A DNA stretch of 64,000 bases from an uncultured Lachnospiraceae bacterium (GTDB taxonomy: Bacteria > Bacillota > Clostridia > Lachnospirales > Lachnospiraceae). Location of the stretch: positions 23,777-87,776 of the forward strand of contig CACYPS010000029.1 in the NCBI GenBank assembly GCA_902776305.1, written 5' to 3'. The notes beneath the pieces are model-generated. The model was not told the origin of the DNA, made no database searches, and saw only the letters and a program-made list of their open reading frames with translations. The translations under genes and the position numbers were made by a program. How positions within the stretch are numbered: position 1 is the stretch's first letter; each line of letters begins with the position of its first letter. This document shows positions 1 to 64,000 of this stretch, piece after piece.

Positions 1-285
1 GTACTTCCGTAATTTTTATGGGCACGCCATTGAATTTCTCTGCCCGTTACGGAAGTACGGGCAAAAAGCCCTCGTACTTCCGTAATTTTTATGGACACGC
101 CATTGAATTTCTCTGCCCGTTACGGAAGTACGGGCAAAAAGCCCTCGTACTTCCGTAATTTTTATGGGCACGCCATTGAATTTCTCTGCCGGTTACGGAA
201 GTACGGGCAAAAAGCCCTTGTACTTCCGTAATTTTTATGGGCACGCCATTGAATTTCTCTGCCGGTTACGGAAGTACGGGCAAAC
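1..285. repeat. 73-bp tandem array of inverted-repeat units (array 1)
   Basis: Four tandem units with an exact 73-bp period (right arms GTACTTCCGTAA at 1, 74, 147 and 220). Each hairpin runs TTACGGAAGTAC, GGGC, AAAAA, GCCC, a TC bulge, then GTACTTCCGTAA, so the loop holds a further GGGC/GCCC stem. Units are separated by a conserved linker ending in CATTGAATTTCTCTGCC. The window starts inside the array, so its true left end is unknown. From 286 to 585 I see no gene or clear signal. Confidence 0.9.
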
Positions 286-585
286 TCCTGTTTTGCTTCT
301 GTTACTTTTCTACACACTTTAGATGTTTTATAGTACCGGATTACTCACTTTTCTTTTATCTATTTACGCCTCCCCAAAAATATGATATACAATCCGCATG
401 ACATGACCCGTCACGGATTACTCAACACTTCTTTTCATTACATATCTTTATTCACTTTCTCTAAAAGAGCATGCAGTAAGACCTTTATCCAAGGACTGCG
501 TCACTATCCTGTACTTTCGAAAACCATATCACTTACAGAATTTCCATGTTACAATAGAACTGTCATCATAAGAGGTGATAAATAT

Positions 586-696
586 ATGGCAGATCATAAG
601 AAATCTGATTCCAAAAGAAAGACGCTCTCAAATAAGACAAATTATCATGCCGCATTCCTGAGCAGTCTTGAAGCTACGATATTGAGCTATATATAG
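586..696 (+). CDS. small basic hypothetical protein (36 aa)
   Basis: Short ORF whose ATG at 586 follows an AGAGGTG ribosome binding site. An upstream in-frame extension to 382 has no ribosome binding site and is probably not translated. The product starts MADHKKSDSKRK, is lysine-rich at the N-terminus and ends in a mildly hydrophobic stretch. It lies 28 bp before the HTH gene at 725 and may be co-transcribed with it. I recognise no family. It could be a partner peptide of the HTH protein or a decayed gene remnant. Confidence 0.4.
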   Translation: MADHKKSDSKRKTLSNKTNYHAAFLSSLEATILSYI

Positions 697-724
697 CATT
701 TAGCTGTAATATGCGGAGGATAGA

Positions 725-976
725 ATGGAGATACAGGATACGAAAATAAGCAATACAGACGATGTTGATTTCCTGTTAAGCAACAAAAGCGCAGACTATA
801 TCATACGTACACTGAGAGAACGATCCGGTATGAACAGGCGGGAGTTCTCTGAACATACAGAAATTCCTGTCAGAACCCTTGAGGATTGGGAGTCTTCAAG
901 ACGTACTCCCCCCAGATATGTCCTCAGGCTATTGTGCTACTTATTCAAATACGAAGAACTGGTCAAGCACCTTTAA
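725..976 (+). CDS. small XRE-like helix-turn-helix protein
   Basis: 83-aa protein with GGAGG just upstream of the ATG. The central part (about residues 27-60) reads RTLRERSGMNRREFSEHTEI then PVRTLEDWESSRRTPP, the classic layout of an XRE/Cro-type HTH: helix 2 with REF, turn, recognition helix with RTLEDWE. The rest is short helical sequence, so it is probably a stand-alone DNA-binding protein. It sits next to a 36-aa ORF and 60 bp from the convergent operon ending at 1037. A regulator of the neighbouring accessory genes is possible but not shown. Similar short HTH proteins are common in antitoxin and phage-like modules. Confidence 0.7.
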   Translation: MEIQDTKISNTDDVDFLLSNKSADYIIRTLRERSGMNRREFSEHTEIPVRTLEDWESSRRTPPRYVLRLLCYLFKYEELVKHL

Positions 977-1036
977 CCGTTTATGAAGAGACCGCCTGTT
1001 TCTGACTGCGTTAAATTTTTACTTTTTTTCACCTGT

Positions 1037-1354
1037 CTACTTGACAGGACCCAGATCATTCTCGCGGTCTTCTTCCTTTTCTAATAATACTTTTATTTCT
1101 TCTATAATTATCATCATGCGCTCCACCCAGTTTTCATCGGGAGGCAGGCTCCATTCTTCAGGTTTTATATCAATATAGTCCATAGCTCTTGCGACGAGAT
1201 CCTCTGGTTCTGAGAACATTTTTATAATTTCTTCATAATTATTCGTAACTCTTCTCAGGTAAGGGTTGTTCAAAAACCTAATTATCTCCTTCGTCTGCCC
1301 TTTAATATGTCCTCTTGCGTATCCAATCCTGTAGTCCTTAGAATTCTTGCTCAA
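1037..1354 (-). CDS. hypothetical protein, second gene of GHKL-metallopeptidase operon
   Basis: 105-aa, charged, largely helical protein with no signal peptide or membrane segment. It starts only 3 bp downstream of the stop of the GHKL-metallopeptidase gene, so the two are almost certainly translated from one transcript. The C-terminal third (IIIEEIKVLLEKEEDRE) looks like a coiled or amphipathic helix. The N-terminus YARGHIKGQTKEI resembles the short N-terminal helix of several clostridial accessory proteins, but I cannot assign a family. The second, divergent paralogue at 3397 has no such partner, so this protein may specifically serve the catalytically intact copy. Confidence 0.65.
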   Translation of the reverse strand: MSKNSKDYRIGYARGHIKGQTKEIIRFLNNPYLRRVTNNYEEIIKMFSEPEDLVARAMDYIDIKPEEWSLPPDENWVERMMIIIEEIKVLLEKEEDRENDLGPVK

Positions 1355-1357
1355 TTC

Positions 1358-2917
1358 TCATTCATCTCCCGAAACTGTATTTTGCATGATTATTCTCCAA
1401 CTTTTGCGCGCATCTTCAACTTCTCTTCTGTGTGATAATATAATTTTTAAAATGAGCATAAGTGCTTTGCTGAAATTTTTTGAAGAATCTCCGCCGAAAA
1501 CATGGCACAATTCATGCACATATACAGAGAGAGCCTTATCAAATCTCTCTTCTCTTAGGAGTTCTTCTCTTAGCGTAACAATCCGGATGTTATTCATGAT
1601 TTTTAACCCTGCGCAATTAGTTTTCGTTTTCCTTTCTTTTCTGGTAAAAGTTCGGCCATTAAATGTCGCTTTAGGATCCCTGGAAACACGCAACTCCGGC
1701 CATCCGTCGCCGAATGGAAAAAAATCTTTACTTATGCCCTTGATCAGTTCCTCAAGTACTGCATAGCTTTCTTTCTCCCTTTTATCCGGCAATTTGTCAT
1801 ATTCCGCAAATCCGTTCTTCTCCTCACAAAGATCCTCAAGAAGAGGGTATCCAAACAATCTGAACTCTACCCTTACGAGCTTATAATTGGTATTCGTTCC
1901 GCGCATCCAGGAAATTGCCTGCCTTCGTCGGTTCCTGTCGTAGTTTGTATAGACTTTCCTAATATATAGCAAATTCGGGTATTTTTCCCTAAAATAAGCA
2001 ACAGCATCTCCGGACCACATGATTGTCGAACACAGACTATATATGACATCTCTCCACCTGTCTATTCTGAACCCTCCTTCATTCACGCTATAACAGCTCC
2101 AGTAGCGTCTCATAGATTCCAGAACCGTGATTGCTGCCCTTGGTGTGATCTTACTTGCTATCACCGATATAAAATCAGTTACGTCTCGCTTGGTCAATTC
2201 ACCTCTTTCCCTATCTGTATTTACATATTCATGAAGACAGAAGACGAGAGGAAGCGGACAGGTTCCCCGCATCTGATAAGCCAGAAACAGCGCTCCGTTT
2301 CTGCCGAATTTATACGTATCCGGCATCTCTTTCGGTATGGCAAATGAACTTCGTTCATAAATTGCGCAATATCGCGACTCCCAGATTGGCTTTCCGAACA
2401 TTTTATTCTCAGGGTAGTAAAAGCTTTCCAGAACTGTGCTGAACAGGTGGTAGTCCTCCTCAGATATGTGATCTATCTCCAACCGACTTCCTTCTAAAAA
2501 CCCGTTCTCTTCTATTGTATATATCAGTGCAGCTACAGACCGGCCATCAATCACGGTATCTTCCTTCCCCACTTTTAGTCTCCATTCACGCGATGCCATC
2601 GTTATCTCCCATCCGAAATCCCTGTAAGCACAAAGTGCAGCGATCTTGAACCCTTCTCCAAAGTAGCCGGCTTGAGTTTCCGGAGATTCTGTTTTGGTCG
2701 AAGCACCAATATGAATAAGCCATTCATACGAAAAACCGCTGCCATGGACTTCCATGCTCAGTTTTTCCGACTCATACTGATAGATAAATCCAGCTTTCCA
2801 GTTTTTCGGTCCGAGAACGTCATAGAAATTTTGAACGAAATCCCGCAGAACCTGATATCTGGTCCATTTAACGGAATAAGTGAAAAAGATGTTTAAAGGA
2901 ATAATTTGCTGCTTCAT
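1358..2917 (-). CDS. GHKL ATPase-like protein with C-terminal HExxH metallopeptidase motif
   Basis: 519 aa from the ATG at 2917 (ribosome binding site GGGAGG 5 bp upstream; a GTG five codons earlier overlaps that site and is rejected). The N-terminal 100 residues carry Bergerat/GHKL hallmarks: an N-box-like DFVQN (26-30), a GxGF-type loop (HGSGF, about 58-62) and a G-box GASTK...GYFGEGFK (71-91), as in HSP90-like ATP-binding domains. Residues near 468-472 read HELCH, a complete HExxH zinc-peptidase motif, followed by GGDSSKNF, reminiscent of SprT/WLM-like zincins with a downstream third ligand. The middle region has no recognised domain. It is the first gene of a two-gene operon and lies head-to-head with a paralogue at 3397-4935. 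An ATP-gated protease or stress/defence factor is plausible, but function is unknown. Confidence 0.75.
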   Translation of the reverse strand: MKQQIIPLNIFFTYSVKWTRYQVLRDFVQNFYDVLGPKNWKAGFIYQYESEKLSMEVHGSGFSYEWLIHIGASTKTESPETQAGYFGEGFKIAALCAYRDFGWEITMASREWRLKVGKEDTVIDGRSVAALIYTIEENGFLEGSRLEIDHISEEDYHLFSTVLESFYYPENKMFGKPIWESRYCAIYERSSFAIPKEMPDTYKFGRNGALFLAYQMRGTCPLPLVFCLHEYVNTDRERGELTKRDVTDFISVIASKITPRAAITVLESMRRYWSCYSVNEGGFRIDRWRDVIYSLCSTIMWSGDAVAYFREKYPNLLYIRKVYTNYDRNRRRQAISWMRGTNTNYKLVRVEFRLFGYPLLEDLCEEKNGFAEYDKLPDKREKESYAVLEELIKGISKDFFPFGDGWPELRVSRDPKATFNGRTFTRKERKTKTNCAGLKIMNNIRIVTLREELLREERFDKALSVYVHELCHVFGGDSSKNFSKALMLILKIILSHRREVEDARKSWRIIMQNTVSGDE

Positions 2918-2968
2918 GTACGCCTCCCACACAATACGTTAAAGAAAGTATATCATGAATGTTTGTCT

Positions 2969-3052
2969 CACGCAATGCGTGGTTTTTTGTGTGGCTATAT
3001 TATAGTCATTTGGTGTCATGAAATTTTGAGCGTCGAAACCACGCATTGCGTG
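2969..3052. promoter_or_regulatory. inverted pair of ACGCAATGCGT palindromes between divergent paralogues
   Basis: CACGCAATGCGTGGTT at 2969-2984 is matched exactly by its reverse complement AACCACGCATTGCGTG at 3037-3052. Each arm contains its own near-perfect palindrome ACGCA-N-TGCGT. The pair lies about 50 bp upstream of the start of the intact GHKL-metallopeptidase gene. This could be two operator sites for a dimeric regulator or a 16-bp-stem cruciform. Regulator unknown. Confidence 0.55.
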
Positions 3053-3097
3053 TTTCATAGAAGTGTGTTATTCTTATCTGAAGAAGCTTGCTCAAAT

Positions 3098-3168
3098 CAA
3101 GAACGCCTCGGCGTTCTTGCCGCGCCGCGCATGGTGCGAAGCACCTTCCTTAATGCGCGGCTGCGATC
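3098..3168. repeat. cluster of perfect short hairpins
   Basis: CAAGAACGCC-TC-GGCGTTCTTG (3098-3119) is a perfect 10-bp stem. It is followed by a CCGCGCAT...ATGCGCGG stem enclosing GGTGC-GAA-GCACC. No T-run follows, so these are not simple terminators. A shorter version of the first hairpin (CAAGAATGCCTCGGCGTTC) recurs near 62169, which suggests a dispersed repeat family. Confidence 0.55.
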
Positions 3169-3212
3169 CGCCGTGCCTAAGCATGCGTAACAGAGCATTG
3201 TGCAGCTGAGGC

Positions 3213-3316
3213 TTTTAATCTCTGACGCGGGTTTGTATCCCATGTCAGAGACAAGTAACATTTTGCGCATTCATCTCACGACTTAAGTCACGAGAATTCT
3301 GCGTCAGAGATTAAAA
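3213..3316. repeat. 104-bp inverted repeat with 16-bp arms
   Basis: TTTTAATCTCTGACGC at 3213-3228 is the exact reverse complement of GCGTCAGAGATTAAAA at 3301-3316. The interior contains another GTCAGAGAC copy and the palindrome GACTTAAGTC. It sits 80 bp upstream of the start of the second GHKL paralogue. It could be a leader hairpin of that gene or a small non-autonomous element. Confidence 0.6.
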
Positions 3317-3396
3317 AAGTCTTAGGAGAAAGAATACGTAACAAACCGGCTTGGCATCGTGGCCTGGTATGCGGTTTGAAAATGGAGGTACGCTTG

Positions 3397-4935
3397 ATGC
3401 AACAGATAAAACAACTTAACCTTGTCTATTCTTATCCCGTCAAATGGACCAAATTTCAGATTTTCCGTGACTTCATCCAAAATTTCTATGACGAGTTGAA
3501 ACCGGAACAGTGGAAAGAAAGCTTTCATTTTCATTATGATTCCGGAAACCTTTCTCTCGCAATCGAGCATGATGGATTTTCATATGAGTGGCTTCTCAGC
3601 ATTGGTGCATCCACCAAAACAGATTCCGAGAGCAGCTATGCCGGACATTTCGGCGAGGGGTTCAAGATAGCCGCTCTGTGCGCCCACAGGGACTGTGGCT
3701 GGGGTGTACAAATGTCTTCGCGCGATTGGACATTAACTGCTTGTAAGGATCGGACTCTTATTGATGGTCAATCCATAGATGTGCTGGCATATCGTATTAA
3801 GAAAAATAAACCACTGAGCGGAAGCATCCTTAAACTTACCGGCATTTCTGAAATAGATTACCGATTATTTCTTGTAGTATTAGACTGTTTCTATTATCCC
3901 GAAAATAAACTGTTAGGAAAACCTATCTGGAAAACGGATATCTGCGCAGTGTATGAGAGGAGCCGCTGTCATTTGTCAAAAGGCATGCCTGTAACAGAAG
4001 AATTCGGAAAATCAGGAGCAGTGTTCTGTTCCTATCAGTTGTTAGGGACCAACCCGTTACCACTTGTTTTCTGCCTGCACAACTATGAGTGTACAGACAG
4101 AGAGAGAAAAGAGTTACAGGATTTTGAAGTGATCGATATTATCCTGAAAATATCGGTTACCCTTTCGCCGGAGTCAGCCGCAGCAGTGCTTGAAAAAATG
4201 AAACGATTCTGGTACAGGTATCCCAAGAAGAAAAAAGAAATTGAGGTCAATAGTTGGAGTCCCGTAATTAATGCACTGATCAGAAGAATCAGGCTGTCAG
4301 AAAGTGTTGTCACAGAGTTCAAAAAGAAGTATCCAAATCTTCTATGCGCCGCAAGAACAAACTCGAATACCGCAAAAATCCTGCGGCATCAGGCCATTAT
4401 CTGGATGCGCAGTACCAATACGCAGTACCGGTTGGTTAAGAATACTTTCTGTCTGTTAGGTTACCGTTTTCTTGAAACGGAATGTCAGCTTCATAATGGC
4501 TTCGCGAAAAGTGAGAGAGCGCCAATTCCATTGGAAAAAGAATGCTATCGAATCCTCAAAGACCTGATAAGCTTAGCAGCTGAAGGATTTTTCGGCTTTA
4601 AAACTGAATGGCCTGAGCTGCACATTATAACAAATTCTGAATCGTCATGTGAAGCTCTATCTGACGCTTCAGCGTTTAAAGAACCTGTGGTGAATAGTGT
4701 CGGGCTGAAAATCAGATTCAATATCAATCGAGTTTATTTAAAGGCAGAACTTTTCACGAGTAATAGATTTTATGATGCACTTTCTACATATACCCATGAA
4801 CTCTGTTACACATTCGGGAGTGAGGGGTCGGTAAAATACAATCAGGGCCTAACAATAATGATAGAACTACTTGTCGCACATAACTCAGAAGTTGAGATGG
4901 CACGTATGTTTTGGGAGAGTGCTTTCCTTTCTTAA
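3397..4935 (+). CDS. GHKL ATPase-like paralogue with degenerate metallopeptidase motif
   Basis: 512 aa from the ATG at 3397, chosen because GGAGGT lies 7 bp upstream. It is homologous along its full length to the 1358-2917 protein: QNFYDEL, DGFSYEWLLSIGASTK, AGHFGEGFKIAALCA, a shared block around CFYYPENK(L/M)LGKPIW, PLPLVFCLH and a QAI-WMR-TNTQYRLV block. The GHKL motifs are intact. The C-terminal site reads HELCY (about 467-471) instead of HELCH, so the second zinc ligand of HExxH is lost and the following GGDSS becomes GSEGS. The ATPase is therefore probably active while the peptidase is not. The pair may work as a heteromer or the copy may be regulatory. It is transcribed divergently from its paralogue across a hairpin-rich region. 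Confidence 0.75.
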   Translation: MQQIKQLNLVYSYPVKWTKFQIFRDFIQNFYDELKPEQWKESFHFHYDSGNLSLAIEHDGFSYEWLLSIGASTKTDSESSYAGHFGEGFKIAALCAHRDCGWGVQMSSRDWTLTACKDRTLIDGQSIDVLAYRIKKNKPLSGSILKLTGISEIDYRLFLVVLDCFYYPENKLLGKPIWKTDICAVYERSRCHLSKGMPVTEEFGKSGAVFCSYQLLGTNPLPLVFCLHNYECTDRERKELQDFEVIDIILKISVTLSPESAAAVLEKMKRFWYRYPKKKKEIEVNSWSPVINALIRRIRLSESVVTEFKKKYPNLLCAARTNSNTAKILRHQAIIWMRSTNTQYRLVKNTFCLLGYRFLETECQLHNGFAKSERAPIPLEKECYRILKDLISLAAEGFFGFKTEWPELHIITNSESSCEALSDASAFKEPVVNSVGLKIRFNINRVYLKAELFTSNRFYDALSTYTHELCYTFGSEGSVKYNQGLTIMIELLVAHNSEVEMARMFWESAFLS

Positions 4936-5150
4936 GGGTGTGGGAAGTATAAGTCAGAAATAGTAAAAGAATTAGATCCTTATGAATACTCAATGTTCAG
5001 GACATTGTTGCCAACTGCCTTTGACGATGACATCCGTCGCTTCAAGGACCCTGACCTTCCTGATAAAGCGGTTGAGAGTTTTTGCACATTTTTAATAATT
5101 TTCTTCTTATTTTTTTCTTTATTTATATGTTTTGAACAAGTAAAATAGAT
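4936..5150 (+). pseudogene. possible in-frame tail remnant after the GHKL paralogue
   Basis: Reading on past the stop of the preceding gene in the same frame gives about 70 codons without a stop (to the TAG ending near 5148): CGKYKSEIVKELDPYEYSMF, then RTLLPTAFDDDIRRFKDPDL and so on, ending in a hydrophobic stretch. The first 45 residues look protein-like but have no start codon or ribosome binding site and no family I recognise. It may be a lost extension of the upstream gene or a fragment of another gene. From 5151 to 5253 only the promoter region of fucO is expected. Confidence 0.3.
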
Positions 5151-5253
5151 ACAGTACGGTTGAGGAACCAACGCGCATGGCGCGCGTCGATCTTACGTAT
5201 AAGGTAATGTTACTTTAGACACAATCAGTCAAAGCATCTCAGGAGGTATAATT

Positions 5254-6399
5254 ATGGCAGTTAATCGTTTTGTCCTTAACGGAATTTCTTACCATGGACA
5301 TGGCGCTATCAAGGAGATCCCGGGCCTCATCAAGGCAAGAGGGTTCAAGAAGGCATTCGTAGCATCCGATCCGGATCTGGTAAAGTTCGGTGTCACAGCC
5401 AACGTCACAAATCTTCTTGAAGAAAATGGCATCCCCTACACCCTCTACAGCGACATCAAGCCGAACCCGACAATCGAAAATATTCAGCACGGCGTAGAAG
5501 CTTTCAAAGAGTCCGGCGCTGACATGATGATCACCATCGGCGGCGGCTCCTCCATGGACACCGGCAAGGGCATCGGCATCATCATCAATAATCCGGAATT
5601 TGCGGATGTTCGCTCTCTTGAAGGCGTTGCTCCGACAAAGAAGAGAACAGTCTTCACAATCGCTGTTCCGACAACAGGCGGAACGGGCGCTGAGTCTACA
5701 ATCAACTATGTCGTAACTGACGTTGAGAAGAAGAGAAAATTCGTCTGCGTAGACCCTAACGACATCCCGGATATCGCAGTTGTTGACCCGGATATGATGT
5801 CCTCCATGCCGAAGGGCCTCACAGCTTCCACAGGTATGGACGCTCTCACACATGCGATCGAAGGCTACACAACAGCCGCTGCATGGGAGCTCTCCGACGT
5901 TCTCAATCTCGAGTCTATCCAGCTGATCGGTAAGTATCTGCGCAAAGCAGTTGCAAATGATCCCGACGGCCGCGAAGGCATGGCTCTCGCTCAGTATGTA
6001 ACAGCTATGGCTTATTCAAATGTCGGTCTCGGCATCGCTCATTCCATGGCTCACACTCTGGGTGCTGTTTATGACACACCGCACGGCGTAGCTTGCGCTA
6101 TGATGCTCCCGATCGTTATGGAGTTCAATGCTGAGTACACAGGCGAGAAGTTCAAGAACATCGCTGAGGCTCTCGGTGTAGATACAACAGGTATGGATCA
6201 GGCTACTTATCGCAAGGCTGCTATCGACGCTGTTCGCCAGCTGTCTGTCGATGTAGGTATTCCGACAAAGCTTGAGAAGCTGAAAGAGGAGGATCTTGAC
6301 TTCCTTGCTCAGTCGGCTGCGGCTGATGCGTGCGAGCCGGGTAATCCGAGGAGGGCGTCGATTGAGGAGTTTAAGGATATGTTCAGGAAGTTGATGTGA
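5254..6399 (+). CDS. fucO: lactaldehyde reductase, iron-containing alcohol dehydrogenase
   Basis: 381 aa, the usual length of group III Fe-dependent alcohol dehydrogenases, with AGGAGG upstream of the start. It carries the NAD loop GGGSSMDTGKGIGI, the PTTGGTGAE block and the metal ligands D196, H200, H263 and H277, at the same numbering as E. coli FucO. FADVRSLEG and RRKFVCVDP-type blocks are also FucO-like. It would reduce L-lactaldehyde (from rhamnose or fucose breakdown) to 1,2-propanediol with NADH, balancing redox during fermentation of pectin side-chain sugars. It is monocistronic; a hairpin region separates it from the convergent gene. A 1,3-propanediol or general alcohol dehydrogenase is the alternative. 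Confidence 0.85.
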   Translation: MAVNRFVLNGISYHGHGAIKEIPGLIKARGFKKAFVASDPDLVKFGVTANVTNLLEENGIPYTLYSDIKPNPTIENIQHGVEAFKESGADMMITIGGGSSMDTGKGIGIIINNPEFADVRSLEGVAPTKKRTVFTIAVPTTGGTGAESTINYVVTDVEKKRKFVCVDPNDIPDIAVVDPDMMSSMPKGLTASTGMDALTHAIEGYTTAAAWELSDVLNLESIQLIGKYLRKAVANDPDGREGMALAQYVTAMAYSNVGLGIAHSMAHTLGAVYDTPHGVACAMMLPIVMEFNAEYTGEKFKNIAEALGVDTTGMDQATYRKAAIDAVRQLSVDVGIPTKLEKLKEEDLDFLAQSAAADACEPGNPRRASIEEFKDMFRKLM

Positions 6400-6489
6400 A
6401 TAACTTAAACATCAAAGTTCTAGTACATTGACAGTCTCATCATAAAAAAATGCACCGTCGGGACGCTTTCGCTCGGTCTCGCTGGCAGC

Positions 6490-6622
6490 GGTACTAATAA
6501 ATTTTCGGCGCTTACGCTTGAAAATTTAAAGTACCGGCCGCTCGACGACGCCCTATCGGAATATGAAGTTTAAGTCATCGGATTGATGATAGTAAAGCGG
6601 CCGCCACGTTGAGTGGCGGCCG
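6490..6622. terminator. hairpins between convergent fucO and NifX-FKBP genes
   Basis: Two structures fill the gap. GGTACTAATAAATTTTC pairs with GAAAATTTAAAGTACC (6490-6535). CGGCCGCCAC-GTTGA-GTGGCGGCCG (6598-6622) is a perfect 10-bp GC-rich stem. The T-run is weak on both sides, so a bidirectional terminator is likely but not textbook. The rest of 6400-6710 shows no gene. Confidence 0.6.
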
Positions 6623-6710
6623 TTGTTATGTCAACTCTGTATTTTATTTATAGATTTAAGTCTTGCGTATGGGCTGCTTTTTATCGCGTCTTCATGGTCC
6701 ATAGCATTTT

Positions 6711-7649
6711 TTATGATTCCCATCTCTGTTCCTTAACTTCCACAAGCTCAATCTGGAAATTCAACTCCTTACCCGCCATCTCATGGTTCAGGTCAAGCGT
6801 AATGTTCGTGTCATCCTTGGCGATGACTCTGACCGGCACCGACTGTCCGTCCGGTGTGCCAAGGTAGACCTGCTCACCGACGTTAAGATCTTCGGAACCC
6901 GGGAGATTGCTGATTTCAGCCACAAGAATCGCTTTCGGGTCCTTCGGTCCGTAAGCCTGCTCCGGCATAAGATGAACATCTATAATCTGTCCGACATCCA
7001 TCTGCTCAACCGCTTCGTCAAATCCGGGAATCATCATGCCCGCGCCGCATAAGAATTCCAGCGGCTCGCCACGGTCGTAAGATGAATCGAACTGCGTTCC
7101 GTCGTTGAATGTTCCCTTATAATGCACGCGGCAGGTCTTGCCGTAGTTCTTGCCATGGTTTCCACTATTCATTTCACTCATATACCTTTCCTCTCCATGG
7201 CAGCCGTGTCCGCAATGGCCGCCTTCGTTGTTGTGATGACCGCAGCCACCTTCGTGATCGCCGCTATGGTGACCACAATGTCCTTCATCGCCGTGATCGC
7301 CGCATGAATGCTCACCATCGTGATGATCGCATGTTGCGCCGGCTGATACCAGCTCGCCCTTCAGGTAAGCCTCCACTGCTGCGTCGGCATCTCCCTGTGC
7401 ACCTGAGCAGAGTTCCACGCCTGCCTCTGCCAGAGCTGTCTGTGCACCTCCGCCGATTCCTCCGCAGATAAGCACATCTATTCCTTCTCCCGAAAGGAGC
7501 CCGGCAAGTGCGCCGTGGCCGACGCCGTTGGATCCGATGACCTGGCTGGATTTGATTTCTCCGTTCTCTACTTCGTAAACCTTGAAGGTTTCGGTATGAC
7601 CGAAGTGCTGGAAGATGTTGCCGTTTTCGTATGTTACTGCTATTCTCAT
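6711..7649 (-). CDS. NifX-like / His-Cys-rich / SlyD-type FKBP fusion protein
   Basis: 312 aa in one frame with three parts. Residues 1-100 match the dinitrogenase iron-molybdenum cofactor (NifX/NifB C-terminal) fold: MRIAV...HFGHTETF..., then LICGGIGGGAQ. Residues about 107-155 are a metal-binding linker packed with HxxHH, CGHH and GHCGHGC motifs. Residues about 165-312 are an FKBP-type peptidyl-prolyl isomerase of the SlyD type: CRVHYKGTFNDGTQFDSS, GAGMMIPGFDEAV, PEQAYGPKDP. SlyD normally carries its His-rich metal tail at the C-terminus; here it is central and fused to a cluster-carrier-like domain. A metal-handling chaperone is inferred. An internal start near 7180 could produce FKBP alone. 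Confidence 0.8.
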   Translation of the reverse strand: MRIAVTYENGNIFQHFGHTETFKVYEVENGEIKSSQVIGSNGVGHGALAGLLSGEGIDVLICGGIGGGAQTALAEAGVELCSGAQGDADAAVEAYLKGELVSAGATCDHHDGEHSCGDHGDEGHCGHHSGDHEGGCGHHNNEGGHCGHGCHGEERYMSEMNSGNHGKNYGKTCRVHYKGTFNDGTQFDSSYDRGEPLEFLCGAGMMIPGFDEAVEQMDVGQIIDVHLMPEQAYGPKDPKAILVAEISNLPGSEDLNVGEQVYLGTPDGQSVPVRVIAKDDTNITLDLNHEMAGKELNFQIELVEVKEQRWES

Positions 7650-7687
7650 TGTGAATTGTATGTCCTTTCTAAGTTAATATATGGTAT

Positions 7688-8099
7688 TACCGAAGTAACG
7701 ATAATTTTTGTCCCTGCTTCGGTATTCCTATTCTTGATTTCCCTGCCTTAAGCTGCCGGACTACCGAAGTAACTGAACTTTTACCCTCTGCTTCGGTGTT
7801 ACTATTCCTGATTTCCTTGCCTTAAGCTGCCGGACTACCGAAGTAATTGAGCTTTTGCTCCCTGCTTCGGTATTCCTGTTCTTGATTTCCCTGCCTTAAG
7901 CTGCCGGACTACCGAAGTAACTGAGCTTTTGGCGCCTGCTTCGGTATTCTTGTTCCTGATTTCTCTGCCTCAAGCTGTCGTTTTACCGAAGTAATTGAGC
8001 TTTTGGCGCCTGCTTCGGTATTCTTGTTCTTGATTTCTCTGCCTCGAGCCTCTGCTCTACCGAAGTAATTGAGCTTTTCTCGCCTGCTTCGGTATTCCC
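7688..8099. repeat. 74-bp tandem array of inverted-repeat units (array 2)
   Basis: Six units with left arms TACCGAAGTAA at 7688, 7762, 7836, 7910, 7984 and 8058 (period 74), each followed about 19 nt later by TGCTTCGGTATT. Arms use the CCGAAG/CTTCGG variant; the TG in the right arm would give a G-U wobble in RNA. Linkers share a CTTGATTTCTCTGCC core. The array fills the whole gap between the lipoprotein stop and the upstream region of the NifX-FKBP gene. Confidence 0.9.
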
Positions 8100-8101
8100 T
8101 T

Positions 8102-8632
8102 CTAATATATAACCTCCAGCAAGTTCCACAAGCGCCCACTACTCTCAAGCATGTAGTTCTGCCCGCCGATCTCAATGCATGCATTTGACTGGAACACAAG
8201 CTCGCACTTCTGTCCGTCCACCAGATCAAATATCAGGCGGCAGCGAGTATCATTATTCAGTATGCCCATCTGCCCAACGACGATCAGGTCGGTGATTGCA
8301 TAGTAGACCTTCCGGATGTATTCTTCATCTTCGGACTCAAGCCATTTGCCCGAAACCGGTTCTTCCACCTCTGTGCCGTCTACATTTCTGACGACATCGT
8401 AGAGCTGGCATGTCATCCTCGTCGGAACGTCACCGTTATCCATGTCTCTGACCAACTGCTGCTGAGCGGATCGGTTATCAAATATGAAGAGAAAACATCC
8501 AACCTCGTCAAGCTGACCGCTCGAGATGGAATCCTCACCGCTGCGTCGTCCGCAGGACGAAAGGAGCAGACATAGTACCACACAGAAGATGAGAATTTGT
8601 GAGGGTCTGGTTTTATTTGCACCGAATTTCAT
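8102..8632 (-). CDS. small lipoprotein of unknown function
   Basis: 176 aa. It has a basic N-terminus, a hydrophobic stretch and the lipobox LLSSC with cysteine at residue 27, so it should be a signal-peptidase II lipoprotein anchored outside the membrane. The mature part (about 150 aa) has no recognised domain; it alternates acidic loops and beta-rich segments such as CRLIFDLVDGQKCELVF, suggesting a compact beta fold. The stop codon abuts the repeat array. It appears monocistronic. Function unknown. Confidence 0.7.
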   Translation of the reverse strand: MKFGANKTRPSQILIFCVVLCLLLSSCGRRSGEDSISSGQLDEVGCFLFIFDNRSAQQQLVRDMDNGDVPTRMTCQLYDVVRNVDGTEVEEPVSGKWLESEDEEYIRKVYYAITDLIVVGQMGILNNDTRCRLIFDLVDGQKCELVFQSNACIEIGGQNYMLESSGRLWNLLEVIY

Positions 8633-8862
8633 AAACAGCCTCCAATACTATAAGGCGGGGAATCCGTGTTCACTCGTCTTGAATGGGTAGTCATATTAAC
8701 ATACGCACTCTTTAGTATTCTATCCGTAAAATGTGAGAAAGGCAAATGTATTTGCCTTTTTTCACATAAAACCATAAAAAAAGAGTCGACCTTCCAATCG
8801 CTTCTCTTAAGGCTATCATTATAAAAAACAGTACAATATGCTACTCAATGTCATGATAGTAA

Positions 8863-8891
8863 TTGCATTTGTAATGTGTACATTATATAAT
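8863..8891 (+). promoter_or_regulatory. promoter with operator of the relB/dinJ-like gene
   Basis: TTGCAT (8863-8868), 17 bp, TATAAT (8886-8891). Most of the spacer is the inverted repeat TAATGT-GT-ACATTA (8872-8885). An operator placed between -35 and -10 fits the autorepression typical of antitoxin genes. Confidence 0.7.
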
Positions 8892-8912
8892 TCATTACAA
8901 AGGAGGTTTCAT

Positions 8913-9176
8913 ATGGCTACACTACAAATTCGAATAGACGATTCCTTAAAACAAAAATCAGATTCACTATTTTCCGGTCTGGGATTAGATACCCCTACAG
9001 CTGTGCGTATTTTTTTAACAGTAGCACAGGAATACCAGGGTTTCCCGTTCCCAATTCAACACAAGCCGCTATCTGCTGAAACAATTGAAGCTCTTGAAGA
9101 CGCGCGTTCACATCGCAACTTACACGGACCATATACTACGGCAGATGAAGCGGTTGCGGCAATGTTGGAGGACTGA
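8913..9176 (+). CDS. RelB/DinJ-family antitoxin, orphan
   Basis: 87 aa from the ATG at 8913, set by an AGGAGG 8 bp upstream. MATLQIRIDDSLKQKSDSLF, then GLGLDTPTAVRIFLTVAQEY is the ribbon-helix-helix domain of the DinJ/RelB family. The C-terminal half (ALEDARSHRNLHGPYTTADEAVAAM) is the usual toxin-wrapping part. Normally a YafQ/RelE toxin follows within a few bases, but the next 40 bp hold nothing and the convergent iclR gene ends at 9216. The partner toxin is therefore missing or located elsewhere. The gene has a strong promoter with an embedded palindrome, so it is probably expressed and autoregulated. Confidence 0.8.
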   Translation: MATLQIRIDDSLKQKSDSLFSGLGLDTPTAVRIFLTVAQEYQGFPFPIQHKPLSAETIEALEDARSHRNLHGPYTTADEAVAAMLED

Positions 9177-9215
9177 ATTAACAAATTCCTCACCAACTAC
9201 ATATTTTGTTCATCC

Positions 9216-9986
9216 TCACTCACCCTTCATCGCCTGCTCAATCTCCTTACGCATAGCCAAAATGTAAGCCGAAAGCACACGAATTCGATCGTTGTCCATT
9301 CTCTCCACCGGCGCCGAGATGCTAAGCGCATACAGCCCGCCGCCCACAGGCGGAAGGGAGGCTGCGATGCAGCGCACTCCGGTTTCATTTTCCTCATTGT
9401 CCAATGCGTACCCGCGCTTGCGGACGTCCTCGATGGCGAAGACAAATTCATCATAATCCGTTATCGTGTATGGCGTGATGCGGGTGATATTGCTCGCCTC
9501 CCAGATGTCTCTGACCTCTTCCTGTCCGAGTTCCGCGCATATAGCCTTGCCAACGCCCGAGCAGTACAGCGCAATCCGGCCGCCGATCTGCGAACCCATA
9601 TGGACAGTGTTTCCCTCGATTTCTATCTTATCTATATAAACCGCGTCCGTCCCGTCACGGCGAACGAGATGCACAGTCTCACCGCTCTCCTCCATAAGCT
9701 TCTGCAGATACGGATGAACGATATGAACCAGGTTCTCTCTGGCCACGACCTTATCGGCCACCGCTGCAATCCGGAGAGTCGGCGAATAACGCCCATCCTC
9801 CTGCCTGACATATCCGAGATACATCAGAGACTGCAGGACGCGATGTGCGGTCGTTTTGTTGAGGCCGACTTCCACGGCGATATCATGGAGCTGCATCTCG
9901 CCGCGTTCTGCCAGGAGTTCAAGGATCCCGAAGAGGCGGTCGGCGACCTGGATCGGGTTTTTCTCTATTTTTAATTCATAATCCAT
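9216..9986 (-). CDS. kdgR: IclR-family transcriptional regulator, probable KdgR
   Basis: 256 aa. The N-terminal winged HTH (about residues 10-75: LELLAERGEMQLHDIAVEVG, then LNKTTAHRVLQSLMYLGYV) is typical of IclR, and the C-terminal effector domain contains the IclR signature near GVRCIAASLPP. It is divergent from eda, whose promoter carries a TTTCA/TGAAA palindrome. IclR-type KdgR proteins sense KDG and repress pectin catabolism genes, so a KdgR role is inferred from the context. It could act as repressor of eda-kdgK and as autoregulator. The C-terminus is intact and the length normal. Confidence 0.8.
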   Translation of the reverse strand: MDYELKIEKNPIQVADRLFGILELLAERGEMQLHDIAVEVGLNKTTAHRVLQSLMYLGYVRQEDGRYSPTLRIAAVADKVVARENLVHIVHPYLQKLMEESGETVHLVRRDGTDAVYIDKIEIEGNTVHMGSQIGGRIALYCSGVGKAICAELGQEEVRDIWEASNITRITPYTITDYDEFVFAIEDVRKRGYALDNEENETGVRCIAASLPPVGGGLYALSISAPVERMDNDRIRVLSAYILAMRKEIEQAMKGE

Positions 9987-10051
9987 ATTGTATCCTCCGG
10001 GTAAGTATTCGATATTCCTGCTCTTGATTTCTATGACTTCGGCCTATGAAC

Positions 10052-10163
10052 TACCGAAGTAGCTGAGTTTTTGGCCTCTGCTTCGGTACTCCTGCTCCTG
10101 ATTTCTCTGACTTCGGCCTATGGACTACCGAAGTAACTGAGCTTTTGGCCTCTGCTTCGGTAT
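10052..10163. repeat. 74-bp inverted-repeat units (array 3)
   Basis: Two units with TACCGAAGTA at 10052 and 10126, each closed by TGCTTCGGTA about 20 nt later. Loop and linker sequences (GAGCTTTTGGC..., CTGATTTCTCTGAC) are clearly related to array 2. Located upstream of the iclR start, within its probable leader or promoter. Confidence 0.85.
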
Positions 10164-10281
10164 TCCTACTACAAAAATGCTGCTCATCAAGCACATAAAC
10201 CGAAATGCTGACGTTTGCACGTACACAATCATTTTTCTTTATATCATACTATCACAGAACCCCTTAATGTTCAAGCAGAAA

Positions 10282-10365
10282 TTTCACATTGTGAAACACA
10301 AAAATGCAAATTTTATCAAGTTCTTTGAATTATGGTGTTGACATTTCATAATGTGGCATTATAAT
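10282..10365 (+). promoter_or_regulatory. eda promoter with candidate IclR/KdgR operator
   Basis: TTTCACATTGTGAAA (10282-10296) is a 15-bp palindrome of the TTTCA-N5-TGAAA type. Downstream are TTGACA (10338-10343), a 16-bp spacer and TATAAT (10360-10365), a near-consensus promoter. The spacer contains a second half-like site TTTCATAATGTGG. The leader from here to the eda start is about 130 nt. Assignment of the operator to the divergent IclR protein is inference. Confidence 0.7.
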
Positions 10366-10505
10366 GTTAATTATACGAGGCATGTCAAAACAAGATAATT
10401 GATGTGCGGATCTGTAAAATGTATCAAGTCAGCAAGGCACAAGACATACGAAATTATCCATCTTCTGTCGGCTGATAAAATGGATTCATCACCAGGAGGA
10501 AAATC

Positions 10506-11144
10506 ATGAACGAAGTATTAAAGAAAATCGGCGAAATCGGAATTATCCCTGTAGTTGTACTTGACGATGCAAAAGATGCTGAGCCGCTCGCAAAGGCCCT
10601 GATCGAAGGCGGACTTCCGTGCGCAGAGGTCACATTCCGTACAGCAGCTGCTGAAGAAGTTATCCGCAAGATGGCTACTGCTTATCCGGATCTCTTCGTA
10701 GGTGCAGGCACAGTCCTCACAGTAGAGCAGGTCAACCGTGCTGTTAACGCAGGCGCAAAGTTCATCGTCAGCCCGGGTCTCAATCCGGAAGTTGTTAAAT
10801 ACTGCGTTCAGAGAGGAATTCCGGTATGCCCGGGTACCTGCACACCGAGCGAAGTAGAGCAGGCTCTCGCACTTGGTCTTGATGCAGTGAAGTTCTTCCC
10901 GGCAGAGCCGGCAGGCGGCCTCGGATTCATCAAAGCTATGGCAGCTCCGTACACAGGCGTTAAGTTCATGCCGACAGGCGGAATCAGCGCAAAGAACGTT
11001 CGTGAGTATCTTGCATATGACAGAATCCTTGCTTGCGGCGGCAGCTGGATGGTAAAGAACGACCTCGTTAAAGCTGGCGATTTCGAGAAGATCACAGAGC
11101 TTGTTCGTGAGGCAGCTGCAATCGTTAAGGAAGTTCGCGGTTGA
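10506..11144 (+). CDS. eda: KDPG/KHG aldolase
   Basis: 212 aa, AGGAGG upstream. Class I aldolase cleaving 2-keto-3-deoxy-6-phosphogluconate to pyruvate and glyceraldehyde-3-phosphate, the last step of uronate breakdown. The catalytic glutamate lies in AEVTFRT (E41), the Schiff-base lysine in DAVKFFPAE (K129), and the phosphate-binding loop in MPTGGIS. GAGTVLT and VSPGLNPEV are standard family blocks. It is the first gene of an eda-kdgK cluster under a strong promoter next to the IclR gene. Codon use is that of a highly expressed gene. The assignment is secure; whether it also works on KHG is unknown. Confidence 0.95.
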   Translation: MNEVLKKIGEIGIIPVVVLDDAKDAEPLAKALIEGGLPCAEVTFRTAAAEEVIRKMATAYPDLFVGAGTVLTVEQVNRAVNAGAKFIVSPGLNPEVVKYCVQRGIPVCPGTCTPSEVEQALALGLDAVKFFPAEPAGGLGFIKAMAAPYTGVKFMPTGGISAKNVREYLAYDRILACGGSWMVKNDLVKAGDFEKITELVREAAAIVKEVRG

Positions 11145-11230
11145 TAACAGCGACACAAATCGGCCCACTTATAATGCGACTGAATGGGGTCGAAGCTGAT
11201 AACAGCGACAAATATTTACTTACCTAAAGT

Positions 11231-11346
11231 CAGGGGCAACCCCTGAATATTATAGAAAATCCAACTGCTCAGGGTCCTGAACAGTAACACGCTGAAATGA
11301 TTATGCAGATTGCAATTCCGGGCATCGAAAGCTGCCCGGAATTGCA
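11231..11346. repeat. hairpins between eda and the first kdgK
   Basis: TCAGGGG-CAA-CCCCTGA (11231-11247), CTCAGG-GT-CCTGA just after, and TGCAATTCCGGGC...GCCCGGAATTGCA (11311-11323 with 11334-11346, 13-bp perfect stem). None has a following T-run, so they look like mRNA processing or stabilising hairpins inside an operon rather than terminators. No gene in 11145-11475. Confidence 0.6.
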
Positions 11347-11475
11347 GAGAAACGGCTCTTCAGCATAAAGCCTAAAAAGAATTGCAATGACGCGCAGAGC
11401 GTGAAATGTAAAATAAAACACAAAGAAGTAACCTCGGTAAAGTGAGGAAACTGTCGAAAACGAAAGGAGAACATT

Positions 11476-12573
11476 ATGAATCTTAATCTCAAGCCCAGAG
11501 AAGAGTGTACATTTGATGCCGTATCCCTCGGAGAAGTTATGCTTCGTCTCGATCCCGGCGAAGGACGTATCCGCACAGCAAGAAGCTTCCGCGCATGGGA
11601 AGGCGGCGGAGAGTACAACGTAATCCGCGGACTTCGCAGATGCTTCGGACTTAAGACTGCTGTTATTACTTCATTTGCAGCAAATGAAGTCGGCAAGCTC
11701 ATGGAGGATTTTATCCTGCAGGGCGGCGTTGACACATCTCTCATCTGCTGGAAGAAGACAGACGGTATCGGCCGTTTATGCCGCAATGGTATCAACTTCA
11801 CAGAAAGAGGCTTCGGTATCCGCGGTGCTAAGGGCTGCTCCGACAGATTCCACACAGCAATCTCTATGGCAACACCGGAAGATTTCGACTTTGAGTACAT
11901 TTTCGGCACACTCGGCGTACGTTGGCTGCACACAGGCGGTATCTACGCAGCTCTTTCCGAGCAGGCATGCGAGACAGTTATCGCAGCAATCAAGACAGCT
12001 AAGAAGTATGGCACAATCGTATCTTACGACCTGAACTATCGTCCGTCCATGTGGAGCGCAATCGGCGGCCAGGAGAAGGCTCAGGCAGTCAACAAGGAAA
12101 TCGCTAAGTATGTTGACGTTATGATCGGCAACGAAGAAGACTTCACAGCTTGCCTCGGCTTCGAGATCGAAGGCAACGACGCTAACCTCAAGGAGCTCAA
12201 TCTCGACGGTTACAAGAAGATGATCGGCGAGGCTGCAAAGGTTTATCCGAACTTCAAGGTTGTTGCTACAACTCTTCGTACAGTACGTACAGCTACAGTC
12301 AATGACTGGAGCGCAATCTGCTGGGCAGACGGCGAGATCTACAAAGCTAACGCTTATGACGGACTTGAGATTATGGACCGCGTAGGCGGCGGAGATTCAT
12401 TTGCATCAGGCCTTATCTATGGTCTCATCACAACTGAGGATGCTGAGCAGGCAGTTAACTACGGTGCTGCACACGGTGCTCTGGCTATGACAACACCCGG
12501 CGACACAACAATGGCATCTGTTGACGAAGTTGAAGGAATTATGCGCGGCGCAGGCGCAAGAGTTGCTCGCTAA
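11476..12573 (+). CDS. kdgK: PfkB-family sugar kinase, probable 2-keto-3-deoxygluconate kinase
   Basis: 365 aa with GGAGAA ribosome binding site. Ribokinase/PfkB fold: N-terminal SLGEVMLRLDPGEG, a glycine-rich GGGEYNV site, central YDLNYRPSMW, and the C-terminal ATP/catalytic motif DRVGGGDSFASGL with the conserved catalytic aspartate. Position behind eda and next to another KDG-kinase-like gene points to phosphorylation of KDG to KDPG with ATP. Compared with the second copy it lacks the typical YYYEIGRYPRKPSVVYDR substrate block (here it has a NFTERGFGIRGAKG segment), so it may use a related keto-deoxy sugar or uronate derivative. Confidence 0.8.
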   Translation: MNLNLKPREECTFDAVSLGEVMLRLDPGEGRIRTARSFRAWEGGGEYNVIRGLRRCFGLKTAVITSFAANEVGKLMEDFILQGGVDTSLICWKKTDGIGRLCRNGINFTERGFGIRGAKGCSDRFHTAISMATPEDFDFEYIFGTLGVRWLHTGGIYAALSEQACETVIAAIKTAKKYGTIVSYDLNYRPSMWSAIGGQEKAQAVNKEIAKYVDVMIGNEEDFTACLGFEIEGNDANLKELNLDGYKKMIGEAAKVYPNFKVVATTLRTVRTATVNDWSAICWADGEIYKANAYDGLEIMDRVGGGDSFASGLIYGLITTEDAEQAVNYGAAHGALAMTTPGDTTMASVDEVEGIMRGAGARVAR

Positions 12574-12700
12574 TTACAGGAACGGTTTACTGAGCAGGGT
12601 ATGCACGGCGCAAGCGCAGGAATTGCTCTTACTGTCGGAACGCTGTATTGAGCAGAAGCATGAATGCTCGTTAATATAGGAACTGTATAATGAGCAGTGT
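12545..12700 (+). repeat. degenerate tandem duplications of the first kdgK 3' end
   Basis: The stretch GCGGCGCAGGCGCAAGAGTT at the gene's last codons through GGAACGGTTTACTGAGCAG is repeated in weakened form downstream (CACGGCGCAAGCGCAGGAATT...GGAACGCTGTATTGAGCAG, then ATGCTCGTTAATATAGGAACTGTATAATGAGCAG). Three decaying copies start in the coding sequence and fill the intergenic space. Confidence 0.65.
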
Positions 12701-12778
12701 AAGCGTGTAGTTGCGTAAACAGCTCCTACATACTTACACTGCTCTTAATTTGACATAATATATGAGGTAAAGACTATT

Positions 12779-13801
12779 ATGGGTAAGGAATTTGATCTGC
12801 TTTCCTACGGTGAGGTCCTGCTGAGACTCTCTCCGGAAGGACATGAGAGACTGGATGACAGTGAAACTTTTACAAAACGTGTCGGTGGAGCAGAACTGAA
12901 TGTGGCGACAGGCGTAGCTATGCTCGGCCTTCGTACCGGTATCATTTCAAAGCTTCCGAGTAATCCGCTGGGTACATTTGCCAAGAATCGCATCCGTTTC
13001 AGCGGCGTCAGTGATGACTATATTGTTTATGATGACAGCAAGGAAGCAAGGCTTGGACTTTATTATTATGAAATCGGACGTTACCCGAGAAAGCCGAGTG
13101 TTGTGTATGACAGGGCAAACACTTCTTTCAGTCACAGCAACATTTCCGATTATCCCGAAAGCATGTATGCTTCCACAAAGCTTTTCCATGTGAGCGGTGT
13201 CACACTTGCGCTGTGCGAGGAAACGAGAAACACGGCGATCGAGATGATACACAAGTTCAAGGAAGCCGGAGCGCTTATCTCATTTGATGTCAATTTCAGA
13301 GGCAATCTCTGGACAGGTGACGAGGCTAGAGAGTGTATTGAGAAGTTCCTTCCGTATGTTGACATTTTCTTCTGTTCAGAGGATACGGCAAGACTGACAT
13401 TCGGTAAGACCGGTACTGCAGAAGAGATCATGAAGAGCTTCACCGAAGAATACCCGATTTCTATCGTGGCTTCCACGCAACGTATCGTTCACAGCCCGAA
13501 GCATCATACATTCGGGTCCGTGATCTACAGCCGCAAGACAGATACTTTCTATAAGGAAGATCCGTACGTACGCATTCAGGTCGTTGACAGAATCGGAAGC
13601 GGCGACGCGTACTGCTCAGGCGTGCTTTACGCGCTGCTTTCCGAGCCGGACAACTTCCAGCGTGCGGTCGAGTTCGGCAATGCGCAGGCGGCCGTCAAGA
13701 ACACGATACCGGGCGATATGCCGGGATCTGATTTGGAGGAGATCCAGTCTGTAATTGAAGATCATCACAATACGGGTTATCAGAGCGAGATGAAGCGGTG
13801 A
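12779..13801 (+). CDS. kdgK: 2-keto-3-deoxygluconate kinase
   Basis: 340 aa, GAGGT upstream. PfkB family with the KDG-kinase substrate region LGLYYYEIGRYPRKPSVVYDR (about residues 94-114), ISFDVNFRGNLW in the middle and the catalytic DRIGSGDAYCSG motif near the C-terminus. It phosphorylates KDG to KDPG for Eda. It is more canonical than the adjacent paralogue at 11476, from which it has diverged strongly, so the pair is an old duplication or two separate acquisitions. It is the last gene of the eda cluster; a strong terminator follows 13 bp after the stop. Alternative: another keto-deoxy sugar kinase. Confidence 0.85.
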   Translation: MGKEFDLLSYGEVLLRLSPEGHERLDDSETFTKRVGGAELNVATGVAMLGLRTGIISKLPSNPLGTFAKNRIRFSGVSDDYIVYDDSKEARLGLYYYEIGRYPRKPSVVYDRANTSFSHSNISDYPESMYASTKLFHVSGVTLALCEETRNTAIEMIHKFKEAGALISFDVNFRGNLWTGDEARECIEKFLPYVDIFFCSEDTARLTFGKTGTAEEIMKSFTEEYPISIVASTQRIVHSPKHHTFGSVIYSRKTDTFYKEDPYVRIQVVDRIGSGDAYCSGVLYALLSEPDNFQRAVEFGNAQAAVKNTIPGDMPGSDLEEIQSVIEDHHNTGYQSEMKR

Positions 13802-13813
13802 TGTGATATTAGG

Positions 13814-13839
13814 CAGGGGGCGAGGCCCCCTGTTTTTTT
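13814..13839 (+). terminator. rho-independent terminator after kdgK
   Basis: CAGGGGGC-GAG-GCCCCCTG followed by seven T. It ends the eda-kdgK-kdgK transcript. Confidence 0.95.
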
Positions 13840-13887
13840 GTGGGGATTCGTAATCTTAGACTCGCGGAATTGAATTGTTTTGCTGCT

Positions 13888-13999
13888 TTACGGAAGTGGA
13901 GGCTCAAATCTCTTTTACTTCCGTAATTTGAAGTTTTCGGCATTGAATTGTTTTCTCTTTTACGGAAGTGGGAGCAAAAAACTCTTCTGCTTCCGTAAT
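13888..13999. repeat. inverted-repeat units (array 4)
   Basis: Two units, TTACGGAAGTGG...TTACTTCCGTAA and TTACGGAAGTGG...TGCTTCCGTAA, with a TTTTCGGCATTGAATTGTTT linker. CGGAAG/CTTCCG arm variant. Lies between the kdgK terminator and the sdpR operators. Confidence 0.85.
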
Positions 14000-14020
14000 C
14001 AAAGCCAAATAGCTAAAGAA

Positions 14021-14093
14021 TTTAGAAATTTTTCTAAATAGGTATTGACTCCCGGGGCAGAACGGAATAATATCTATTTAGAAATATTTCTAA
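14021..14093 (+). promoter_or_regulatory. sdpR promoter flanked by two operators
   Basis: Operator 1 is TTTAGAAA-TT-TTTCTAAA (14021-14038). Operator 2 is the perfect palindrome TTAGAAATATTTCTAA (14078-14093). Between them are TTGACT (14045-14050), a 17-bp spacer and TAATAT (14068-14073). Both sites carry the same TTAGAAA half-sites, fitting autorepression by the ArsR/SdpR product. Confidence 0.8.
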
Positions 14094-14225
14094 TTAGCTT
14101 CATGAAAGACTATCTATTAAGGATTACTGATTTTAAAAAGATCAAAGGCATAAAGAATTAATACTTTTAGAAGAACACTGATCAAAAGAATGATGACTTA
14201 AAACCAACAAGAAGGAGGGATGCAT

Positions 14226-14510
14226 ATGGCCTTCGCAGACACCTTCAAAGCACTGTCAGACCCCGCAAGACGGCAGATCCTCGAGCTGTTGAAAAAAGGA
14301 CCTCTCTCAGCCGGGGACATCGCTTCTCACTTCGATATGACCGGTGCTACAATTTCATATCACCTGAAGATACTAAAGAAAGCTGATCTGATATTTGAAA
14401 GCAAAGAGAAGAACTTCATCTATTATCAGCTGAATGCAACTGTTCTGGAAGAGATTATGCTGTGGCTGTCAAGCCTGCAAGGAGGCGATACACATGTTGA
14501 AAGCAAATAA
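14226..14510 (+). CDS. sdpR: SdpR/ArsR-family repressor
   Basis: 94 aa from the ATG at 14226; an ATG 6 bp earlier overlaps the GGAGGG ribosome binding site and is less likely. It is a single winged HTH of the ArsR family: FKALSDPARRQILELLKKGP, then LSAGDIASHFDMTGATISYH. No metal-binding CxC is present, so it is not a metal sensor. In the Bacillus sdpRI operon, SdpR is an autorepressor whose release is triggered through the membrane protein SdpI. The same arrangement is seen here: the sdpI-like gene overlaps its 3' end by 17 bp, and the promoter carries two palindromes. Confidence 0.85.
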   Translation: MAFADTFKALSDPARRQILELLKKGPLSAGDIASHFDMTGATISYHLKILKKADLIFESKEKNFIYYQLNATVLEEIMLWLSSLQGGDTHVESK

Positions 14511-15141
14511 AAAGACTCTGATCTTGACAAGCGCCATCACACTGCTTCCTATGATGATTGGTCTATTTCTATGGAAGCAGCTCCCGGATACAATGGCAAC
14601 ACATTTCGGTTTTTCAAATGAAGCCGACGGTTTCAGCAGTAAACCCTTCACTGTCATTGGTATTCCCCTTTTTCTCCTTGTCATGGAATGGATATGCGCG
14701 ATTGTCACATCGAACGATCCAAGGAAGCAGAACATCAGCCCCAAGATATTTACCCTTGTACTGTGGATCGTTCCTGTTGTCTCTGTATTCGTAGCCGCTA
14801 TAATTTATCCCTACAATCTGGGATATAAGTTTGACATGACTTTTATTGCGGAACTGTTTATGGGACTGCTCTTTATCATCGTCGGCAATTATCTTCCAAA
14901 ATCCCGTCAGAATTACACTGTCGGCATCAGGGTTCCCTGGACATTGGCGGATGAAGAAAACTGGAATAGGACACATCGCATGGCAGGTTTCCTCTGGGTA
15001 CTGTGTGGAATCCTCTTGCTTGTGTGCGCATTATGCAGAATCTGGAATCCGATCCTGATATTTGGATTGCTTCTCGTAACAACGATTATTCCGATCGTCT
15101 ATTCATATTTGCTGTATAAAAAAAGTGGGCCGTTGAATTAG
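14494..15141 (+). CDS. sdpI: SdpI-family membrane immunity/signalling protein
   Basis: 215 aa from the ATG at 14494 (GGAGG 9 bp upstream). Six or so hydrophobic segments start at residue 8. Family landmarks are LPDTMATHFGFSNEADGFSSK in the N-terminal loop (PDxIxxHF-type) and the block ENWNRTHRMAGFLWV near residue 160. SdpI of Bacillus protects against the SdpC toxin and sequesters SdpR. No toxin or production genes lie nearby, so this is an orphan immunity/signalling pair, or it senses a foreign peptide. Translationally coupled to sdpR. Confidence 0.8.
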   Translation: MLKANKKTLILTSAITLLPMMIGLFLWKQLPDTMATHFGFSNEADGFSSKPFTVIGIPLFLLVMEWICAIVTSNDPRKQNISPKIFTLVLWIVPVVSVFVAAIIYPYNLGYKFDMTFIAELFMGLLFIIVGNYLPKSRQNYTVGIRVPWTLADEENWNRTHRMAGFLWVLCGILLLVCALCRIWNPILIFGLLLVTTIIPIVYSYLLYKKSGPLN

Positions 15142-15177
15142 GCTATAGGATTTTTCAAGTCTCGCTCGCGAGATTTG

Positions 15178-15227
15178 GCGCGGGATTCGGGCAACGTCAG
15201 CTGACATTTTCGAACCGAATCCTGCGC
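15178..15227. terminator. 13-bp-stem hairpin after sdpI
   Basis: GCGCGGGATTCGG (15178-15190) pairs with CCGAATCCTGCGC (15215-15227) with one G-T position. The loop contains the palindrome GTCAGCTGAC. There is no clear T-run; it may act for the convergent sdpI and lacI genes. Confidence 0.45.
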
Positions 15228-15255
15228 ATCCTTCCTAATTGCAACAGTCCATTTT

Positions 15256-15334
15256 CTGTATTTTATAACTTTGTAGACGCTCTCCTGACCAGTATCCCCT
15301 TCGTATATGTCTTTGCATCTGGAACTGAACCATG
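15256..15334 (-). pseudogene. duplicated 3' end of the lacI gene
   Basis: 79 bp that repeat 15343-15421 with four substitutions. Read on the minus strand it encodes HGSVPDAKTYTKGILVRRAS-TKL-stop, identical in protein to the true C-terminus of the adjacent LacI gene. All coding differences are synonymous (GGC/GGT, CCG/CCA, TTG/TTA). It lies just downstream of the gene, so it is an extra tail, perhaps left by recombination with a diverged allele. Confidence 0.75.
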
Positions 15335-15349
15335 TCGGTTTACTGCATT

Positions 15350-16351
15350 TTACAACTTTGTAGACGCTCTCCTGACCAGTATCCCCTTCGTATATGTCTT
15401 TGCATCCGGAACTGAGCCATGCAGCAGGCCGAGCAGCGAATCAATGTTTATTCTGCATAGGGTCTCGCACATACTGTCAACACTGGTGAGCTCCGGCTCA
15501 CAGCTGATTGCGATCTCAGAATTGTCATAACCGATAATGCTGAGATCCTCCGGAACTGAAATGCCCGTTTCACGGGCATATTTTAATGCACCGGCGGCGA
15601 GGCGGTCATTTGTAGCAAATATACCGTCAACCTCCTTTGGACACGTCATCAGCAGGTCCCGTTTTACGTCCTCGATTCCGGGACGAGCGAAGAAGAAAAG
15701 ATTTTCATCGACCGGCAAACCGGCCGCGTTCAGGGCTTCGATATATCCCTCGCGTTTCAGCCGTGAGCTGTGCGAATCGGTGTTATACAGAAAAAGAATG
15801 TGCTTTCTTCCCTCGCTGATAAGCAGATTTACAGCCTGTTCCACCGCAGCTTTGTCATCGCATAACGCCCCATAGATGTTTTGTCCCTCCACATATCCGT
15901 TGATCAGAAAAACCGGGACATTTTTGGCGGCTTCCCGGATGTAGTCAGTGTTTGGGTCATTATCCCCGTTGAACATGTAGAACGAACCGATGAGAAAGAG
16001 TGCGTCTATTTTCTTATTCAGGATGTTCGTGACGGCAGCTTTGGCATCTTCCGGATTTTTGCCGCTGCATTGAAGAATACAGTCGTAGCCGGATTCCCTC
16101 AGGTTCCTCTCTATAAAAGCTACCCCCTGCGCCATGTATGCGTCAGCGACATCAGGGCAGACTATCCCGATGGTCTTCATGGTGCCGAGACCGAGTCCGC
16201 GCGCGAAGACGTTAGGGGTGTAGTTGTTTTCTTCCATGACTTTGCGGACTTTGGCCTTGGTTTTTTCGCTCACCAGGGGGCTGTCGTTGACGACCCGGGA
16301 TACGGTGGCGATGGATACGCCGGCAAGTTTCGCGATATCGTATATGTTCAT
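15350..16351 (-). CDS. LacI/GalR-family transcriptional regulator
   Basis: 333 aa. N-terminal LacI HTH MNIYDIAKLAGVSIATVSRV with the hinge helix YTPNVFARGL, then a periplasmic-binding-like effector domain (IGIVCPDVADAYMAQG, FLINGYVEGQNIYGALCDDK, GIFATNDRLAAGALK, IIGYDNSEIA). It probably senses a uronate or pectin intermediate. Its own promoter contains TGTAAG-TT-CTTACA, and TGTAAG-CG-CTTACA or a close variant occurs before uxaC and araC, which makes it the best local candidate for that regulon. CcpA-like global control through the same sequence is the alternative. The 3' end is duplicated downstream. Confidence 0.85.
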   Translation of the reverse strand: MNIYDIAKLAGVSIATVSRVVNDSPLVSEKTKAKVRKVMEENNYTPNVFARGLGLGTMKTIGIVCPDVADAYMAQGVAFIERNLRESGYDCILQCSGKNPEDAKAAVTNILNKKIDALFLIGSFYMFNGDNDPNTDYIREAAKNVPVFLINGYVEGQNIYGALCDDKAAVEQAVNLLISEGRKHILFLYNTDSHSSRLKREGYIEALNAAGLPVDENLFFFARPGIEDVKRDLLMTCPKEVDGIFATNDRLAAGALKYARETGISVPEDLSIIGYDNSEIAISCEPELTSVDSMCETLCRINIDSLLGLLHGSVPDAKTYTKGILVRRASTKL

Positions 16352-16372
16352 AGGTAAACCCCCATAACTTCA

Positions 16373-16392
16373 AAATGTAAGTTCTTACATTT
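16373..16392. promoter_or_regulatory. candidate autoregulatory LacI operator
   Basis: AAATGTAAG-TT-CTTACATTT is a perfect 20-bp palindrome 22 bp upstream of the lacI start. Its TGTAAG/CTTACA half-sites match the uxaC site, with TT instead of CG at the centre. No gene in 16352-16621. Confidence 0.65.
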
Positions 16393-16621
16393 CAGTGTAA
16401 ATAAAGAGAGGGGACTTGTCAACTGATGGAAGTAACACGTTGTGAAGAAATATGCTGGAAGGAAAAAGAAGAAAAAGTCCATCGCATCAGATCGTGAAGC
16501 TGCGATATACAGCTGCTGTAAATTTAAGTAGCTGCATCGTTGCAACACTGCCTGTTGCGGCAGACTTTTCTTAATATGACTGCTATTTGTTTAACGTCTC
16601 ACACAGACGGGCCATATCCGG

Positions 16622-17746
16622 TCATTGTTCGCAGAACTGCATGACCTTCTCGATCTCATATTCTGAAATCTCATCAGAAGACAAATGTCTCCTCATCCCT
16701 CTCTCAACATCCACTTCTCTTCCTTCATAGCGGCTTTCGTATTCAGCAAACAGAGCCGTGTCATGTGACTTTTCTTTTCCCCAGTCGTGCCATCCTTCCG
16801 GTTTAATATGCGGACCGATCTTGCATCGTATGAGGACCACTTTCGCATATTCACGCCAGGGTCTGCCAAGATAGCAGGATTCTGCGGGACAATCGCTTGT
16901 GAAAGTGCAATCTGCAAAGACATATCCGTACTTCTGCCCTTCAGGGGTCGAGGCGGCTGTGACGTAGCTGCGAATAGGGGGTATGTTCTGGTTTGGAGTT
17001 CGGTACTCATCCCTCGAAACTAATGTACACTCTTTGAAATAAGCCGTCGCGCTCCCGAAAATGAAATCTATCGAGCCCTCGATTGTACAATTATGGTAGT
17101 ACTGCCGTCCGTTAATTCTCGGAGCATGCTCGAGCGGACCCCTAAATCCTCCCGGCTCGACTTCTTTGGCAGGAAGCGGTCCGGTGAACAGGGTGTCCTG
17201 GAGGCCTTTGAGGTGAACATTTTCAAAACAGAGCCTGTCACCATCAGCGTACAGGGCAATAGCCTGCCCGACAATGTGACCGGGTCCGGCAACATTTTCG
17301 ATAGTCAGGTCGCGCGCAGTGAAATCGTGCGTGTGAACGAAGACGGTCTGCGTTCGGAATGTGCCTCGCTTCAGTCCGTCTTCCAATATTTCATAACCGC
17401 CGAGATTTCCGGTGATAACCGTCTGATCGGCTCCGGCACCGACAAGTGTTATGTAGGGCTCTGTGATGTCAAGATGTTCATGGTAGATGCCGGGGGCGAT
17501 ATGGATTTCAACAGGTTCAATTGCATATATGTCTCCCGACTGACCGTAACATGCCGTCGGACTCATATCATTTTCTGCATGGACGATTGACTCTTTTTTG
17601 TTGCTGGCTACTGACGAATCGCAACATGCCGTCGGGCTGGCTGTGGGAGAGCCGGCGGCATTTGCATTTTCCCTGATCTCTTTAACATGGGAAAGGGCTT
17701 TCCCGATCGTCGGAAAGCCCCCTTCTCCTACTTTTATTGTTTTCAC
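16622..17746 (-). CDS. pectin methylesterase, CE8, cytoplasmic
   Basis: 374 aa right-handed beta-helix enzyme that removes methyl groups from galacturonosyl residues. Hallmarks of CE8 are all visible: GQAIALYADGDR, GLQDTLFTG (catalytic Q and D), GSIDFIFGSATAYF (second catalytic D) and LGRPWREYAKVV (substrate arginine and tryptophan). There is no signal peptide, so it would act on imported oligomers. Residues about 29-73 form an unusual low-complexity insertion between the first beta strands, containing the repeated segment SPTAC (SPTACCDSS and SPTACYGQS). Its start overlaps the kduD stop by 4 bp (ATGA), so the two are translationally coupled. Confidence 0.9.
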   Translation of the reverse strand: MKTIKVGEGGFPTIGKALSHVKEIRENANAAGSPTASPTACCDSSVASNKKESIVHAENDMSPTACYGQSGDIYAIEPVEIHIAPGIYHEHLDITEPYITLVGAGADQTVITGNLGGYEILEDGLKRGTFRTQTVFVHTHDFTARDLTIENVAGPGHIVGQAIALYADGDRLCFENVHLKGLQDTLFTGPLPAKEVEPGGFRGPLEHAPRINGRQYYHNCTIEGSIDFIFGSATAYFKECTLVSRDEYRTPNQNIPPIRSYVTAASTPEGQKYGYVFADCTFTSDCPAESCYLGRPWREYAKVVLIRCKIGPHIKPEGWHDWGKEKSHDTALFAEYESRYEGREVDVERGMRRHLSSDEISEYEIEKVMQFCEQ

Positions 17747-18543
17747 GGCTGTTTACCGATGTAAGCAAGGATACCGCCATCAACATACAGGATGTGTCCG
17801 TTCACGAAATCGGATGCATCTGAAGCGAGGAATACTGCCGGGCCCATAAGGTCTTCCGGATCTCCCCAGCGAGCAGCCGGTGTCTTTGCGATGATGAAGC
17901 TGTCAAACGGATGTCTGGATCCGTCTGCCTGTCTCTCACGAAGCGGTGCTGTCTGCGGTGTAGCGATGTAGCCGGGTCCGATGCCGTTGCACTGGATGTT
18001 GTATTCGCCGTACTCGGAAGCGATGTTCTTGGTGAGCATCTTGAGACCGCCCTTTGCAGCTGCGTATGCGGAAACTGTCTCACGGCCGAGCTCGCTCATC
18101 ATGGAGCAGATGTTGATGATCTTGCCTTTCTTCTTCTCCATCATGTCCGGAAGGACTGCCTTGGAGACGATGAACGCTGCATTGAGGTCGATATCAACGA
18201 CCTGGCGGAATTCATCAACTGTCATCTCATGCATCGGAATTCTCTTGATGATACCTGCGTTGTTTACAAGGATGTCAACGGAGCCAAGCTCTTCTTTGAT
18301 CTTTGCGACCATGGCTGCAACTTCGTCTTCTTTTGTGACGTCGCAGATGTAGCCGTGAGCCTCGATGCCCTTTGCGGCATAATCAGCCAGCGCGGCATCC
18401 ATGTGGTGCTGTGAGCGGCAGTTGAAAGCGATCTTTGCGCCTGCTGCTGCGAGTGCTTCTGCGATGGCGAAACCGATGCCATAAGCTGCGCCGGTGACGA
18501 GGGCTACGCGACCTTCAAGTGAAAATGCTTTTTCGATATTCAT
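17743..18543 (-). CDS. kduD: 2-dehydro-3-deoxy-D-gluconate 5-dehydrogenase
   Basis: 266-aa classical short-chain dehydrogenase, GGAGAA upstream. The TGAAYGIGFAIAEALA nucleotide site, NNAGI, and the catalytic YAAAK (SAYAAAKGG) are intact, as is the QCNGIGPGYIATPQT block characteristic of KduD. It reduces 2,5-diketo-3-deoxygluconate (DKII) to KDG with NADH. It lies in a minus-strand run kduI, RpiB-like isomerase, kduD, CE8; a 5-unit repeat array separates it from the isomerase gene. The DhuD-type SDR of hyaluronate pathways is a functional equivalent and cannot be excluded by sequence alone. Confidence 0.9.
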   Translation of the reverse strand: MNIEKAFSLEGRVALVTGAAYGIGFAIAEALAAAGAKIAFNCRSQHHMDAALADYAAKGIEAHGYICDVTKEDEVAAMVAKIKEELGSVDILVNNAGIIKRIPMHEMTVDEFRQVVDIDLNAAFIVSKAVLPDMMEKKKGKIINICSMMSELGRETVSAYAAAKGGLKMLTKNIASEYGEYNIQCNGIGPGYIATPQTAPLRERQADGSRHPFDSFIIAKTPAARWGDPEDLMGPAVFLASDASDFVNGHILYVDGGILAYIGKQP

Positions 18544-18581
18544 GGTGTTTCTCCTTATTTGTGCGTGTGGTTATGTGTGAA

Positions 18582-18914
18582 TTACGGAAGTATTGATTAA
18601 TTTTGCTTCTGCTTCCGTAAATATTTGGTCTATCTCATGGGGATTCGACGCGGTTTACGGAAGTTTTCACTTGATTTGCTTCTACTTCCGTAATCTTGCG
18701 GCTTATTCCTATGGATGCTGAGCTTGCTTTACGGAAGTACTGGCTTGTTTGGCTTCCACTTCCGTAATCTTGCGGCTTATTCCTATGGATGCTGGGCTTG
18801 CTTTACGGAAGTACTGACTTGTTTGGCTTCTACTTCCGTAATCTTGCTCTTTATCCCGAGGGATGCCGGCTCAATTTACGGAAGTACTGGCTTGTTTGGC
18901 TTCTACTTCCGTAA
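18582..18914. repeat. 73-bp inverted-repeat array (array 5)
   Basis: Five units of TTACGGAAGT(A)...CTTCYRCTTCCGTAA (first two left arms at 18582 and 18655), with TCTTGCGGCTTATTCCTATG linkers in the middle units. CGGAAG/CTTCCG variant. Several right arms read CTTCTACTTCCGTAA, the same sequence that the IS110 element used as target in array 6. Sits inside the presumed kduI-kduD operon. Confidence 0.9.
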
Positions 18915-18945
18915 TCTTGCGACTTATCTCTTAAAAACTCTCTCT

Positions 18946-19578
18946 TTACAGAGCCTTCAGATACTCAGCAATCTCCGGAACCTGGCAATTCGGATAGAAC
19001 AGCTCTGCGAACTTCTCGCCGGAAATCGTCTCTTTCAGGAAGTCCTGATCAATCTCTTTTAGGATCGTAAGCATATCTTTGTGTGTGATTGCCTTTACAG
19101 AATCAAGAATCTTCTTGTTAGCCTGCTCCGGAACCACTCTTTCAGGCGGATAGCCGCCACCAAACTCTGTGCCGAGAAGCTTCTCGAACATCCATGTGAG
19201 GGTGAGCTCGCCACCCCAGCCGAATTTCTTGGCAAACGGAAGCGCAATCGCATTTCCATCATTTATGCGGGCGAACATGTATGCATCTTCAATATCCTCG
19301 ATATGACCGCAGAGTACGTTCGGATAAATGTTGCTTGCGAGCATTGCGCCTTCGCCTGTGCCGCAGCCGGTCACTACGAAGTCAACTGCCTTCGCATTGA
19401 GAAGAATGGCTGCGAGAAGTCCGGCTTTGACATAAGTGAGCTGGCATGCATCGTCAGCTGCGTACATGCCGTAGTTGAATACTTCATGTCCAAACGGCTC
19501 CGCTGCGGTGCGGAGGCAGCTCTCGATCATGGAGTTCTTTGCTGCCTGAGAGTTTTCATTGATAAGTGCTATCTTCAT
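18946..19578 (-). CDS. RpiB/LacAB-family isomerase, probable DhuI-type
   Basis: 210 aa from the ATG at 19578, set by GGAGG; the longer frame to 19608 has no such site. It has the RpiB-fold motifs: MKIALINENSQAAKN, FNYG near the substrate site, and VTGCGTGEGAMLASN (the catalytic cysteine/anion-hole loop). It is longer than ordinary RpiB (about 150 aa), carrying an extra C-terminal segment. RpiB-family DhuI in streptococci is known to isomerise 4-deoxy-L-threo-5-hexosulose-uronate, the same reaction as KduI. Here it directly follows kduI, so the same or a downstream isomerisation in the unsaturated uronate path is likely. Confidence 0.8.
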   Translation of the reverse strand: MKIALINENSQAAKNSMIESCLRTAAEPFGHEVFNYGMYAADDACQLTYVKAGLLAAILLNAKAVDFVVTGCGTGEGAMLASNIYPNVLCGHIEDIEDAYMFARINDGNAIALPFAKKFGWGGELTLTWMFEKLLGTEFGGGYPPERVVPEQANKKILDSVKAITHKDMLTILKEIDQDFLKETISGEKFAELFYPNCQVPEIAEYLKAL

Positions 19579-19630
19579 ATTTTCCTCCTTTGTTGCAAGG
19601 TCTGACACGTATTTTGTAGATAGGATTTAA

Positions 19631-20473
19631 TTATCTGAGCTCCGTCGTCGGGATGTTGTCCATGTCGTCAAATGCCTGGTTCTCTCCACCCATCGCCCAA
19701 ATAAATGTATAGTTGCTTGTACCTGCACCGGAATGGATACTCCAGGACGGACTTATGACTGCTTCCTCGTTCTGCATAACGATATGTCTTGTCTCGTTTC
19801 CTTCGCCCATCATATGGAATACAACGTTGTTTTCCGGAACTTCGAAGTACATGTAGATTTCCATACGGCGCTCATGTGTATGTGCCGGCATTGTGTTCCA
19901 GACACTGCCCGGCTCGAGAACTGTCATACCCATAGAAAGCTGGCATGTTTTGAGAACGTCCGGATGGATGAACTGATTGATCGTACGCTTGTTGGATGTC
20001 TCCATAGCACCTACCGGGCGCTTGTTTGCCTTCTCGATCGGAATGAAGGTTGTCTTGTAAGCGCAGTGTGCAGGAGCGCTGACCATGTAGAACTTGGCCG
20101 GCTTCTCCGGATCAACACTCTTGAATGTAACTTTCTTTGTTCCCTGAGTGATGTAGAGGCAGTCCTTGTAGTTCATGTTGAAAGTATCGTCGTCAGCTGT
20201 GATGCAGCCTGCTCCGCCGATGTTGAAGATGCCGATCTCGCGGCGCTCAAGGATATAGTCGGTGCCGAAGTTGTGCCATACGTCGATGCCCTTTTCGAGG
20301 GGAACTTCCTCGTTGACCGGCATGCATCCGAATGTGACCATACGGTCAACATGGGAGTATACGCATACGACTTCGTCCGGGCGGTAAAGATTCGTGATGA
20401 GGAATTCATCGCGCATCTCCTGTGTGGTGTATCTCTTGAAATCTCTCTGATTTACCGAGTATCTGATGTCCAT
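19631..20473 (-). CDS. kduI: 5-keto-4-deoxyuronate isomerase
   Basis: 280 aa, the family length; GAAAGGA upstream. Cupin-fold Zn enzyme converting 5-keto-4-deoxyuronate to 2,5-diketo-3-deoxygluconate. The zinc-site block HTHERRMEIYMYFEVPENN and the terminal SIHSGAGTSNYTFIWAMGGEN are strongly conserved, as is YSVNQRDFKRYTTQEMR at the start. It is the first gene of the minus-strand kduI-isomerase-kduD-CE8 run. Its upstream region is an 8-unit repeat array whose distal unit has been split by an IS110 element; promoter elements must lie in or between repeats. Confidence 0.95.
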   Translation of the reverse strand: MDIRYSVNQRDFKRYTTQEMRDEFLITNLYRPDEVVCVYSHVDRMVTFGCMPVNEEVPLEKGIDVWHNFGTDYILERREIGIFNIGGAGCITADDDTFNMNYKDCLYITQGTKKVTFKSVDPEKPAKFYMVSAPAHCAYKTTFIPIEKANKRPVGAMETSNKRTINQFIHPDVLKTCQLSMGMTVLEPGSVWNTMPAHTHERRMEIYMYFEVPENNVVFHMMGEGNETRHIVMQNEEAVISPSWSIHSGAGTSNYTFIWAMGGENQAFDDMDNIPTTELR

Positions 20474-20522
20474 GGTGTGTCCTTTCTTATATGTAGATGT
20501 GTTTCTTTATTTGGTCTTTGAA

Positions 20523-21068
20523 TTACCGAAGTAGACGGTTTTCTCCCTTTTACTTCCGTAAATTCTTCTCTGGTTTCAATGCTCGTGCAGCCAATTTACC
20601 GAAGTAGACGCCATTCTCGCTTTTACTTCCGTAAATTCTTAGCTGGTTTCACAGACTCGAGCCGCCAACTTACCGAAGTAAACGGCATTCTCGCTCTTAC
20701 TTCCGTAAATTCTTAGCTGATTTCACAGACTCGAACCTGCAATTTACCGAAGTAAACGTAATTCTCGCTTCTACTTCCGTAAATTCTTCTATGCTTTCAA
20801 TGCTCGAGCCGTCAATTTACCGAAGTAGACGGCATTCTCGCTTTTACTTCCGTAAAGCCATCTTAGTTTCACCAGCTCGAGCCGTCAATTTACCGAAGTA
20901 GACGGCATTCTCGCTTTTACTTCCGTAAATTCTTCTCTGATTTCACTGACTCGAGCCTTCAATTTACCGAAGTAAACGGCATTCTCGCTTCTACTTCCGT
21001 AATCGCTTCTTAGTTTCACCAGCCCGAGCCGACAATTTACCGAAGTAAACGGCATTCTCGCTTCTACT
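20523..21068. repeat. 73-bp inverted-repeat array, hybrid arms, split by IS110 (array 6)
   Basis: Eight units with left arm TTACCGAAGTA and right arm TACTTCCGTAA, so each stem carries one C-C mismatch, unlike all other arrays. The loop is AGACGGCATTCTCGCTT-like; linkers contain TTTCAC...CTCGAGCC. The last unit stops at CTTCTACT (21068); its missing TCCGTAA is found at 22674-22680 on the far side of the insertion sequence. Confidence 0.95.
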
Positions 21069-21100
21069 CCTATTATATAGTTGTGGTGGTTAGATACCTC

Positions 21101-21300
21101 TCAGCCAGAAAGGACTAACCGTTCCATTGCTAAAGCTGTTAGAATAGGTGGGCATCGGTATGACACTCCTCTACTTGGACCTGTAAGCGTCCGTACGGAA
21201 GCCAGTCAGCCAGCCCTCCATTCGCAGCCGTTCGGTTTACGCAGGTTGGACTGCCTTGTGTATGTCCGCATGATACCCAGGAGATTGAATAAGCAATGGA
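21101..21300 (+). ncRNA. putative IS110 bridge RNA with target and donor loops
   Basis: Target loop: TCTACTT (21170-21176) equals the left target plus core, and TACGGAAG (21194-21201) is the exact reverse complement of core plus right target CTTCCGTA. The loop is closed by TGAC (21161-21164) pairing with GTCA (21205-21208). Donor loop: GCAGGTT (21241-21247) matches the right end GCAGG-CT, allowing a G-U pair at the core. AGGAG (21279-21283) is the reverse complement of core plus left end CTCCT. An inner stem GGAC/GTCC (21248-21251, 21264-21267) lies between. Layout and guide polarity follow the IS621 bridge-RNA model. RNA ends are estimates. Confidence 0.75.
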
Positions 21301-21344
21301 TAGCCGCTGGTACCATGCAATTCATTATTCTTGGGGGTACGAAC

Positions 21345-22562
21345 ATGTATAACGCAGTTGGTATTGATGTTTCAAAGGGTAAGAGCACCGTAGCGGTCCT
21401 GCAGCCGGGAGGCATTGTTGTTAAGAAACCCTATGACGTCTCACACACTGCCAGTGACCTGAAAGACCTTACTGATTACATCCGGTCCCTGGATGGGGAG
21501 ACGAAAGTAGTGATGGAATCTACCGGCAGATACCATGAACCGATACTCCACACACTGTCCGGTGCCGGGCTCTTTGTCAGTGCAGTAAACCCGCACCTGA
21601 TCAAGAACTATGGCAATAATACCCTCCGCAATAATAAATCCGATCCTATCGATTCCAGGAAGATTGCCCGGTATACGCTTGACAACTGGACAGAATTACG
21701 TGAATATTCCAGTATGGATACTACACGCGAACAACTCAAGACCCTGAATACACAGATGTCCTTCTTTACCAATCAGAAGGTCGCTGCCAAATCCAACCTG
21801 ATCTCGCTCCTGGATATGACTTATCCGGGCGTTAATGATCTCTTTGACTCCCCGACACGGGATGATGGGAGCGAGAAATGGGTCGATTATGCGGCTTCTT
21901 TCTGGCATGTGGACTGCGTCCGGAAGATCAGCCTGAATGCCTTTACAGAACGTTACCGCGCTTTCTGCAAGCGGCACGGCTACTGCTTCCAGCCTTCAAA
22001 GCCGGAGGAGCTTTACAATGCTTCAAAAGAGCTTGTCCCAGTATTTCCGAAAGAAAAGGAGTACAAGGAGATGATCCTGATGTGCATCAAGCAGCTCAAT
22101 GTCATCTCCGCCAATGTGGAGCGCACCCGCCAAAAAATGAATCAGCTTGCTTCCACCTTGCCGGAATACAGTACTGTCATGGGCATGTGTGGTGTTGGAC
22201 CTACCTTCGGGCCCCAGCTGATTGCTGAGATCGGAGATGTTTCCCGGTTCACTCATCGGGAAGCCCTCACAGCCTTTGCAGGTGTGGATCCTGGCGTGAA
22301 TGAGTCGGGCAAGTTCAAGAGCAAAAGCAATAAGGCTTCTAAATGCGGATCTGCCCGCCTCAGGAAAACACTGTTCCTCATTATGTCGTGTCTTCTCCAG
22401 ACGCAGCCTATTGACGATCCCGTCTATTGTTTTCTGGACAAGAAGCGCTCCGAGGGGAAGCCCTATCATGTCTACATGACTGCCGGTTCCAATAAGTTCC
22501 TTCGCATCTACTATGGCAAGGTCAAAGAATGTCTTCGGGCTCAGGCAGAAGCGGATAACTAA
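21345..22562 (+). CDS. IS110-family transposase (DEDD recombinase)
   Basis: 405 aa from the ATG at 21345 (GGGGG 8 bp upstream); the longer open frame back to 21081 runs through the bridge RNA and is rejected. The N-terminal RuvC-like DEDD domain has GIDVSKGKSTVAV (D), VMESTGRYHEP (E) and NNKSDPIDSRKIARY (DxxD). The C-terminal Transposase_20 domain has MCGVGPTFGPQLIAEIGDVS, then HREALTAFAGVDPGVNESGK, and the catalytic-serine region ASKCGSARLRKTL. It looks intact and may be active. It would recombine the circular element into sites specified by the bridge RNA. Confidence 0.95.
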   Translation: MYNAVGIDVSKGKSTVAVLQPGGIVVKKPYDVSHTASDLKDLTDYIRSLDGETKVVMESTGRYHEPILHTLSGAGLFVSAVNPHLIKNYGNNTLRNNKSDPIDSRKIARYTLDNWTELREYSSMDTTREQLKTLNTQMSFFTNQKVAAKSNLISLLDMTYPGVNDLFDSPTRDDGSEKWVDYAASFWHVDCVRKISLNAFTERYRAFCKRHGYCFQPSKPEELYNASKELVPVFPKEKEYKEMILMCIKQLNVISANVERTRQKMNQLASTLPEYSTVMGMCGVGPTFGPQLIAEIGDVSRFTHREALTAFAGVDPGVNESGKFKSKSNKASKCGSARLRKTLFLIMSCLLQTQPIDDPVYCFLDKKRSEGKPYHVYMTAGSNKFLRIYYGKVKECLRAQAEADN

Positions 22563-22696
22563 GCATTGTGGATAACTTCTCAGGCAAGCCATCTGCATGG
22601 TGGCTTTATTGTTGTATCCAAAATCAGTTTCATAAATTTTGTTAGATTTCTATTGACTTTTTATTAGCAGGCTTCCGTAATTTGCTCCTCCAGAGT

Positions 22697-22760
22697 CAGG
22701 CGACCATGCTTGCATGGTCATCTGACCCGCCAATCAAAGTTTGAAAGTTTACTTTCAAAC
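22697..22760. terminator. hairpins downstream of the YesL-like gene
   Basis: GACCATGC-TT-GCATGGTC (22702-22719) nested in GTCAG...CTGAC, then GTTTGAAAG-TTTA-CTTTCAAAC (22739-22760). They lie between the IS and the minus-strand gene ending at 22777; termination of that gene is plausible. Confidence 0.5.
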
Positions 22761-22776
22761 TTTCATCCGAAAAAGC

Positions 22777-23409
22777 TCACTCGTCCCACTCCGGCTCCTC
22801 TTTCGGAATATAATGTTGAAATACATTCAACTGGTATAGCGCAAATATATAAGCTATCGCCCCCGCCCCGAAAAACAGGGTGGCGTAAGCGGCAAGGTTA
22901 ATAGTAAACAGGTCGAGGTAAAGCACCAATCCCAGGATAATCAGCATCTGTATAGTCGTCTTCCAATGCTTGATTGCCATAACGATCGCGTAATGAATCG
23001 TCTGCGGGACAGAGTGGATGAACTTCGCCTGAATCGCAAATACATACACAAGCGATGCAAAATACGGTATTAGCAGCGCGACCGTCAGAATCCACATGAA
23101 CTTGACGCTGGAGCTGTCCATCTGGTTCCAGAAGATAAGGTTTCCGGCGAGGAGCGCCCCGATGACCGCATAAATCAGCCAAATCAGTGTAGCCTGCAGG
23201 AAATTCTCCTTGAAGGACTTGAAGAAATTGCTCAAAATATGTCCCTCATCTTTATGCAGCTTCATGCAGCTGTAAATGAGTGCTGTTGTAGATGCCCCGA
23301 TCGTAACGACCGGAAGGCAGCACAGAAGCCAGATGAGATCGAGAACCCAGATCTGTCCGAGCTTCGCTATACTTCTCCATACTACATTGTCTACACTAAA
23401 GAATTTCAT
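22777..23409 (-). CDS. yesL: DUF624/YesL-family membrane protein
   Basis: 210 aa with about five hydrophobic segments (near residues 20-45, 70-95, 105-130, 145-165, 170-195). The N-terminus MKFFSVDNVVWRSIAKLGQI, then LDLIWLLCCLPVVTIGASTTA is characteristic of the DUF624/YesL family. In Bacillus, yesL sits in the rhamnogalacturonan cluster beside an ABC importer; here it is downstream of GH28 and an ABC importer in the same orientation. Its precise role (transport accessory, sensing) is unknown. Confidence 0.8.
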   Translation of the reverse strand: MKFFSVDNVVWRSIAKLGQIWVLDLIWLLCCLPVVTIGASTTALIYSCMKLHKDEGHILSNFFKSFKENFLQATLIWLIYAVIGALLAGNLIFWNQMDSSSVKFMWILTVALLIPYFASLVYVFAIQAKFIHSVPQTIHYAIVMAIKHWKTTIQMLIILGLVLYLDLFTINLAAYATLFFGAGAIAYIFALYQLNVFQHYIPKEEPEWDE

Positions 23410-23444
23410 TGTCTTACCTCACCTGAAAACTCTGCCAGCGACAA

Positions 23445-23690
23445 CATACATCGCTTCTGACTTAAGCTCTATCGTCAACCAACATACATCACTTCTGACT
23501 TAAGCTCTATCGTCAACCAACATATATCGCTTCTGACTTAAGTTCTGCCATCAACCAACATACATCACTTTCTGACTTAAACTCTGCCGTCAACCAACAT
23601 ACATCACTTTCTGACTTAAGCTCTGCCGTCAACCGACATACATCGCTTCTGACTTAAGTTATGCCGTCAACCGACTCGCATCGCTTTCTC
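23445..23690. repeat. 38-39-bp direct repeat array
   Basis: Six full copies plus partials of CTTCTGACTTAAGCTCTRYC, then GTCAACCAACATACATCA. CTTAAG starts fall at 23461, 23499, 23537, 23576, 23615 and 23653. The array fills the gap between the GH28 stop and the YesL-like start. No inverted-repeat pairing like the 73-bp arrays. Confidence 0.85.
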
Positions 23691-25349
23691 TTATCTTTTT
23701 ATCTCATCAACATTTTCTGCCACAATCTCCTCGCCCTCGCATCCGGAAACACGGACATTTTCGAGAACTACGGATTTCGCATTCGTGATGTGAAGCCCCG
23801 CTCTTGAGCACGGGTCTATCCCCTCGGCCATGGCGGGAACGGAGGGCTGGGCATCATTTGCAAATGAAACCCTCACATCTCTCATCACAATCTCCCCGAT
23901 CTTCTTCTCCGGAAGCCCATCGATCCAGGCGGCAGCCGCATGACAGTCGCGGCAGTCGAGCTGCTCAAATGTCAGCCTCCCTATCTCAGGCGTCCGCGCA
24001 TCGACCGGCATCGCTTCGCGGTTCTGAACGTAACTGCTATGGCCGTCGGGATCGCAGAAATAGAAGGAATTCACGACCACCGGTGTCAGGACGCCTTTCA
24101 TCTCGATATCACGGAATGTGATGTCATCGATAACGGAATCCTTGCCGCGACCGCGGCGTGTCTTAATTCGAAGTCCGCGGTCCGTGCCGTCAAATACGCA
24201 GTTCTCGATCAGCACATTTTTCGCACCGCCGGCTATCTCGGAACCGATTGTGATCGAGCCGTGGCCACGCATGAGCAGGCTGTGCCGGATTGTGATGTTA
24301 CGGGAAGGTGACTTGTAGGTCTTGCCCATGTAAATCTTGCCGGATTTGATAGCTACGCAGTCATCACCTGTGTAGAGCTTTGCTCCGTAAATCTGCAGAC
24401 CGTCTACGGATTCGGGATCGATGCCGTCTGTGTTCGGTGAATCCGCCGGGTTGTGAACCTCTACGCCGTAGAAGGCAAGATCTTTGGAGAAATAGGGGTG
24501 GAGAGTCCAGCAGGGGCTATTTGCAAATAGCAGGCCCTGCAGCCGGATATTCTCACAGTGGTTGAGGAACAACATCTTCGGCCGGAACGGCGGCGTCTTG
24601 ATGCGCGCCTTGTTCCACCAGCCATCCACGGAAGCATTTCCGTCGATCGTTCCCTCGCCGTAAAGCACGACGTCCTGCACGCAGAGCCCGGTGATCAGGG
24701 ACACGTGCTGGTCGAGAGGATTTCCCTCCCAGCTGCCGAGTATGTATTCACTGTCTTCATTATAAGACTGAATGACGCCGGGGAGAAGGGGCAGGCGATC
24801 TGTACGGCCATCATTTTTGAGGATCGCGTCCCTCATAAGCTCAAGACGGAGACCGCTCTTAAGGAAGAGGCATGTGAACATATACACACCCTTCGGAATC
24901 AGGACCCGTCCATTCGGAGGACACGCGTTGATGGCAGTCTGGATGGCGAGGGTATCGTCCGTTTCGCCGTCACCCTTCGCGCCAAATGCGCGTACATTGA
25001 GAGTGAAGGACTCGGAGTCAGTACGGAAGGTGATGGCGGCAGCTTCTTTGCCGGCGTCTGCCGCTTCATGTGCTGCCTCCTGCCCGTCTTCTGTCGCATC
25101 GATCTCTCCGGCAGCCACTTTGTCTTTGGTCGTGGTTTCATTTTCCGCGACCGAATCTATCGAATAAACTTTCAGCTCATATTCTTTATCCGGCTTCAGC
25201 CCGAACAGGTTGGTAATCACGACATCTGTCGTGCCATAGTCTTTCCCGTTCAGGGTGAGACGGTACTTCTTTTGGGTGTGGTACTTGCCGCCGTCGGCGA
25301 TTTCGATGGTCGCGGAGCGAGCGGTATTAAATAAAACTTTGAGTTCCAT
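23691..25349 (-). CDS. polygalacturonase, GH28, cytoplasmic
   Basis: 552 aa. Residues 1-110 form a fibronectin-III-like domain (NGKDYGTTDVVITNLFGLKP, then DKEYELKVYSIDS), with an acidic alanine-rich linker at about 75-108. From 115 the pectate-lyase-superfamily start NVRAFGAKGDGETDDTLAIQ leads into the GH28 beta-helix. All four GH28 motifs are present: NTDGIDPES, TGDDCVAIKSG, GHGSITIGSE and RIKTRRGRG. The three catalytic aspartates are therefore intact. No signal peptide, so it probably trims imported oligogalacturonides, as exo-acting intracellular GH28 enzymes do. Clear ribosome binding site (GGAGGAAAATGC). Downstream of the ABC permeases on the same strand. Confidence 0.92.
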   Translation of the reverse strand: MELKVLFNTARSATIEIADGGKYHTQKKYRLTLNGKDYGTTDVVITNLFGLKPDKEYELKVYSIDSVAENETTTKDKVAAGEIDATEDGQEAAHEAADAGKEAAAITFRTDSESFTLNVRAFGAKGDGETDDTLAIQTAINACPPNGRVLIPKGVYMFTCLFLKSGLRLELMRDAILKNDGRTDRLPLLPGVIQSYNEDSEYILGSWEGNPLDQHVSLITGLCVQDVVLYGEGTIDGNASVDGWWNKARIKTPPFRPKMLFLNHCENIRLQGLLFANSPCWTLHPYFSKDLAFYGVEVHNPADSPNTDGIDPESVDGLQIYGAKLYTGDDCVAIKSGKIYMGKTYKSPSRNITIRHSLLMRGHGSITIGSEIAGGAKNVLIENCVFDGTDRGLRIKTRRGRGKDSVIDDITFRDIEMKGVLTPVVVNSFYFCDPDGHSSYVQNREAMPVDARTPEIGRLTFEQLDCRDCHAAAAWIDGLPEKKIGEIVMRDVRVSFANDAQPSVPAMAEGIDPCSRAGLHITNAKSVVLENVRVSGCEGEEIVAENVDEIKR

Positions 25350-25431
25350 GCATTTTCCTCCGCACTAAATCGTTGAAAAAACAGGCGGGCGGACCGGATC
25401 CACCCGCCTGTCTAAACAAGCTGTATTCAAA

Positions 25432-26331
25432 TCAGCCCTTAACACCACCCGCGGAGATTCCTTCCACGAACTGATCCTGTGCCGCGAAGAAGATGATGAT
25501 CGACGGCATGATCGAGATAAGTGATGTTGCAAGCACGCGGTTCCAACTGAAACCTGCATCGGAGTCCATGGACAGCTTTACGAAGTAGGAAGCCGGGTAC
25601 TTGGCCGGTGTATTGACGTAAAGCAGCGGACCCATGAAGTCGTTGGATGACCACATGAACTGGAACAGTGCGCAGGAAACGATAGCCGGCATAAGCATCG
25701 GCACGATGACCTGTACAAGTGTCTGAACAACGTTACATCCATCAATCTTGGCTGCTTCCTCGAGTTCTCTCGGGACGTTGTGCAGGAACTGGACCAGCAT
25801 GAAAATGAAGTAAGTGTCGCAAGCGAACAGTGACGGTACGATCAGCGGAAGGTACAGCGGAGAGCCGACCCATCCGAGCTTGTTGTACAGGATGTACTGA
25901 GGAACATTCAGAACTACCTGCGGCAGGAACAGTGTACTGATCATAATCGGGTACAGGATCTTCTTGCCTGTGAACTCAAAGCGTCCGAAACCGTAAGCTG
26001 TAATCGTAGCGGAAATGACCGTGAAGATAACCTTAGGGATAACGATTGTGAAGGTATTGATGAGTGCCTTCCAGATGTTGATATCGCCGCCGTAGCTCTT
26101 TACAGCGTTCCGATAACCCTCAAGTGTAGGATGCATCGGAAGAATATTCAAACCTGCGAAGATCTCGTTGTTGTCTTTAAATGTAGCACCGACCATCCAT
26201 ACGAGCGGGTATACCATGAAGATACCTACGATGATCAGAACAACATAGCGAACGATTGTCTGAATCCGTCTTTTTCTGATAACCTCTGCATTGATCTCTT
26301 CTGCGGTACGAGGTTTATTTGAGTTTGTCAT
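25432..26331 (-). CDS. ABC sugar permease, MalG type
   Basis: 299 aa, six transmembrane segments. The conserved EAA loop reads ELEEAAKIDGCNVVQTLVQV and the C-terminus GISAGGVKG is typical of MalG/LplC-type permeases. Partner of the MalF-type permease 15 bp upstream; GGAGG before the start. Together with the lipoprotein at 27667 they would import oligogalacturonides or related oligosaccharides. The cluster has no ATPase, so the MsmK-like ATPase at 40515 or another shared ATPase must energise it. Confidence 0.9.
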   Translation of the reverse strand: MTNSNKPRTAEEINAEVIRKRRIQTIVRYVVLIIVGIFMVYPLVWMVGATFKDNNEIFAGLNILPMHPTLEGYRNAVKSYGGDINIWKALINTFTIVIPKVIFTVISATITAYGFGRFEFTGKKILYPIMISTLFLPQVVLNVPQYILYNKLGWVGSPLYLPLIVPSLFACDTYFIFMLVQFLHNVPRELEEAAKIDGCNVVQTLVQVIVPMLMPAIVSCALFQFMWSSNDFMGPLLYVNTPAKYPASYFVKLSMDSDAGFSWNRVLATSLISIMPSIIIFFAAQDQFVEGISAGGVKG

Positions 26332-26346
26332 ATTAAATTACCTCCT

Positions 26347-27225
26347 TTAACCTTCATCCGAATAGTAGACCCAATGCTTCTGGCTCCAGAACGAAATCGC
26401 TGTGAAGAACAGCAGGATTACGAAGAGCACCCAGGCCATCGCACTTGCGAGACCCATGTCATAAGCCTTGAAAGCCGCGTTGTAAATAAGAATCGACATA
26501 AGTGTTGTAGCGCCGCGCGGACCGCCGTTTGTGATAATGAACGGGCCGTTGAATTCCTGGAACGCCTGAACGAGCTGTGTGATCAGGTTGTAGAAAATAA
26601 CCGGCGTAATGAGCGGAACTGTAATGGAGAAGAACTGTCTCCATTTTGATGCTCCGTCAAGAGAAGCTGCCTCGTAAAGATCTTCCGGAACGCCCTTCAG
26701 AGCTGCGAGGAAAATGACCATTGTGGAACCGAACTGCCATACACGAAGTAAGCAAATGATGAAAAGCGCCCAGTTCGGATCTGTCATGAATGAAGGCGGG
26801 TTTGCGCCGAACATTCTGATCATCTGCTGAATCAGACCGTCATCCTTGAAAAGCGCTCTCCACAATACGGAGATAGCAACGGAACCACCGAGGATTGACG
26901 GAATGTAATATGCTGTACGGAAAAGATTAACTGCTTTCAGCTTGAAGTTAAGAATGTATGCAATAAGAAGTGCAACGATAAGCTTAAGCGGAACTGTCAT
27001 GAATGCATATTTGAAAGTAATTGCCAGTGCGGTAACATTCTGACGTTTTGTGAGAACTTCCTGATAATTCATCAGACCGAATTTTGTCATTCCCTTGAAC
27101 AGGTTGTAGTCTGTGAAGCTGTAGTAAAGGGATGATCCGAACGGATATGCCTTGAATACAAGGAATCCGATCAGCCACGGAATGATGAAGAAAAATCCCA
27201 CATTATTTTTTGCCCATTTCTTCAT
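26347..27225 (-). CDS. ABC sugar permease, MalF type
   Basis: 292 aa with six membrane segments (first at IIPWLIGFLVFKAYPFGSSL). The EAA motif is DLYEAASLDGASKWRQFFSI. Most like the LplB/YtcP-class permeases for complex carbohydrates. It precedes the MalG-type gene by 15 bp and follows the binding-protein gene after a 440-bp spacer filled with 39-bp repeats. AGGAG upstream of the start. Substrate inferred from neighbours (CE8, GH28, GH105) to be pectin oligomers. Confidence 0.9.
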   Translation of the reverse strand: MKKWAKNNVGFFFIIPWLIGFLVFKAYPFGSSLYYSFTDYNLFKGMTKFGLMNYQEVLTKRQNVTALAITFKYAFMTVPLKLIVALLIAYILNFKLKAVNLFRTAYYIPSILGGSVAISVLWRALFKDDGLIQQMIRMFGANPPSFMTDPNWALFIICLLRVWQFGSTMVIFLAALKGVPEDLYEAASLDGASKWRQFFSITVPLITPVIFYNLITQLVQAFQEFNGPFIITNGGPRGATTLMSILIYNAAFKAYDMGLASAMAWVLFVILLFFTAISFWSQKHWVYYSDEG

Positions 27226-27329
27226 AAGTTAAGAATCTCCTGTTTAAAACAAGCGACCGACCCGGACTGTCTCGGGCCGGCCGCCTTTACCCCTATTTGT
27301 GCATTTAAAATGCCTTGTAGTCCACTATT

Positions 27330-27610
27330 AAAGTGCCATTGCTGTCTCTACTGTGATGTCCGTACTTTGGTCATATGCCGATCACTTAAGTGCTGCCTCT
27401 TCTATGATGTCTGTTCTGTGATGTATGCTTTCGGTCACTTACATGTTGTCTGCTCAGTGATGTCTGCTTTCGGTCACTTACATGTTGTCTGCTCAGTGAT
27501 GTCTGCTTTCGGTCACTTACATGTCTTGAGGTCATATGCCGGTCACTCTATGATGTCTACCTGGTGATGTATGCTTTCGGTCATGTTCCGATCGCTCTAT
27601 TCCGTCTCAT
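27330..27610. repeat. 39-bp direct repeat array
   Basis: Two adjacent exact copies of GTGATGTCTGCTTTCGGTCA, then CTTACATGTTGTCTGCTCA, plus several degraded copies on both sides (GTGATGTATGCTTTCGGTCA and shorter forms). It occupies most of the binding-protein-to-permease spacer within one presumed operon. Confidence 0.75.
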
Positions 27611-27666
27611 ATTTCCGTCTGTGCGATCGGATGCTTATGTCTGATTATATCTGCCGGATGCTTTCG

Positions 27667-29040
27667 TTATGCACCGCATGCTGCGGACATGCCGTCATAA
27701 AGCTCCTTAGCTGCTTCAGCTGAATCGAACTCGCCGTAGGATAATCCGCCGAATACATACTTGTATGTTCCTTCGGAACCCTTCAGATCGTTGCTCTCGA
27801 AGATCGGATCTTCATTGTATTCGGAAGCTGCCATAACGATGTCGTGTGCCTGTGCGATAGTCTCGTCGATGCCGCCTGCTGCTTCAACTGCTTCATAACC
27901 GGCCTTGGATTCCGGGATACCACGCTCGGAGCCCATGATAGCTGAGCCTTCCGGATCGTTGCAGAGATACTCGATGAGCATTGCTGCTTCCTTCGGATGC
28001 TGTGATATTGTAGAGATTGCAAATCCAAGAGATACCTTTGTGAATACGCCGGTCTTGTCATTTCCGCCGAGGTTCTTGAGCTCTTCGCCTACTACGAATT
28101 CTCTGCCTTCTGCAAGAGCGTTCTTGTACTTAAGCGGAGCGGAATCCCACTCGAGGATGCCTGCGTAACGGCCATCGATGAATTTCGGGTTCTGGTCAAG
28201 AGATGCAGCTGCGTCGCCGTCGATTGTCTTGATGGACGGGATTACGTGATCTGCTTCCAGAGACATGATGAAATCAAGACCGTCTTTGAGTTCTTCTTCT
28301 GTCATGTTGAGCTGGCCGTCTTCGATGATAGCCTTGCCATACTTAGCCTGCAGATAGAATGTCATGAAGATTGCGCGGTCAAATTCGCCGAGTGCCAGCG
28401 GATAGTACTCATCGCCTAGCTTCTCCTGGAATGTCTTGCCTGCTGCGCGAAGCTCTTCAAGAGTTGTCGGAACTGCGATGCCTGCATCGTCAAATGTTGT
28501 CTTGTCCCAATACAGTGTACGTCCTGTCATAGCAACCGGAACGCCTGCGATACCGCCCTTGACGTCCTTGAGCTGTGCAAGGCTGTCTTCGCTCCACTGT
28601 GTAAGGTCGAGAACTGCGGAAACCTGGTTGAGATCAAGGAATACGCTTCCGTCGCTGTCGAACTCGTTGATCCAGCTCTGGTTGATCTGGTTAACATCTG
28701 CTGCTGTGCCGCTCTGGAACTCAAGAGCTCTTGCAGCTTCCCAATCAGACCATGCACCGAAGTTAACTTCTACGGTGATGCCCGGATATTTCTCCATGAA
28801 TGCCTTTACAGCCTGCTGTGTAGCTTCATGTCTTGAGTCGCCGCCCCACCATGAAAATTTGATGGTGCATTCGTCATAGTTGCCGTCGTTTTCGATTGTG
28901 CCTACATCAGTTGTAGCTGCTGCTGTTGATGCGTCTGCCGGTGCACTTGAAGATGAGCTTGAAGAGCCACCGCAAGCTGCGAGTGAGAGTGTCATTGCTG
29001 CTGCAATGCCAAGGCTGAGAAATCTTTTTACGTTTTTCAT
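27667..29040 (-). CDS. ABC extracellular sugar-binding lipoprotein
   Basis: 457 aa, GGAGGG upstream. N-terminal signal with lipobox LSLAAC (C23), then a serine-rich linker, so it is anchored to the outer face of the membrane. Family-1 solute-binding fold: TIKFSWWGGDSRHEATQQAV at the start of the mature domain, KYPGITVEVNFGAWSDW, and a C-terminal region FGGLSYGEFDSAEAAKELYDG. This class feeds oligosaccharides to MalFG-type permeases, which are encoded downstream. GH105 follows upstream on the same strand. Substrate inferred to be an oligogalacturonide or rhamnogalacturonide. Confidence 0.92.
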   Translation of the reverse strand: MKNVKRFLSLGIAAAMTLSLAACGGSSSSSSSAPADASTAAATTDVGTIENDGNYDECTIKFSWWGGDSRHEATQQAVKAFMEKYPGITVEVNFGAWSDWEAARALEFQSGTAADVNQINQSWINEFDSDGSVFLDLNQVSAVLDLTQWSEDSLAQLKDVKGGIAGVPVAMTGRTLYWDKTTFDDAGIAVPTTLEELRAAGKTFQEKLGDEYYPLALGEFDRAIFMTFYLQAKYGKAIIEDGQLNMTEEELKDGLDFIMSLEADHVIPSIKTIDGDAAASLDQNPKFIDGRYAGILEWDSAPLKYKNALAEGREFVVGEELKNLGGNDKTGVFTKVSLGFAISTISQHPKEAAMLIEYLCNDPEGSAIMGSERGIPESKAGYEAVEAAGGIDETIAQAHDIVMAASEYNEDPIFESNDLKGSEGTYKYVFGGLSYGEFDSAEAAKELYDGMSAACGA

Positions 29041-29200
29041 AGTCCCTCCTTTGTTTACCTTTACCTTTTACTTTTACTTTTTTATATCAGGCAGATTCTT
29101 CTCTGCTAATATACTGTTTCTTGTGTGCAGGATCTTTATTCAAATGCCGCTTCAACTCCCGGTCCCTGCTTTCATCTGCCGGTTCATGCTGTCTTTATGA

Positions 29201-29325
29201 TTGTATCTTGCTGTCCGCTTATGCTGCCTTCCGGTTGTATCTTGCTGTCCGCTTATGCTGCCTTCCGGTTGTATCTTGCTGTCCGCTTATGCTGTCTTCC
29301 GGTTGTATCTTGCTGTCTTTTATGT
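29201..29325. repeat. 34-bp direct repeat array
   Basis: TTGTATCTTGCTGTCCGCTT, then ATGCTGCCTTCCGG starts at 29201, 29235, 29269 and 29303 (last copy partial): an exact 34-bp period. It lies between the GH105 stop and the binding-protein start. It is translatable in several frames but has no ribosome binding site. Confidence 0.85.
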
Positions 29326-29353
29326 TCATGAGCGGTTATGCTCATTTGCATCT

Positions 29354-30460
29354 TTATACCAGATCTGCAGTCCTCAGATATTCTGAGTAAGCCATCATGA
29401 ACGGGCCAACGCCCTTCGCATCGTCCGCCGAGATCGGCTCGGACAGGTAGTAGGCTACTGAGCCGTCGCGCTTGTTGCCGGGGCCGAGACCGCCGACATG
29501 GCAGATATCCTGGAATCTCACCACACCCTTGTCATCCGGTCTTACTTTGTTCTCTACGCAGCTCTCGAACATCTCTCTGCCGATTGCCAGGTATTTCTCC
29601 GGAAGGAGGATTCCCATTCTGCAGCCTTTCATGATCGCGCATGCCATCATCACGCTGCCGGATGCCTCTGTGTAGTTACCCGGAACATCAGCTCGGTCGA
29701 TTACCTGATAGATGAGACCGTCTTTCTCATCGCGGTAAGGAATCATTCCGTTGATGGATTCTCTGAAGAGATCTTCGAGTTCGCGATAGTTTTCGTAGAT
29801 CTGCTTATTCATGACTTCCATCGTATCGACCAGAGCGATCAGCCACCAGCCGCATGCTCTGCTCCAGAAGTTTGCCGAGCGTCCTGTTTCCTTATTTGCC
29901 CAGGGCTGAATCTTCGCTTCGTCAAATCCGTGGTAGTAGAGGCCTTTCTCTTCGTCGAAGAGGTATTTCCTCACGTTGCGGAACTGAGTCATGATGTCGT
30001 TGTAGTTTTCCATCTTATGGAATCTTGTTTCATATTCCATGTAGAGGGGCTCTGCCATGTAAAGGCCGTCGAGCCAGATCTGATTCGGGTAGATGTCTTT
30101 GTGCCAGAAGCTGCCGCATTTGCATCTCGGATGTGCGTGAAGCCGCTCCATATGGTACTCGATTGCTGTTTTATATCTTTCATCGCCTGTCTGGTCAAGT
30201 CCGAAGAAAAGGAGCTTGCCGCATGCCAGATCATCGAGTGTGTTCTGATCTTTGTGATAGGTCGGAATGCTTCCGTCCGGCTCTACTCTACCTTCGAGGT
30301 AGTGAATGATGTAGTCTGCGTACTTTCTGTCGCCGGTGGCTTCGAACATCCGCTGGCATCCCATCAGCAGGCAGCTGTCTTCGTAATTCCAGTAAGTTTG
30401 ATAGGACTTGTAGTCGTTCAGGTATCGGTCCAGAAAAGCTTCAACTTTGCTTGTGTCCAT
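29354..30460 (-). CDS. unsaturated rhamnogalacturonyl/galacturonyl hydrolase, GH105
   Basis: 368 aa from the ATG at 30460, preceded by AAGAGGAAGAGGAAC; a longer frame adds 28 lysine-rich residues without a good site. The (alpha/alpha)6 fold of the YteR/YesR family is shown by NLD/DLACGKLLFFGLDQTGD, IWLDGLYMAEPLYMEY (catalytic aspartate), FWSRACGWWLIALVDT and GNYTEASGSVMMACAIMKG. It hydrolyses the unsaturated uronic acid from lyase products inside the cell, giving 5-keto-4-deoxyuronate for KduI. First gene of the minus-strand importer-GH28 run and divergent from araC. Confidence 0.9.
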   Translation of the reverse strand: MDTSKVEAFLDRYLNDYKSYQTYWNYEDSCLLMGCQRMFEATGDRKYADYIIHYLEGRVEPDGSIPTYHKDQNTLDDLACGKLLFFGLDQTGDERYKTAIEYHMERLHAHPRCKCGSFWHKDIYPNQIWLDGLYMAEPLYMEYETRFHKMENYNDIMTQFRNVRKYLFDEEKGLYYHGFDEAKIQPWANKETGRSANFWSRACGWWLIALVDTMEVMNKQIYENYRELEDLFRESINGMIPYRDEKDGLIYQVIDRADVPGNYTEASGSVMMACAIMKGCRMGILLPEKYLAIGREMFESCVENKVRPDDKGVVRFQDICHVGGLGPGNKRDGSVAYYLSEPISADDAKGVGPFMMAYSEYLRTADLV

Positions 30461-30690
30461 TGTGTTCCTCTTCCTCTTTTTGCTGCTTTTTGCGTTTGAC
30501 CCTTCACTTTTGTTTCTGACGGGCGAATCGCTGTTCTCTTGCATTCCGCCTTGTTTACGTCCTGCGGCTTGCTTGTTTTGTTAACTCTATGTTAGCACCG
30601 CAAACATGTAAAGACTACTGATTTCATGCGAAGTTAAATAAATACTACAGATATTTTGCTTTCCCTATTTTAAAAAACCTGTATTTCTTA

Positions 30691-30755
30691 TATAATTCAA
30701 GACAGAGAGAAGGCATTTTAACAAATTCTTTATCCTGCCGTTGTAAGCGCTTACT
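30691..30755 (+). promoter_or_regulatory. araC promoter with LacI-type operator
   Basis: TATAAT at 30691-30696 has only a poor -35, suggesting activator dependence. TGTAAGCGCTTAC at 30742-30754, downstream of the -10, shares the centre and half-sites of the uxaC palindrome and could act as a roadblock repressor site. The divergent GH105 promoter must lie in the same 320-bp region (30461-30780), but I cannot pick its elements. Confidence 0.6.
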
Positions 30756-30780
30756 TTAATTCGGATGACGAGGTCAAAAT

Positions 30781-31686
30781 ATGCAAACCACGACAAGAGA
30801 GATCCGTCCAAGTTCAAGAGACGCCGGACGACTGAGAAATCACTTCAATATAGATAAGAAGCGACGGACGAATCAGCATTTTCAGCCGCACGCCCACTAT
30901 CACCCGTTTTATGAGTTTTTCTACCTGATGAAAGGGCACTGCCGTTTCTTTCTTCACGGTGCGAGTGTAGAACTCAACGCCGGGGATCTTCTGATCATTC
31001 CGCCCGGGCAGTACCACTATAATGTATATGAGAAAGAGCCGATCCACGATCGCTTCGCGCTCTACTTCGACGATCATGTGCTCACAAAGGATCTTAGAGA
31101 ACAGCTTCCGCTTTTTGCGGAGGCGGATGCGAGTGCCGCCATTTTCCATGTCAGCAAAGATGTGCGGCCGATTGTGCAGGATTATTTCGAGCATATGCTC
31201 AGCTATTACCGTGAGGCGAGCTCATTTGGAGATGTTATGCTCAGTTACATGTTTCCGGCTTTCCTGCTGTATCTTTCACGGCATGTCTACGAGCCGGAAC
31301 TCAAGGAGACAGCGCCCGTCACGGCAGCGATGCAGGATGCCGTCAAGTATATCCACGAGAACTATGCGGAGAATATTACGCTGGAGGGCGCGGCCGCTTC
31401 AGCGGGGCTGGCGCCGACCTATTTTTCCAGAAAGTTCAAGGAAATCGTGGGCACCGGCTTCCGGGATTATCTGACGTTTGTGAGACTCAGGGAAGCTGCT
31501 TCGCTGCTCCGCAAGACCCATCTTCCGATCAGTGAGGTCGCGAGACGCTGCGGTTTCAACAGCTCCAATTATTTCGGAGACGCGTTCCGTAGCGCTTACG
31601 GCATGCCGCCGAGGCAGTACCGACAGAGCGAGGACGAGGTCTTCATGCTGTCGCAGCAGGACGGGAATCCGAAGGTGTCGCTGTAG
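30781..31686 (+). CDS. AraC-family transcriptional regulator
   Basis: 301 aa. The N-terminal cupin sensor (about residues 30-130: HFQPHAHYHPFYEFFYLMKG, ELNAGDLLIIPPGQYHYNV) is followed by a C-terminal pair of HTH motifs (ITLEGAAASAGLAPTYFSRK, then ISEVARRCGFNSSNYFGDAF and YGMPPRQYR). AraC proteins with such cupins usually activate sugar-use genes. Divergent from GH105, so the GH105-importer-GH28 cluster is its likely target. Ribosome binding site GAGG. The upstream TGTAAGCGCTTAC suggests control by the LacI regulator or CcpA. Confidence 0.88.
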   Translation: MQTTTREIRPSSRDAGRLRNHFNIDKKRRTNQHFQPHAHYHPFYEFFYLMKGHCRFFLHGASVELNAGDLLIIPPGQYHYNVYEKEPIHDRFALYFDDHVLTKDLREQLPLFAEADASAAIFHVSKDVRPIVQDYFEHMLSYYREASSFGDVMLSYMFPAFLLYLSRHVYEPELKETAPVTAAMQDAVKYIHENYAENITLEGAAASAGLAPTYFSRKFKEIVGTGFRDYLTFVRLREAASLLRKTHLPISEVARRCGFNSSNYFGDAFRSAYGMPPRQYRQSEDEVFMLSQQDGNPKVSL

Positions 31687-31878
31687 GGAGTACAAGACTT
31701 GTTTAAATATTCTGAACATCTAATTGTATCCTAAACATAATTCACCATGGTGTCAAATGATGTTTTATGCTCTAAATATCTATTTTTATATTTACTTATT
31801 ATAAGTATATGAATAGGGTTGTTTTGCTTCGGTATATGAATTATAAATGCTGAGGGGGTGCTGTAAGGCAGGGAAGAT

Positions 31879-32654
31879 TACCGAAGTAATCGGCTATTCT
31901 TGCTCTGCTTCGGTATTGCAATGCCGGCGGGCACTGTATGGCATGGAAGGATTACCGAAGTAGGCGGCCAATCTTGCTATACTTCGGTATTGCAATACCG
32001 GCAGGCTCTGTATGGAATGGATGGTTTACCGAAGTAGCCGCTTAATCTTGCTCTGCTTCGGTATTTCAATGCCGGCGGACTCTGTATGGAATGGCTGGTT
32101 TACCGAAGTAGCCGCTTAATCTTGCTCTACTTCGGTATTTCAATGCCGGCGGGCTCTGTATGGAATGGATGGTTTACCGAAGTAGCCGCTTAATCTTGCT
32201 CTGCTTCGGTATTGCAATGCCGGCGGGCCCTGTATGGAATGGATGGTTTACCGAAGTAGCCGCTTAATCTTGTTCTGCTTCGGTATTTCAATGCCGGCGG
32301 GCTCTGTATGGAATGGATGGTTTACCGAAGTAGCCGCTTAATCTTGCTCTGCTTCGGTATTTCAATGCCGGCGGGCTCTGTATGGAATGGATGGTTTACC
32401 GAAGTAGCCGCTTAATCTTGTTCTGCTTCGGTATTTCAATGTCGGCGGGCTCTGTATGGCATGGATGGTTTACCGAAGTAGCCGCTTAATCTTGCTCTAC
32501 TTCGGTATTTCAATGTCGGCGGGCTCTGTATGGCATGGATGGTTTACCGAAGTAGCCGCTTAATCTTGTTCTACTTCGGTATTTCACCCTGTAGGATATG
32601 GTATGGCAAGACAGCTTTACCGAAGTAGCCGCTTAATCTTGCTCTGCTTCGGTA
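31879..32654. repeat. 73-74-bp inverted-repeat array, 11 units (array 7)
   Basis: The longest array. Eleven units TTTACCGAAGTAGCCGCTTA, then ATCTTGCTCTGCTTCGGTAT and a linker TTCAATGCCGGCGGGCTCTG, TATGGAATGGATGG. Successive units are nearly identical in the middle, diverging at both ends. CCGAAG/CTTCGG arm variant; right arms alternate TGCTTCGG and TACTTCGG. Located between araC and the isomerase gene. Confidence 0.95.
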
Positions 32655-32716
32655 TTTCAATGCCGGCGGTTCTTGGTTCATGCCAAGAAAACATACAAAT
32701 ATAGTTAACTCCCCAC

Positions 32717-32742
32717 GAGTTCAAGCCCATGGGCTTGAACTC
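32717..32742. promoter_or_regulatory. perfect 26-bp palindrome upstream of the isomerase gene
   Basis: Half-site GAGTTCAAGCCCA followed directly by its reverse complement TGGGCTTGAACTC, with partly complementary CCCA/TGGG outside. 56 bp before the start codon, at the end of array 7. Could be an operator or a leader hairpin. Confidence 0.6.
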
Positions 32743-32797
32743 ATGGGATTATAATATAGAAGCCAAATATGAATTCACTAATATAAAGGAGGCAATT

Positions 32798-33649
32798 ATG
32801 ATTCAATTCGGCATGCGCGTTCACGATCTCTGCCCGAAAGGACCGCTTCTTACTGTCCTTGACTCCATCCATGATGCTGATATAAAACATGTTCAGCTGG
32901 CATTCGGCAAGTCTGTATCAGATTACAATTTCTCCACGGGGCACTACAGCGCGGGCTTCGGCAACTATATCCGTCGCGAGCTTGATAAGCGCGACATTCA
33001 TATCGCGGTGCTCGGATGCTACATCAACCCAGCGAACCCGGATGAAGCAGCAAGAGAAGCAGCTGTAGATAGATTTATAGAGCATCTGAAATATGCAAAG
33101 CGCATCGGCGCAGATATGGTCGGTACTGAGACGGGCAGATTCTCTACAGATTTCAAGGTAACGCCGCTCACAAAGACAGAAGAGTGCTACCAGACAATTC
33201 TGAAGTCATTCCGTCGGATCGTGCGCGCTGCAGAGCAGCTCGGTGTAACAGTCGGCGTTGAAGGTGTGTTCGACCACACGCTGCACTCACCGGAGATGAT
33301 GGCTCGCTTCCTTAATGATATCGATTCCGAGGCTGTCGAAATTATTCTTGATGCAGTGAACCTGATGACACCGGATGTGGAGTTTGACACGGACGGTCAG
33401 GCAGCGATCATCGACAAGGCATTTGAGCTTTACGGCAACAGGATCTCAGTGCTCCACCTCAAGGATTTCGTGTTCGACGGTGAGAAGCAGTTTTACAGAC
33501 ATCCGGGCGAGGGACACTTCCATTACGAGGCGTTGATGCGTCATATTCGTGAGAAGAAGCCGCACATAATCGGACTTCTGGAGAATTCGTCACCGGATAG
33601 GTTCGTGGAGGATTGCGCGTATCTTGAGGCGGCCTTTAATAAAGGTTGA
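32798..33649 (+). CDS. sugar phosphate isomerase/epimerase-type TIM-barrel protein
   Basis: 283 aa from the ATG at 32798, set by AAAGGAGG. AP-endonuclease-2/xylose-isomerase-like TIM barrel: GCYINPANPDEAAREAAVDR, MVGTETGR, VTVGVEGVFDHTLHSPE, IILDAVNLMTP, VLHLKDFVFDG and HPGEGHFHYEAL supply the glutamate, aspartate and histidine residues that usually bind the divalent metal. It lies just upstream of uxaC in the same direction, so isomerisation or epimerisation of a uronate, tagaturonate or related keto acid is a reasonable guess. It is not UxaE-like in length. Exact substrate unknown. Confidence 0.75.
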   Translation: MIQFGMRVHDLCPKGPLLTVLDSIHDADIKHVQLAFGKSVSDYNFSTGHYSAGFGNYIRRELDKRDIHIAVLGCYINPANPDEAAREAAVDRFIEHLKYAKRIGADMVGTETGRFSTDFKVTPLTKTEECYQTILKSFRRIVRAAEQLGVTVGVEGVFDHTLHSPEMMARFLNDIDSEAVEIILDAVNLMTPDVEFDTDGQAAIIDKAFELYGNRISVLHLKDFVFDGEKQFYRHPGEGHFHYEALMRHIREKKPHIIGLLENSSPDRFVEDCAYLEAAFNKG

Positions 33650-33750
33650 GCTTGGTCTGTTTCAGTGTTGATGGTTGAGCTTGTATCTATAGTCAAGCTC
33701 GTATTTATAGTTGAGATTATAATAGCACTATATAATATGTAGATTGTTCG

Positions 33751-33951
33751 TTACGGAAGTAAGGGCGAATTTTGCTTTTACTTCCGTATTTTTAATGTCG
33801 GCTCTATTGAATCTTTGCCCGGTTTACGGAAGTTTAAGCAAGAATGCCCGCCACTTCCGTAATCCTTCTCCCGACGTCATTGAAACTTTTGGCCACTGAA
33901 GCTCGCCCCAATCTACAGAAGTATTGGCATATTTTCCTCCCACTTCCGTAA
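33751..33951. repeat. inverted-repeat units (array 8)
   Basis: Three units, TTACGGAAGTAAGGGC...TTACTTCCGTA, TTACGGAAGTTTAAGC...CACTTCCGTAA and a decayed CTACAGAAGTATTGGC...CACTTCCGTAAC. CGGAAG/CTTCCG variant with partly degenerate arms. Confidence 0.8.
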
Positions 33952-34041
33952 CTTTTCCCCCGCAAACCGCCACGCCCCTCAATAACAGCTCTCCCAAAAA
34001 AGCCCTCCCAACAAAGAATCCCTGTTTCACAAAAAATTGTA

Positions 34042-34092
34042 TTGACAAGTATATTCGCATGGTATAAATTATACATTGTAAGCGCTTACAAT
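34042..34092 (+). promoter_or_regulatory. uxaC promoter with LacI/cre-type operator
   Basis: TTGACA (34042-34047), 15-bp spacer, TATAAA (34063-34068), then the perfect 18-bp palindrome ATTGTAAGCGCTTACAAT (34075-34092) over the probable start region. It matches LacI-family and CcpA cre consensus (TGTAAGCGCTTACA). Confidence 0.8.
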
Positions 34093-34243
34093 CAAAGCGC
34101 AAACCGTCAGATTATCCATATCATCGGAACCGCATCGCGGTCCCAATGATCAAATAAAGGGCGATTTCATCGTCCTTTTATCGGGAGTTGCCGAAGCAAC
34201 TTCCGATAAGGTCTATTATTTTCACATATAAAGGAGGATCATT

Positions 34244-35677
34244 ATGCAGCCATTCATGGGTAAAGACTTCATGCTGAAGAACGAGACCGCGCGTCACATC
34301 TTCCACACTTATTCGGAAGAAATGCCGATCATCGATTACCATTGCCACATCCCGCCGCGGGAGATCTACGAGGATCGCCGCTACAACAACATCGCGGAAG
34401 TATGGCTGGGCGGCCGCTCCGCAGACGGCTCTTATTTCGGTGACCATTACAAATGGCGCGTCATGCGCTCCAACGGCGTTCCGGAAAATCTCGTAACCGG
34501 CGACGCAGATCCGTATGACAAGTTCGTTGAGTTCGCAAAAGCTCTTGAGATGGCAATCGGCAACCCGATGTATCACTGGTCGAACCTCGAGCTTCACAAA
34601 TACTTCGGCATCGAAGAAGCCCTCACAGTCGACAATGCAAAAGAGATCTGGGACAAGACCTCCGACATGCTTCAGAATGATCCGAACCTTTCCGTTCGCG
34701 GCATCATCCGCCAGTCCAACGTGAGATTCATCGGCACAACAGACGACCCGGTCGACTCACTCGAATGGCATGAGAAGCTCGCTGAAATCGACGACCTCGG
34801 TTTCGAAGTTCGTCCGTCCTACCGTCCGGACAAAGCCATCAACATCGACAAGCCCGGTTTCAAGGAATATATCGAGAAACTCGGCGAAGTCGTAGGCAGA
34901 AAGCTCGAGACAGCTCAGGATGTCTGCGATGCTCTGAACGAGAGAATCGACTTCTTCAAGAAACACGGCTGCCGCGCATCCGACCACGGTATTGACTATG
35001 TTATGTATCGTCCGTGCCCGATCGAGGAAGCAAATGCCGTCTTCGCCAAAGTCATGGCAGGCGAATCCATCACTGTAGAGGAAGCTGAGAAGTATCAGAC
35101 AACCATCCTTCTCTCCCTCGCAAAGAAGTATCATAAAGAAAATATCGTCATGGAGATCCACTTCTCCTGCACAAGAAACGTGAACGGCAGAATGTTCGGC
35201 ATCGAAGGACCGGATACAGGATTCGACACGATTGCAAAGACGAACTGCACAGACGATCTCGGCCGCCTCTTCTCCGCACTCGATGCTACAGGCGAACTTC
35301 CGAAGACCATCGTCTTCTCACTGAATTCTTCCGACTTCGACCCGATCACAACTATCCTCGGATGCTTCCAGTCCGATGAGGTTCCGGGCAAGATGCAGCT
35401 CGGCGCAGCATGGTGGTTCCTTGATACACGCGATGGTATGGAAGAGCAGATGAAGTCTCTCGGCCGCCTTGGCCTGCTCGGCAACTTTGTCGGCATGCTG
35501 ACAGACTCCCGCTCCTTCCTGTCCTACACAAGACATGACTACTTCAGAAGAATTGCCTGCAACATCATCGGCCAGTGGGTCGAGGACGGCGAGTATCCGA
35601 ACAACGAAGCTTCCTTAAAGAAGATCGTCGAAGGCATCAGCTTCAACAACGCAGCAAGATATTTCGGTATTGAATAA
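34244..35677 (+). CDS. uxaC: uronate isomerase
   Basis: 477 aa with AAAGGAGG 8 bp upstream. Amidohydrolase-fold enzyme converting D-galacturonate to D-tagaturonate and D-glucuronate to D-fructuronate. The start block PIIDYHCHIPPREIYEDRRY contains the metal-type HxH. DHYKWRVMRSNG, NPMYHWSNLELHKYFGI, TTDDPVDSLEWH and the C-terminal SRSFLSYTRHDYFRRI are diagnostic of UxaC. First of three galacturonate genes (uxaC-uxaB-uxaA) with 300-430 bp repeat-filled gaps. Controlled by a promoter with a strong LacI/cre palindrome. Confidence 0.97.
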   Translation: MQPFMGKDFMLKNETARHIFHTYSEEMPIIDYHCHIPPREIYEDRRYNNIAEVWLGGRSADGSYFGDHYKWRVMRSNGVPENLVTGDADPYDKFVEFAKALEMAIGNPMYHWSNLELHKYFGIEEALTVDNAKEIWDKTSDMLQNDPNLSVRGIIRQSNVRFIGTTDDPVDSLEWHEKLAEIDDLGFEVRPSYRPDKAINIDKPGFKEYIEKLGEVVGRKLETAQDVCDALNERIDFFKKHGCRASDHGIDYVMYRPCPIEEANAVFAKVMAGESITVEEAEKYQTTILLSLAKKYHKENIVMEIHFSCTRNVNGRMFGIEGPDTGFDTIAKTNCTDDLGRLFSALDATGELPKTIVFSLNSSDFDPITTILGCFQSDEVPGKMQLGAAWWFLDTRDGMEEQMKSLGRLGLLGNFVGMLTDSRSFLSYTRHDYFRRIACNIIGQWVEDGEYPNNEASLKKIVEGISFNNAARYFGIE

Positions 35678-35699
35678 TGAAAATGCGCCTGTCTCTCAA

Positions 35700-35955
35700 G
35701 GTGGTCATGCAAATGAGAGTACAGGCTGCATTTGAAAAATTAACACTCAAATAAAAGCAGCTGCACCCGACACGGCGTCTTATACACGAGAACACAGGCT
35801 GCATTTGAAAAATTAACACTCAAATGAAAGCAGCTGCACCCAGCAAAGTGTCTTATACACGAGAGTACAGGCTACATTTGAAAAATTAACACTCAAATAA
35901 AAGCAGCCGCACCCAACAAGGCGTCTCATGCAACAGAGTACATGCTGCATAATAA
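35700..35955. repeat. 73-74-bp tandem repeats of unrelated sequence between uxaC and uxaB
   Basis: Three to four units containing GGCTGCATTTGAAAAATTAA, then CACTCAAATAAAAGCAGC and TGCACCC...GGCGTCTTATACACGAGA. CACTCAAAT starts at 35744, 35817 and 35891 (73 and 74 bp). Each unit can fold as GCTGC-A-TTTGA...TCAAA...GCAGC. Same period as the CGGAAG/CCGAAG arrays but different sequence. Confidence 0.8.
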
Positions 35956-35983
35956 TGTATAATTCCAAAAAGGGAGAACTATT

Positions 35984-37477
35984 ATGGCAAAATTAAATTA
36001 TGAAGTATTGAAGAATTCAGGCTACGACGGATACATCCTCGAAGACGCTCCGGTAAAGGTCCTTCAGTTTGGCGAAGGAAATTTCCTGCGTGCATTTGTT
36101 GACTACTGGTTCGACATGTCCAATGAGAAAGTCGGCTGGAACGGCAAAGTTGCCCTCGTACAGCCCATCGCTCAGGGTCTCACAAAGCTCATCAATGAGC
36201 AGGAAGGTCTCTACACACTGTATCTTCGCGGTTCCGAGAACGGCGAGAAGATCAACCGCAAGCGCGTAATCTCCGTCGTCGATGCATGCTACAATCCGTA
36301 CGAAGCTGAAGACTGGGCAAAGATCATTGAGATCGCAAAGAGCGACGATCTGGAGTACATCGCCAGCAACACAACAGAAGCCGGCATCGTATATGATCCG
36401 CAATCCACAATGGAACAGACCCCTCCAAACTCTTTCCCGGCTAAACTGACCGTTCTCCTTTATGAGCGTTTCAAAGCCGGCAAGAAGGGCGTCGTCATCC
36501 TCTCCTGCGAGCTGATCGATGCAAACGGCAAAGAGCTCGAGAAATGCGTCAAGCAGCACATTGCTGACTGGGGTCTCGGCGAAGACTTTGCAAAATGGAT
36601 CGAAGAAGAGAACCTCTTCTGCTCCACTCTGGTAGACCGCATCGTTCCGGGCCGCATCCGCGATCCGAAGGAAGTTGCTGAGCTTGAGAAAGAGAACGGC
36701 TACGAAGATCCGCTTCTCGTTGTCGGCGAAGTCTTCGGCGTATGGTACATCGAAGGACCGGAATGGCTCGAAGAGAAGCTTCCGTTCAAGGCTGCCGGCC
36801 TCAACGTTCACGTTGTTCCGGACGTCATCCCGTATAAGAAGCGCAAAGTCCGCATCCTGAACGGCGCACACACCGGATTCGTTCTCGGCGCATACCTTGC
36901 AGGTCAGGATATCGTTCGTGACTGCATGTTCAACAAGAACATCCATGACTTCATGAACAAGATGCTCTACGATGAGATCATCCCGATTCTGCCGCTTTCA
37001 AAGGAAGATTGCGATGCATTTGCGGCAGCTGTTACGGACAGATTCAACAATCCGTTCGTTGATCATCAGCTTATGTCCATCTCCCTGAACTCGAGCTCCA
37101 AGTGGCGCGCAAGAAATATGCCGTCCTTCCTTGAGTACATCGAGAAATTCGACAAGCTTCCGGAGGCCCTCACCATGAGCCTTGCGGCTTACATCGCATT
37201 CTATTCAAATGACATCCAGCGCCTCGATGAGACCGGTCTCGTCTGCAAGCGTCCGGCAGGCAACGAGTACACCGTCAACGACGACGCATGGGTCCTTCAG
37301 TTCTACTATGATCACAAGGATGCTGATGCAAAGACTCTTGTACATGACGTTCTGACAAATGAGAAAATGTGGGGACAGGATCTCACCCAGATCGAAGGAC
37401 TTGAGGACAAGGTAGTCGAAGACCTGCAGCTCATCCGTGAGCAGGGTGCAGAGGCTGCTTATGCAAGTGTTCTGTAA
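35984..37477 (+). CDS. uxaB: tagaturonate reductase
   Basis: 497 aa. Mannitol-dehydrogenase-family NAD enzyme reducing tagaturonate to altronate. The nucleotide-binding start KVLQFGEGNFLRAFVDYWFD, the SNTTEAGI block, and the catalytic-domain motif KKRKVRILNGAHTGFVLGAY (with the catalytic lysine region KxxxxNxxH) are intact; SISLNSSSKWRARNMPS also fits. Second gene of the uxa set, with GGGAGAAC ribosome binding site. A hairpin at 37641-37682 follows, so uxaA may have its own promoter or be attenuated. UxuB (fructuronate reductase) is the main alternative; context with UxaC and UxaA favours UxaB. Confidence 0.92.
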   Translation: MAKLNYEVLKNSGYDGYILEDAPVKVLQFGEGNFLRAFVDYWFDMSNEKVGWNGKVALVQPIAQGLTKLINEQEGLYTLYLRGSENGEKINRKRVISVVDACYNPYEAEDWAKIIEIAKSDDLEYIASNTTEAGIVYDPQSTMEQTPPNSFPAKLTVLLYERFKAGKKGVVILSCELIDANGKELEKCVKQHIADWGLGEDFAKWIEEENLFCSTLVDRIVPGRIRDPKEVAELEKENGYEDPLLVVGEVFGVWYIEGPEWLEEKLPFKAAGLNVHVVPDVIPYKKRKVRILNGAHTGFVLGAYLAGQDIVRDCMFNKNIHDFMNKMLYDEIIPILPLSKEDCDAFAAAVTDRFNNPFVDHQLMSISLNSSSKWRARNMPSFLEYIEKFDKLPEALTMSLAAYIAFYSNDIQRLDETGLVCKRPAGNEYTVNDDAWVLQFYYDHKDADAKTLVHDVLTNEKMWGQDLTQIEGLEDKVVEDLQLIREQGAEAAYASVL

Positions 37478-37640
37478 TTTGTGTAATTAAGTGAAATGTA
37501 ACTGCCTGACAGCTGCATATAACGAAGCTACATGTACATGTGAAGCCCCGACTAATACCGGCTTAGTGAATTCGGATTCGCTATTTGCCTAAGCCATGCT
37601 TCGCGCATGAAAACTTTGGCAGTTACACCCAAGACAATTT

Positions 37641-37682
37641 CAGGTACCGGAGAAGGCAGATAAGTGCCTGGTTCGGTACCTG
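37641..37682 (+). terminator. hairpin after uxaB
   Basis: CAGGTACC...GGTACCTG with an inner GGCA/TGCC stem, followed by TTGTTG. Could be a weak terminator or attenuator between uxaB and uxaA. Confidence 0.5.
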
Positions 37683-37724
37683 TTGTTGAACTTACGGAAT
37701 ATTAACGAAGTTCCCTTACAGCTG

Positions 37725-37890
37725 AAGGATCAGTGACATTTAATTGTTACTTACCGCTGAGATATACATTCTGTTATTGAAGCAGAGCTTCTGCCTGCAT
37801 TTCATTGAAGAATATGTGACACTTAGTTGCCATCCGCCGCTGAGATATACAGTCTGTTATTGAAGCAGAACTTTTGCCTGCATTTGAATA
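37725..37890. repeat. 83-bp tandem duplication before uxaA
   Basis: CCGCTGAGATATACATTCTG, then TTATTGAAGCAGAGCTTCTG, CCTGCATTT occurs twice (CGCTGA at 37755 and 37838, offset 83), preceded in both by GTGACA(T/C)TTA-TTG. The second copy ends at the uxaA ribosome binding site (AAAGGAACG). Confidence 0.75.
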
Positions 37891-37912
37891 AATACTTTTT
37901 GAAAGGAACGCT

Positions 37913-39391
37913 ATGAAAACTATTAAAATTCATCCCTCCGACAACGTCGCCGTCATTCTTGAAGATATCGTAAAAGGCGAGCTTGTCACAGTTGAAGGTT
38001 TTTCCGTCACTGCTGTAGAAGACATTGCTCGCGGTCATAAGATCGCTCTGAAGAAAATCGAGGAAGGTACCCCGATCGTCAAGTACGGCAATGAAATCGC
38101 CATTGCGACCCGCGACATCGAAGTCGGCGAATGGGTACACACACACAATGTCAAGACCGGTCTCTCTGAGGGCGGCGAGTATTATTACGATCACAAAGTC
38201 TATGATCTTCCGAAAGTTGCTCCGAAGACTTTCATGGGCTATCTGAGAAAGGATGGCCGCGCTGCCATTCGTAATGAGCTCTGGATCATCCCGATCGTAG
38301 GCTGTGTCAACGGAATCGCAAAGCAGCTCGTCGAGCAAAATCAGGATCTCGTCAAGGGTTCGATTGACGGAATTTACTACTATGGTCATCCGTTCGGCTG
38401 CAGCCAGCTCGGCGACGACCTGATGCAGACCAGAAAACTTCTGACCGCACTGGTCAGACATCCGAATGCAGGCGGAGTCCTCTGCCTCGCTCTCGGTTGC
38501 GAAAACCTGACAATGGACCTTTTCAAAGAAGGACTCGGAGAATATGACGAAGACCGCGTAAAATTCCTTGTCTGTCAGCAGGTCGAGGATGAATTCGAGG
38601 CAGGCAGCAAACTTCTCGCTGAACTCGCAGAGTACGCAGGTCAGTTCAAGCGCCAGGAACTTCCGGCAAGCGAGCTTGTCGTCGGCATGAAGTGCGGCGG
38701 TTCCGACGGACTTTCCGGCATCACGGCAAACCCGACAGTCGGACGTTTCTCCGACAGACTGATTGCTCTCGGCGGCTCAACCGTCCTCACAGAGGTTCCG
38801 GAGATGTTCGGTGCCGAGAATATCCTGTTCTCCCGCTGCCAGAATCAGGCAGTATTCGAGCAGGCTGTCGATATGGTCAACGACTTCAAGAAATATTTCG
38901 TAGATCATGGCCAGGTCGTTTACGAGAATCCGAGCCCGGGCAACAAGGCCGGCGGCATCACAACTCTCGAAGACAAGTCCTGTGGCTGCGTACAGAAGGG
39001 CGGTTCCGCTCAGATCGTCGACGTGCTTCGCTACGCTGAGCCGGTCACAAAGAAGGGTCTTAACATTCTTTCCGGACCGGGCAACGATCTCGTCAGCGCA
39101 ACGGACCTGACGGCTGCCGGCGCTCACATGATCCTGTTCACAACGGGACGCGGCACACCGTTCGGCGCACCGGCACCGACAGTTAAGATTTCCACGAACA
39201 CGGCTCTCTACGAGAAGAAGAAGGGCTGGATCGATTTCAATGCAGGCTCCGTAGCTGAGGGTGAGTCCCTTGATGATGCGGGCGATCGTCTGCTTGAGTA
39301 TGTGCTCCGCGTGGCGAGCGGGGAGCAGACCAAGGCTGAGAAGCATGGCTGCCGTGAGATCTCCATCTTCAAGGATGGCGTGGTTCTGTAA
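37913..39391 (+). CDS. uxaA: altronate dehydratase
   Basis: 492 aa. Fe-dependent dehydratase giving KDG from altronate. The N-terminal SAF domain (residues 1-75: IKIHPSDNVAVILEDIVKGE through DIEVGEWVHTHNVKTG) is fused to the UxaA C-terminal domain, as in full-length UxaA. Typical catalytic-domain blocks are GYLRKDGRAAIRNELWIIPI, FGCSQLGDD, MKCGGSDGLSGITANPTVGR, PSPGNKAGGITTLEDKSCGC and GRGTPFGAPAPTVKISTNT, with the conserved cysteines. Last gene of the uxa set; a strong terminator lies about 180 bp after the stop. Confidence 0.97.
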   Translation: MKTIKIHPSDNVAVILEDIVKGELVTVEGFSVTAVEDIARGHKIALKKIEEGTPIVKYGNEIAIATRDIEVGEWVHTHNVKTGLSEGGEYYYDHKVYDLPKVAPKTFMGYLRKDGRAAIRNELWIIPIVGCVNGIAKQLVEQNQDLVKGSIDGIYYYGHPFGCSQLGDDLMQTRKLLTALVRHPNAGGVLCLALGCENLTMDLFKEGLGEYDEDRVKFLVCQQVEDEFEAGSKLLAELAEYAGQFKRQELPASELVVGMKCGGSDGLSGITANPTVGRFSDRLIALGGSTVLTEVPEMFGAENILFSRCQNQAVFEQAVDMVNDFKKYFVDHGQVVYENPSPGNKAGGITTLEDKSCGCVQKGGSAQIVDVLRYAEPVTKKGLNILSGPGNDLVSATDLTAAGAHMILFTTGRGTPFGAPAPTVKISTNTALYEKKKGWIDFNAGSVAEGESLDDAGDRLLEYVLRVASGEQTKAEKHGCREISIFKDGVVL

Positions 39392-39429
39392 TCCTGCGGG
39401 CTGTTTGGCGGCGATGTTAATTTGCGCTT

Positions 39430-39550
39430 AATGCTATGCTTTAGCTATAATTCTATTGCTTAGCCACGATACTATTGCTCAGCTACAATACTATTACTTA
39501 ACTATGATGCATCGCTTAGCTATAATACTATTACTTAACTATGATGCTAA
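39430..39550. repeat. AT-rich tandem repeats after uxaA
   Basis: GCTTAGCTATAATACTATTA, then CTTAACTATGATGC and variants repeat about five times in shortened forms. No ribosome binding site or coding signal. Confidence 0.7.
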
Positions 39551-39567
39551 TTTTCTGATAAGGGATG

Positions 39568-39608
39568 GGTCCGCAGAAGCAAATTTTCTTGCTTCTGCGG
39601 ACCTGTTT
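39568..39608 (+). terminator. terminator of the uxa genes
   Basis: GGTCCGCAGAAGCAA-ATTTTC-TTGCTTCTGCGGACC, a perfect 15-bp stem (39568-39582 with 39589-39603), followed by TGTTTTG. Confidence 0.9.
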
Positions 39609-39626
39609 TGTGTGGAAATATCCGCT

Positions 39627-40034
39627 TTACCGAAGCAGACGGCATTCTTGCTCCTACTTCGGTATTCCTTGGGCTTGTTTGTCTTACATCTGCTGCCCGT
39701 TTACCGAAGCAGACACCATTCTTGCTTTTACTTCGGTATCCCTTGGGCTTGTTTGTCTTGCAATTGCTCCCGGTTTACCGAAGCAGACACCCTTCTTGCT
39801 TTTACTTCGGTATCCCTTGGGCTTGTTTGTCTTGCAATTGCTCCCGGTTTACCGAAGTAGCCGCCATTCTTGCTCCTACTTCGGTATCCCTTGGGCTTGT
39901 TTGTCTTGCAATTGCTCCCGGTTTACCGAAGTAGCCGCCATTCTTGCTCCTACTTCGGTATTCCTTGGGCTTGTTTGTCTTGCATCTGCTGCCCGTTTAC
40001 CGAAGTAGCCGCCATTCTTGCTCCCACTTCGGTA
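39627..40034. repeat. 74-bp inverted-repeat array (array 9)
   Basis: Six units TTTACCGAAGYAG...CATTCTTGCTCCTACTTCGG, TATTCCTTGGGCTTGTTTGT, CTTGCAATTGCTCCCGG. The first three left arms read GAAGCAG, the last three GAAGTAG; right arms are constant TACTTCGG. The GAAGC form would wobble-pair only in minus-strand RNA. Open frames across this array are by-products of the repeats. Confidence 0.95.
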
Positions 40035-40088
40035 TTCCCCTCCTTGACTTGATAGCCCCCACCCTCCCCACGCCGGCACCAAGGCAAC

Positions 40089-40352
40089 ATGGACGAATAT
40101 TCCAACGGGAAACATTCGCAGCCCGACCGAGAAACGAAAAATATTGCGATTTATGTGACCAAGTGTATGCGCAGCGACACGCGGGAACATAAATTGCAGA
40201 TATATTTTTCGTTTCGCAGGACAGGGCAAGAGTTTCACCGTGAATATTCGTCCATCTGCCGTGACTTGCCGCCGTGAACCTTTTTCGTTTCGCAGGACAG
40301 GGCAAGAGTTTCACCGTGAATATTCGTCCATCTGCCGTGACCTGCCGCCGTA
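40089..40352. repeat. long inverted repeat with duplicated right arm
   Basis: ATGGACGAATATTC (40089-40102) pairs perfectly with GAATATTCGTCCAT (40242-40255), and GAAACGAAAAATAT (40131-40144) with ATATTTTTCGTTTC (40202-40215), giving a 167-nt imperfect hairpin. The right arm plus its flank (TTTTTCGTTTCGCAGGACAG, GGCAAGAGTTTCACCG...) is repeated 76 bp further on (about 40281-40352). It may be a structured RNA or a MITE-like element upstream of the importer operon. Confidence 0.75.
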
Positions 40353-40440
40353 AGCCCCCTCCCAAAGCCCCCTCCATAGTAAATCTGCCCAACTCCCCGC
40401 ATCAAAACCCCCCATAGCCACCATAAATTACCAAAAAACG

Positions 40441-40469
40441 GTGACATTTCCTCCCATTCTATTTATAAT
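40441..40469 (+). promoter_or_regulatory. promoter of the second ABC operon
   Basis: GTGACA (40441-40446), 17-bp spacer, TATAAT (40464-40469); leader of about 40 nt and GGGAAGG before the ATG at 40515. Confidence 0.75.
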
Positions 40470-40514
40470 AAAACTGTTGGTTTACAATTCCACACAAGGG
40501 AAGGACACACCGCC

Positions 40515-41612
<1,098 letters not shown>

Positions 41613-41783
41613 TCGGGAAGGCAAATTCCGAAGGAATGTAACCGGTATATGGTGCACCATGACACATATGCATATACTTATACGCAAGATACATCCTGCA
41701 ACATGGCACGCATACCGCAACACACTAAACATTCCCGGATTAAATGCCGCATGTGAAATCCACATTCATAAGAAGGAGCAAAT

Positions 41784-42674
41784 ATGGAAAACAAAAGCTT
41801 AAAAGGCTGGCTCTACCTATTGCCGGCGCTCCTCTTCCTGGGCGTATTCATGGTCTATCCGCTGATAGATGTTTTCATCTACTCCGTCGAAGAGGGCTAC
41901 AATTCAGCCTCGCAGACATTCTACGGTTACGGCGCGTACAACTTCTCGTATGTACTGCACGACACGTACTTCCTGCAGGCGATCCGCAACACGTTCCTGC
42001 TCGTTGTCATCACGGTCCCGATTTCCACGGGCATCGCGCTGCTTCTCGCAATCGCGCTGACATCGATTGAAAAGTTCAGGAACCTTTATCAGACGATCTT
42101 CTTCCTGCCATACGTCACCAATACGCTTGCCATCGGTCTCGTCTTCATGATCCTTTTCAAGAAGACAGCCTATTCCGACGGTATGATCAATATGCTGATC
42201 ATGGCGGTCGGCGGACACGCGATCGACTTCATTGACGGTCCCTACGCGGCAAAGATGTTCGTCCTCTGCTTCTACACCATTTGGGTCGTTTTGCCGTTCA
42301 AGATCCTGATTCTGACGAGCTCACTCGCATCGGTGAACCAGGATTACTACAATGCGGCGAGAGTGGATGGTACGAGCAAATGGCGCATTTTCACCAAAAT
42401 CACTCTCCCGATGATCTCCCCGTCGATCTTCTATCTGATCATCACCGGATTCATCGGCGCGTTCAAAGCCTATAGCGATGTTGTCGCTCTGTTCGGTACT
42501 GACCTCAACGCTGCGGGCATGAACACCATCGTAGGCTATGTCTACGATATGCTGTACGGCGACAGCGGCGGATATCCGTCATACGCAGCCGCCGCGGCTC
42601 TGATCCTGTTCGTCATCGTTCTGACCATCACAGTCATCAACATGCTGGTCAGAAGGAAGCATGTCTACATTTAA
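41784..42674 (+). CDS. ABC sugar permease, MalF type
   Basis: 296 aa, six membrane segments, EAA loop around QDYYNAARVDGTSKWRIFTK. The first segment LYLLPALLFLGVFMVYPLI is close to the N-terminus, as in LacF/MsmF-type permeases. GAAGGAG upstream. Twelve bp separate its stop from the MalG-type gene. Part of a complete carbohydrate importer whose binding protein gene follows. Substrate is not evident from sequence; position between the uxa genes and the GH4 enzyme suggests a uronide or plant oligosaccharide. Confidence 0.9.
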   Translation: MENKSLKGWLYLLPALLFLGVFMVYPLIDVFIYSVEEGYNSASQTFYGYGAYNFSYVLHDTYFLQAIRNTFLLVVITVPISTGIALLLAIALTSIEKFRNLYQTIFFLPYVTNTLAIGLVFMILFKKTAYSDGMINMLIMAVGGHAIDFIDGPYAAKMFVLCFYTIWVVLPFKILILTSSLASVNQDYYNAARVDGTSKWRIFTKITLPMISPSIFYLIITGFIGAFKAYSDVVALFGTDLNAAGMNTIVGYVYDMLYGDSGGYPSYAAAAALILFVIVLTITVINMLVRRKHVYI

Positions 42675-42686
42675 GGGGGAAGAGCA

Positions 42687-43562
42687 ATGGAATCACAGAA
42701 AGAACTAACTATCATAGAAAAACAGGCAAAGCGAAGAAAAGCAATCCAGAACACATTCGTTTATCTTCTGCTGACGATCTGGGGACTCATGGTTCTTTTC
42801 CCGTTCTACTGGATGGTCCTGACATCGGTCAAGAGCTACAGCGCTTACAGTTCTGAGCATATACCGAAATTCTACACGACAAATCCTACGATGCAGAATT
42901 ATGCGGATGCATTCACGGCCGTCAATCTGGGAAGATACCTGATGAACACACTCCTGTTCACGGTCGTCACAACAGCTGTTATGCTGGTGGTGACGGTGCT
43001 GGCTGCATATGCATTTTCACGTATTCAGTTTGCGGGACGCGAGCTGGTCTTCATGATCTTCCTCGCACTCATGATGATCCCGAACGAACTCGTAATCATC
43101 ACCAATTTCGTGACGATTACGAACTGGAACATGAGAAATACATTTGCAGGTCTGATCCTGCCGTCCATCACATCGGTCTTCTACATCTATCTGTTGCGGG
43201 AAAACTTCGCACAGGTGCCTGCCGAACTATACTATGCGGCGAAGGTCGACGGTACGAGTGACCTGAAATATCTGCTGAAGGTCATGGTTCCGATCTGCAA
43301 GCCCACGATCATCACGATCACGATTCTGAAAGTTATCGAGTGCTGGAACTCCTACGTATGGCCGCGTCTGATCACAGACGACTCCAACTACTTCCTGGTC
43401 TCGAACGGTATTCAGGAGATCCGTGAGAACGGTCTCGGCCGAGAGAACATCCCGGCCATGATGGCGGCTGTCGTTATCGTATCTCTGCCGCTCATTTTGC
43501 TGTTCCTGCTCTTCCACAAGAAGATCATGGAAGGCGTTTCGAGAGGAGGTACGAAGGGATGA
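42687..43562 (+). CDS. ABC sugar permease, MalG type
   Basis: 291 aa, cytoplasmic basic N-terminus (KQAKRRKAIQN), six membrane segments and EAA loop ELYYAAKVDGTSDLKYLLKV; it ends GVSRGGTKG. Ribosome binding site GGGGGAAG. Its stop overlaps the start of the binding-protein gene by 4 bp (ATGA), so the two are translationally coupled. It pairs with the MalF-type permease directly upstream. Confidence 0.9.
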   Translation: MESQKELTIIEKQAKRRKAIQNTFVYLLLTIWGLMVLFPFYWMVLTSVKSYSAYSSEHIPKFYTTNPTMQNYADAFTAVNLGRYLMNTLLFTVVTTAVMLVVTVLAAYAFSRIQFAGRELVFMIFLALMMIPNELVIITNFVTITNWNMRNTFAGLILPSITSVFYIYLLRENFAQVPAELYYAAKVDGTSDLKYLLKVMVPICKPTIITITILKVIECWNSYVWPRLITDDSNYFLVSNGIQEIRENGLGRENIPAMMAAVVIVSLPLILLFLLFHKKIMEGVSRGGTKG

Positions 43563-45178
43563 GAAACATTTTCAAAGCAAATGCAAAACGCTGCTTCGCT
43601 CTCGCCGCTGCCTCAATCATAGGAATCAGCTCCCTGCTCACGGGCTGCCACGGCTCTCCGGAGAGAGTGGAATTCGTGGTGCCGGAGGAATTTGACAAAA
43701 ATGTCAAACATGAGATCACCTTCTGGGCCAAGAATGACACGAACAAGACACAGACAAAAATCTATGAAAATGCAATCAGCAGCTTCGAAAGACTCTACCC
43801 GAATATCAAGGTGAACATGCGGCTCTACACCGATTACGGTAAGATCTACAACGATGTCATCACCAATATTTCGACCAACACAACGCCCAATGTCTGCATT
43901 ACGTATCCGGACCACATCGCCACATATATGACCGGCAACAACGCTGTCGTAGCTATGGATGATCTGTTCACGGACAGTAAATTCGGTCTCGGCGGAGACA
44001 AGATCCTCTTCGATTCACCGAATGTTAATGAGATCATTCCGGAGTATCTCGACGAGTGCACAATCGGCGGTCACTACTACGCACTCCCGTTCATGCGCTC
44101 GACGGAAGCCGTCTATGTCAACAAGACGTATGTCGAAAAACTCGGCTACGAGCTGCCCGATATGATTACATGGGATTGGATGTTCGAAGTCGGTGAAAAA
44201 GCCATGGAGAAAGGTCCCGACGGAAAGTTCCTGGTCAACGGACAGAACGTCATGGTGCCGATCATTTATAAGTCGACCGACAACATGATGATCCAGATGC
44301 TGAAACAGATGGGGGCTGACTACTCGACAGAGAACGGTGAAATCCAGCTTTTCAACGACACGACCAAGGAAATCCTGTTCGATATAGCGGAGCACGCTGC
44401 GACGAAGTCCTTCTCGACATTCAAGATTTCCAGTTATCCTGCAAACTTCCTGGATGCGGGACAGTGTATATTTGCCATCGACTCCACCGCAGGTTCGACC
44501 TGGATGGGCTCTGATGCACCGCTGTCGGATATCGCGGAAGATAAATTTGTAGACTTTGAAACCGCCGTGCTGCCGGTTCCGCAGTTCGACGTGGACAACC
44601 CGAAGATGATTTCACAGGGTCCGTCGGTCTGCATATTCAACAAGGATGACCCGCAGGTGGTTCTGGCATCCTGGCTGTTCGCTCAGTTCCTTCTGACCAA
44701 CGATGTACAGATCGCCTACTCAAAGACCGAAGGTTATGTGCCCGTTACATCAAAAGCCCGCGAAACGAAGGATTACCAACACTACCTTGAAGATCGCGGA
44801 GTGGACAACAATGAGCACTACAGTGTAAAGATCGACGCGACAAAGATGCTGATCGACAACACGGAAAACACGTTCACGACCGCAGTCTTCAACGGCTCCG
44901 CCTCACTGCGTGACGCGGCAGGACAGCTCATCGAGAGTACCGTTAAGTCAGTCCGCCGAAAGGAAACAATCGACGACGCATACATCGCCAAGCTCTATAA
45001 GGATACGACTCAGCTCTACAGACTCGATTCCATCAGCGGAGCCGGCGGAGGCAAAGTCGACCTCGGGCCGCTTCCGGCGACTTCTAAAGCCCTCATCGGC
45101 ACTCTGGTCGTGATCTGGATTCTGATCGGTATATATGCAGGTACGGATTTCGTGAGAAGGAAAAAACAAAACGCATGA
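43559..45178 (+). CDS. ABC sugar-binding lipoprotein with C-terminal membrane anchor
   Basis: 539 aa, GAGGAGG upstream. The signal peptide ends in lipobox SLLTGC (C30). The mature part is a family-1 solute-binding fold (EITFWAKNDTNKTQTKIYEN, LYPNIKVNMRLYTDYGKIYN, YALPFMRSTEAVYVNKTYV). Unlike ordinary binding proteins (about 420-460 aa), it continues past a GAGGG linker into a hydrophobic segment near residues 513-532 (LIGTLVVIWILIGIYAG) and ends with RRKKQNA, a classic stop-transfer tail. It would be tethered at both ends, or only by the C-terminal segment. Last gene of the operon; a terminator follows 120 bp later. Confidence 0.9.
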   Translation: MRNIFKANAKRCFALAAASIIGISSLLTGCHGSPERVEFVVPEEFDKNVKHEITFWAKNDTNKTQTKIYENAISSFERLYPNIKVNMRLYTDYGKIYNDVITNISTNTTPNVCITYPDHIATYMTGNNAVVAMDDLFTDSKFGLGGDKILFDSPNVNEIIPEYLDECTIGGHYYALPFMRSTEAVYVNKTYVEKLGYELPDMITWDWMFEVGEKAMEKGPDGKFLVNGQNVMVPIIYKSTDNMMIQMLKQMGADYSTENGEIQLFNDTTKEILFDIAEHAATKSFSTFKISSYPANFLDAGQCIFAIDSTAGSTWMGSDAPLSDIAEDKFVDFETAVLPVPQFDVDNPKMISQGPSVCIFNKDDPQVVLASWLFAQFLLTNDVQIAYSKTEGYVPVTSKARETKDYQHYLEDRGVDNNEHYSVKIDATKMLIDNTENTFTTAVFNGSASLRDAAGQLIESTVKSVRRKETIDDAYIAKLYKDTTQLYRLDSISGAGGGKVDLGPLPATSKALIGTLVVIWILIGIYAGTDFVRRKKQNA

Positions 45179-45301
45179 TAACCTGAGATAGACCGCGGAC
45201 AGTAAACATGAAAGGTTATCTGTACCGGTACGAAGGTGCAAATCCACACAACGTAAAAGTAACTGTAAAGTAACTCATACTTAACGATCCATAAAGAAAT
45301 C

Positions 45302-45330
45302 AGAAGAGGGGCAGCGCCCCTCTTCTTCAT
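45302..45330 (+). terminator. terminator of the second ABC operon
   Basis: AGAAGAGGGGC-AG-CGCCCCTCTTCT stem (45302-45326) followed by TCATT. A 43-bp duplication (GCTGCTAAAACTTTCTGCTT, GCATTTCCTGCACAGACATT) fills 45350-45430. Confidence 0.8.
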
Positions 45331-45458
45331 TACCATGATTCTTTTCATTTGCTGCTAAAACTTTCTGCTTGCATTTCCTGCACAGACATTTGCTACTAAA
45401 ACTATCTGCTTGCATTTCCTACACAGACTCATCCTCTGAGTTTTAGTAGCCAATTCCT

Positions 45459-45710
45459 TTATTTCTTATTTTTTCTTTTACTACCCAAGTGCACTTCCGG
45501 CACCGCCAGCATATCGTACTCGATATCCTTCTTTTCGGCTTTCTCTTTCTTTTCTCCGTGGCCCTTTCCGACATGAACTTCCGGAACGGCAAGATTATCG
45601 GACGAAGCCTCGAGATTATCGTCGTTCTTTGCTTCTTTATCTTTTGGGCTCATGCCATCCGGTTCAAGGGAGAAAAAACCTAAGATGTCATCCAGAATAT
45701 TATCCGACAT
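45459..45710 (-). CDS. small protein with two LAVPEVHxG repeats
   Basis: 83 aa from the ATG at 45710 (GGAGG 9 bp upstream; a longer frame adds five residues). The N-terminal part (MSDNILDDILGFFSLEPDG) is followed by a lysine/glutamate-rich region containing the repeat DNLAVPEVHVGK and DMLAVPEVHLGS, about 27 residues apart, and it ends in a basic tail SKRKNKK. There is no signal peptide and no membrane segment. I know no family with this pattern. The duplicated short peptide in a charged, unstructured background resembles multi-core precursor peptides or short binding motifs, but no processing enzyme or partner is adjacent. Confidence 0.6.
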   Translation of the reverse strand: MSDNILDDILGFFSLEPDGMSPKDKEAKNDDNLEASSDNLAVPEVHVGKGHGEKKEKAEKKDIEYDMLAVPEVHLGSKRKNKK

Positions 45711-45779
45711 AGTGTGAACCTCCAATCTGATGCTACTTACAGTATAAACGGGAACGGCAGGTTATTCAATGATTTCCCG

Positions 45780-45993
45780 GCTGACTTTCGATGTCCCGCA
45801 GTTCTTTCCGTATTCCAAGACAGACTTTCGATGCCACCAAGGTCATTCACGCTTTAAGGCAGACTTTCAATGCCCCGGGTCGTTCCGTATTCCAAGGCAG
45901 ACCTCCGATGCCCCGGGTTTATTCACGCTTCAAGGCAGACTTTGAATGCCCCGGGTCATTCCGTATTCCAAAGCTGACTTTCGAAGCCCCGGG
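45780..45993. repeat. about 38-bp degenerate direct repeats
   Basis: Five to six copies built around TTCCGTATTCCAAGGCAGAC, TTTCGATGCCCCGGGT, with ATTCACGCTTCAAGGCAGAC alternates. It abuts the stop of the GH4 gene. Confidence 0.75.
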
Positions 45994-47358
45994 TCAGAAC
46001 GGAAACTCCTCATCCCTCACATTGTCGCACATCTTTCCAAACAGCTCCCGCGCCTCCTCCACAGCAATCCCGTCGCAAAGCGGCTGATTGAGGAACGAAT
46101 TGAACACCATCTCGCGGTCACGAGCAGCGAGGCCCGCATCCAGAAGGTCAATGTTGTCGCTGTTGCGGCGCACCAGCGCGAGCGCCCCTTTTGGAAGCGG
46201 CTTCGAGACGATGGGGTCGACAAAGCCATTTGTAAACACACAATTCGTCTCCACAATCGATCCCATCGGAAGTCCGGGCATCTGACCGCGGTTCGGAAGA
46301 TTGACATTTGTAACGACCACTTCAAGGCCGAGAATTCCGCGGATCATTCTCACAAGCTCCTCGCCGGACGGCTCCAGCTCAATTTCTTTCCTGCCCTCGG
46401 CCATCGCGATGGACTCCTGTATCAGGAGGTCCTGCTTTTCAATGCGGCTGTCGACGGTCGTGAGGCTGAAGTGCCATTTGCGGATCGTCTCACGATCCTT
46501 CAGGTACCAGTTCCGGTCCATGAACTCCACAAGATGACGGTCTCCGGCTGCGGCGAGAGCGCCGTAGCGTTTCAAGAGATCCATTTTCACGCGGTTTCCG
46601 TATGCAAATGTATCCCTCTCCCACGTATCCGCCGGCCCGTATTCATAGTATCCACTCTCAAAATAGCGGTCCATGAATTCCGGCATGAGCGCAAGCAGGT
46701 CTATATCGCGGTAGCGGGCTTCCGTAATCCATGTAAAATGGTTGATTCCCGAAGCGTCCGTATAGATGTCCCGCCTGCGGGCTTCGATGCCGGTCAGCTC
46801 TTTCAGCACACAGCACAGGAACTCCTGCGTGTGGAAGACCTCGTGACAGCAGCCGACTGCTTTGATTTCCGGGAACACACGATAAAGGGTCTTGATGCAG
46901 ATACTCATCGGGTTCGTCAAGTTGAGCACCCAGGCTTTGGGACAGTTGTCACGAATCGCCTCCGCGAATTTCTCGTATGTAGGCACAGTCCTCAGCGCGC
47001 GCAGGACGCCGCCCGGTCCTACCGTGTCGCCAACAGACTGCAGGATCCCGTACTCTTCCGGAGCATGAACATCTGAGTGCATCTCCCGAAAGGTCCCGGG
47101 CAGGATCGACATCACTACGAAATCCGCCCCCTGCAGAGCTTCCTCCAGTGTCCCTGCCACCGTGTAGCGGAAGTCTGACACTGCATTCGGCATTTCCTGC
47201 AATTTCTCCCCGATGATCCGGTTGCGCCCGGCTGCCGGCGGGTCGATGTCATACAGCGCGACTTCACCTGTAAGGTCCGGCGCGAGTGCCAGATCCTGCA
47301 TAAACTTGAGGGCCCAGGCTTTGGAACCTCCTCCAATGTAGGCTATCTTAATATTCAT
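45994..47358 (-). CDS. GH4 glycosidase, probable alpha-galacturonidase
   Basis: 454 aa. NAD- and metal-dependent GH4 fold: IKIAYIGGGSKAWALKFMQD (Rossmann start), LYDIDPPAAGRNR, MSILPGTF, LNLTNPMSICIKTLYR, CCHEVFHTQ (metal cysteine/histidine region) and GINHFTWI. The CHE signature and overall blocks resemble LplD/alpha-galacturonidase more than 6-phospho-alpha-glucosidases. It would split galacturonic acid from oligogalacturonides in the cytoplasm, feeding UxaC. Opposite orientation to the importer operon. Alpha-glucuronidase or another GH4 activity cannot be excluded. Confidence 0.82.
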   Translation of the reverse strand: MNIKIAYIGGGSKAWALKFMQDLALAPDLTGEVALYDIDPPAAGRNRIIGEKLQEMPNAVSDFRYTVAGTLEEALQGADFVVMSILPGTFREMHSDVHAPEEYGILQSVGDTVGPGGVLRALRTVPTYEKFAEAIRDNCPKAWVLNLTNPMSICIKTLYRVFPEIKAVGCCHEVFHTQEFLCCVLKELTGIEARRRDIYTDASGINHFTWITEARYRDIDLLALMPEFMDRYFESGYYEYGPADTWERDTFAYGNRVKMDLLKRYGALAAAGDRHLVEFMDRNWYLKDRETIRKWHFSLTTVDSRIEKQDLLIQESIAMAEGRKEIELEPSGEELVRMIRGILGLEVVVTNVNLPNRGQMPGLPMGSIVETNCVFTNGFVDPIVSKPLPKGALALVRRNSDNIDLLDAGLAARDREMVFNSFLNQPLCDGIAVEEARELFGKMCDNVRDEEFPF

Positions 47359-47388
47359 AATAGTCTCCTTTCAGTAAAAAAGGTAATT

Positions 47389-47543
47389 CTACTCAGCACC
47401 CCCTTCGCAGGTGCTTTGCACCTTGCTCATGTTGGCGTTCAGAGGCGCTTCGCGCCTTGTCCGCCTGGCAAAAATGAAGGATTTTGTCCGATATGCGAGA
47501 ATTTCGTCCTGTAAATCATTCATTTTAGCCGGGTGCTGAGTAG
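47389..47543. mobile_element. possible MITE-like element with 13-bp terminal inverted repeats
   Basis: CTACTCAGCACCC (47389-47401) and its exact reverse complement GGGTGCTGAGTAG (47531-47543) bound a 155-bp non-coding segment that holds AGGTGC-TTT-GCACCT and AGGCGC-TTC-GCGCCT hairpins. The immediate flanks GTAATT/AGTTAC are partly complementary as well. No clear target duplication. A large cis-regulatory hairpin is the alternative. Confidence 0.5.
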
Positions 47544-47590
47544 TTACAAAAAAAGAAGGGCCGCTTCGCAGCCCCTCTCACTATTCATAA

Positions 47591-48388
47591 TCAATCCGGG
47601 AAAAGCTCTCTCAGAGCCGTTGCCAGACCATCCTCGCTGATTGGCGGGCAGACGATATCCGCAGCTGCCTTGACTTCGTCAACTGCATTGCCCATAGCTA
47701 CCGCAGTTCCCATAGCCTGAAGCATGTCGATGTCATTGACGCCGTCACCGAACGCATAGGAGTCCTCGATCGGAACGCCGTAGTACTCCAGAACTTTCTT
47801 GCAGCCTGTTGCCTTGGAAAGAGCCGGCGCATAAATCTCAAATGAACCCAGCGCTCCGTTGACGTCCGAGCGATAGCGGTCGCCGATGCGCTCATTCAAT
47901 GCCTCAGCCGCTTTGGAAGCATCTCTGTCTGCCGGCAGGCACTCCATCTTAACGACCAGGTCCATGATATCCTCTTCGACATAGTCTCTTGTGAATTCCG
48001 CCTCAACGCCGGCGTCCTCAAAGTTTTTCTCGATATCCTTGAAGTCCCTGCGCATATAAGCCTTGTCGGCCGTATCCAGCAGATACTCGCAACCGATGTC
48101 GAGCAGGCAATCGCATACATCCTTGACCAGTTCCTTGCCCATGCGCTCCTCATAGATGGATTTGCCGTCTGCAAATACGCATCCGCCGTTGTTCAGAACA
48201 TATCCGTCAAACGGAAATGCCTTGATCTCCGGTGTGATAAGCGGAGCCGGTCTGCCGCTGGAGATGAACAGCTTGTGGCCCTGAGCCTGAACTCTGGCAA
48301 GTTCTTTCATGACCGCTTCCGGAATGTCAAAATGAAAGTGCGCCGAGTCGATCAGCGTACCATCGATGTCAAAAAATAAAACCTTCAT
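47591..48388 (-). CDS. Cof-type HAD-superfamily phosphatase
   Basis: 265 aa from the ATG at 48388 (GGAGG upstream; the longer frame is unsupported). HAD motif I FFDIDGTLIDS, motif II SSGRP, motif III lysine near KATGCKK and motif IV FGDGVNDIDML, with the Cof-type cap between II and III. It dephosphorylates a sugar phosphate or similar metabolite; substrate unknown. Last gene of the minus-strand GH2-GH3-transporter-GH1 run, 200 bp after GH1, so it may relieve sugar-phosphate stress. Confidence 0.88.
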   Translation of the reverse strand: MKVLFFDIDGTLIDSAHFHFDIPEAVMKELARVQAQGHKLFISSGRPAPLITPEIKAFPFDGYVLNNGGCVFADGKSIYEERMGKELVKDVCDCLLDIGCEYLLDTADKAYMRRDFKDIEKNFEDAGVEAEFTRDYVEEDIMDLVVKMECLPADRDASKAAEALNERIGDRYRSDVNGALGSFEIYAPALSKATGCKKVLEYYGVPIEDSYAFGDGVNDIDMLQAMGTAVAMGNAVDEVKAAADIVCPPISEDGLATALRELFPD

Positions 48389-48588
48389 TCTCCCGTCCTC
48401 CTTAAAGTACAAAACACCTCTTATCTAATAATATTTCCACAAATGTATTTTGTGTAGAGCTCTTTTTTCATGATCCCCCGCATTTGATAATATTTCTCTG
48501 AGAATCTGCAGTAATTATCCCGAACGACAATTACAAATGAATTTCAACTGCGGAAGTCCTTTTCGTTTTCAGGTAATCTGTGCTTTTG

Positions 48589-49947
48589 TCAGATGCAAGC
48601 CCCGTTTGTCCTGATTACCTCTCTGTACCAGTAAGCCGAATCCTTCGGAATTCTCTTCTGCGTCTGGAAATCTACATAAACCAGACCGTAGCGCTGTCCG
48701 AATCCCTCAGCCCACTCGAAGTTATCCATCAGAGACCATGCAAAGTAACCGCGGATATCCGCCTCCTCCGCCGCACGGGACAGAGCTCCGAGATATCTTG
48801 CCGTAAAGTCGATACGGCTCGAGTCATGAATCTTTCCGTCCAGGTGGACCCAGTCGTGGCACGCAAGTCCGTTCTCTGTGATGAAGATCGGCTTCTTATA
48901 GCGGTCATACAGGAACTTCGGTCCCCAGTACAGTGCGTCCGGCGTCATCGGCCAGTTCGATGCACTCTTCGCATAGCCGGTGTTACGGCTGAGCAGCTCC
49001 GGCTTACCGTCTTCGCCCATGCGGACCGGATAGCCGAGATAAATATTCTGGCCATAGATGTCGATCGGCTCACTGATGATCTTCATATCGTCATCGGTAA
49101 TCTTGGGCAGGTCCTTCTCAAAGTGAACGAGGAACTCTTCCGGATACTTTCCGAAGATGACCGGATCCGACCACCATGCCGTATTCCATGCCCATGTGCC
49201 TTCCTGCGGTATTCCGAAGTAGGCCTGTCTTGCAGCCTCAATATCTTCCGGCTTGTCCGTTGCGGGAAGTGCGATACCCGATGTCGGAGCATAGCCGATG
49301 TTCAGAGGCTGTCTCGCGTGTGCTCTCAGCTCCTGGACAGCACGTCCGTGTGCCTTCAAAGCATTGTGGGACATGAGAAGCGTCTGGCTGTCGGGAAGCT
49401 GCAGCCACGGAGCGTGGACGCCTTCAGAGAAACTCAGGCCGACGAAGCACTGCGGCTCATTGATGGTGAAGAAATTCTTGACACGGTCGGAGAAGCGTTC
49501 CGCTATGACCCGCGCATAATTTGCGAACCACTCCGGCATATCCGGGTTCATCCAGCCGCCTCTCTTGTAGAGTTCCATCGGCAGTTCCCAGTGGAAGAGG
49601 GTGAGGTACGGTTCGATGTCATTTGCGACCAGCTCATCAATGAGAGAGTTGTAGAACGCAATGCCTTCCTCGTTGATCGCGCCGATGCCTTCCGGGATAA
49701 TACGGGTCCAGTCAATTGAGAAGCGATACGCTTTGATTCCCAGTTCCTTCATGAGCTGGACATCTTCTTTGTACCGGTGATAATGGTCACAGGAGACATC
49801 GCCTCGCTGGTTCTCGAATACTTTGCCATTTTCTTCTTTTACATATTCATCCCACAGATGAGCGCCCTTGCCGCCCTCATTCTGTCCGCCTTCAATCTGA
49901 TAACTGCTGGTGGCAGCGCCCCAGACAAAATCGTCTCTGAATTTCAT
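48589..49947 (-). CDS. beta-glucosidase, GH1
   Basis: 452 aa from the ATG at 49947 (GGAGAG upstream; the open frame to 50010 has no site). GH1 N-terminal signature FVWGAATSSYQIEGG, acid/base glutamate in FTINEPQ, nucleophile glutamate in IFITENGL, and WSLMDNFEWAEGFGQRYGLVYVDF at the C-terminus. No signal peptide and no phosphate-binding features typical of 6-phospho-glucosidases, fitting uptake through the neighbouring ion-coupled transporter rather than a PTS. Likely hydrolyses cellobiose or other beta-glucosides in the cytoplasm. Confidence 0.92.
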   Translation of the reverse strand: MKFRDDFVWGAATSSYQIEGGQNEGGKGAHLWDEYVKEENGKVFENQRGDVSCDHYHRYKEDVQLMKELGIKAYRFSIDWTRIIPEGIGAINEEGIAFYNSLIDELVANDIEPYLTLFHWELPMELYKRGGWMNPDMPEWFANYARVIAERFSDRVKNFFTINEPQCFVGLSFSEGVHAPWLQLPDSQTLLMSHNALKAHGRAVQELRAHARQPLNIGYAPTSGIALPATDKPEDIEAARQAYFGIPQEGTWAWNTAWWSDPVIFGKYPEEFLVHFEKDLPKITDDDMKIISEPIDIYGQNIYLGYPVRMGEDGKPELLSRNTGYAKSASNWPMTPDALYWGPKFLYDRYKKPIFITENGLACHDWVHLDGKIHDSSRIDFTARYLGALSRAAEEADIRGYFAWSLMDNFEWAEGFGQRYGLVYVDFQTQKRIPKDSAYWYREVIRTNGACI

Positions 49948-50137
49948 TTTGCCTTTCTCTCCTATCTTAAGCGTTCCCGTAAACGGAGAAATATATTTGA
50001 GCCATTTCATCTATTTTACTACAATAAGACAGGCGCTTCAATTGAACGCTGAGAAAATTTTGGTACTTTTCACGGATAATTGGTGTGGCTCCCTTTAATT
50101 TTTTGTCGACATTTATGGCAGTGAATTTCATTGCGGA

Positions 50138-50250
50138 TTACGGAAGTAGCCGTCAAATCCTTAATTACTTCCGTAAATCCAAGGTCAGCGGCATTCAATT
50201 CAATCAAAAAATTACGGAAGCTGACGCATAATTTCCGCCCACTTCCGTAA
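50138..50250. repeat. inverted-repeat units (array 10)
   Basis: Two units, TTACGGAAGTAGCC...TTACTTCCGTAA and TTACGGAAGCTGAC...CACTTCCGTAA. CGGAAG/CTTCCG variant. It sits between the transporter stop and the GH1 gene and is the last array in the window; none is found in 50.3-64 kb. Confidence 0.85.
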
Positions 50251-50279
50251 TCTCAAGCACCTGATATTCAATTCAAGCT

Positions 50280-51815
50280 TTATTTAAATTTCCTCATCGC
50301 CTCACCCAGCGACATTCCCTCGGCCACCGCATCTCTGCGCAGGCCGTTGATCTTCTGAATCTCCTTCATCTTCTCGCCCGTCAGGATATAACCGCGCATC
50401 GCAAAAATCGTAAGCCCCCACGCAATCAGCGGAATCACACAGAACAGAATCAGGACGACGACATTCATACCCTCCGTATACGGCGTCTCGGCCGTCGGCA
50501 GATTCGCCAGACCGATCACGCTGACCGCCAGACCGACGATCGTAGCGGAAAGGGAGGAAACCAGCTTGTCGACCAGCGAGAACAGAGTACCCATGATGCC
50601 GGGAATGTACTTGCCAGACCGGTATGTCTCATAGTCCGAGCAGTCCGCGACCATCGGGATCGGCATATCAGCGGTAGCATAGTAAGCGCCATACCCTATA
50701 CCGAAGAAGATAATAAACAGGATGGTATAGAGATTGAGGCTGATTCCGCCGTTTGCAAATATCGTCAGATTTCTTGCCGGATCACCCTGCCTCCAGAGGA
50801 GCAGCAGGACTAATACGCCGATGTAGCAAATGAATGCAAGACTCACATACCTCAGCAACGACGCCTTCTGACCCTGCTTCTGCGATGTTCTGACTGTCAG
50901 AAGGAAGAACGGTACCGAGCAAATGTATCCCAGAATCATCATCGGCAGATACAGCCCGTCATAATTCCCCATCATGCAACCGTAAAGCATACACAGAACG
51001 GTCGTGTTGGTCGCGATGCCCAGTGCGAGCTTACAGCCCGCACCGGCCACCATAAGGCGCTTCATAGGATCGTTATTCTTAATAATCTCGATGTACTCTG
51101 AGACCTTGACCTTCTCAGCTTTCTCGCCGCCGATGCCGTAAAACTCGGGTCTGTCCTTCTCGGCGATGCCGATGACGGCGAGAATGGTGAGAACTATCGA
51201 TATGCAGATGCCGATTGGGGTAAACACTCTGTAGAAAAGCGGATCTGCATAATCTGCTACATTTGCACGAAGGATCGGTGCAAGGAACTGCATAGCGCCC
51301 ATACCCGCAAGAGATCCAATCGTATTGAAAATGGTGAAAAGCGGCCGCTGGTTAGGGTCATTTGTGAGGACCGTCTGGCCTGCTCTCGTGCATGAGGTCT
51401 GGAAGGTATAACCGATGACCCACACTGCATAGAGAAGTACAAATGCCACATAGCGAAGCGCCTGCGCCGACGCCGGAATGAGCGGCGTCATAGTGTACAG
51501 CGCCATAACTGACAAGGCCATAATGCCGTTGCCTATCAGCATGAACGGACGGAACTTTCCGAACCGTGTGCTGGTGCGGTCCATAAGGGCTCCGATGATC
51601 GGATCCGTGACTGCGTCGAAGAGACGCATACCCGTTACCATCAGCGATGCAAAGATAACGCCGAGGGCCAGAACATTGGATCCGAACGTAGCGATATAGG
51701 ACAAAACGAGGACAAAGTAGACATTTGTCGCACCGTTATTCAGCGGGAACAGCATGAGCTGATATGGTTTCGCACGGTTAAGGCCCGTCTGCTGTCCATT
51801 GTTTTCTGTTGCCAT
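50280..51815 (-). CDS. GPH-family sugar:cation symporter
   Basis: 511 aa from the ATG at 51815, preceded by AAAGGAG; an open extension of 46 residues lacks a site. Twelve hydrophobic segments, with MelB/GPH landmarks: FPLNNGATNVYFVLVLSYIA at the start, RLFDAVTDPIIGALMDRTST, and FGKFRPFMLIGN after the second segment. Symports glycosides with Na+ or H+. It lies between GH3/GH2 upstream and GH1 downstream on one strand, so it probably imports the disaccharides or glucosides cut by those enzymes. Confidence 0.9.
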   Translation of the reverse strand: MATENNGQQTGLNRAKPYQLMLFPLNNGATNVYFVLVLSYIATFGSNVLALGVIFASLMVTGMRLFDAVTDPIIGALMDRTSTRFGKFRPFMLIGNGIMALSVMALYTMTPLIPASAQALRYVAFVLLYAVWVIGYTFQTSCTRAGQTVLTNDPNQRPLFTIFNTIGSLAGMGAMQFLAPILRANVADYADPLFYRVFTPIGICISIVLTILAVIGIAEKDRPEFYGIGGEKAEKVKVSEYIEIIKNNDPMKRLMVAGAGCKLALGIATNTTVLCMLYGCMMGNYDGLYLPMMILGYICSVPFFLLTVRTSQKQGQKASLLRYVSLAFICYIGVLVLLLLWRQGDPARNLTIFANGGISLNLYTILFIIFFGIGYGAYYATADMPIPMVADCSDYETYRSGKYIPGIMGTLFSLVDKLVSSLSATIVGLAVSVIGLANLPTAETPYTEGMNVVVLILFCVIPLIAWGLTIFAMRGYILTGEKMKEIQKINGLRRDAVAEGMSLGEAMRKFK

Positions 51816-52021
51816 ATTCGTAGCTCCTTTTGAATTGTTTTCCTTGCCGGAGCGACCTGAGCCGTTCCTCTTTGGAGTTTCCATGTCTGAAACATCCACT
51901 CCGTACTTTCTGAAGTCGAAACCATAGAATACTGCCAATCGTCGTGGCTTCATCGAGAGTCCCGCCGATGCAGTATTCGTATGGTGAGACTTAGAAATTA
52001 TTTGTGGAATGTTTCAGTTAC

Positions 52022-55000
52022 TTAATTTCCCTGCTTCTTAAGCTTAATGTTCTTAACAAGCTGCCATGCACTCAGCAATGTCAGCAGCGCGCACACTCCG
52101 ATCAGTCCGTAGATCGCCATCTGCCACCACGGTGTATTCGGCTCGATATGTGTATCAGCGTTCCAGCCGTTCATTGCGTTGGAGTTAACAACTGTGTAGA
52201 GAATGTTGTGCATTGCTTCGCGCATCTCCGTCACCATGTACGGATCGCCTGCCATCTTGCCGGCTGCCGCAGTGTGGATCATCGGCATCGGGCTGTCCCA
52301 GATATCGGAACCGCCGATCAGACCATCCGATACGTCCATGTACTGGCTGAGACCGGAGAAGTCCGTGATGGACATGCCGCGCATACCGCACTCGCCGCGG
52401 AGATAAGCTGTCTGCAGATTGTAATTCTCGCCGCACCACTGAGCACCCCAGCGGTTGAAACCGGACATGACGCACCATGCGCCGCCGTCGATGATCGCGC
52501 GGTCTGCGACTTCAAGATAAAGCTCACGTGCTGTCTGCTCATTGAGCCATGTGTTAACGCCTCGTCTTGATGTCTCGGAATCGTTCAGTGCCACATGCTT
52601 CAGGTATACATACACACCCTTGGACTGGATGCCCTTCGTCTCAGCCGTGCAGATCGCACCTGCTGCAAACGGATCTTCCGAATAGTACTCAAAGTTACGA
52701 CCGGAATACGGTGTTCTGTGCATGTTGATACCCGGTCCGTAAAGTCCCGAATAACCCATGTCAAGGCAGTCATTGCCGATGCAGCGTCCGACATCTTCCA
52801 TCAGTTCAAGGTTCATAGTTGCGGTCATGACATCTTCTGATGTGTAGCACATAGCGGACTTGCCGCCGACCAGAGATGCGGTGAGACCCTGCGGGCCATT
52901 TTCATCTTTTGTAGCTGCCTTGGATACGCTCTCGCAGGCTGCTGTGTTGTGGAAACCGAGTGTGATGGTGTTGACCATCTCTTCAAATTTAAGCTGATCC
53001 AGCAGCTGCTCCCAGCGCTCATCATCGTAATCTGCGCCGATCAGCTCAGCGATGGACATCGTTCCGCCGGAAGCGAGTGTCGGCATAGTCGCATCGGTAT
53101 GCTCCTCTGCTTTGTACTGAACGAAATCAAGAGCCGCTGCAAGATCGTCGTTCATTGTAAGTTTCTGGCGTGCTGTCGGGAATGTTCCCTCCCAGTCGCT
53201 GCGGCTTAAGTATGTGACTTCACCCGGTTTCAGGCTGCTCTTGTTCGGGTCGGACTCGTCGAAGAGATTTGTGATCTCAGCGCCTGTCGCCTCAGACTTC
53301 GCATAGGTGGTCGTGTCGAGCTCGGCATTTGTCCATTTCCATACAAGATCCTTATTACCCGCTGCATCCATTCCGTCTGCTTCCGTATATCCCTTTGCAG
53401 CAAGAATGTTGTTGACAGCTTCATGAGAGCCCATGCCGATCGTGAAGTAATAATCGCCGGCGTCTAATACGTAGGTCTTGGCTGCATTTGCATCATATGT
53501 GCGAAGCTCTCTCTTCGGAACGCTGACCTTAACGACCTCGGAAGCACCGGGCTCAAGGACCTGCGTCTTGCCGAATCCGCAGAGTTCTACGGAAGCTTTC
53601 TCAATACCGTTTGTCTTGTCATACTCTGTGTACGGGGACTGGAAGTAGACCTGTACCGTCTTCTTTCCCGCAACATCGCCGGAATTTGTGACTTTGACTT
53701 CTATATCGAAGTTGTCGCCGTTTTCCGTGACTTTATAATCACTGAAGTCAAATCCCGTGTAGCTCAGGCCGTAACCGAACGGATAAGCCACTGTCGTGTC
53801 ATAGTCAAATTCGCCGGTCTTGGCTGTGCCCATGACGACATCCTCGTATCTGGTCTCCGCGTAGCGATATCCGAGATAGATGCCTTCCTGGTATACGCTG
53901 TACATAGCCTGGACATCTGCACCCTCTGTATTCAGGCCGTAGCTCTCATAGCCCTCGTACGGAACCGTATAGAAGTTCACAACTGCCGGGTTCTTCATGT
54001 TGTCATACCAGTAGGTGTCAACGAGAGAGCCTGACGGTGCAACCGTACCGGAGAGAAGACGTCCCACGCCGATCGCGCCTGTCTGTCCTACGTCGCCGAT
54101 CCACATGCAGGAGTCGATTCCGTAATCCTCGCCGCAGATTTCCGGATTCAGGAAATCCATCTCGATGGCGTTGGATGTGTTGAGAAGGACAACAATTCTC
54201 TTGAATGTTCCGTCATCTTTCAGGGCTTTCAGGCCTGCAAGCAGATCCTTCTCTTCCTGGGAAAGTGCGAGGTAATCGCCGTCACCTTCCGTGCCCATGC
54301 CGTAATTTACGTTATCAAGCTTGGCCTCAGCCTCCTCCTTACCGTTCTCGGCATTTTCTCTCTGCTGCAGGGCAGACTCCGCATTGGTCTGTGTCATCAA
54401 AGATACGGATGCGTCGCCGTCCGGAAGATCGGCACCTTCACCGCCGGATCTTGAGAGAACAACGATTGCTGCGTCGCCGTAATCTGCAAATGTAGACTCG
54501 TTCGCACTCTCAACCTCCGCCCACGGCGCCTCGTTCACGCCGTACTGTGTGTTGGCTGCGAGCGAGTCGGAGATCGACGCCGGTGTGAGTCTGCTGTACT
54601 TATCGGAAGTGGATGTGTACCAGTCCCAAAGTGTCTGGTTAATCTCGATTCCTTCCTGAGTCAGTGCATCCTTCAGGGTCGGAGCCTGGCTTGTATCGAC
54701 GGATCCTGAACCTGTTCCGCCGTATAAAAGGTCAACGCTTCCGCGTGCGAAGAGGGATACTTTTGCGCCGTCGGCGAGCGGAAGGGCCGCGTTGTCATTT
54801 TTCAGAAGAGCAGCACCCTCCGCCTCGACCTGCGCGCAGAGTTCCTTTTCATAATCCCATCTTGCATCTTCAGACTCGAAATCACTTGTAAAATACATGG
54901 AATCCTTATCATATCCGACGATCTTCGAATATGAGGTGTTAAGTGCCACGTTGATTGTTGTGGCATACTGGTTGGCGATCACGTTGCCAACTACCGACCC

Positions 55001-55066
55001 GACTGTGAGGGCGGCGGTGAGGCCTGTTAAGATGCCCCATTTTGCGACTTTTGCCTTTTTAGCCAT
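52022..55066 (-). CDS. membrane-anchored GH3 glycosidase with permuted domain order
   Basis: 1014 aa from the ATG at 55066 (GGAGAG upstream). Residues 8-30 form a membrane segment and residues about 981-1003 another. The GH3 domains are in reversed order: the alpha/beta-sandwich (ALLKNDNAALPLADGAKVSL at about 90) and the fibronectin-like domain (FGYGLSYTGFDFSDY...) come first, and the (beta/alpha)8 barrel last (NGPQGLTASL, GLYGPGINMHRTPYSGRNFE, YVYLKHVALNDSE). The nucleophile lies in GMSITDFSG (D about 902). This permutation is known from rumen beta-glucosidases such as Butyrivibrio BglA. 28 bp behind GH2. The topology (both ends in the membrane) suggests display at the cell surface. Confidence 0.88.
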   Translation of the reverse strand: MAKKAKVAKWGILTGLTAALTVGSVVGNVIANQYATTINVALNTSYSKIVGYDKDSMYFTSDFESEDARWDYEKELCAQVEAEGAALLKNDNAALPLADGAKVSLFARGSVDLLYGGTGSGSVDTSQAPTLKDALTQEGIEINQTLWDWYTSTSDKYSRLTPASISDSLAANTQYGVNEAPWAEVESANESTFADYGDAAIVVLSRSGGEGADLPDGDASVSLMTQTNAESALQQRENAENGKEEAEAKLDNVNYGMGTEGDGDYLALSQEEKDLLAGLKALKDDGTFKRIVVLLNTSNAIEMDFLNPEICGEDYGIDSCMWIGDVGQTGAIGVGRLLSGTVAPSGSLVDTYWYDNMKNPAVVNFYTVPYEGYESYGLNTEGADVQAMYSVYQEGIYLGYRYAETRYEDVVMGTAKTGEFDYDTTVAYPFGYGLSYTGFDFSDYKVTENGDNFDIEVKVTNSGDVAGKKTVQVYFQSPYTEYDKTNGIEKASVELCGFGKTQVLEPGASEVVKVSVPKRELRTYDANAAKTYVLDAGDYYFTIGMGSHEAVNNILAAKGYTEADGMDAAGNKDLVWKWTNAELDTTTYAKSEATGAEITNLFDESDPNKSSLKPGEVTYLSRSDWEGTFPTARQKLTMNDDLAAALDFVQYKAEEHTDATMPTLASGGTMSIAELIGADYDDERWEQLLDQLKFEEMVNTITLGFHNTAACESVSKAATKDENGPQGLTASLVGGKSAMCYTSEDVMTATMNLELMEDVGRCIGNDCLDMGYSGLYGPGINMHRTPYSGRNFEYYSEDPFAAGAICTAETKGIQSKGVYVYLKHVALNDSETSRRGVNTWLNEQTARELYLEVADRAIIDGGAWCVMSGFNRWGAQWCGENYNLQTAYLRGECGMRGMSITDFSGLSQYMDVSDGLIGGSDIWDSPMPMIHTAAAGKMAGDPYMVTEMREAMHNILYTVVNSNAMNGWNADTHIEPNTPWWQMAIYGLIGVCALLTLLSAWQLVKNIKLKKQGN

Positions 55067-55094
55067 TTTCTTTTCTCTCCTTATTCTGTAAAAC

Positions 55095-57017
55095 TCACAC
55101 CCAGTTCGCGCTCTTCGATTTTGACTTCTTGAGCGTATACGCCGGATTTGCCTTAGATACCTTCTTGAATACCGCCTCGTCGACACATTCGCCGGCCTCG
55201 GCCCTGACACTCGTCTCGCCTGAGAGCTTCACGTCAAATGTGAAGATATGCTCTCCCTGCTGAGTACCGACGGGCTCGCCATCTGCATACAGTGTCACGG
55301 ACGGCTGATTGGAATATACCTTGACCTTGATGGTGTCCTTCGCCCTGTCCGTAAAGCGCTTTGATGCGATGTGAACAAACGGCTCATCGCTCCAGTAAGC
55401 TTTATACAGATAGAAGCTGTCCTTCTTGGTCTTTCTGTCAAATGTCACCAGCCCCTTATGGTTCATACCCGGCTCGCCGCCCTGGTCTCTCGCGTCGGCC
55501 GCGAAATCGAACATGTTCCAAACGTATGTCGCCCACATCCACGGATGTCGCTTGAAGCACTCGAGCATGTACTCGTGATAAATCGCCTGATACTCCTCAG
55601 TATGATCTCCTCTCTTCGGGGTCTCGCTGTGAAGATTCGGCATGCCCTCCGCGCCGTACTCGCTGTAGCAGAGTCTCCTCTTCGGCCACTTTTTATGGAA
55701 GAAACCGAGGAACAGGTCGTTCAACTGCGGGCACGGGACATACCAGCCGAGGTACAGGTTGTATCCGACCAGGTCGCTGACCTTGTGCACAACGCTGTCA
55801 AACGGATTACACATCGCATAGCATGCAAGTGTCGTAAGTCTCGTCCTGTCCATCTTGTGGCAGAGATCGTTGAGCGCTTTGTGGTTGCTCATCATGTCCG
55901 CGTGATCCTTTGTGGATATGGTGATCTCATTGGAGATACCCCAGCAGACAATGCACGGATGGTTATAGTTCTGAATGATCAGTTCCTTCATCTGGCTGAT
56001 CGTGTTCTCGCGCCCTTCCGGCATATGTTCGGAAATGTAAGGAATCTCAGCCCAGACGACCATGCCGTATTCATCGCACAGATCGTAGAAATACTGATCG
56101 TGCTGATAATGGGCGAGTCGAATTGTATTTGCTCCAACCTCGCGGATGAGCGCCATGTCCTCGTCGTGCTCGGCCTTGCCGATTGCATTTCCAACGCCCT
56201 TGCGGTCCTGATGCCTCGATACGCCGTGAAGCGGATACGGTACGCCGTTCAGGATAAAGCCCTTCTCGGTGTCGAATTCGAACGAGCGAACGCCGAACCG
56301 AATCTCTCTCTCATCCATGACCTGCCCGTCCGTAATCAGCATGAGGTGTGCCGTGTAGAGATACGGATCCTTCACACCGTTCCAGAGATGCGGCTCATCA
56401 ATGGTAAGGATCGCCTTCTGACCCTCACCGGTTGTGACAACATCGCCTTCTGCATCGAGAATCTCAATTTTGACCTCACCCTGCCCGGTGATCCAGCTCT
56501 GAATTCTCACTTCGGCTTTGCTGCCCTTGACGAGCGGGGTGATCTTCACGCCCGGTCCGCCGTAATGATCCATGTCGAAGTGATTCTTCTTTACGACCAG
56601 AAGCTTTACCGGTCTGTAGATGCCGCCATAAAATGTAAAGTCTGCCTTCTGCGGATAGACACGGCTGTTCACGGTGTTATCCACTTTCACACGCAGCTCG
56701 TTCTCTTCTGCGAGGAGCTCCGTGACGTCCGCTCTGAAGGTGGAATAGCCCCCGTCATGCTGCATGACGGATGTGCCGTTCACGAAGACTTCGGCGGAGG
56801 CATTTGCTCCGTTCAGCTCGAGATAGACCTGCTCTGTCTCCGGATCGAAGTCCGGTCTCTCAAAGGATGTCTCATAGTTGCAGGTGGTGCGGAGATAATC
56901 GTTTCCTCCGTCCTGACCGTCCAGGGCGTTCCAGGTGTGCGGCAGATCCACCTGAATCGGGTCTTTCCCCGGCTTTGTGAACATCCAGTTTTTGTCCAGA
57001 ATGATTTCTTTTCTCAT
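55095..57017 (-). CDS. GH2 beta-galactosidase/beta-glycosidase
   Basis: 640 aa from the ATG at 57017 (GAGAGGG upstream). Sugar-binding domain (WNALDGQDGGNDYLR...), immunoglobulin-like domain, then TIM barrel with GVSRHQDRKGVGNAI, IRLAHYQHDQYFYDLCDE, acid/base glutamate in CWGISNEITIS and nucleophile in LCYSEYGAEG. After WMWATYVWNMFDFAADARDQ a C-terminal beta domain (DUF4982-like, NQPSVTLYADGEPVGTQQ) follows. No signal peptide. First gene of the GH2-GH3-transporter-GH1 run. Beta-galactosidase is most likely (pectin galactan side chains); beta-glucuronidase is possible. Confidence 0.88.
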   Translation of the reverse strand: MRKEIILDKNWMFTKPGKDPIQVDLPHTWNALDGQDGGNDYLRTTCNYETSFERPDFDPETEQVYLELNGANASAEVFVNGTSVMQHDGGYSTFRADVTELLAEENELRVKVDNTVNSRVYPQKADFTFYGGIYRPVKLLVVKKNHFDMDHYGGPGVKITPLVKGSKAEVRIQSWITGQGEVKIEILDAEGDVVTTGEGQKAILTIDEPHLWNGVKDPYLYTAHLMLITDGQVMDEREIRFGVRSFEFDTEKGFILNGVPYPLHGVSRHQDRKGVGNAIGKAEHDEDMALIREVGANTIRLAHYQHDQYFYDLCDEYGMVVWAEIPYISEHMPEGRENTISQMKELIIQNYNHPCIVCWGISNEITISTKDHADMMSNHKALNDLCHKMDRTRLTTLACYAMCNPFDSVVHKVSDLVGYNLYLGWYVPCPQLNDLFLGFFHKKWPKRRLCYSEYGAEGMPNLHSETPKRGDHTEEYQAIYHEYMLECFKRHPWMWATYVWNMFDFAADARDQGGEPGMNHKGLVTFDRKTKKDSFYLYKAYWSDEPFVHIASKRFTDRAKDTIKVKVYSNQPSVTLYADGEPVGTQQGEHIFTFDVKLSGETSVRAEAGECVDEAVFKKVSKANPAYTLKKSKSKSANWV

Positions 57018-57366
57018 GTTTTTCCCTCTCCCAGACATACTTGGTTTCTAACTGTCTTTACTTTATAAAATCGGAAATTTTTTATCAATCGGTTTGGTTT
57101 TAGTGGTCATTTTCGCGACATAAGTGGTCATTTTTTGAAAAAACAATGATGAAAATCTCAGGCACGGCAACTGACATGAATGATGAAAACGGATGCTCGG
57201 CTATTTTGAGTGTTCAGACTTAACGATTTGTTGTAAAATGGTCTTCAAATCGAATCACCAGTATGTGCCTTCAAATAGTGGCAGTCGGCAATTGTTCAGC
57301 CGATTCACATTTAATTCAAGGATTCGAATTTTTCAAATGAGAACTCACTGAAACGAGGATAAAGAT
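57018..57366. other. intergenic region with possible IS21-like end fragment
   Basis: TAGTGGTCATTTT occurs at about 57101 and AAGTGGTCATTTTTT at about 57122, separated by CGCGACAT. Such closely repeated GTGGTCATTTT motifs resemble the multiple terminal repeats of IS21-family elements, but no transposase is present. The region also holds the divergent promoters for GH2 and ybaK; I cannot pick them confidently. Confidence 0.35.
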
Positions 57367-57831
57367 ATGTCAGTAGAATTGGTCAAGAAATATTTTGAGA
57401 ATACCGAACTTGAGGGAAAGGTCCTGGAATTCCCCACTTCGTCAGCCACAGTCGAACTTGCCGCGGACGCCGTCGGCACAGAGCCCGACAGGATAGCGAA
57501 GACCATGGCGTTTCTCCTCGGAGATGAAGCCATTGTGATCGTCGTATCCGGCCTGTCCAGAATAGATAATAAGAAGTTCAAGGCACAGTTCCACACAAAG
57601 GCAAAGATGATTCCTTTCGCCGCTGTGGAAGAATATCTGGGACATCCGCCGGGAGGAGTGTGCCCATTTGCATTGAAAGAGGGCGTGAAGGTATACCTCG
57701 ACGTTTCGCTTCGGGCTCACGAGACAGTATTTCCCGCGGCGGGATCTGAGAACAGTGCGATTGAGACTACGATCGATCAGTTGGAAAGATTTACTTCCTA
57801 CGAAGAGTGGGTGGATGTATGCAGGAAATGA
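57367..57831 (+). CDS. ybaK: YbaK/EbsC-family aminoacyl-tRNA deacylase
   Basis: 154 aa, ribosome binding site GAGGAT. It hydrolyses mischarged Cys-tRNA(Pro) or a similar substrate. YbaK-domain blocks: TSSATVELAADAVGTEPDRI, AKTMAFLLGDEAIVIVVSG, then KKFKAQFHTKAK (conserved lysine region), HPPGGVCPFAL and VYLDVSLRAHETVFPAAGSE. Full length. The HAD gene begins inside its last codons, so the two are translationally coupled. Confidence 0.92.
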   Translation: MSVELVKKYFENTELEGKVLEFPTSSATVELAADAVGTEPDRIAKTMAFLLGDEAIVIVVSGLSRIDNKKFKAQFHTKAKMIPFAAVEEYLGHPPGGVCPFALKEGVKVYLDVSLRAHETVFPAAGSENSAIETTIDQLERFTSYEEWVDVCRK

Positions 57832-58742
57832 AACAAACAGTTCAGGAAGAAAGATTTACGGTTTCGAAAGGACGCGACATTGGCCGGGATGAGGAGCCTG
57901 CTGTTTCAGTTGAAAGTTGTTTCGGCCGGGACGAGGAGCCTGCCGTTTTGATTGAGAAACCGGCGATCAAAGCAGCATTCTTCGACATAGACGGAACCCT
58001 GTTCTCGCACAGGACGCAGTGCGTCCCGGAGAGCACCCTTCGCGCGCTGAAGTACCTCCGAGAAAAGGGTATCCTCTGCGCAATTGCGACAGGTCGACAT
58101 ATATCCGAGATGAAGGAAATGAATTTTCTGAATTACGGGTTCGATGCTTATCTCACACTGAACGGGCAGCTCTGTCTGGACAGCAATCTGGAAACACTTT
58201 TCGGATCGCCCATGGAGGGAGATAACCTTCGAGCGATGGTAGACATCTTTGAAAGCCGTGAGGTTCCGGCAATTCTGCTTTCCAAAGACCGCATGTATAT
58301 CAATTTCGTAAACAATGCTGTACATTCAGCTCACAGGGAGATTCATACCAGCATTCCGGAAGTCGGAAAATATGCAGGCGAACCGATTTATATGGGCGTC
58401 ATCTACTGCACAAAGGAAGCAGAAAGACCGTTCGCTGAAAAGCTGCAGGGCTGCAATATAACAAGATGGAGCAGACACGGCCTCGACATTATCCCCGGAA
58501 ACGGTGATAAAGTCGAGGGGATCCGGAAGTATATCGAACTCAATAATATAACGAAGGACGAAATCATCGCGTTCGGAGACGGGGAAAATGATATCGGCAT
58601 GCTCTCATACGCCGGCATCGGCGTAGCTCTCGGAAACGCCGAGGACGAGGTGAAAGCTGCCGCTGATTATGTGACGGCAGATATAGACGAGGATGGGGTG
58701 TGGAAGGCTTTGGAACATCTCCAAATCATTGTTCCTGAGTAA
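57819..58742 (+). CDS. Cof-type HAD phosphatase with repeated N-terminal extension
   Basis: 307 aa if started at the ATG at 57819 (a GTG at 57807 is an alternative). HAD motif I FFDIDGTLFSH begins only at about residue 49; motif II ATGRHIS, and motif IV FGDGENDIGMLS are intact, with a Cof-type cap. The extra N-terminal 45 residues contain a tandem repeat: GRDEEPAVSVESCF and GRDEEPAVLIEKP, reflecting a DNA duplication. The body is like the HAD at 47591. Substrate unknown. Overlaps ybaK by 13 bp. A start nearer the HAD domain cannot be excluded. Confidence 0.85.
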   Translation: MQEMKQTVQEERFTVSKGRDIGRDEEPAVSVESCFGRDEEPAVLIEKPAIKAAFFDIDGTLFSHRTQCVPESTLRALKYLREKGILCAIATGRHISEMKEMNFLNYGFDAYLTLNGQLCLDSNLETLFGSPMEGDNLRAMVDIFESREVPAILLSKDRMYINFVNNAVHSAHREIHTSIPEVGKYAGEPIYMGVIYCTKEAERPFAEKLQGCNITRWSRHGLDIIPGNGDKVEGIRKYIELNNITKDEIIAFGDGENDIGMLSYAGIGVALGNAEDEVKAAADYVTADIDEDGVWKALEHLQIIVPE

Positions 58743-58751
58743 GAAATTCAC

Positions 58752-60047
58752 TCACGGCACCGGAATCAGGAGTTTCAGCACAAAGCACCCGTTCTCCACC
58801 TTGGCCACCATATTCCCGCCATACTTTTCCACAGTATGGCGGATACTCTTCACACCATATCCGTGATAGCCGTTGTCCTCCTTCGTCGTAAGCGGCAGGC
58901 CGCCGACGAACTTCGGCGTCTTCGTGACAGGATTTATGATCTGAACCGCTACGAAACATTTCTGCTTGAATATCATGATATCGATCTGGCGCTCAGCGTC
59001 TGTCTCTGCTTTGGAGACTTCCTCGATCGCATTGTCGATGGCATTTCCGAAAATTGTATAAAGATCCACCGGGTCCATGAAAGAAAGCTGCGCTCCGTCA
59101 GCCACACAATTTATCTTAATCCCCTTCTCTGTGCAGACAAGGCTCTTCTCAGTCAAGATGGTATCAAGGACCTCGCTGCCGGTCTTCACGATTGACTCGT
59201 AAATCCGGATTGAACCGGCAATCTCATCAAGATACCTGTCACGCTCCGTGTTCCTGTCCGCGCTTCTGTAGGCGCGGATCTGGTGCTTGAGATCGTGGCA
59301 TTTGTGATTAATCAGCTCTATATTTTCCTTTGTCAGTGCATACTGATCCCGCTGCTGCTGCCAAAGTACGTTCAGCGTCGCAAGCTCCTGCTGCATGGCG
59401 GAGTTGCGGAACATTTCATTCTCCATGTACAGCATAATAAGAAGACAAAGCTCTCCGAGCAGTGCGGCCATCCAGTCATGATTCGATATGATTTCGGACG
59501 TACTGATCGGATATTGAAGAGCGATGATTTCATACAGAATTCCTCCCAGCAAAGCCAACGCGGTCTGTCTGGGTCCGATCTCGAATTGTCCGCCCTTCCT
59601 GATCGTCGAAGATACGAACCTGTAAAGCATGCAGAGACCTGCTGCCGGCAGGACAATCATCAGAAGAATATCAGGAATACCGGGAATGTGCTCCGGACCG
59701 AAGAGCATTATTGAGAGCAGGGTGCGCATTTGCAATAAATACTGGCTGCACAGCGCTCCCCATATCACGCAATAGAGCACTTCTTTCCATGGCTCTTCGG
59801 AAAGAAAAAATCCGCAGGCAAGGAGCAGGGCAAATATCCCGCCTCCCCAGAATGCCCGCGACACTCCGAGGCGGGTAATACAAATGAACAGGAGCTCTCC
59901 CGCACATATGAAAGCTGCCCCGGCGGCTATGATTCGCCATCTCCAACCTTCGCGAAGGTCACCGGGGAACAGGAAAATCACTGCCCCCGCATATGCAGTC
60001 AAGAGTATTATGAGGCTTTCTATAATTCCCGGCAGCATCTGACTCAT
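58752..60047 (-). CDS. sensor histidine kinase, GHKL (AgrC/VirS-like)
   Basis: 431 aa. The N-terminal half has about six to seven hydrophobic segments (to residue about 205), then a coiled stretch and the H-box NHKCHDLKHQIRAYRS with the phospho-accepting histidine. The C-terminal GHKL ATPase has FGNAIDNAIEEV (N-box) and GYGVKSIRHTVEKYGG (G-box). This layout is that of AgrC-type peptide-sensing kinases. Its start overlaps the response-regulator stop by 4 bp. No agrB/agrD-like genes lie nearby, so the signal is unknown. Confidence 0.9.
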   Translation of the reverse strand: MSQMLPGIIESLIILLTAYAGAVIFLFPGDLREGWRWRIIAAGAAFICAGELLFICITRLGVSRAFWGGGIFALLLACGFFLSEEPWKEVLYCVIWGALCSQYLLQMRTLLSIMLFGPEHIPGIPDILLMIVLPAAGLCMLYRFVSSTIRKGGQFEIGPRQTALALLGGILYEIIALQYPISTSEIISNHDWMAALLGELCLLIMLYMENEMFRNSAMQQELATLNVLWQQQRDQYALTKENIELINHKCHDLKHQIRAYRSADRNTERDRYLDEIAGSIRIYESIVKTGSEVLDTILTEKSLVCTEKGIKINCVADGAQLSFMDPVDLYTIFGNAIDNAIEEVSKAETDAERQIDIMIFKQKCFVAVQIINPVTKTPKFVGGLPLTTKEDNGYHGYGVKSIRHTVEKYGGNMVAKVENGCFVLKLLIPVP

Positions 60048-60751
60048 CTCGCCTCTCCCATAAAGTCCGTTAGCGCATTCAGGAAGGAAGTCCTGGATCG
60101 CCTGCTGATTTCAAGCTCCGTCCCGGCAACAGTCACCGTATCTTTGCTGATTCGCTCCACGTGGCTGAGGTTGACGATGTACCAGTGGTTGCATTTGACA
60201 AAATGATACTTAGCCAGCTGCTCCTCGACCGATTTCATGGTGCCCCGCATCGTGTAATCACCGTTCATAGTGTGATAAATCAACATGCGGTTCTGTACTT
60301 CCACATAGTATATCTGGCGGACGCTGACTTTGACCACACCGTCGCGGAGCGTAAGAAGGATCTCGTCATCCACTCTCTGCCTCGCGCGATCCACCGCTCT
60401 CTGAAAGCGAAGCTGGAAGGTGTAGTAGGTGAGCGGTTTGGTGATAAAGTCCAGCGCCCCGACTTCATAGCCGTGGATAGCGTAGTTGGCGACATTTGTG
60501 ATGAACATCATAACAACTTTTTCGTCCACTTTGCGGATCTTTCTTGCTGCGTTCAGCCCGTCAAGAACGGGCATTTCGATGTCCAGAAGCAGGATGTCGA
60601 ATTCCGGGCTGTAATTTGCGACGATCTCATTGCCGTCCCGGAAAACACTGACTTCAATCTCCTGCCCGTTCTCCTCAGAGAATCTGCGGACATACTTTTG
60701 GAGCTGCTTTATATATTCTTCTTCGTCTTCAACGATTGCGATTCTTAACAT
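60044..60751 (-). CDS. LytTR-family response regulator
   Basis: 235 aa from the ATG at 60751 (AAGGA upstream). Receiver domain with acidic pocket IVEDEEE, phospho-acceptor D57 in LLLDIEMPVLDG and the conserved lysine in DFITKPL, then a C-terminal LytTR DNA-binding domain (about 130-235: LTLRDGVVKVSVRQIYYVEV, FVKCNHWYIVNLSHVERI). It forms a translationally coupled AgrA/AgrC-like pair with the kinase. LytTR regulators bind direct repeats in promoters; targets are not evident here. Confidence 0.92.
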   Translation of the reverse strand: MLRIAIVEDEEEYIKQLQKYVRRFSEENGQEIEVSVFRDGNEIVANYSPEFDILLLDIEMPVLDGLNAARKIRKVDEKVVMMFITNVANYAIHGYEVGALDFITKPLTYYTFQLRFQRAVDRARQRVDDEILLTLRDGVVKVSVRQIYYVEVQNRMLIYHTMNGDYTMRGTMKSVEEQLAKYHFVKCNHWYIVNLSHVERISKDTVTVAGTELEISRRSRTSFLNALTDFMGEAR

Positions 60752-60986
60752 GATTTTCCTTAATACACTTTTCGGAAGCTGCACAGTAACTTTCGATGAT
60801 CGGGTTCGTAAAGAAATTTATCTAAACAAATTAAGAATATCGTATCGGAAAAATAATTTCAAGAATTCCCATTATATTGAACTTCGCTTTCAGCGCATCC
60901 GTACGAGGTTTTGTCGATAAAAAGCAGAAGGACAATTCCAAATGTAGTATAATCTGAAAAAATGTGATAAAAGGAAGGGCTAATCA

Positions 60987-62147
60987 TTGAAATCATACGA
61001 CCTGACTTCTGAAGAATACAACACAATATTGGCTTTTAAGCGCGATCTTCATCAGCATCCGGAATTATCCCGCAACGAAGTGTGCACGACGCAAAAGATC
61101 AAAGAGTTCCTGGCAAATATCCCGTCTGTTGAAGTCCTGCCACTCCCGTTAAAGACAGGCGTCCTCGCCAGGATGAAGGGAACCGGCGACGGTCCGGAAA
61201 TCATGCTTCGGGCAGATATCGATGCACTGCCGCAGACAGAGGAATATGAGAGCCCCTGGAAATCCGTAAATCCGGGGGTCATGCACGCTTGCGGTCACGA
61301 TTTCCATACCGCTTCTCTTCTGGGCGGCATTCTTCTCCTTGAGAAGGCAAGAATGGACAGCCAACTCTGCGGAACGGTAGATTTTGTATTCCAGCCGGCA
61401 GAGGAGGGAACCACCGGAGCAAGAATGCTGATCGACGCAGGTCTGTTCGACATGATCCATCCCGATTTCTGCTTCGGCATTCACAACTGGCCATCCGTAA
61501 AGACGGGAGATGTCGTATGTCATGAAGGCGCGCTCATGTCAGGCAAGCGGAATTTTGAGATACTTATTTACGGAGCCGGCGGACACGGGTCAATGCCGCA
61601 CCTGAATGTCGACCCTATTGTGTGCACCGGAGCCGTCATTCAGTCTCTGCAGACCGTTGTGAGCAGAAACATGAACCCGCTGGATTCCGTAGTGCTGTCC
61701 ATAAACATGATAGAAGGAGGCAGCCCGGCAAATATGGTCGCGGATCATGTGATGATGAAAGGAACAATTCGTTCTCTCTCCGACAGTGCTCTGGACCGCG
61801 CGATATCAAGGATAGAAACCATAGTATGCAAAGCTGCGGAAGCTTACGAATGCAAGTCGGAGATCATCTGGCAGGAACGGATTCCCGCTGTGTGGAACTC
61901 ACCGGAAATGACAGCCCTCGCTAAAAAATGTGCATCAGTAACAGGTTGCCGTCTGACAGAGGCTCCGCCATCTCTCGCCAGCGAAGATTTCGCACTGTAT
62001 CGCGCATATGTCACGTCTTTCTTCTACTGGCTCGGCAGCACTGCGGAAGGAGATGTCCCGGAAGAGCTGCATAAGCCGCGGTTCCACACGGACGACACTG
62101 CCCTGCGCTACGGTGCCCGGCTTTATGCGGCTTCTGTGCTGAATTAG
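60987..62147 (+). CDS. M20 amidohydrolase (hippurate/N-acyl-amino-acid hydrolase type)
   Basis: 386 aa, with an unusual TTG start at 60987 supported by AAGGAAGG. M20D features: HQHPELSRNE near the start, RADIDALPQTEE, MHACGHDFHTASLLGG, FQPAEEGTTGARMLI, GIHNWPSVKTGDV and a dimerisation domain from about residue 185 (GAGGHGSMPH). Metal ligands are preserved. It cleaves N-acyl or aminobenzoyl-type amides of amino acids. A hydrophobic peptide remnant directly downstream may be what is left of a transporter gene. Confidence 0.88.
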   Translation: MKSYDLTSEEYNTILAFKRDLHQHPELSRNEVCTTQKIKEFLANIPSVEVLPLPLKTGVLARMKGTGDGPEIMLRADIDALPQTEEYESPWKSVNPGVMHACGHDFHTASLLGGILLLEKARMDSQLCGTVDFVFQPAEEGTTGARMLIDAGLFDMIHPDFCFGIHNWPSVKTGDVVCHEGALMSGKRNFEILIYGAGGHGSMPHLNVDPIVCTGAVIQSLQTVVSRNMNPLDSVVLSINMIEGGSPANMVADHVMMKGTIRSLSDSALDRAISRIETIVCKAAEAYECKSEIIWQERIPAVWNSPEMTALAKKCASVTGCRLTEAPPSLASEDFALYRAYVTSFFYWLGSTAEGDVPEELHKPRFHTDDTALRYGARLYAASVLN

Positions 62148-62159
62148 AGCTCAAAAACT

Positions 62160-62256
62160 TTCACATTCAAGAATGCCTCGGCGTTCCTCTCACAGTGCTG
62201 GCGATTGCCGGCATACTCGGATTATTCGATCCGATCCTGAAAAGTCTGTTGTATTA
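62160..62256 (+). pseudogene. C-terminal remnant of a membrane transporter
   Basis: One frame ending at the TAA near 62256 reads GVPLTVLAIAGILGLFDPIL then KSLLY-stop, a plausible last membrane segment of a transporter, but only about 30 codons are open and there is no start. It is preceded by CAAGAATGCCTCGGCGTTC, the dispersed hairpin also seen at 3098. Probably a deletion relic. Confidence 0.4.
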
Positions 62257-62263
62257 AAAAGAA

Positions 62264-62297
62264 GGGACGGCCCTTTTCCGGGAACCGTCCCTTTTTT
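62264..62297. terminator. bidirectional terminator between M20 and NRAMP-like genes
   Basis: GGGACGG (62264-62270) pairs with CCGTCCC (62285-62291). TTTTTT follows on the plus strand, and a T-rich run follows on the minus strand too. Confidence 0.9.
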
Positions 62298-62328
62298 GAT
62301 GTTCTGATTTTGATGTTCTAAGTCAGTC

Positions 62329-63609
62329 TTATGCGATAAGTCCGAACGAACGCAGCAGGTTCGGGATCTGTGTCGAAAGACCGGAGATCGTCATGAGTAC
62401 TGCGAAAATGTAGCAGACCACCATGCCCCACTGCAGCACCTTCGGTGTTCCGTAGCCCTCGTTGACGTCCTTGCGGAAGATCAGGCGAAGGATAAAGAAG
62501 CCTGCGGTCGGTGTAGCGATGGATGTCAGCACGTTCGCGATAAAGATCAGCTGTGTCGGAGATCCGCCGTAAGAGAAGCAGATGATGGTTGCGACCACGA
62601 TGCAGATCAGGCAGCCGTAGCGGACGAATTTGGACTCAAGTCCGTATTCTTTATCGATACCTGCACCAAGGAGAACGACGCCGCGCTGTGTATTACCGAG
62701 CAGTGATGAGAAGCCTGCGCCGACAAGAGCGATACCCATGATGAAGCGGGCTGCAGTGCCCATGATCGGAACAAGGAGTTCTGCCAGCTGAGCCGGAGCC
62801 TTGATGGCTGTTCCTGTCGGATTCAGGACGATCGCACCGACGAGTACGATTGCGCCGGAGATCAGGACGACCAGGATAACATGTGTAATCGCATCTGCAA
62901 GAAGCGCTCCGTTGAAGAGATCCTCTTTCTTCCACTTCTTCTCAAGTCCGAGATATGTGCCGTAGATACCGGCTGTAACGGATGCATTGGTGGAAATGTA
63001 AGCAAGTGCGGTCGTCAGTGAACCGTTATTGAAGTTCCAGTGAGTAAGACCATGGCCAAGTTTGCCCAGGTCCGGTCCGCCTACGCCGACGAGTGTGACA
63101 TAGAAAGCGATGATCATTGCGAAGATACAGATCGTGATACCGATCTCGATCTTGGAATAAACATTTTTCGCAAAATAAACGATGATCAGGACGACCAGCA
63201 TAATAGCTGCGCCGATCTTCCAGTCAAGACCGAACAGAAGGTTCATGCCTGCGCCGGTACCGGATACGTTGCCCATTGTGAAGAAGAAGCAGGTCAGGAA
63301 GAGGCAGACGCCGCAGAAGGCGGCAGCAGCATTGCCGTAATAGTGGCGGATCGCATGCAGGAGGGGCATACCCGTCAGCATGGAGATTCTATAGGATACC
63401 ATCATGAAGATGATTGCCATCAGGATGATCGGGATGATGATCCAGATCATATCATAGCCGTAGTTCGCGCCAAGCATGGCGGATGTCGTAATGTTGCCGG
63501 GGCCGATGACGATACCGGTCATGATGATGCCAGGTCCGACCCTTTTCAGTATTTCCAGAGCCGAGAGCTTCTTGACGCTCTTCGGATCAAAATTGTCTGT
63601 ATTTGCCAT
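62329..63609 (-). CDS. NRAMP-related divalent cation transporter, atypical motifs
   Basis: 426 aa, eleven hydrophobic segments. The first membrane segment contains GPGIIMTGIVIGPGNITTSA where classical NRAMP transporters have the metal-binding DPGN. The sixth segment reads YISTNASVTAGIYGTYLGL, where MPH would be expected. Both key metal-site motifs are thus altered, as in NRAMP-related subfamilies that carry other ions or other substrates. GFSSLLGNTQRGVVLLGAGI and the C-terminus are otherwise family-like. Convergent with the M20 gene. Substrate uncertain. Confidence 0.8.
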   Translation of the reverse strand: MANTDNFDPKSVKKLSALEILKRVGPGIIMTGIVIGPGNITTSAMLGANYGYDMIWIIIPIILMAIIFMMVSYRISMLTGMPLLHAIRHYYGNAAAAFCGVCLFLTCFFFTMGNVSGTGAGMNLLFGLDWKIGAAIMLVVLIIVYFAKNVYSKIEIGITICIFAMIIAFYVTLVGVGGPDLGKLGHGLTHWNFNNGSLTTALAYISTNASVTAGIYGTYLGLEKKWKKEDLFNGALLADAITHVILVVLISGAIVLVGAIVLNPTGTAIKAPAQLAELLVPIMGTAARFIMGIALVGAGFSSLLGNTQRGVVLLGAGIDKEYGLESKFVRYGCLICIVVATIICFSYGGSPTQLIFIANVLTSIATPTAGFFILRLIFRKDVNEGYGTPKVLQWGMVVCYIFAVLMTISGLSTQIPNLLRSFGLIA

Positions 63610-63722
63610 AGCAGATTCCCTCGTTCATTATAAGTAATAGCCTGTCGGCCGGATATTTTCTTTCAGCCTTCCTTCAAGGTTACCTTTTTTGCGGAAACCT
63701 TCCCTTTTAAGGGTAAATAAGA

Positions 63723-63760
63723 GCGCATGGCAGCATATCTGTCCATATATTACCATGCGC
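63723..63760. other. hairpin between NRAMP-like and DapA-like genes
   Basis: GCGCATGG (63723-63730) and CCATGCGC (63753-63760) form a perfect 8-bp stem. A second stem CTCCCC...GGGGAG followed by TTTTTT on the plus strand spans 63785-63846. Termination of the minus-strand DapA-like gene is possible but the T-run is on the opposite strand. Confidence 0.4.
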
Positions 63761-63852
63761 CGAACTTCTTTATAAGTTACATTCTCCCCACCCCGTGGCT
63801 TCACCGGTCAAATTCGTGAAGGAATGCAGGCGGGGAGATTTTTTGCGTTTAT

Positions 63853-64000
63853 TTACTGGAACTGAGTCATATCAACAATGCCGAGTCCGGACTTCTTGAT
63901 ACCCTCTGCTACCCAGTCTTTCTCTTCCTGATCGAGCGGAAGGACCGGCTTTCTCATAAGTGCGCTCTTGAAGATGCCGCGCTGATACAGTGTCTCTTTC
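63853..64000 (-). CDS. DapA/NanA-family aldolase, 3' end only
   Basis: The last 49 codons of a gene running off the window: KETLYQRGIFKSALMRKPVL, then PLDQEEKDWVAEGIKKSGLG and so on. The block RKPxLPLxxEEK...GxxxxGL is the typical C-terminus of dihydrodipicolinate synthase/N-acetylneuraminate lyase family proteins. The catalytic lysine and tyrosine lie outside the window, so the substrate cannot be given; a keto-deoxy-acid aldolase would fit the region. Confidence 0.7.
   Translation of the reverse strand, partial: KETLYQRGIFKSALMRKPVLPLDQEEKDWVAEGIKKSGLGIVDMTQFQ

What the first reader, a model, noticed from the sequence alone, without database searches (positions are those of the whole stretch)
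21067..22673. IS110 element with a readable bridge RNA whose guides match the split repeat
The element is inserted exactly at CT within the repeat arm CTTCTA-CT-TCCGTAA. In its 5' non-coding region, TCTACTT (21170-21176) copies the left target and TACGGAAG (21194-21201) is the reverse complement of core plus right target. GCAGGTT (21241) and AGGAG (21279) do the same for the element's own ends. This fits the IS621 bridge-RNA mechanism (LTG/RTG, LDG/RDG, core CT) and shows a natural IS110 programmed for a chromosomal repeat family. The parallel with IS110 relatives that target REP sequences is striking.
Basis: partly seen in the sequence, partly recalled or inferred. Interest (0 to 1): 0.85.

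Follow-up and report, generated by a model that had tools for sequence, protein, structure and literature searches.

The report
RNA-guided jumping gene retargeted to repeats
A bacterial jumping gene of the IS110 family carries what looks like a small guide RNA whose letters spell its landing site, a hairpin repeat found by the dozen in its host, while many of its relatives carry guides that spell the ribosome-binding sites of genes.

Summary
Confirmed. 21067-22673 is an intact IS110-type element: a 405-aa transposase with the IS621 active-site residues and an upstream bridge-RNA region found by a covariance model built from relatives only (21132-21234, E 2.4e-21). With guide columns fixed by relatives, the programmed letters TCTA-CT and CT-TCCGT fit the target exactly. 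In 65 other guide pairs (left) and 40 (right), guides match their own flanks beyond all 20,000 permutations. Identical ends in sister genome G011 have flanks that fit the same guide. One G011 copy lies in a gene, not a repeat; the window genome keeps that site empty, reading TATA-CT-TCCGT, 10 of 11 letters. So RNA letters, not the palindrome, choose the site. Among 42 genus genomes the exact target letters are frequent only in these two. New: the surrounding clade mostly carries Shine-Dalgarno-like guides; SD-like guides land just before a start codon in 32 of 53 loci, other guides in 1 of 26. The window element thus looks naturally reprogrammed. Precedents: IS621, IS in REP repeats, IS900 at translation signals. 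All evidence is sequence; no RNA data.

The parts
21067..22673 (+). IS110-type element, edge to edge, both CT cores counted (one of them is target DNA)
   Evidence: 100% identical left ends (137-139 nt) and right ends (132-134 nt) in G011 at other sites stop at exactly these edges; joined flanks give a repeat unit
21067..21068 (+). core CT, left edge; followed by right donor CCTATTATA
   Evidence: edge alignment of relatives
22672..22673 (+). core CT, right edge; preceded by left donor TTAGCAGG
21063..21066 (+). left target, programmed part TCTA
22674..22678 (+). right target, programmed part TCCGT (followed by AA)
21170..21175 (+). left target guide TCTA + core CT
   Evidence: Column fixed by relatives; LTG-LT covariation at positions 1-7 from the core
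21195..21201 (+). right target guide ACGGA + AG, reverse complement of CT-TCCGT
   Evidence: RTG-RT covariation at positions 1-5
21177..21192 (+). hairpin GGAC...GTCC between the two target guides
   Evidence: helix 4 of model R1, 99.1% of cells paired in relatives
21132..21234 (+). target-binding half of the bridge RNA
   Evidence: cmsearch with model R1, built from 29 relatives without the window element: 95.4 bits, E 2.4e-21
21123..21300 (+). outer stem TCCATTGCT (21123-21131) / AGCAATGGA (21292-21300) enclosing both loops
   Evidence: perfect inverted repeat; outer helix of the consensus fold
21241..21247 (+). left donor guide GCAGGTT (own right end reads GCAGG-CT)
   Evidence: read directly; not tested by permutation
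21279..21283 (+). right donor guide AGGAG (own left end reads CTCCT)
   Evidence: RDG against left end in 70 of 79 loci, 313 of 350 letters match v. 237.8 permuted
21345..22562 (+). transposase, 405 aa, DEDD_Tnp_IS110 + Transposase_20
   Evidence: Pfam E 3.1e-29 and 3.7e-19; PDB IS621 8wt6 E 1.1e-19
22653..22658 (+). TTGACT, -35 of a promoter that would form only when the ends join; its -10 would be TATTAT at 21071-21076
   Evidence: 47 of 49 loci with both ends carry TTGACT; all 49 have a -10 with at least 4 of 6 consensus letters
20523..21066 (+). tandem array of the hairpin repeat (unit TTACsGAAGTA-N17-TACTTCsGTAA, period 73-74) that holds the target

Best explanation
This is an IS110-group element that moves by bridge-RNA-guided recombination as IS621 does. 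On excision its ends join, the right-end -35 and left-end -10 form a promoter, and the upstream region is transcribed as a bridge RNA. [quoted passage not shown] the donor loop pairs with the element's own joined ends; the DEDD-serine transposase exchanges strands at the CT core. TCTA-CT-TCCGT is spelled many times in the host's hairpin repeat arrays, so the element lands mostly there. Relatives carry the same scaffold with other guides, many of them complementary to Shine-Dalgarno sequences; the window element most likely descends from such an ancestor by change of its guide letters. Shown from sequence: the covariation, the copies, the empty site, the nesting in the tree. Inferred: transcription, circle formation, pairing in the cell, catalysis, direction of the guide change.
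For: Guide-flank covariation, one locus per guide pair: LTG n=66, 325 of 594 letters v. 212.5 permuted (sd 10.9); RTG n=41, 195 of 328 v. 103.0 (sd 6.6); 0 of 20,000 each; the same without the window element, n=65 and 40. A covariance model without the window element finds it. RNA helices in 29 relatives: 96.4% of cells paired, 34 compensatory cells v. 10.7 shuffled; slides of 1-3 columns pair 17-44%. G011: left flanks TCTA, TCTA, TATA; right flanks TCCGT in 3 of 3. Natural empty site in G000 for the TATA copy: TATA-CT-TCCGTC, inside a long ORF. Perfect sites TCTACTTCCGT: 21 in G000 and 17 in G011 against 0-2 in four other genus genomes searched; the strict hairpin pattern: 83 and 27 against 0 in six others. 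Active-site residues align with IS621. SD-like guides land before a start codon in 32 of 53 loci against 1 of 26 for other guides.
Against: No transcript or activity data. The bare fold of the window RNA is not unusually stable (z -1.24, 21 of 200 shuffles as good); support comes from covariation. The left guide is short here (4 matching letters next to the core, then 1 of 3), and one copy has a mismatch within the four. The right junction of that copy is absent from the G011 assembly, so its site was read from the empty orthologue. Left and right contig ends in G011 could not all be paired. Only 58 of 79 loci show CT at the aligned guide core; the rest are TT-core relatives, drift or alignment slips. 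Only one copy is seen in the own draft genome.
Confidence: 0.94

Rival explanations
1. The transposase recognises the palindromic repeat itself (as a hairpin or through a bound host protein), and the guide matches are incidental.
For: The window site and two G011 left flanks (L010, L013) lie in the hairpin repeat, and all three G011 right flanks read TCCGTAA as the repeat does. IS in REP palindromes are known (PMC1525189, abstract).
Against: One copy sits inside a long ORF at TATA-CT-TCCGTC, not in the repeat. Relatives with the same scaffold go to other sites that match their own guides.
Confidence: 0.03
2. The guide matches are chance or an artefact of choosing motifs after seeing the target.
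Against: Guide columns were fixed from relatives; the test without the window element gives 0 of 20,000 permutations; all nine non-core programmed letters match in the window element.
Confidence: 0.01
3. Bridge-RNA guided, but the relatives' landing at Shine-Dalgarno sites reflects survival of harmless insertions or the frequency of the motif, not a guide kept for that purpose.
For: AGGAG-like letters are common before genes, so any guide with CTCCT will land there. The close group's own left end also starts CTCCT. Over all 30 loci tested, SD pairing after insertion is not clearly better than with a random edge (p 0.051).
Against: The second group has another left end (CTACT) but again SD-complementary guides such as TTCCTC-CT and TCCTTT-CT. 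SD-like guides predict the kind of site far better than other guides (32 of 53 v. 1 of 26). In the close group the left end restores SD pairing: mean -11.68 before, -11.54 after, -8.99 with a random edge, n=14, p 6e-5.
Confidence: 0.35

Closest known systems
IS621 (IS110 family, E. coli) and its bridge RNA (PMC11208160, PMC11208158; passages read)
   Same: DEDD-serine transposase, upstream RNA with target and donor loops, left and right guides on either side of a stem-loop, CT core, promoter made at the joined ends; insertion in REP repeats (recalled)
   Different: Distant protein (two separate matched stretches, E 1.1e-19); other guides and scaffold letters; right guide of 5 letters beyond the core by covariation; the repeat targeted here is a different one
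IS elements inserted in REP palindromes: ISPpu9, ISPpu10, ISPa11, ISPsy8, ISRm22, ISRm19 (PMC1525189, abstract)
   Same: Element found repeatedly in a palindromic chromosomal repeat
   Different: Here the guide is read and explains the site; one copy is outside the repeat
IS900 of Mycobacterium avium subsp. paratuberculosis (PMC8141618, passages; Doran et al. 1997 seen only as a title in its reference list; family membership recalled)
   Same: Target motif CATGNNNNNNTCTCCTT, that is an SD and a start codon on the opposite strand: the same kind of site and orientation as many relatives of the window element
   Different: Different host group; its guide RNA was not examined here; the window element itself has left this kind of target
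ISEc11/ISXne4, natural reprogramming in the IS1111 group (PMC11187229, passages and section 13)
   Same: Related elements whose guide RNAs differ and match different targets
   Different: IS1111 group, with subterminal inverted repeats and the guide region usually downstream of the transposase

Membership tests
IS110 family | DEDD (RuvC-like) N-terminal domain and Transposase_20 C-terminal domain | tested here: met
   Pfam E 3.1e-29 and 3.7e-19, both above cut-off
IS110 family | catalytic D, E, D, D and serine as in IS621 D11, E60, D102, D105, S241 | tested here: met
   All five identical in the phmmer alignment to 8wt6, counted by hand with the chain numbered 2 higher than the paper; residue names from PMC11208158
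IS110 family | no terminal inverted repeats (family feature recalled) | tested here: met
   none of 17 inverted-repeat pairs in the element joins its two ends
IS110 group proper | long non-coding region upstream of the gene | tested here: met
   278 nt before the ATG, 111 nt after the stop
IS621-type bridge RNA elements | upstream RNA with a target loop and a donor loop | tested here: met
   Consensus folds with compensatory pairs; cmsearch E 2.4e-21 for the target half
IS621-type bridge RNA elements | target guides match the flanks of the element | tested here: met
IS621-type bridge RNA elements | donor guides match the element's own ends | tested here: met
   RDG: 53 of 70 located guides match the left end in all 5 letters, 313 of 350 letters v. 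237.8 permuted; not located in 9 of 79. LDG read directly only
IS621-type bridge RNA elements | sigma-70 promoter formed at the joined ends | tested here: met
   TTGACT in 47 of 49 loci, -10 at least 4 of 6 in 49 of 49; sequence only
IS621-type bridge RNA elements | RNA is made, bound and directs recombination | not testable with these tools
   needs small-RNA sequencing and a recombination assay
IS1111 group | guide region downstream of the gene (usual) | tested here: not met
   guide region lies upstream
IS1111 group | subterminal inverted repeats near both ends | tested here: not met
   no inverted pair joins the two end regions (arms of 9 nt or more)

The most novel reading that the evidence does not exclude
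A large clade of Bacillota IS110 elements is programmed as a rule for Shine-Dalgarno sequences, a target found before many genes of any host; the cut leaves or, through the element's own left end, rebuilds the ribosome-binding site, making insertion gentle; and members such as the window element escape to private chromosomal repeats by rewriting about nine guide letters, so that the spread of an element follows that of the letters it spells.
Probability: 0.6. Interest if true: 0.72.

Novelty: new member of a known kind. Interest (0 to 1): 0.6.

Why it matters
It gives a natural test of the bridge-RNA rules in Bacillota: guides and targets read off dozens of related elements show how long each guide is (about 6-7 letters left of the core and 5 right of it), how they change in evolution, and that letters rather than repeat structure choose the site. 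It suggests a reason why elements such as IS900 sit at translation signals, and provides a set of natural guides with their targets.

Tried and rejected
Rfam scan of 20000-23500 at E<=1: nothing. Folding the window RNA alone: z -1.24, not convincing. IMG/VR scan: 2 related loci. Orthologous site of the window insertion in G011, searched with 22770-24400: nothing. Right half of the empty-site gene in G011: one 66% match elsewhere. Right flank of copy L016 in G000: hits only a dispersed ~85-bp repeat. An IS900-like antisense ORF (window 22023-22598) is not conserved: of 17 close-group loci, window included, only the window (191 aa) and L048 (150 aa) have one over 100 aa starting within 600 nt of the right end. 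The idea that SD targeting is unprecedented was dropped after finding IS900. Paper searches for IS110 with Shine-Dalgarno or ribosome binding site found none holding all terms; a looser one found 80, of which 15 were listed. The main text of Durrant et al. holds neither 'Shine-Dalgarno' nor 'ribosome'. Subscription journals and preprints are not covered.

Rows dropped before counts. L050, L066, L051, L046 and five duplicate records left out (L050 put back for the right guide); several copies of one element counted apart; 279 of 468 v. 190.5 and 188 of 328 v. 101.6. L050, L066, L051, L017 and eight duplicates left out, 79 loci kept; (start codon 3-16 nt from the core) gave 31 of 79; one locus per guide pair, 66 of these 79; 41 with a readable right flank and AG in the guide. 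My SD-like rule also counts the four window-type loci as SD-like although they do not land at SD sites; they are among the 53 and among the 21 without a start. With one locus per guide pair: 28 of 42 v. 1 of 24. With GTG and TTG allowed: 35 of 53 v. 3 of 26. Background of the ATG rule: 1440 of 14,600 random positions. Right-flank control: 4 of 46 v. 23 of 46 on the left. SD rebuilding is a close-group result only: over all 30 loci after v. before p 0.11, after v. random edge p 0.051; in the second group (13) before -11.88, after -10.61, random edge -11.29. Those loci needed only an ATG 3-18 nt from the core, with no test of ORF length. The 17-nt spacer follows from the fixed length of the end motif and is no independent result.

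Full report
What is there. The window holds one complete IS110-type element at 21067-22673, set in a tandem array of hairpin repeats. The transposase (21345-22562, 405 aa) matches both Pfam domains of the family and, in the PDB, the IS621 and ISCro4 transposases; each residue named as catalytic in IS621 (D, E, D, D, S; PMC11208158, passages) has an identical counterpart in the alignment. The own draft genome shows one copy. No inverted repeat joins the two ends.

Are the motifs real? To limit the freedom of picking motifs by eye I collected relatives, aligned the region upstream of the gene and read the guide letters from fixed columns. The left guide lies just before CT[T/A]GGAC, the right guide just after GTCCGT. 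With one locus per guide pair the left guide matches its own left flank in 325 of 594 letters (n=66) against 212.5 by permutation, the right guide in 195 of 328 (n=41) against 103.0; no permutation of 20,000 reaches either, with or without the window element. Signal is found at positions 1-7 left of the core and 1-5 right of it, and not beyond. An earlier run that counted copies of one element apart gave the same picture. In the window element all four near-core left letters and all five right letters match; left positions 5-7 match at one of three.

RNA. Consensus folds of 19 and 30 sequences, the window element among them, give a 5' stem-loop, a target loop whose two guides flank a GGAC/GTCC hairpin, and a donor loop built alike, with 15 of 47 and 13 of 25 pairs showing changes on both sides. 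In the window the outer stem enclosing both loops is a perfect 9-nt inverted repeat, 21123-21131 with 21292-21300. For the target half of 29 relatives without the window element, 96.4% of cells pair; compensatory cells are 34 against 10.7 in shuffles, and sliding the partner by 1-3 columns drops pairing to 17-44%. That model finds the window at 21132-21234 with E 2.4e-21, its only hit at E<=1 in 64 kb. The window RNA folded alone is not unusual (z -1.24). The right donor guide covaries with the element's own left end: 313 of 350 letters against 237.8 permuted, 53 of 70 located guides exact, over nine end types including some with a TT core. A -35 (TTGACT) at the right end and a -10 at the left end would meet on circle formation (47 of 49 and 49 of 49 loci). 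No transcript data exist here.

Other copies. Of 42 genomes of the genus, 8 gave a DNA match; identical ends were found only in G000 itself and G011. G011 has three left ends and three right ends, all at contig ends. Left flanks read GTCTA, CTCTA and TTATA before CT; right flanks all read TCCGTAA. The TTATA copy is the telling one. Its left flank is 99% identical to a place in the window's own genome, where the site is empty and reads CTCTCTTATA-CT-TCCGTCTACACC inside an ORF of 1087 codons. That is not the hairpin repeat, yet 10 of the 11 programmed letters fit. Its right junction is missing from the 76%-complete G011 assembly. Since none of the three right flanks is that sequence, G011 would have at least four insertions (inference). 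A diverged relative in G028 has guide CCTC-CT and left flank CCTC.

The repeat. The unit is TTACsGAAGTA-N17-TACTTCsGTAA in tandem with a period of 73-74. The strict pattern occurs 83 times in G000, 27 in G011 and not in six other genomes of the genus searched. The letters TCTACTTCCGTAA occur 18 times in G000, 13 in G011, once in G033 and not in the other 39 genomes of the genus held. The programmed letters TCTACTTCCGT occur 21 times in G000, 17 in G011 and 0-2 times in four others searched. Of 119 and 98 copies of TACTTCCGTAA only 18 and 13 are preceded by TC, while the three repeat insertions with a known left flank (window, L010, L013) all have TC there, a small sign that the left guide chooses among repeats.

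Where the relatives go. In the transposase tree the window element lies in a group of 20 (support 100/100) in which 15 of the 18 others with a readable guide have CTC before the core; the branch that joins it to L050 is weak (85/45), the six-row group around it is better (99/93). These guides are the reverse complement of Shine-Dalgarno letters. Of 79 loci, those with an SD-like guide have an ATG opening an ORF of at least 60 codons (25 if cut by a contig end) 3-18 nt from the core on the opposite strand in 32 of 53 cases, those with other guides in 1 of 26 (Fisher 4.5e-7); random positions give 1440 of 14,600. The right flank does so in 4 of 46 against 23 of 46 on the left. In the one annotated record looked at with a gene there, a plasmid of Selenomonas ruminantium, an L,D-transpeptidase gene starts about a dozen bases from the left edge, on the opposite strand; in the other annotated record (Pseudobutyrivibrio, more distant) no gene starts there, and the third carries no annotation. 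In the close group the cut would split the SD, but the element's left end (AGGAG on the gene strand) rebuilds it: mean pairing -11.68 before, -11.54 after, -8.99 with a random edge, n=14, p 6e-5. In the second group the SD stays on the gene side and is slightly weakened. The window element, and its neighbours L049, L050 and L065, have departed from CTC.

What it means. The element works like IS621 and meets each membership feature tested. Its own target is a palindromic repeat, as known for IS621 (recalled) and other IS in REP sequences (PMC1525189, abstract), but it is the letters that count. SD targeting has a precedent in IS900, whose motif CATGNNNNNNTCTCCTT is an SD and start codon on the other strand (PMC8141618, passages; Doran et al. 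1997, title in its reference list). Natural change of guides is reported in the IS1111 group (PMC11187229, passages). What I did not find in print, within the searches and without reading the listed papers in full, is a guide-RNA account of SD targeting or a clade in which SD-like guides are the rule and repeats the exception.

Limits. All evidence is from sequence. The own genome and G011 are drafts, so copies may be missing. The SD rule uses ORFs, not annotation, in all but one case. That the repeat guide is the derived state is inferred from the tree, whose root was set at the midpoint.

Noticed in passing
window 22677-22762: An ~85-bp dispersed repeat with two palindromes lies directly right of the element; a query holding it had 46 matches in the own genome, 35 of them 65 nt or longer at 85-100% identity.
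   Followed up: no
window 7687-8057, 10051-10125, 31878-32617, 39627-39997: Further tandem arrays of the hairpin repeat in a TACTTCGGTAA version, one letter off in the right guide; none is occupied by the element in this window.
   Followed up: no
window 20523-21066 and other arrays: The hairpin repeat has a strict 39-bp unit and a 73-74 bp period, about seven helical turns. What the arrays do is unknown.
   Followed up: partly
L003 against L135: G000 and G011, held as different species, share a 900-base stretch at 99% identity and identical IS ends, which suggests recent exchange or close kinship.
   Followed up: no
L088, L096, L099, L100 (G580): Four copies of one IS110 element with guide CTCCTTT-CT at purine-rich SD-like sites in a one-contig genome, two of them with an ATG ORF by my rule: a good natural set for target statistics.
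   Followed up: partly
L090-L094, L097, L098, L112, L113 among others: Most of a more distant branch has TT in place of the CT core, in element ends and donor guides alike; L095 has CT.
   Followed up: partly
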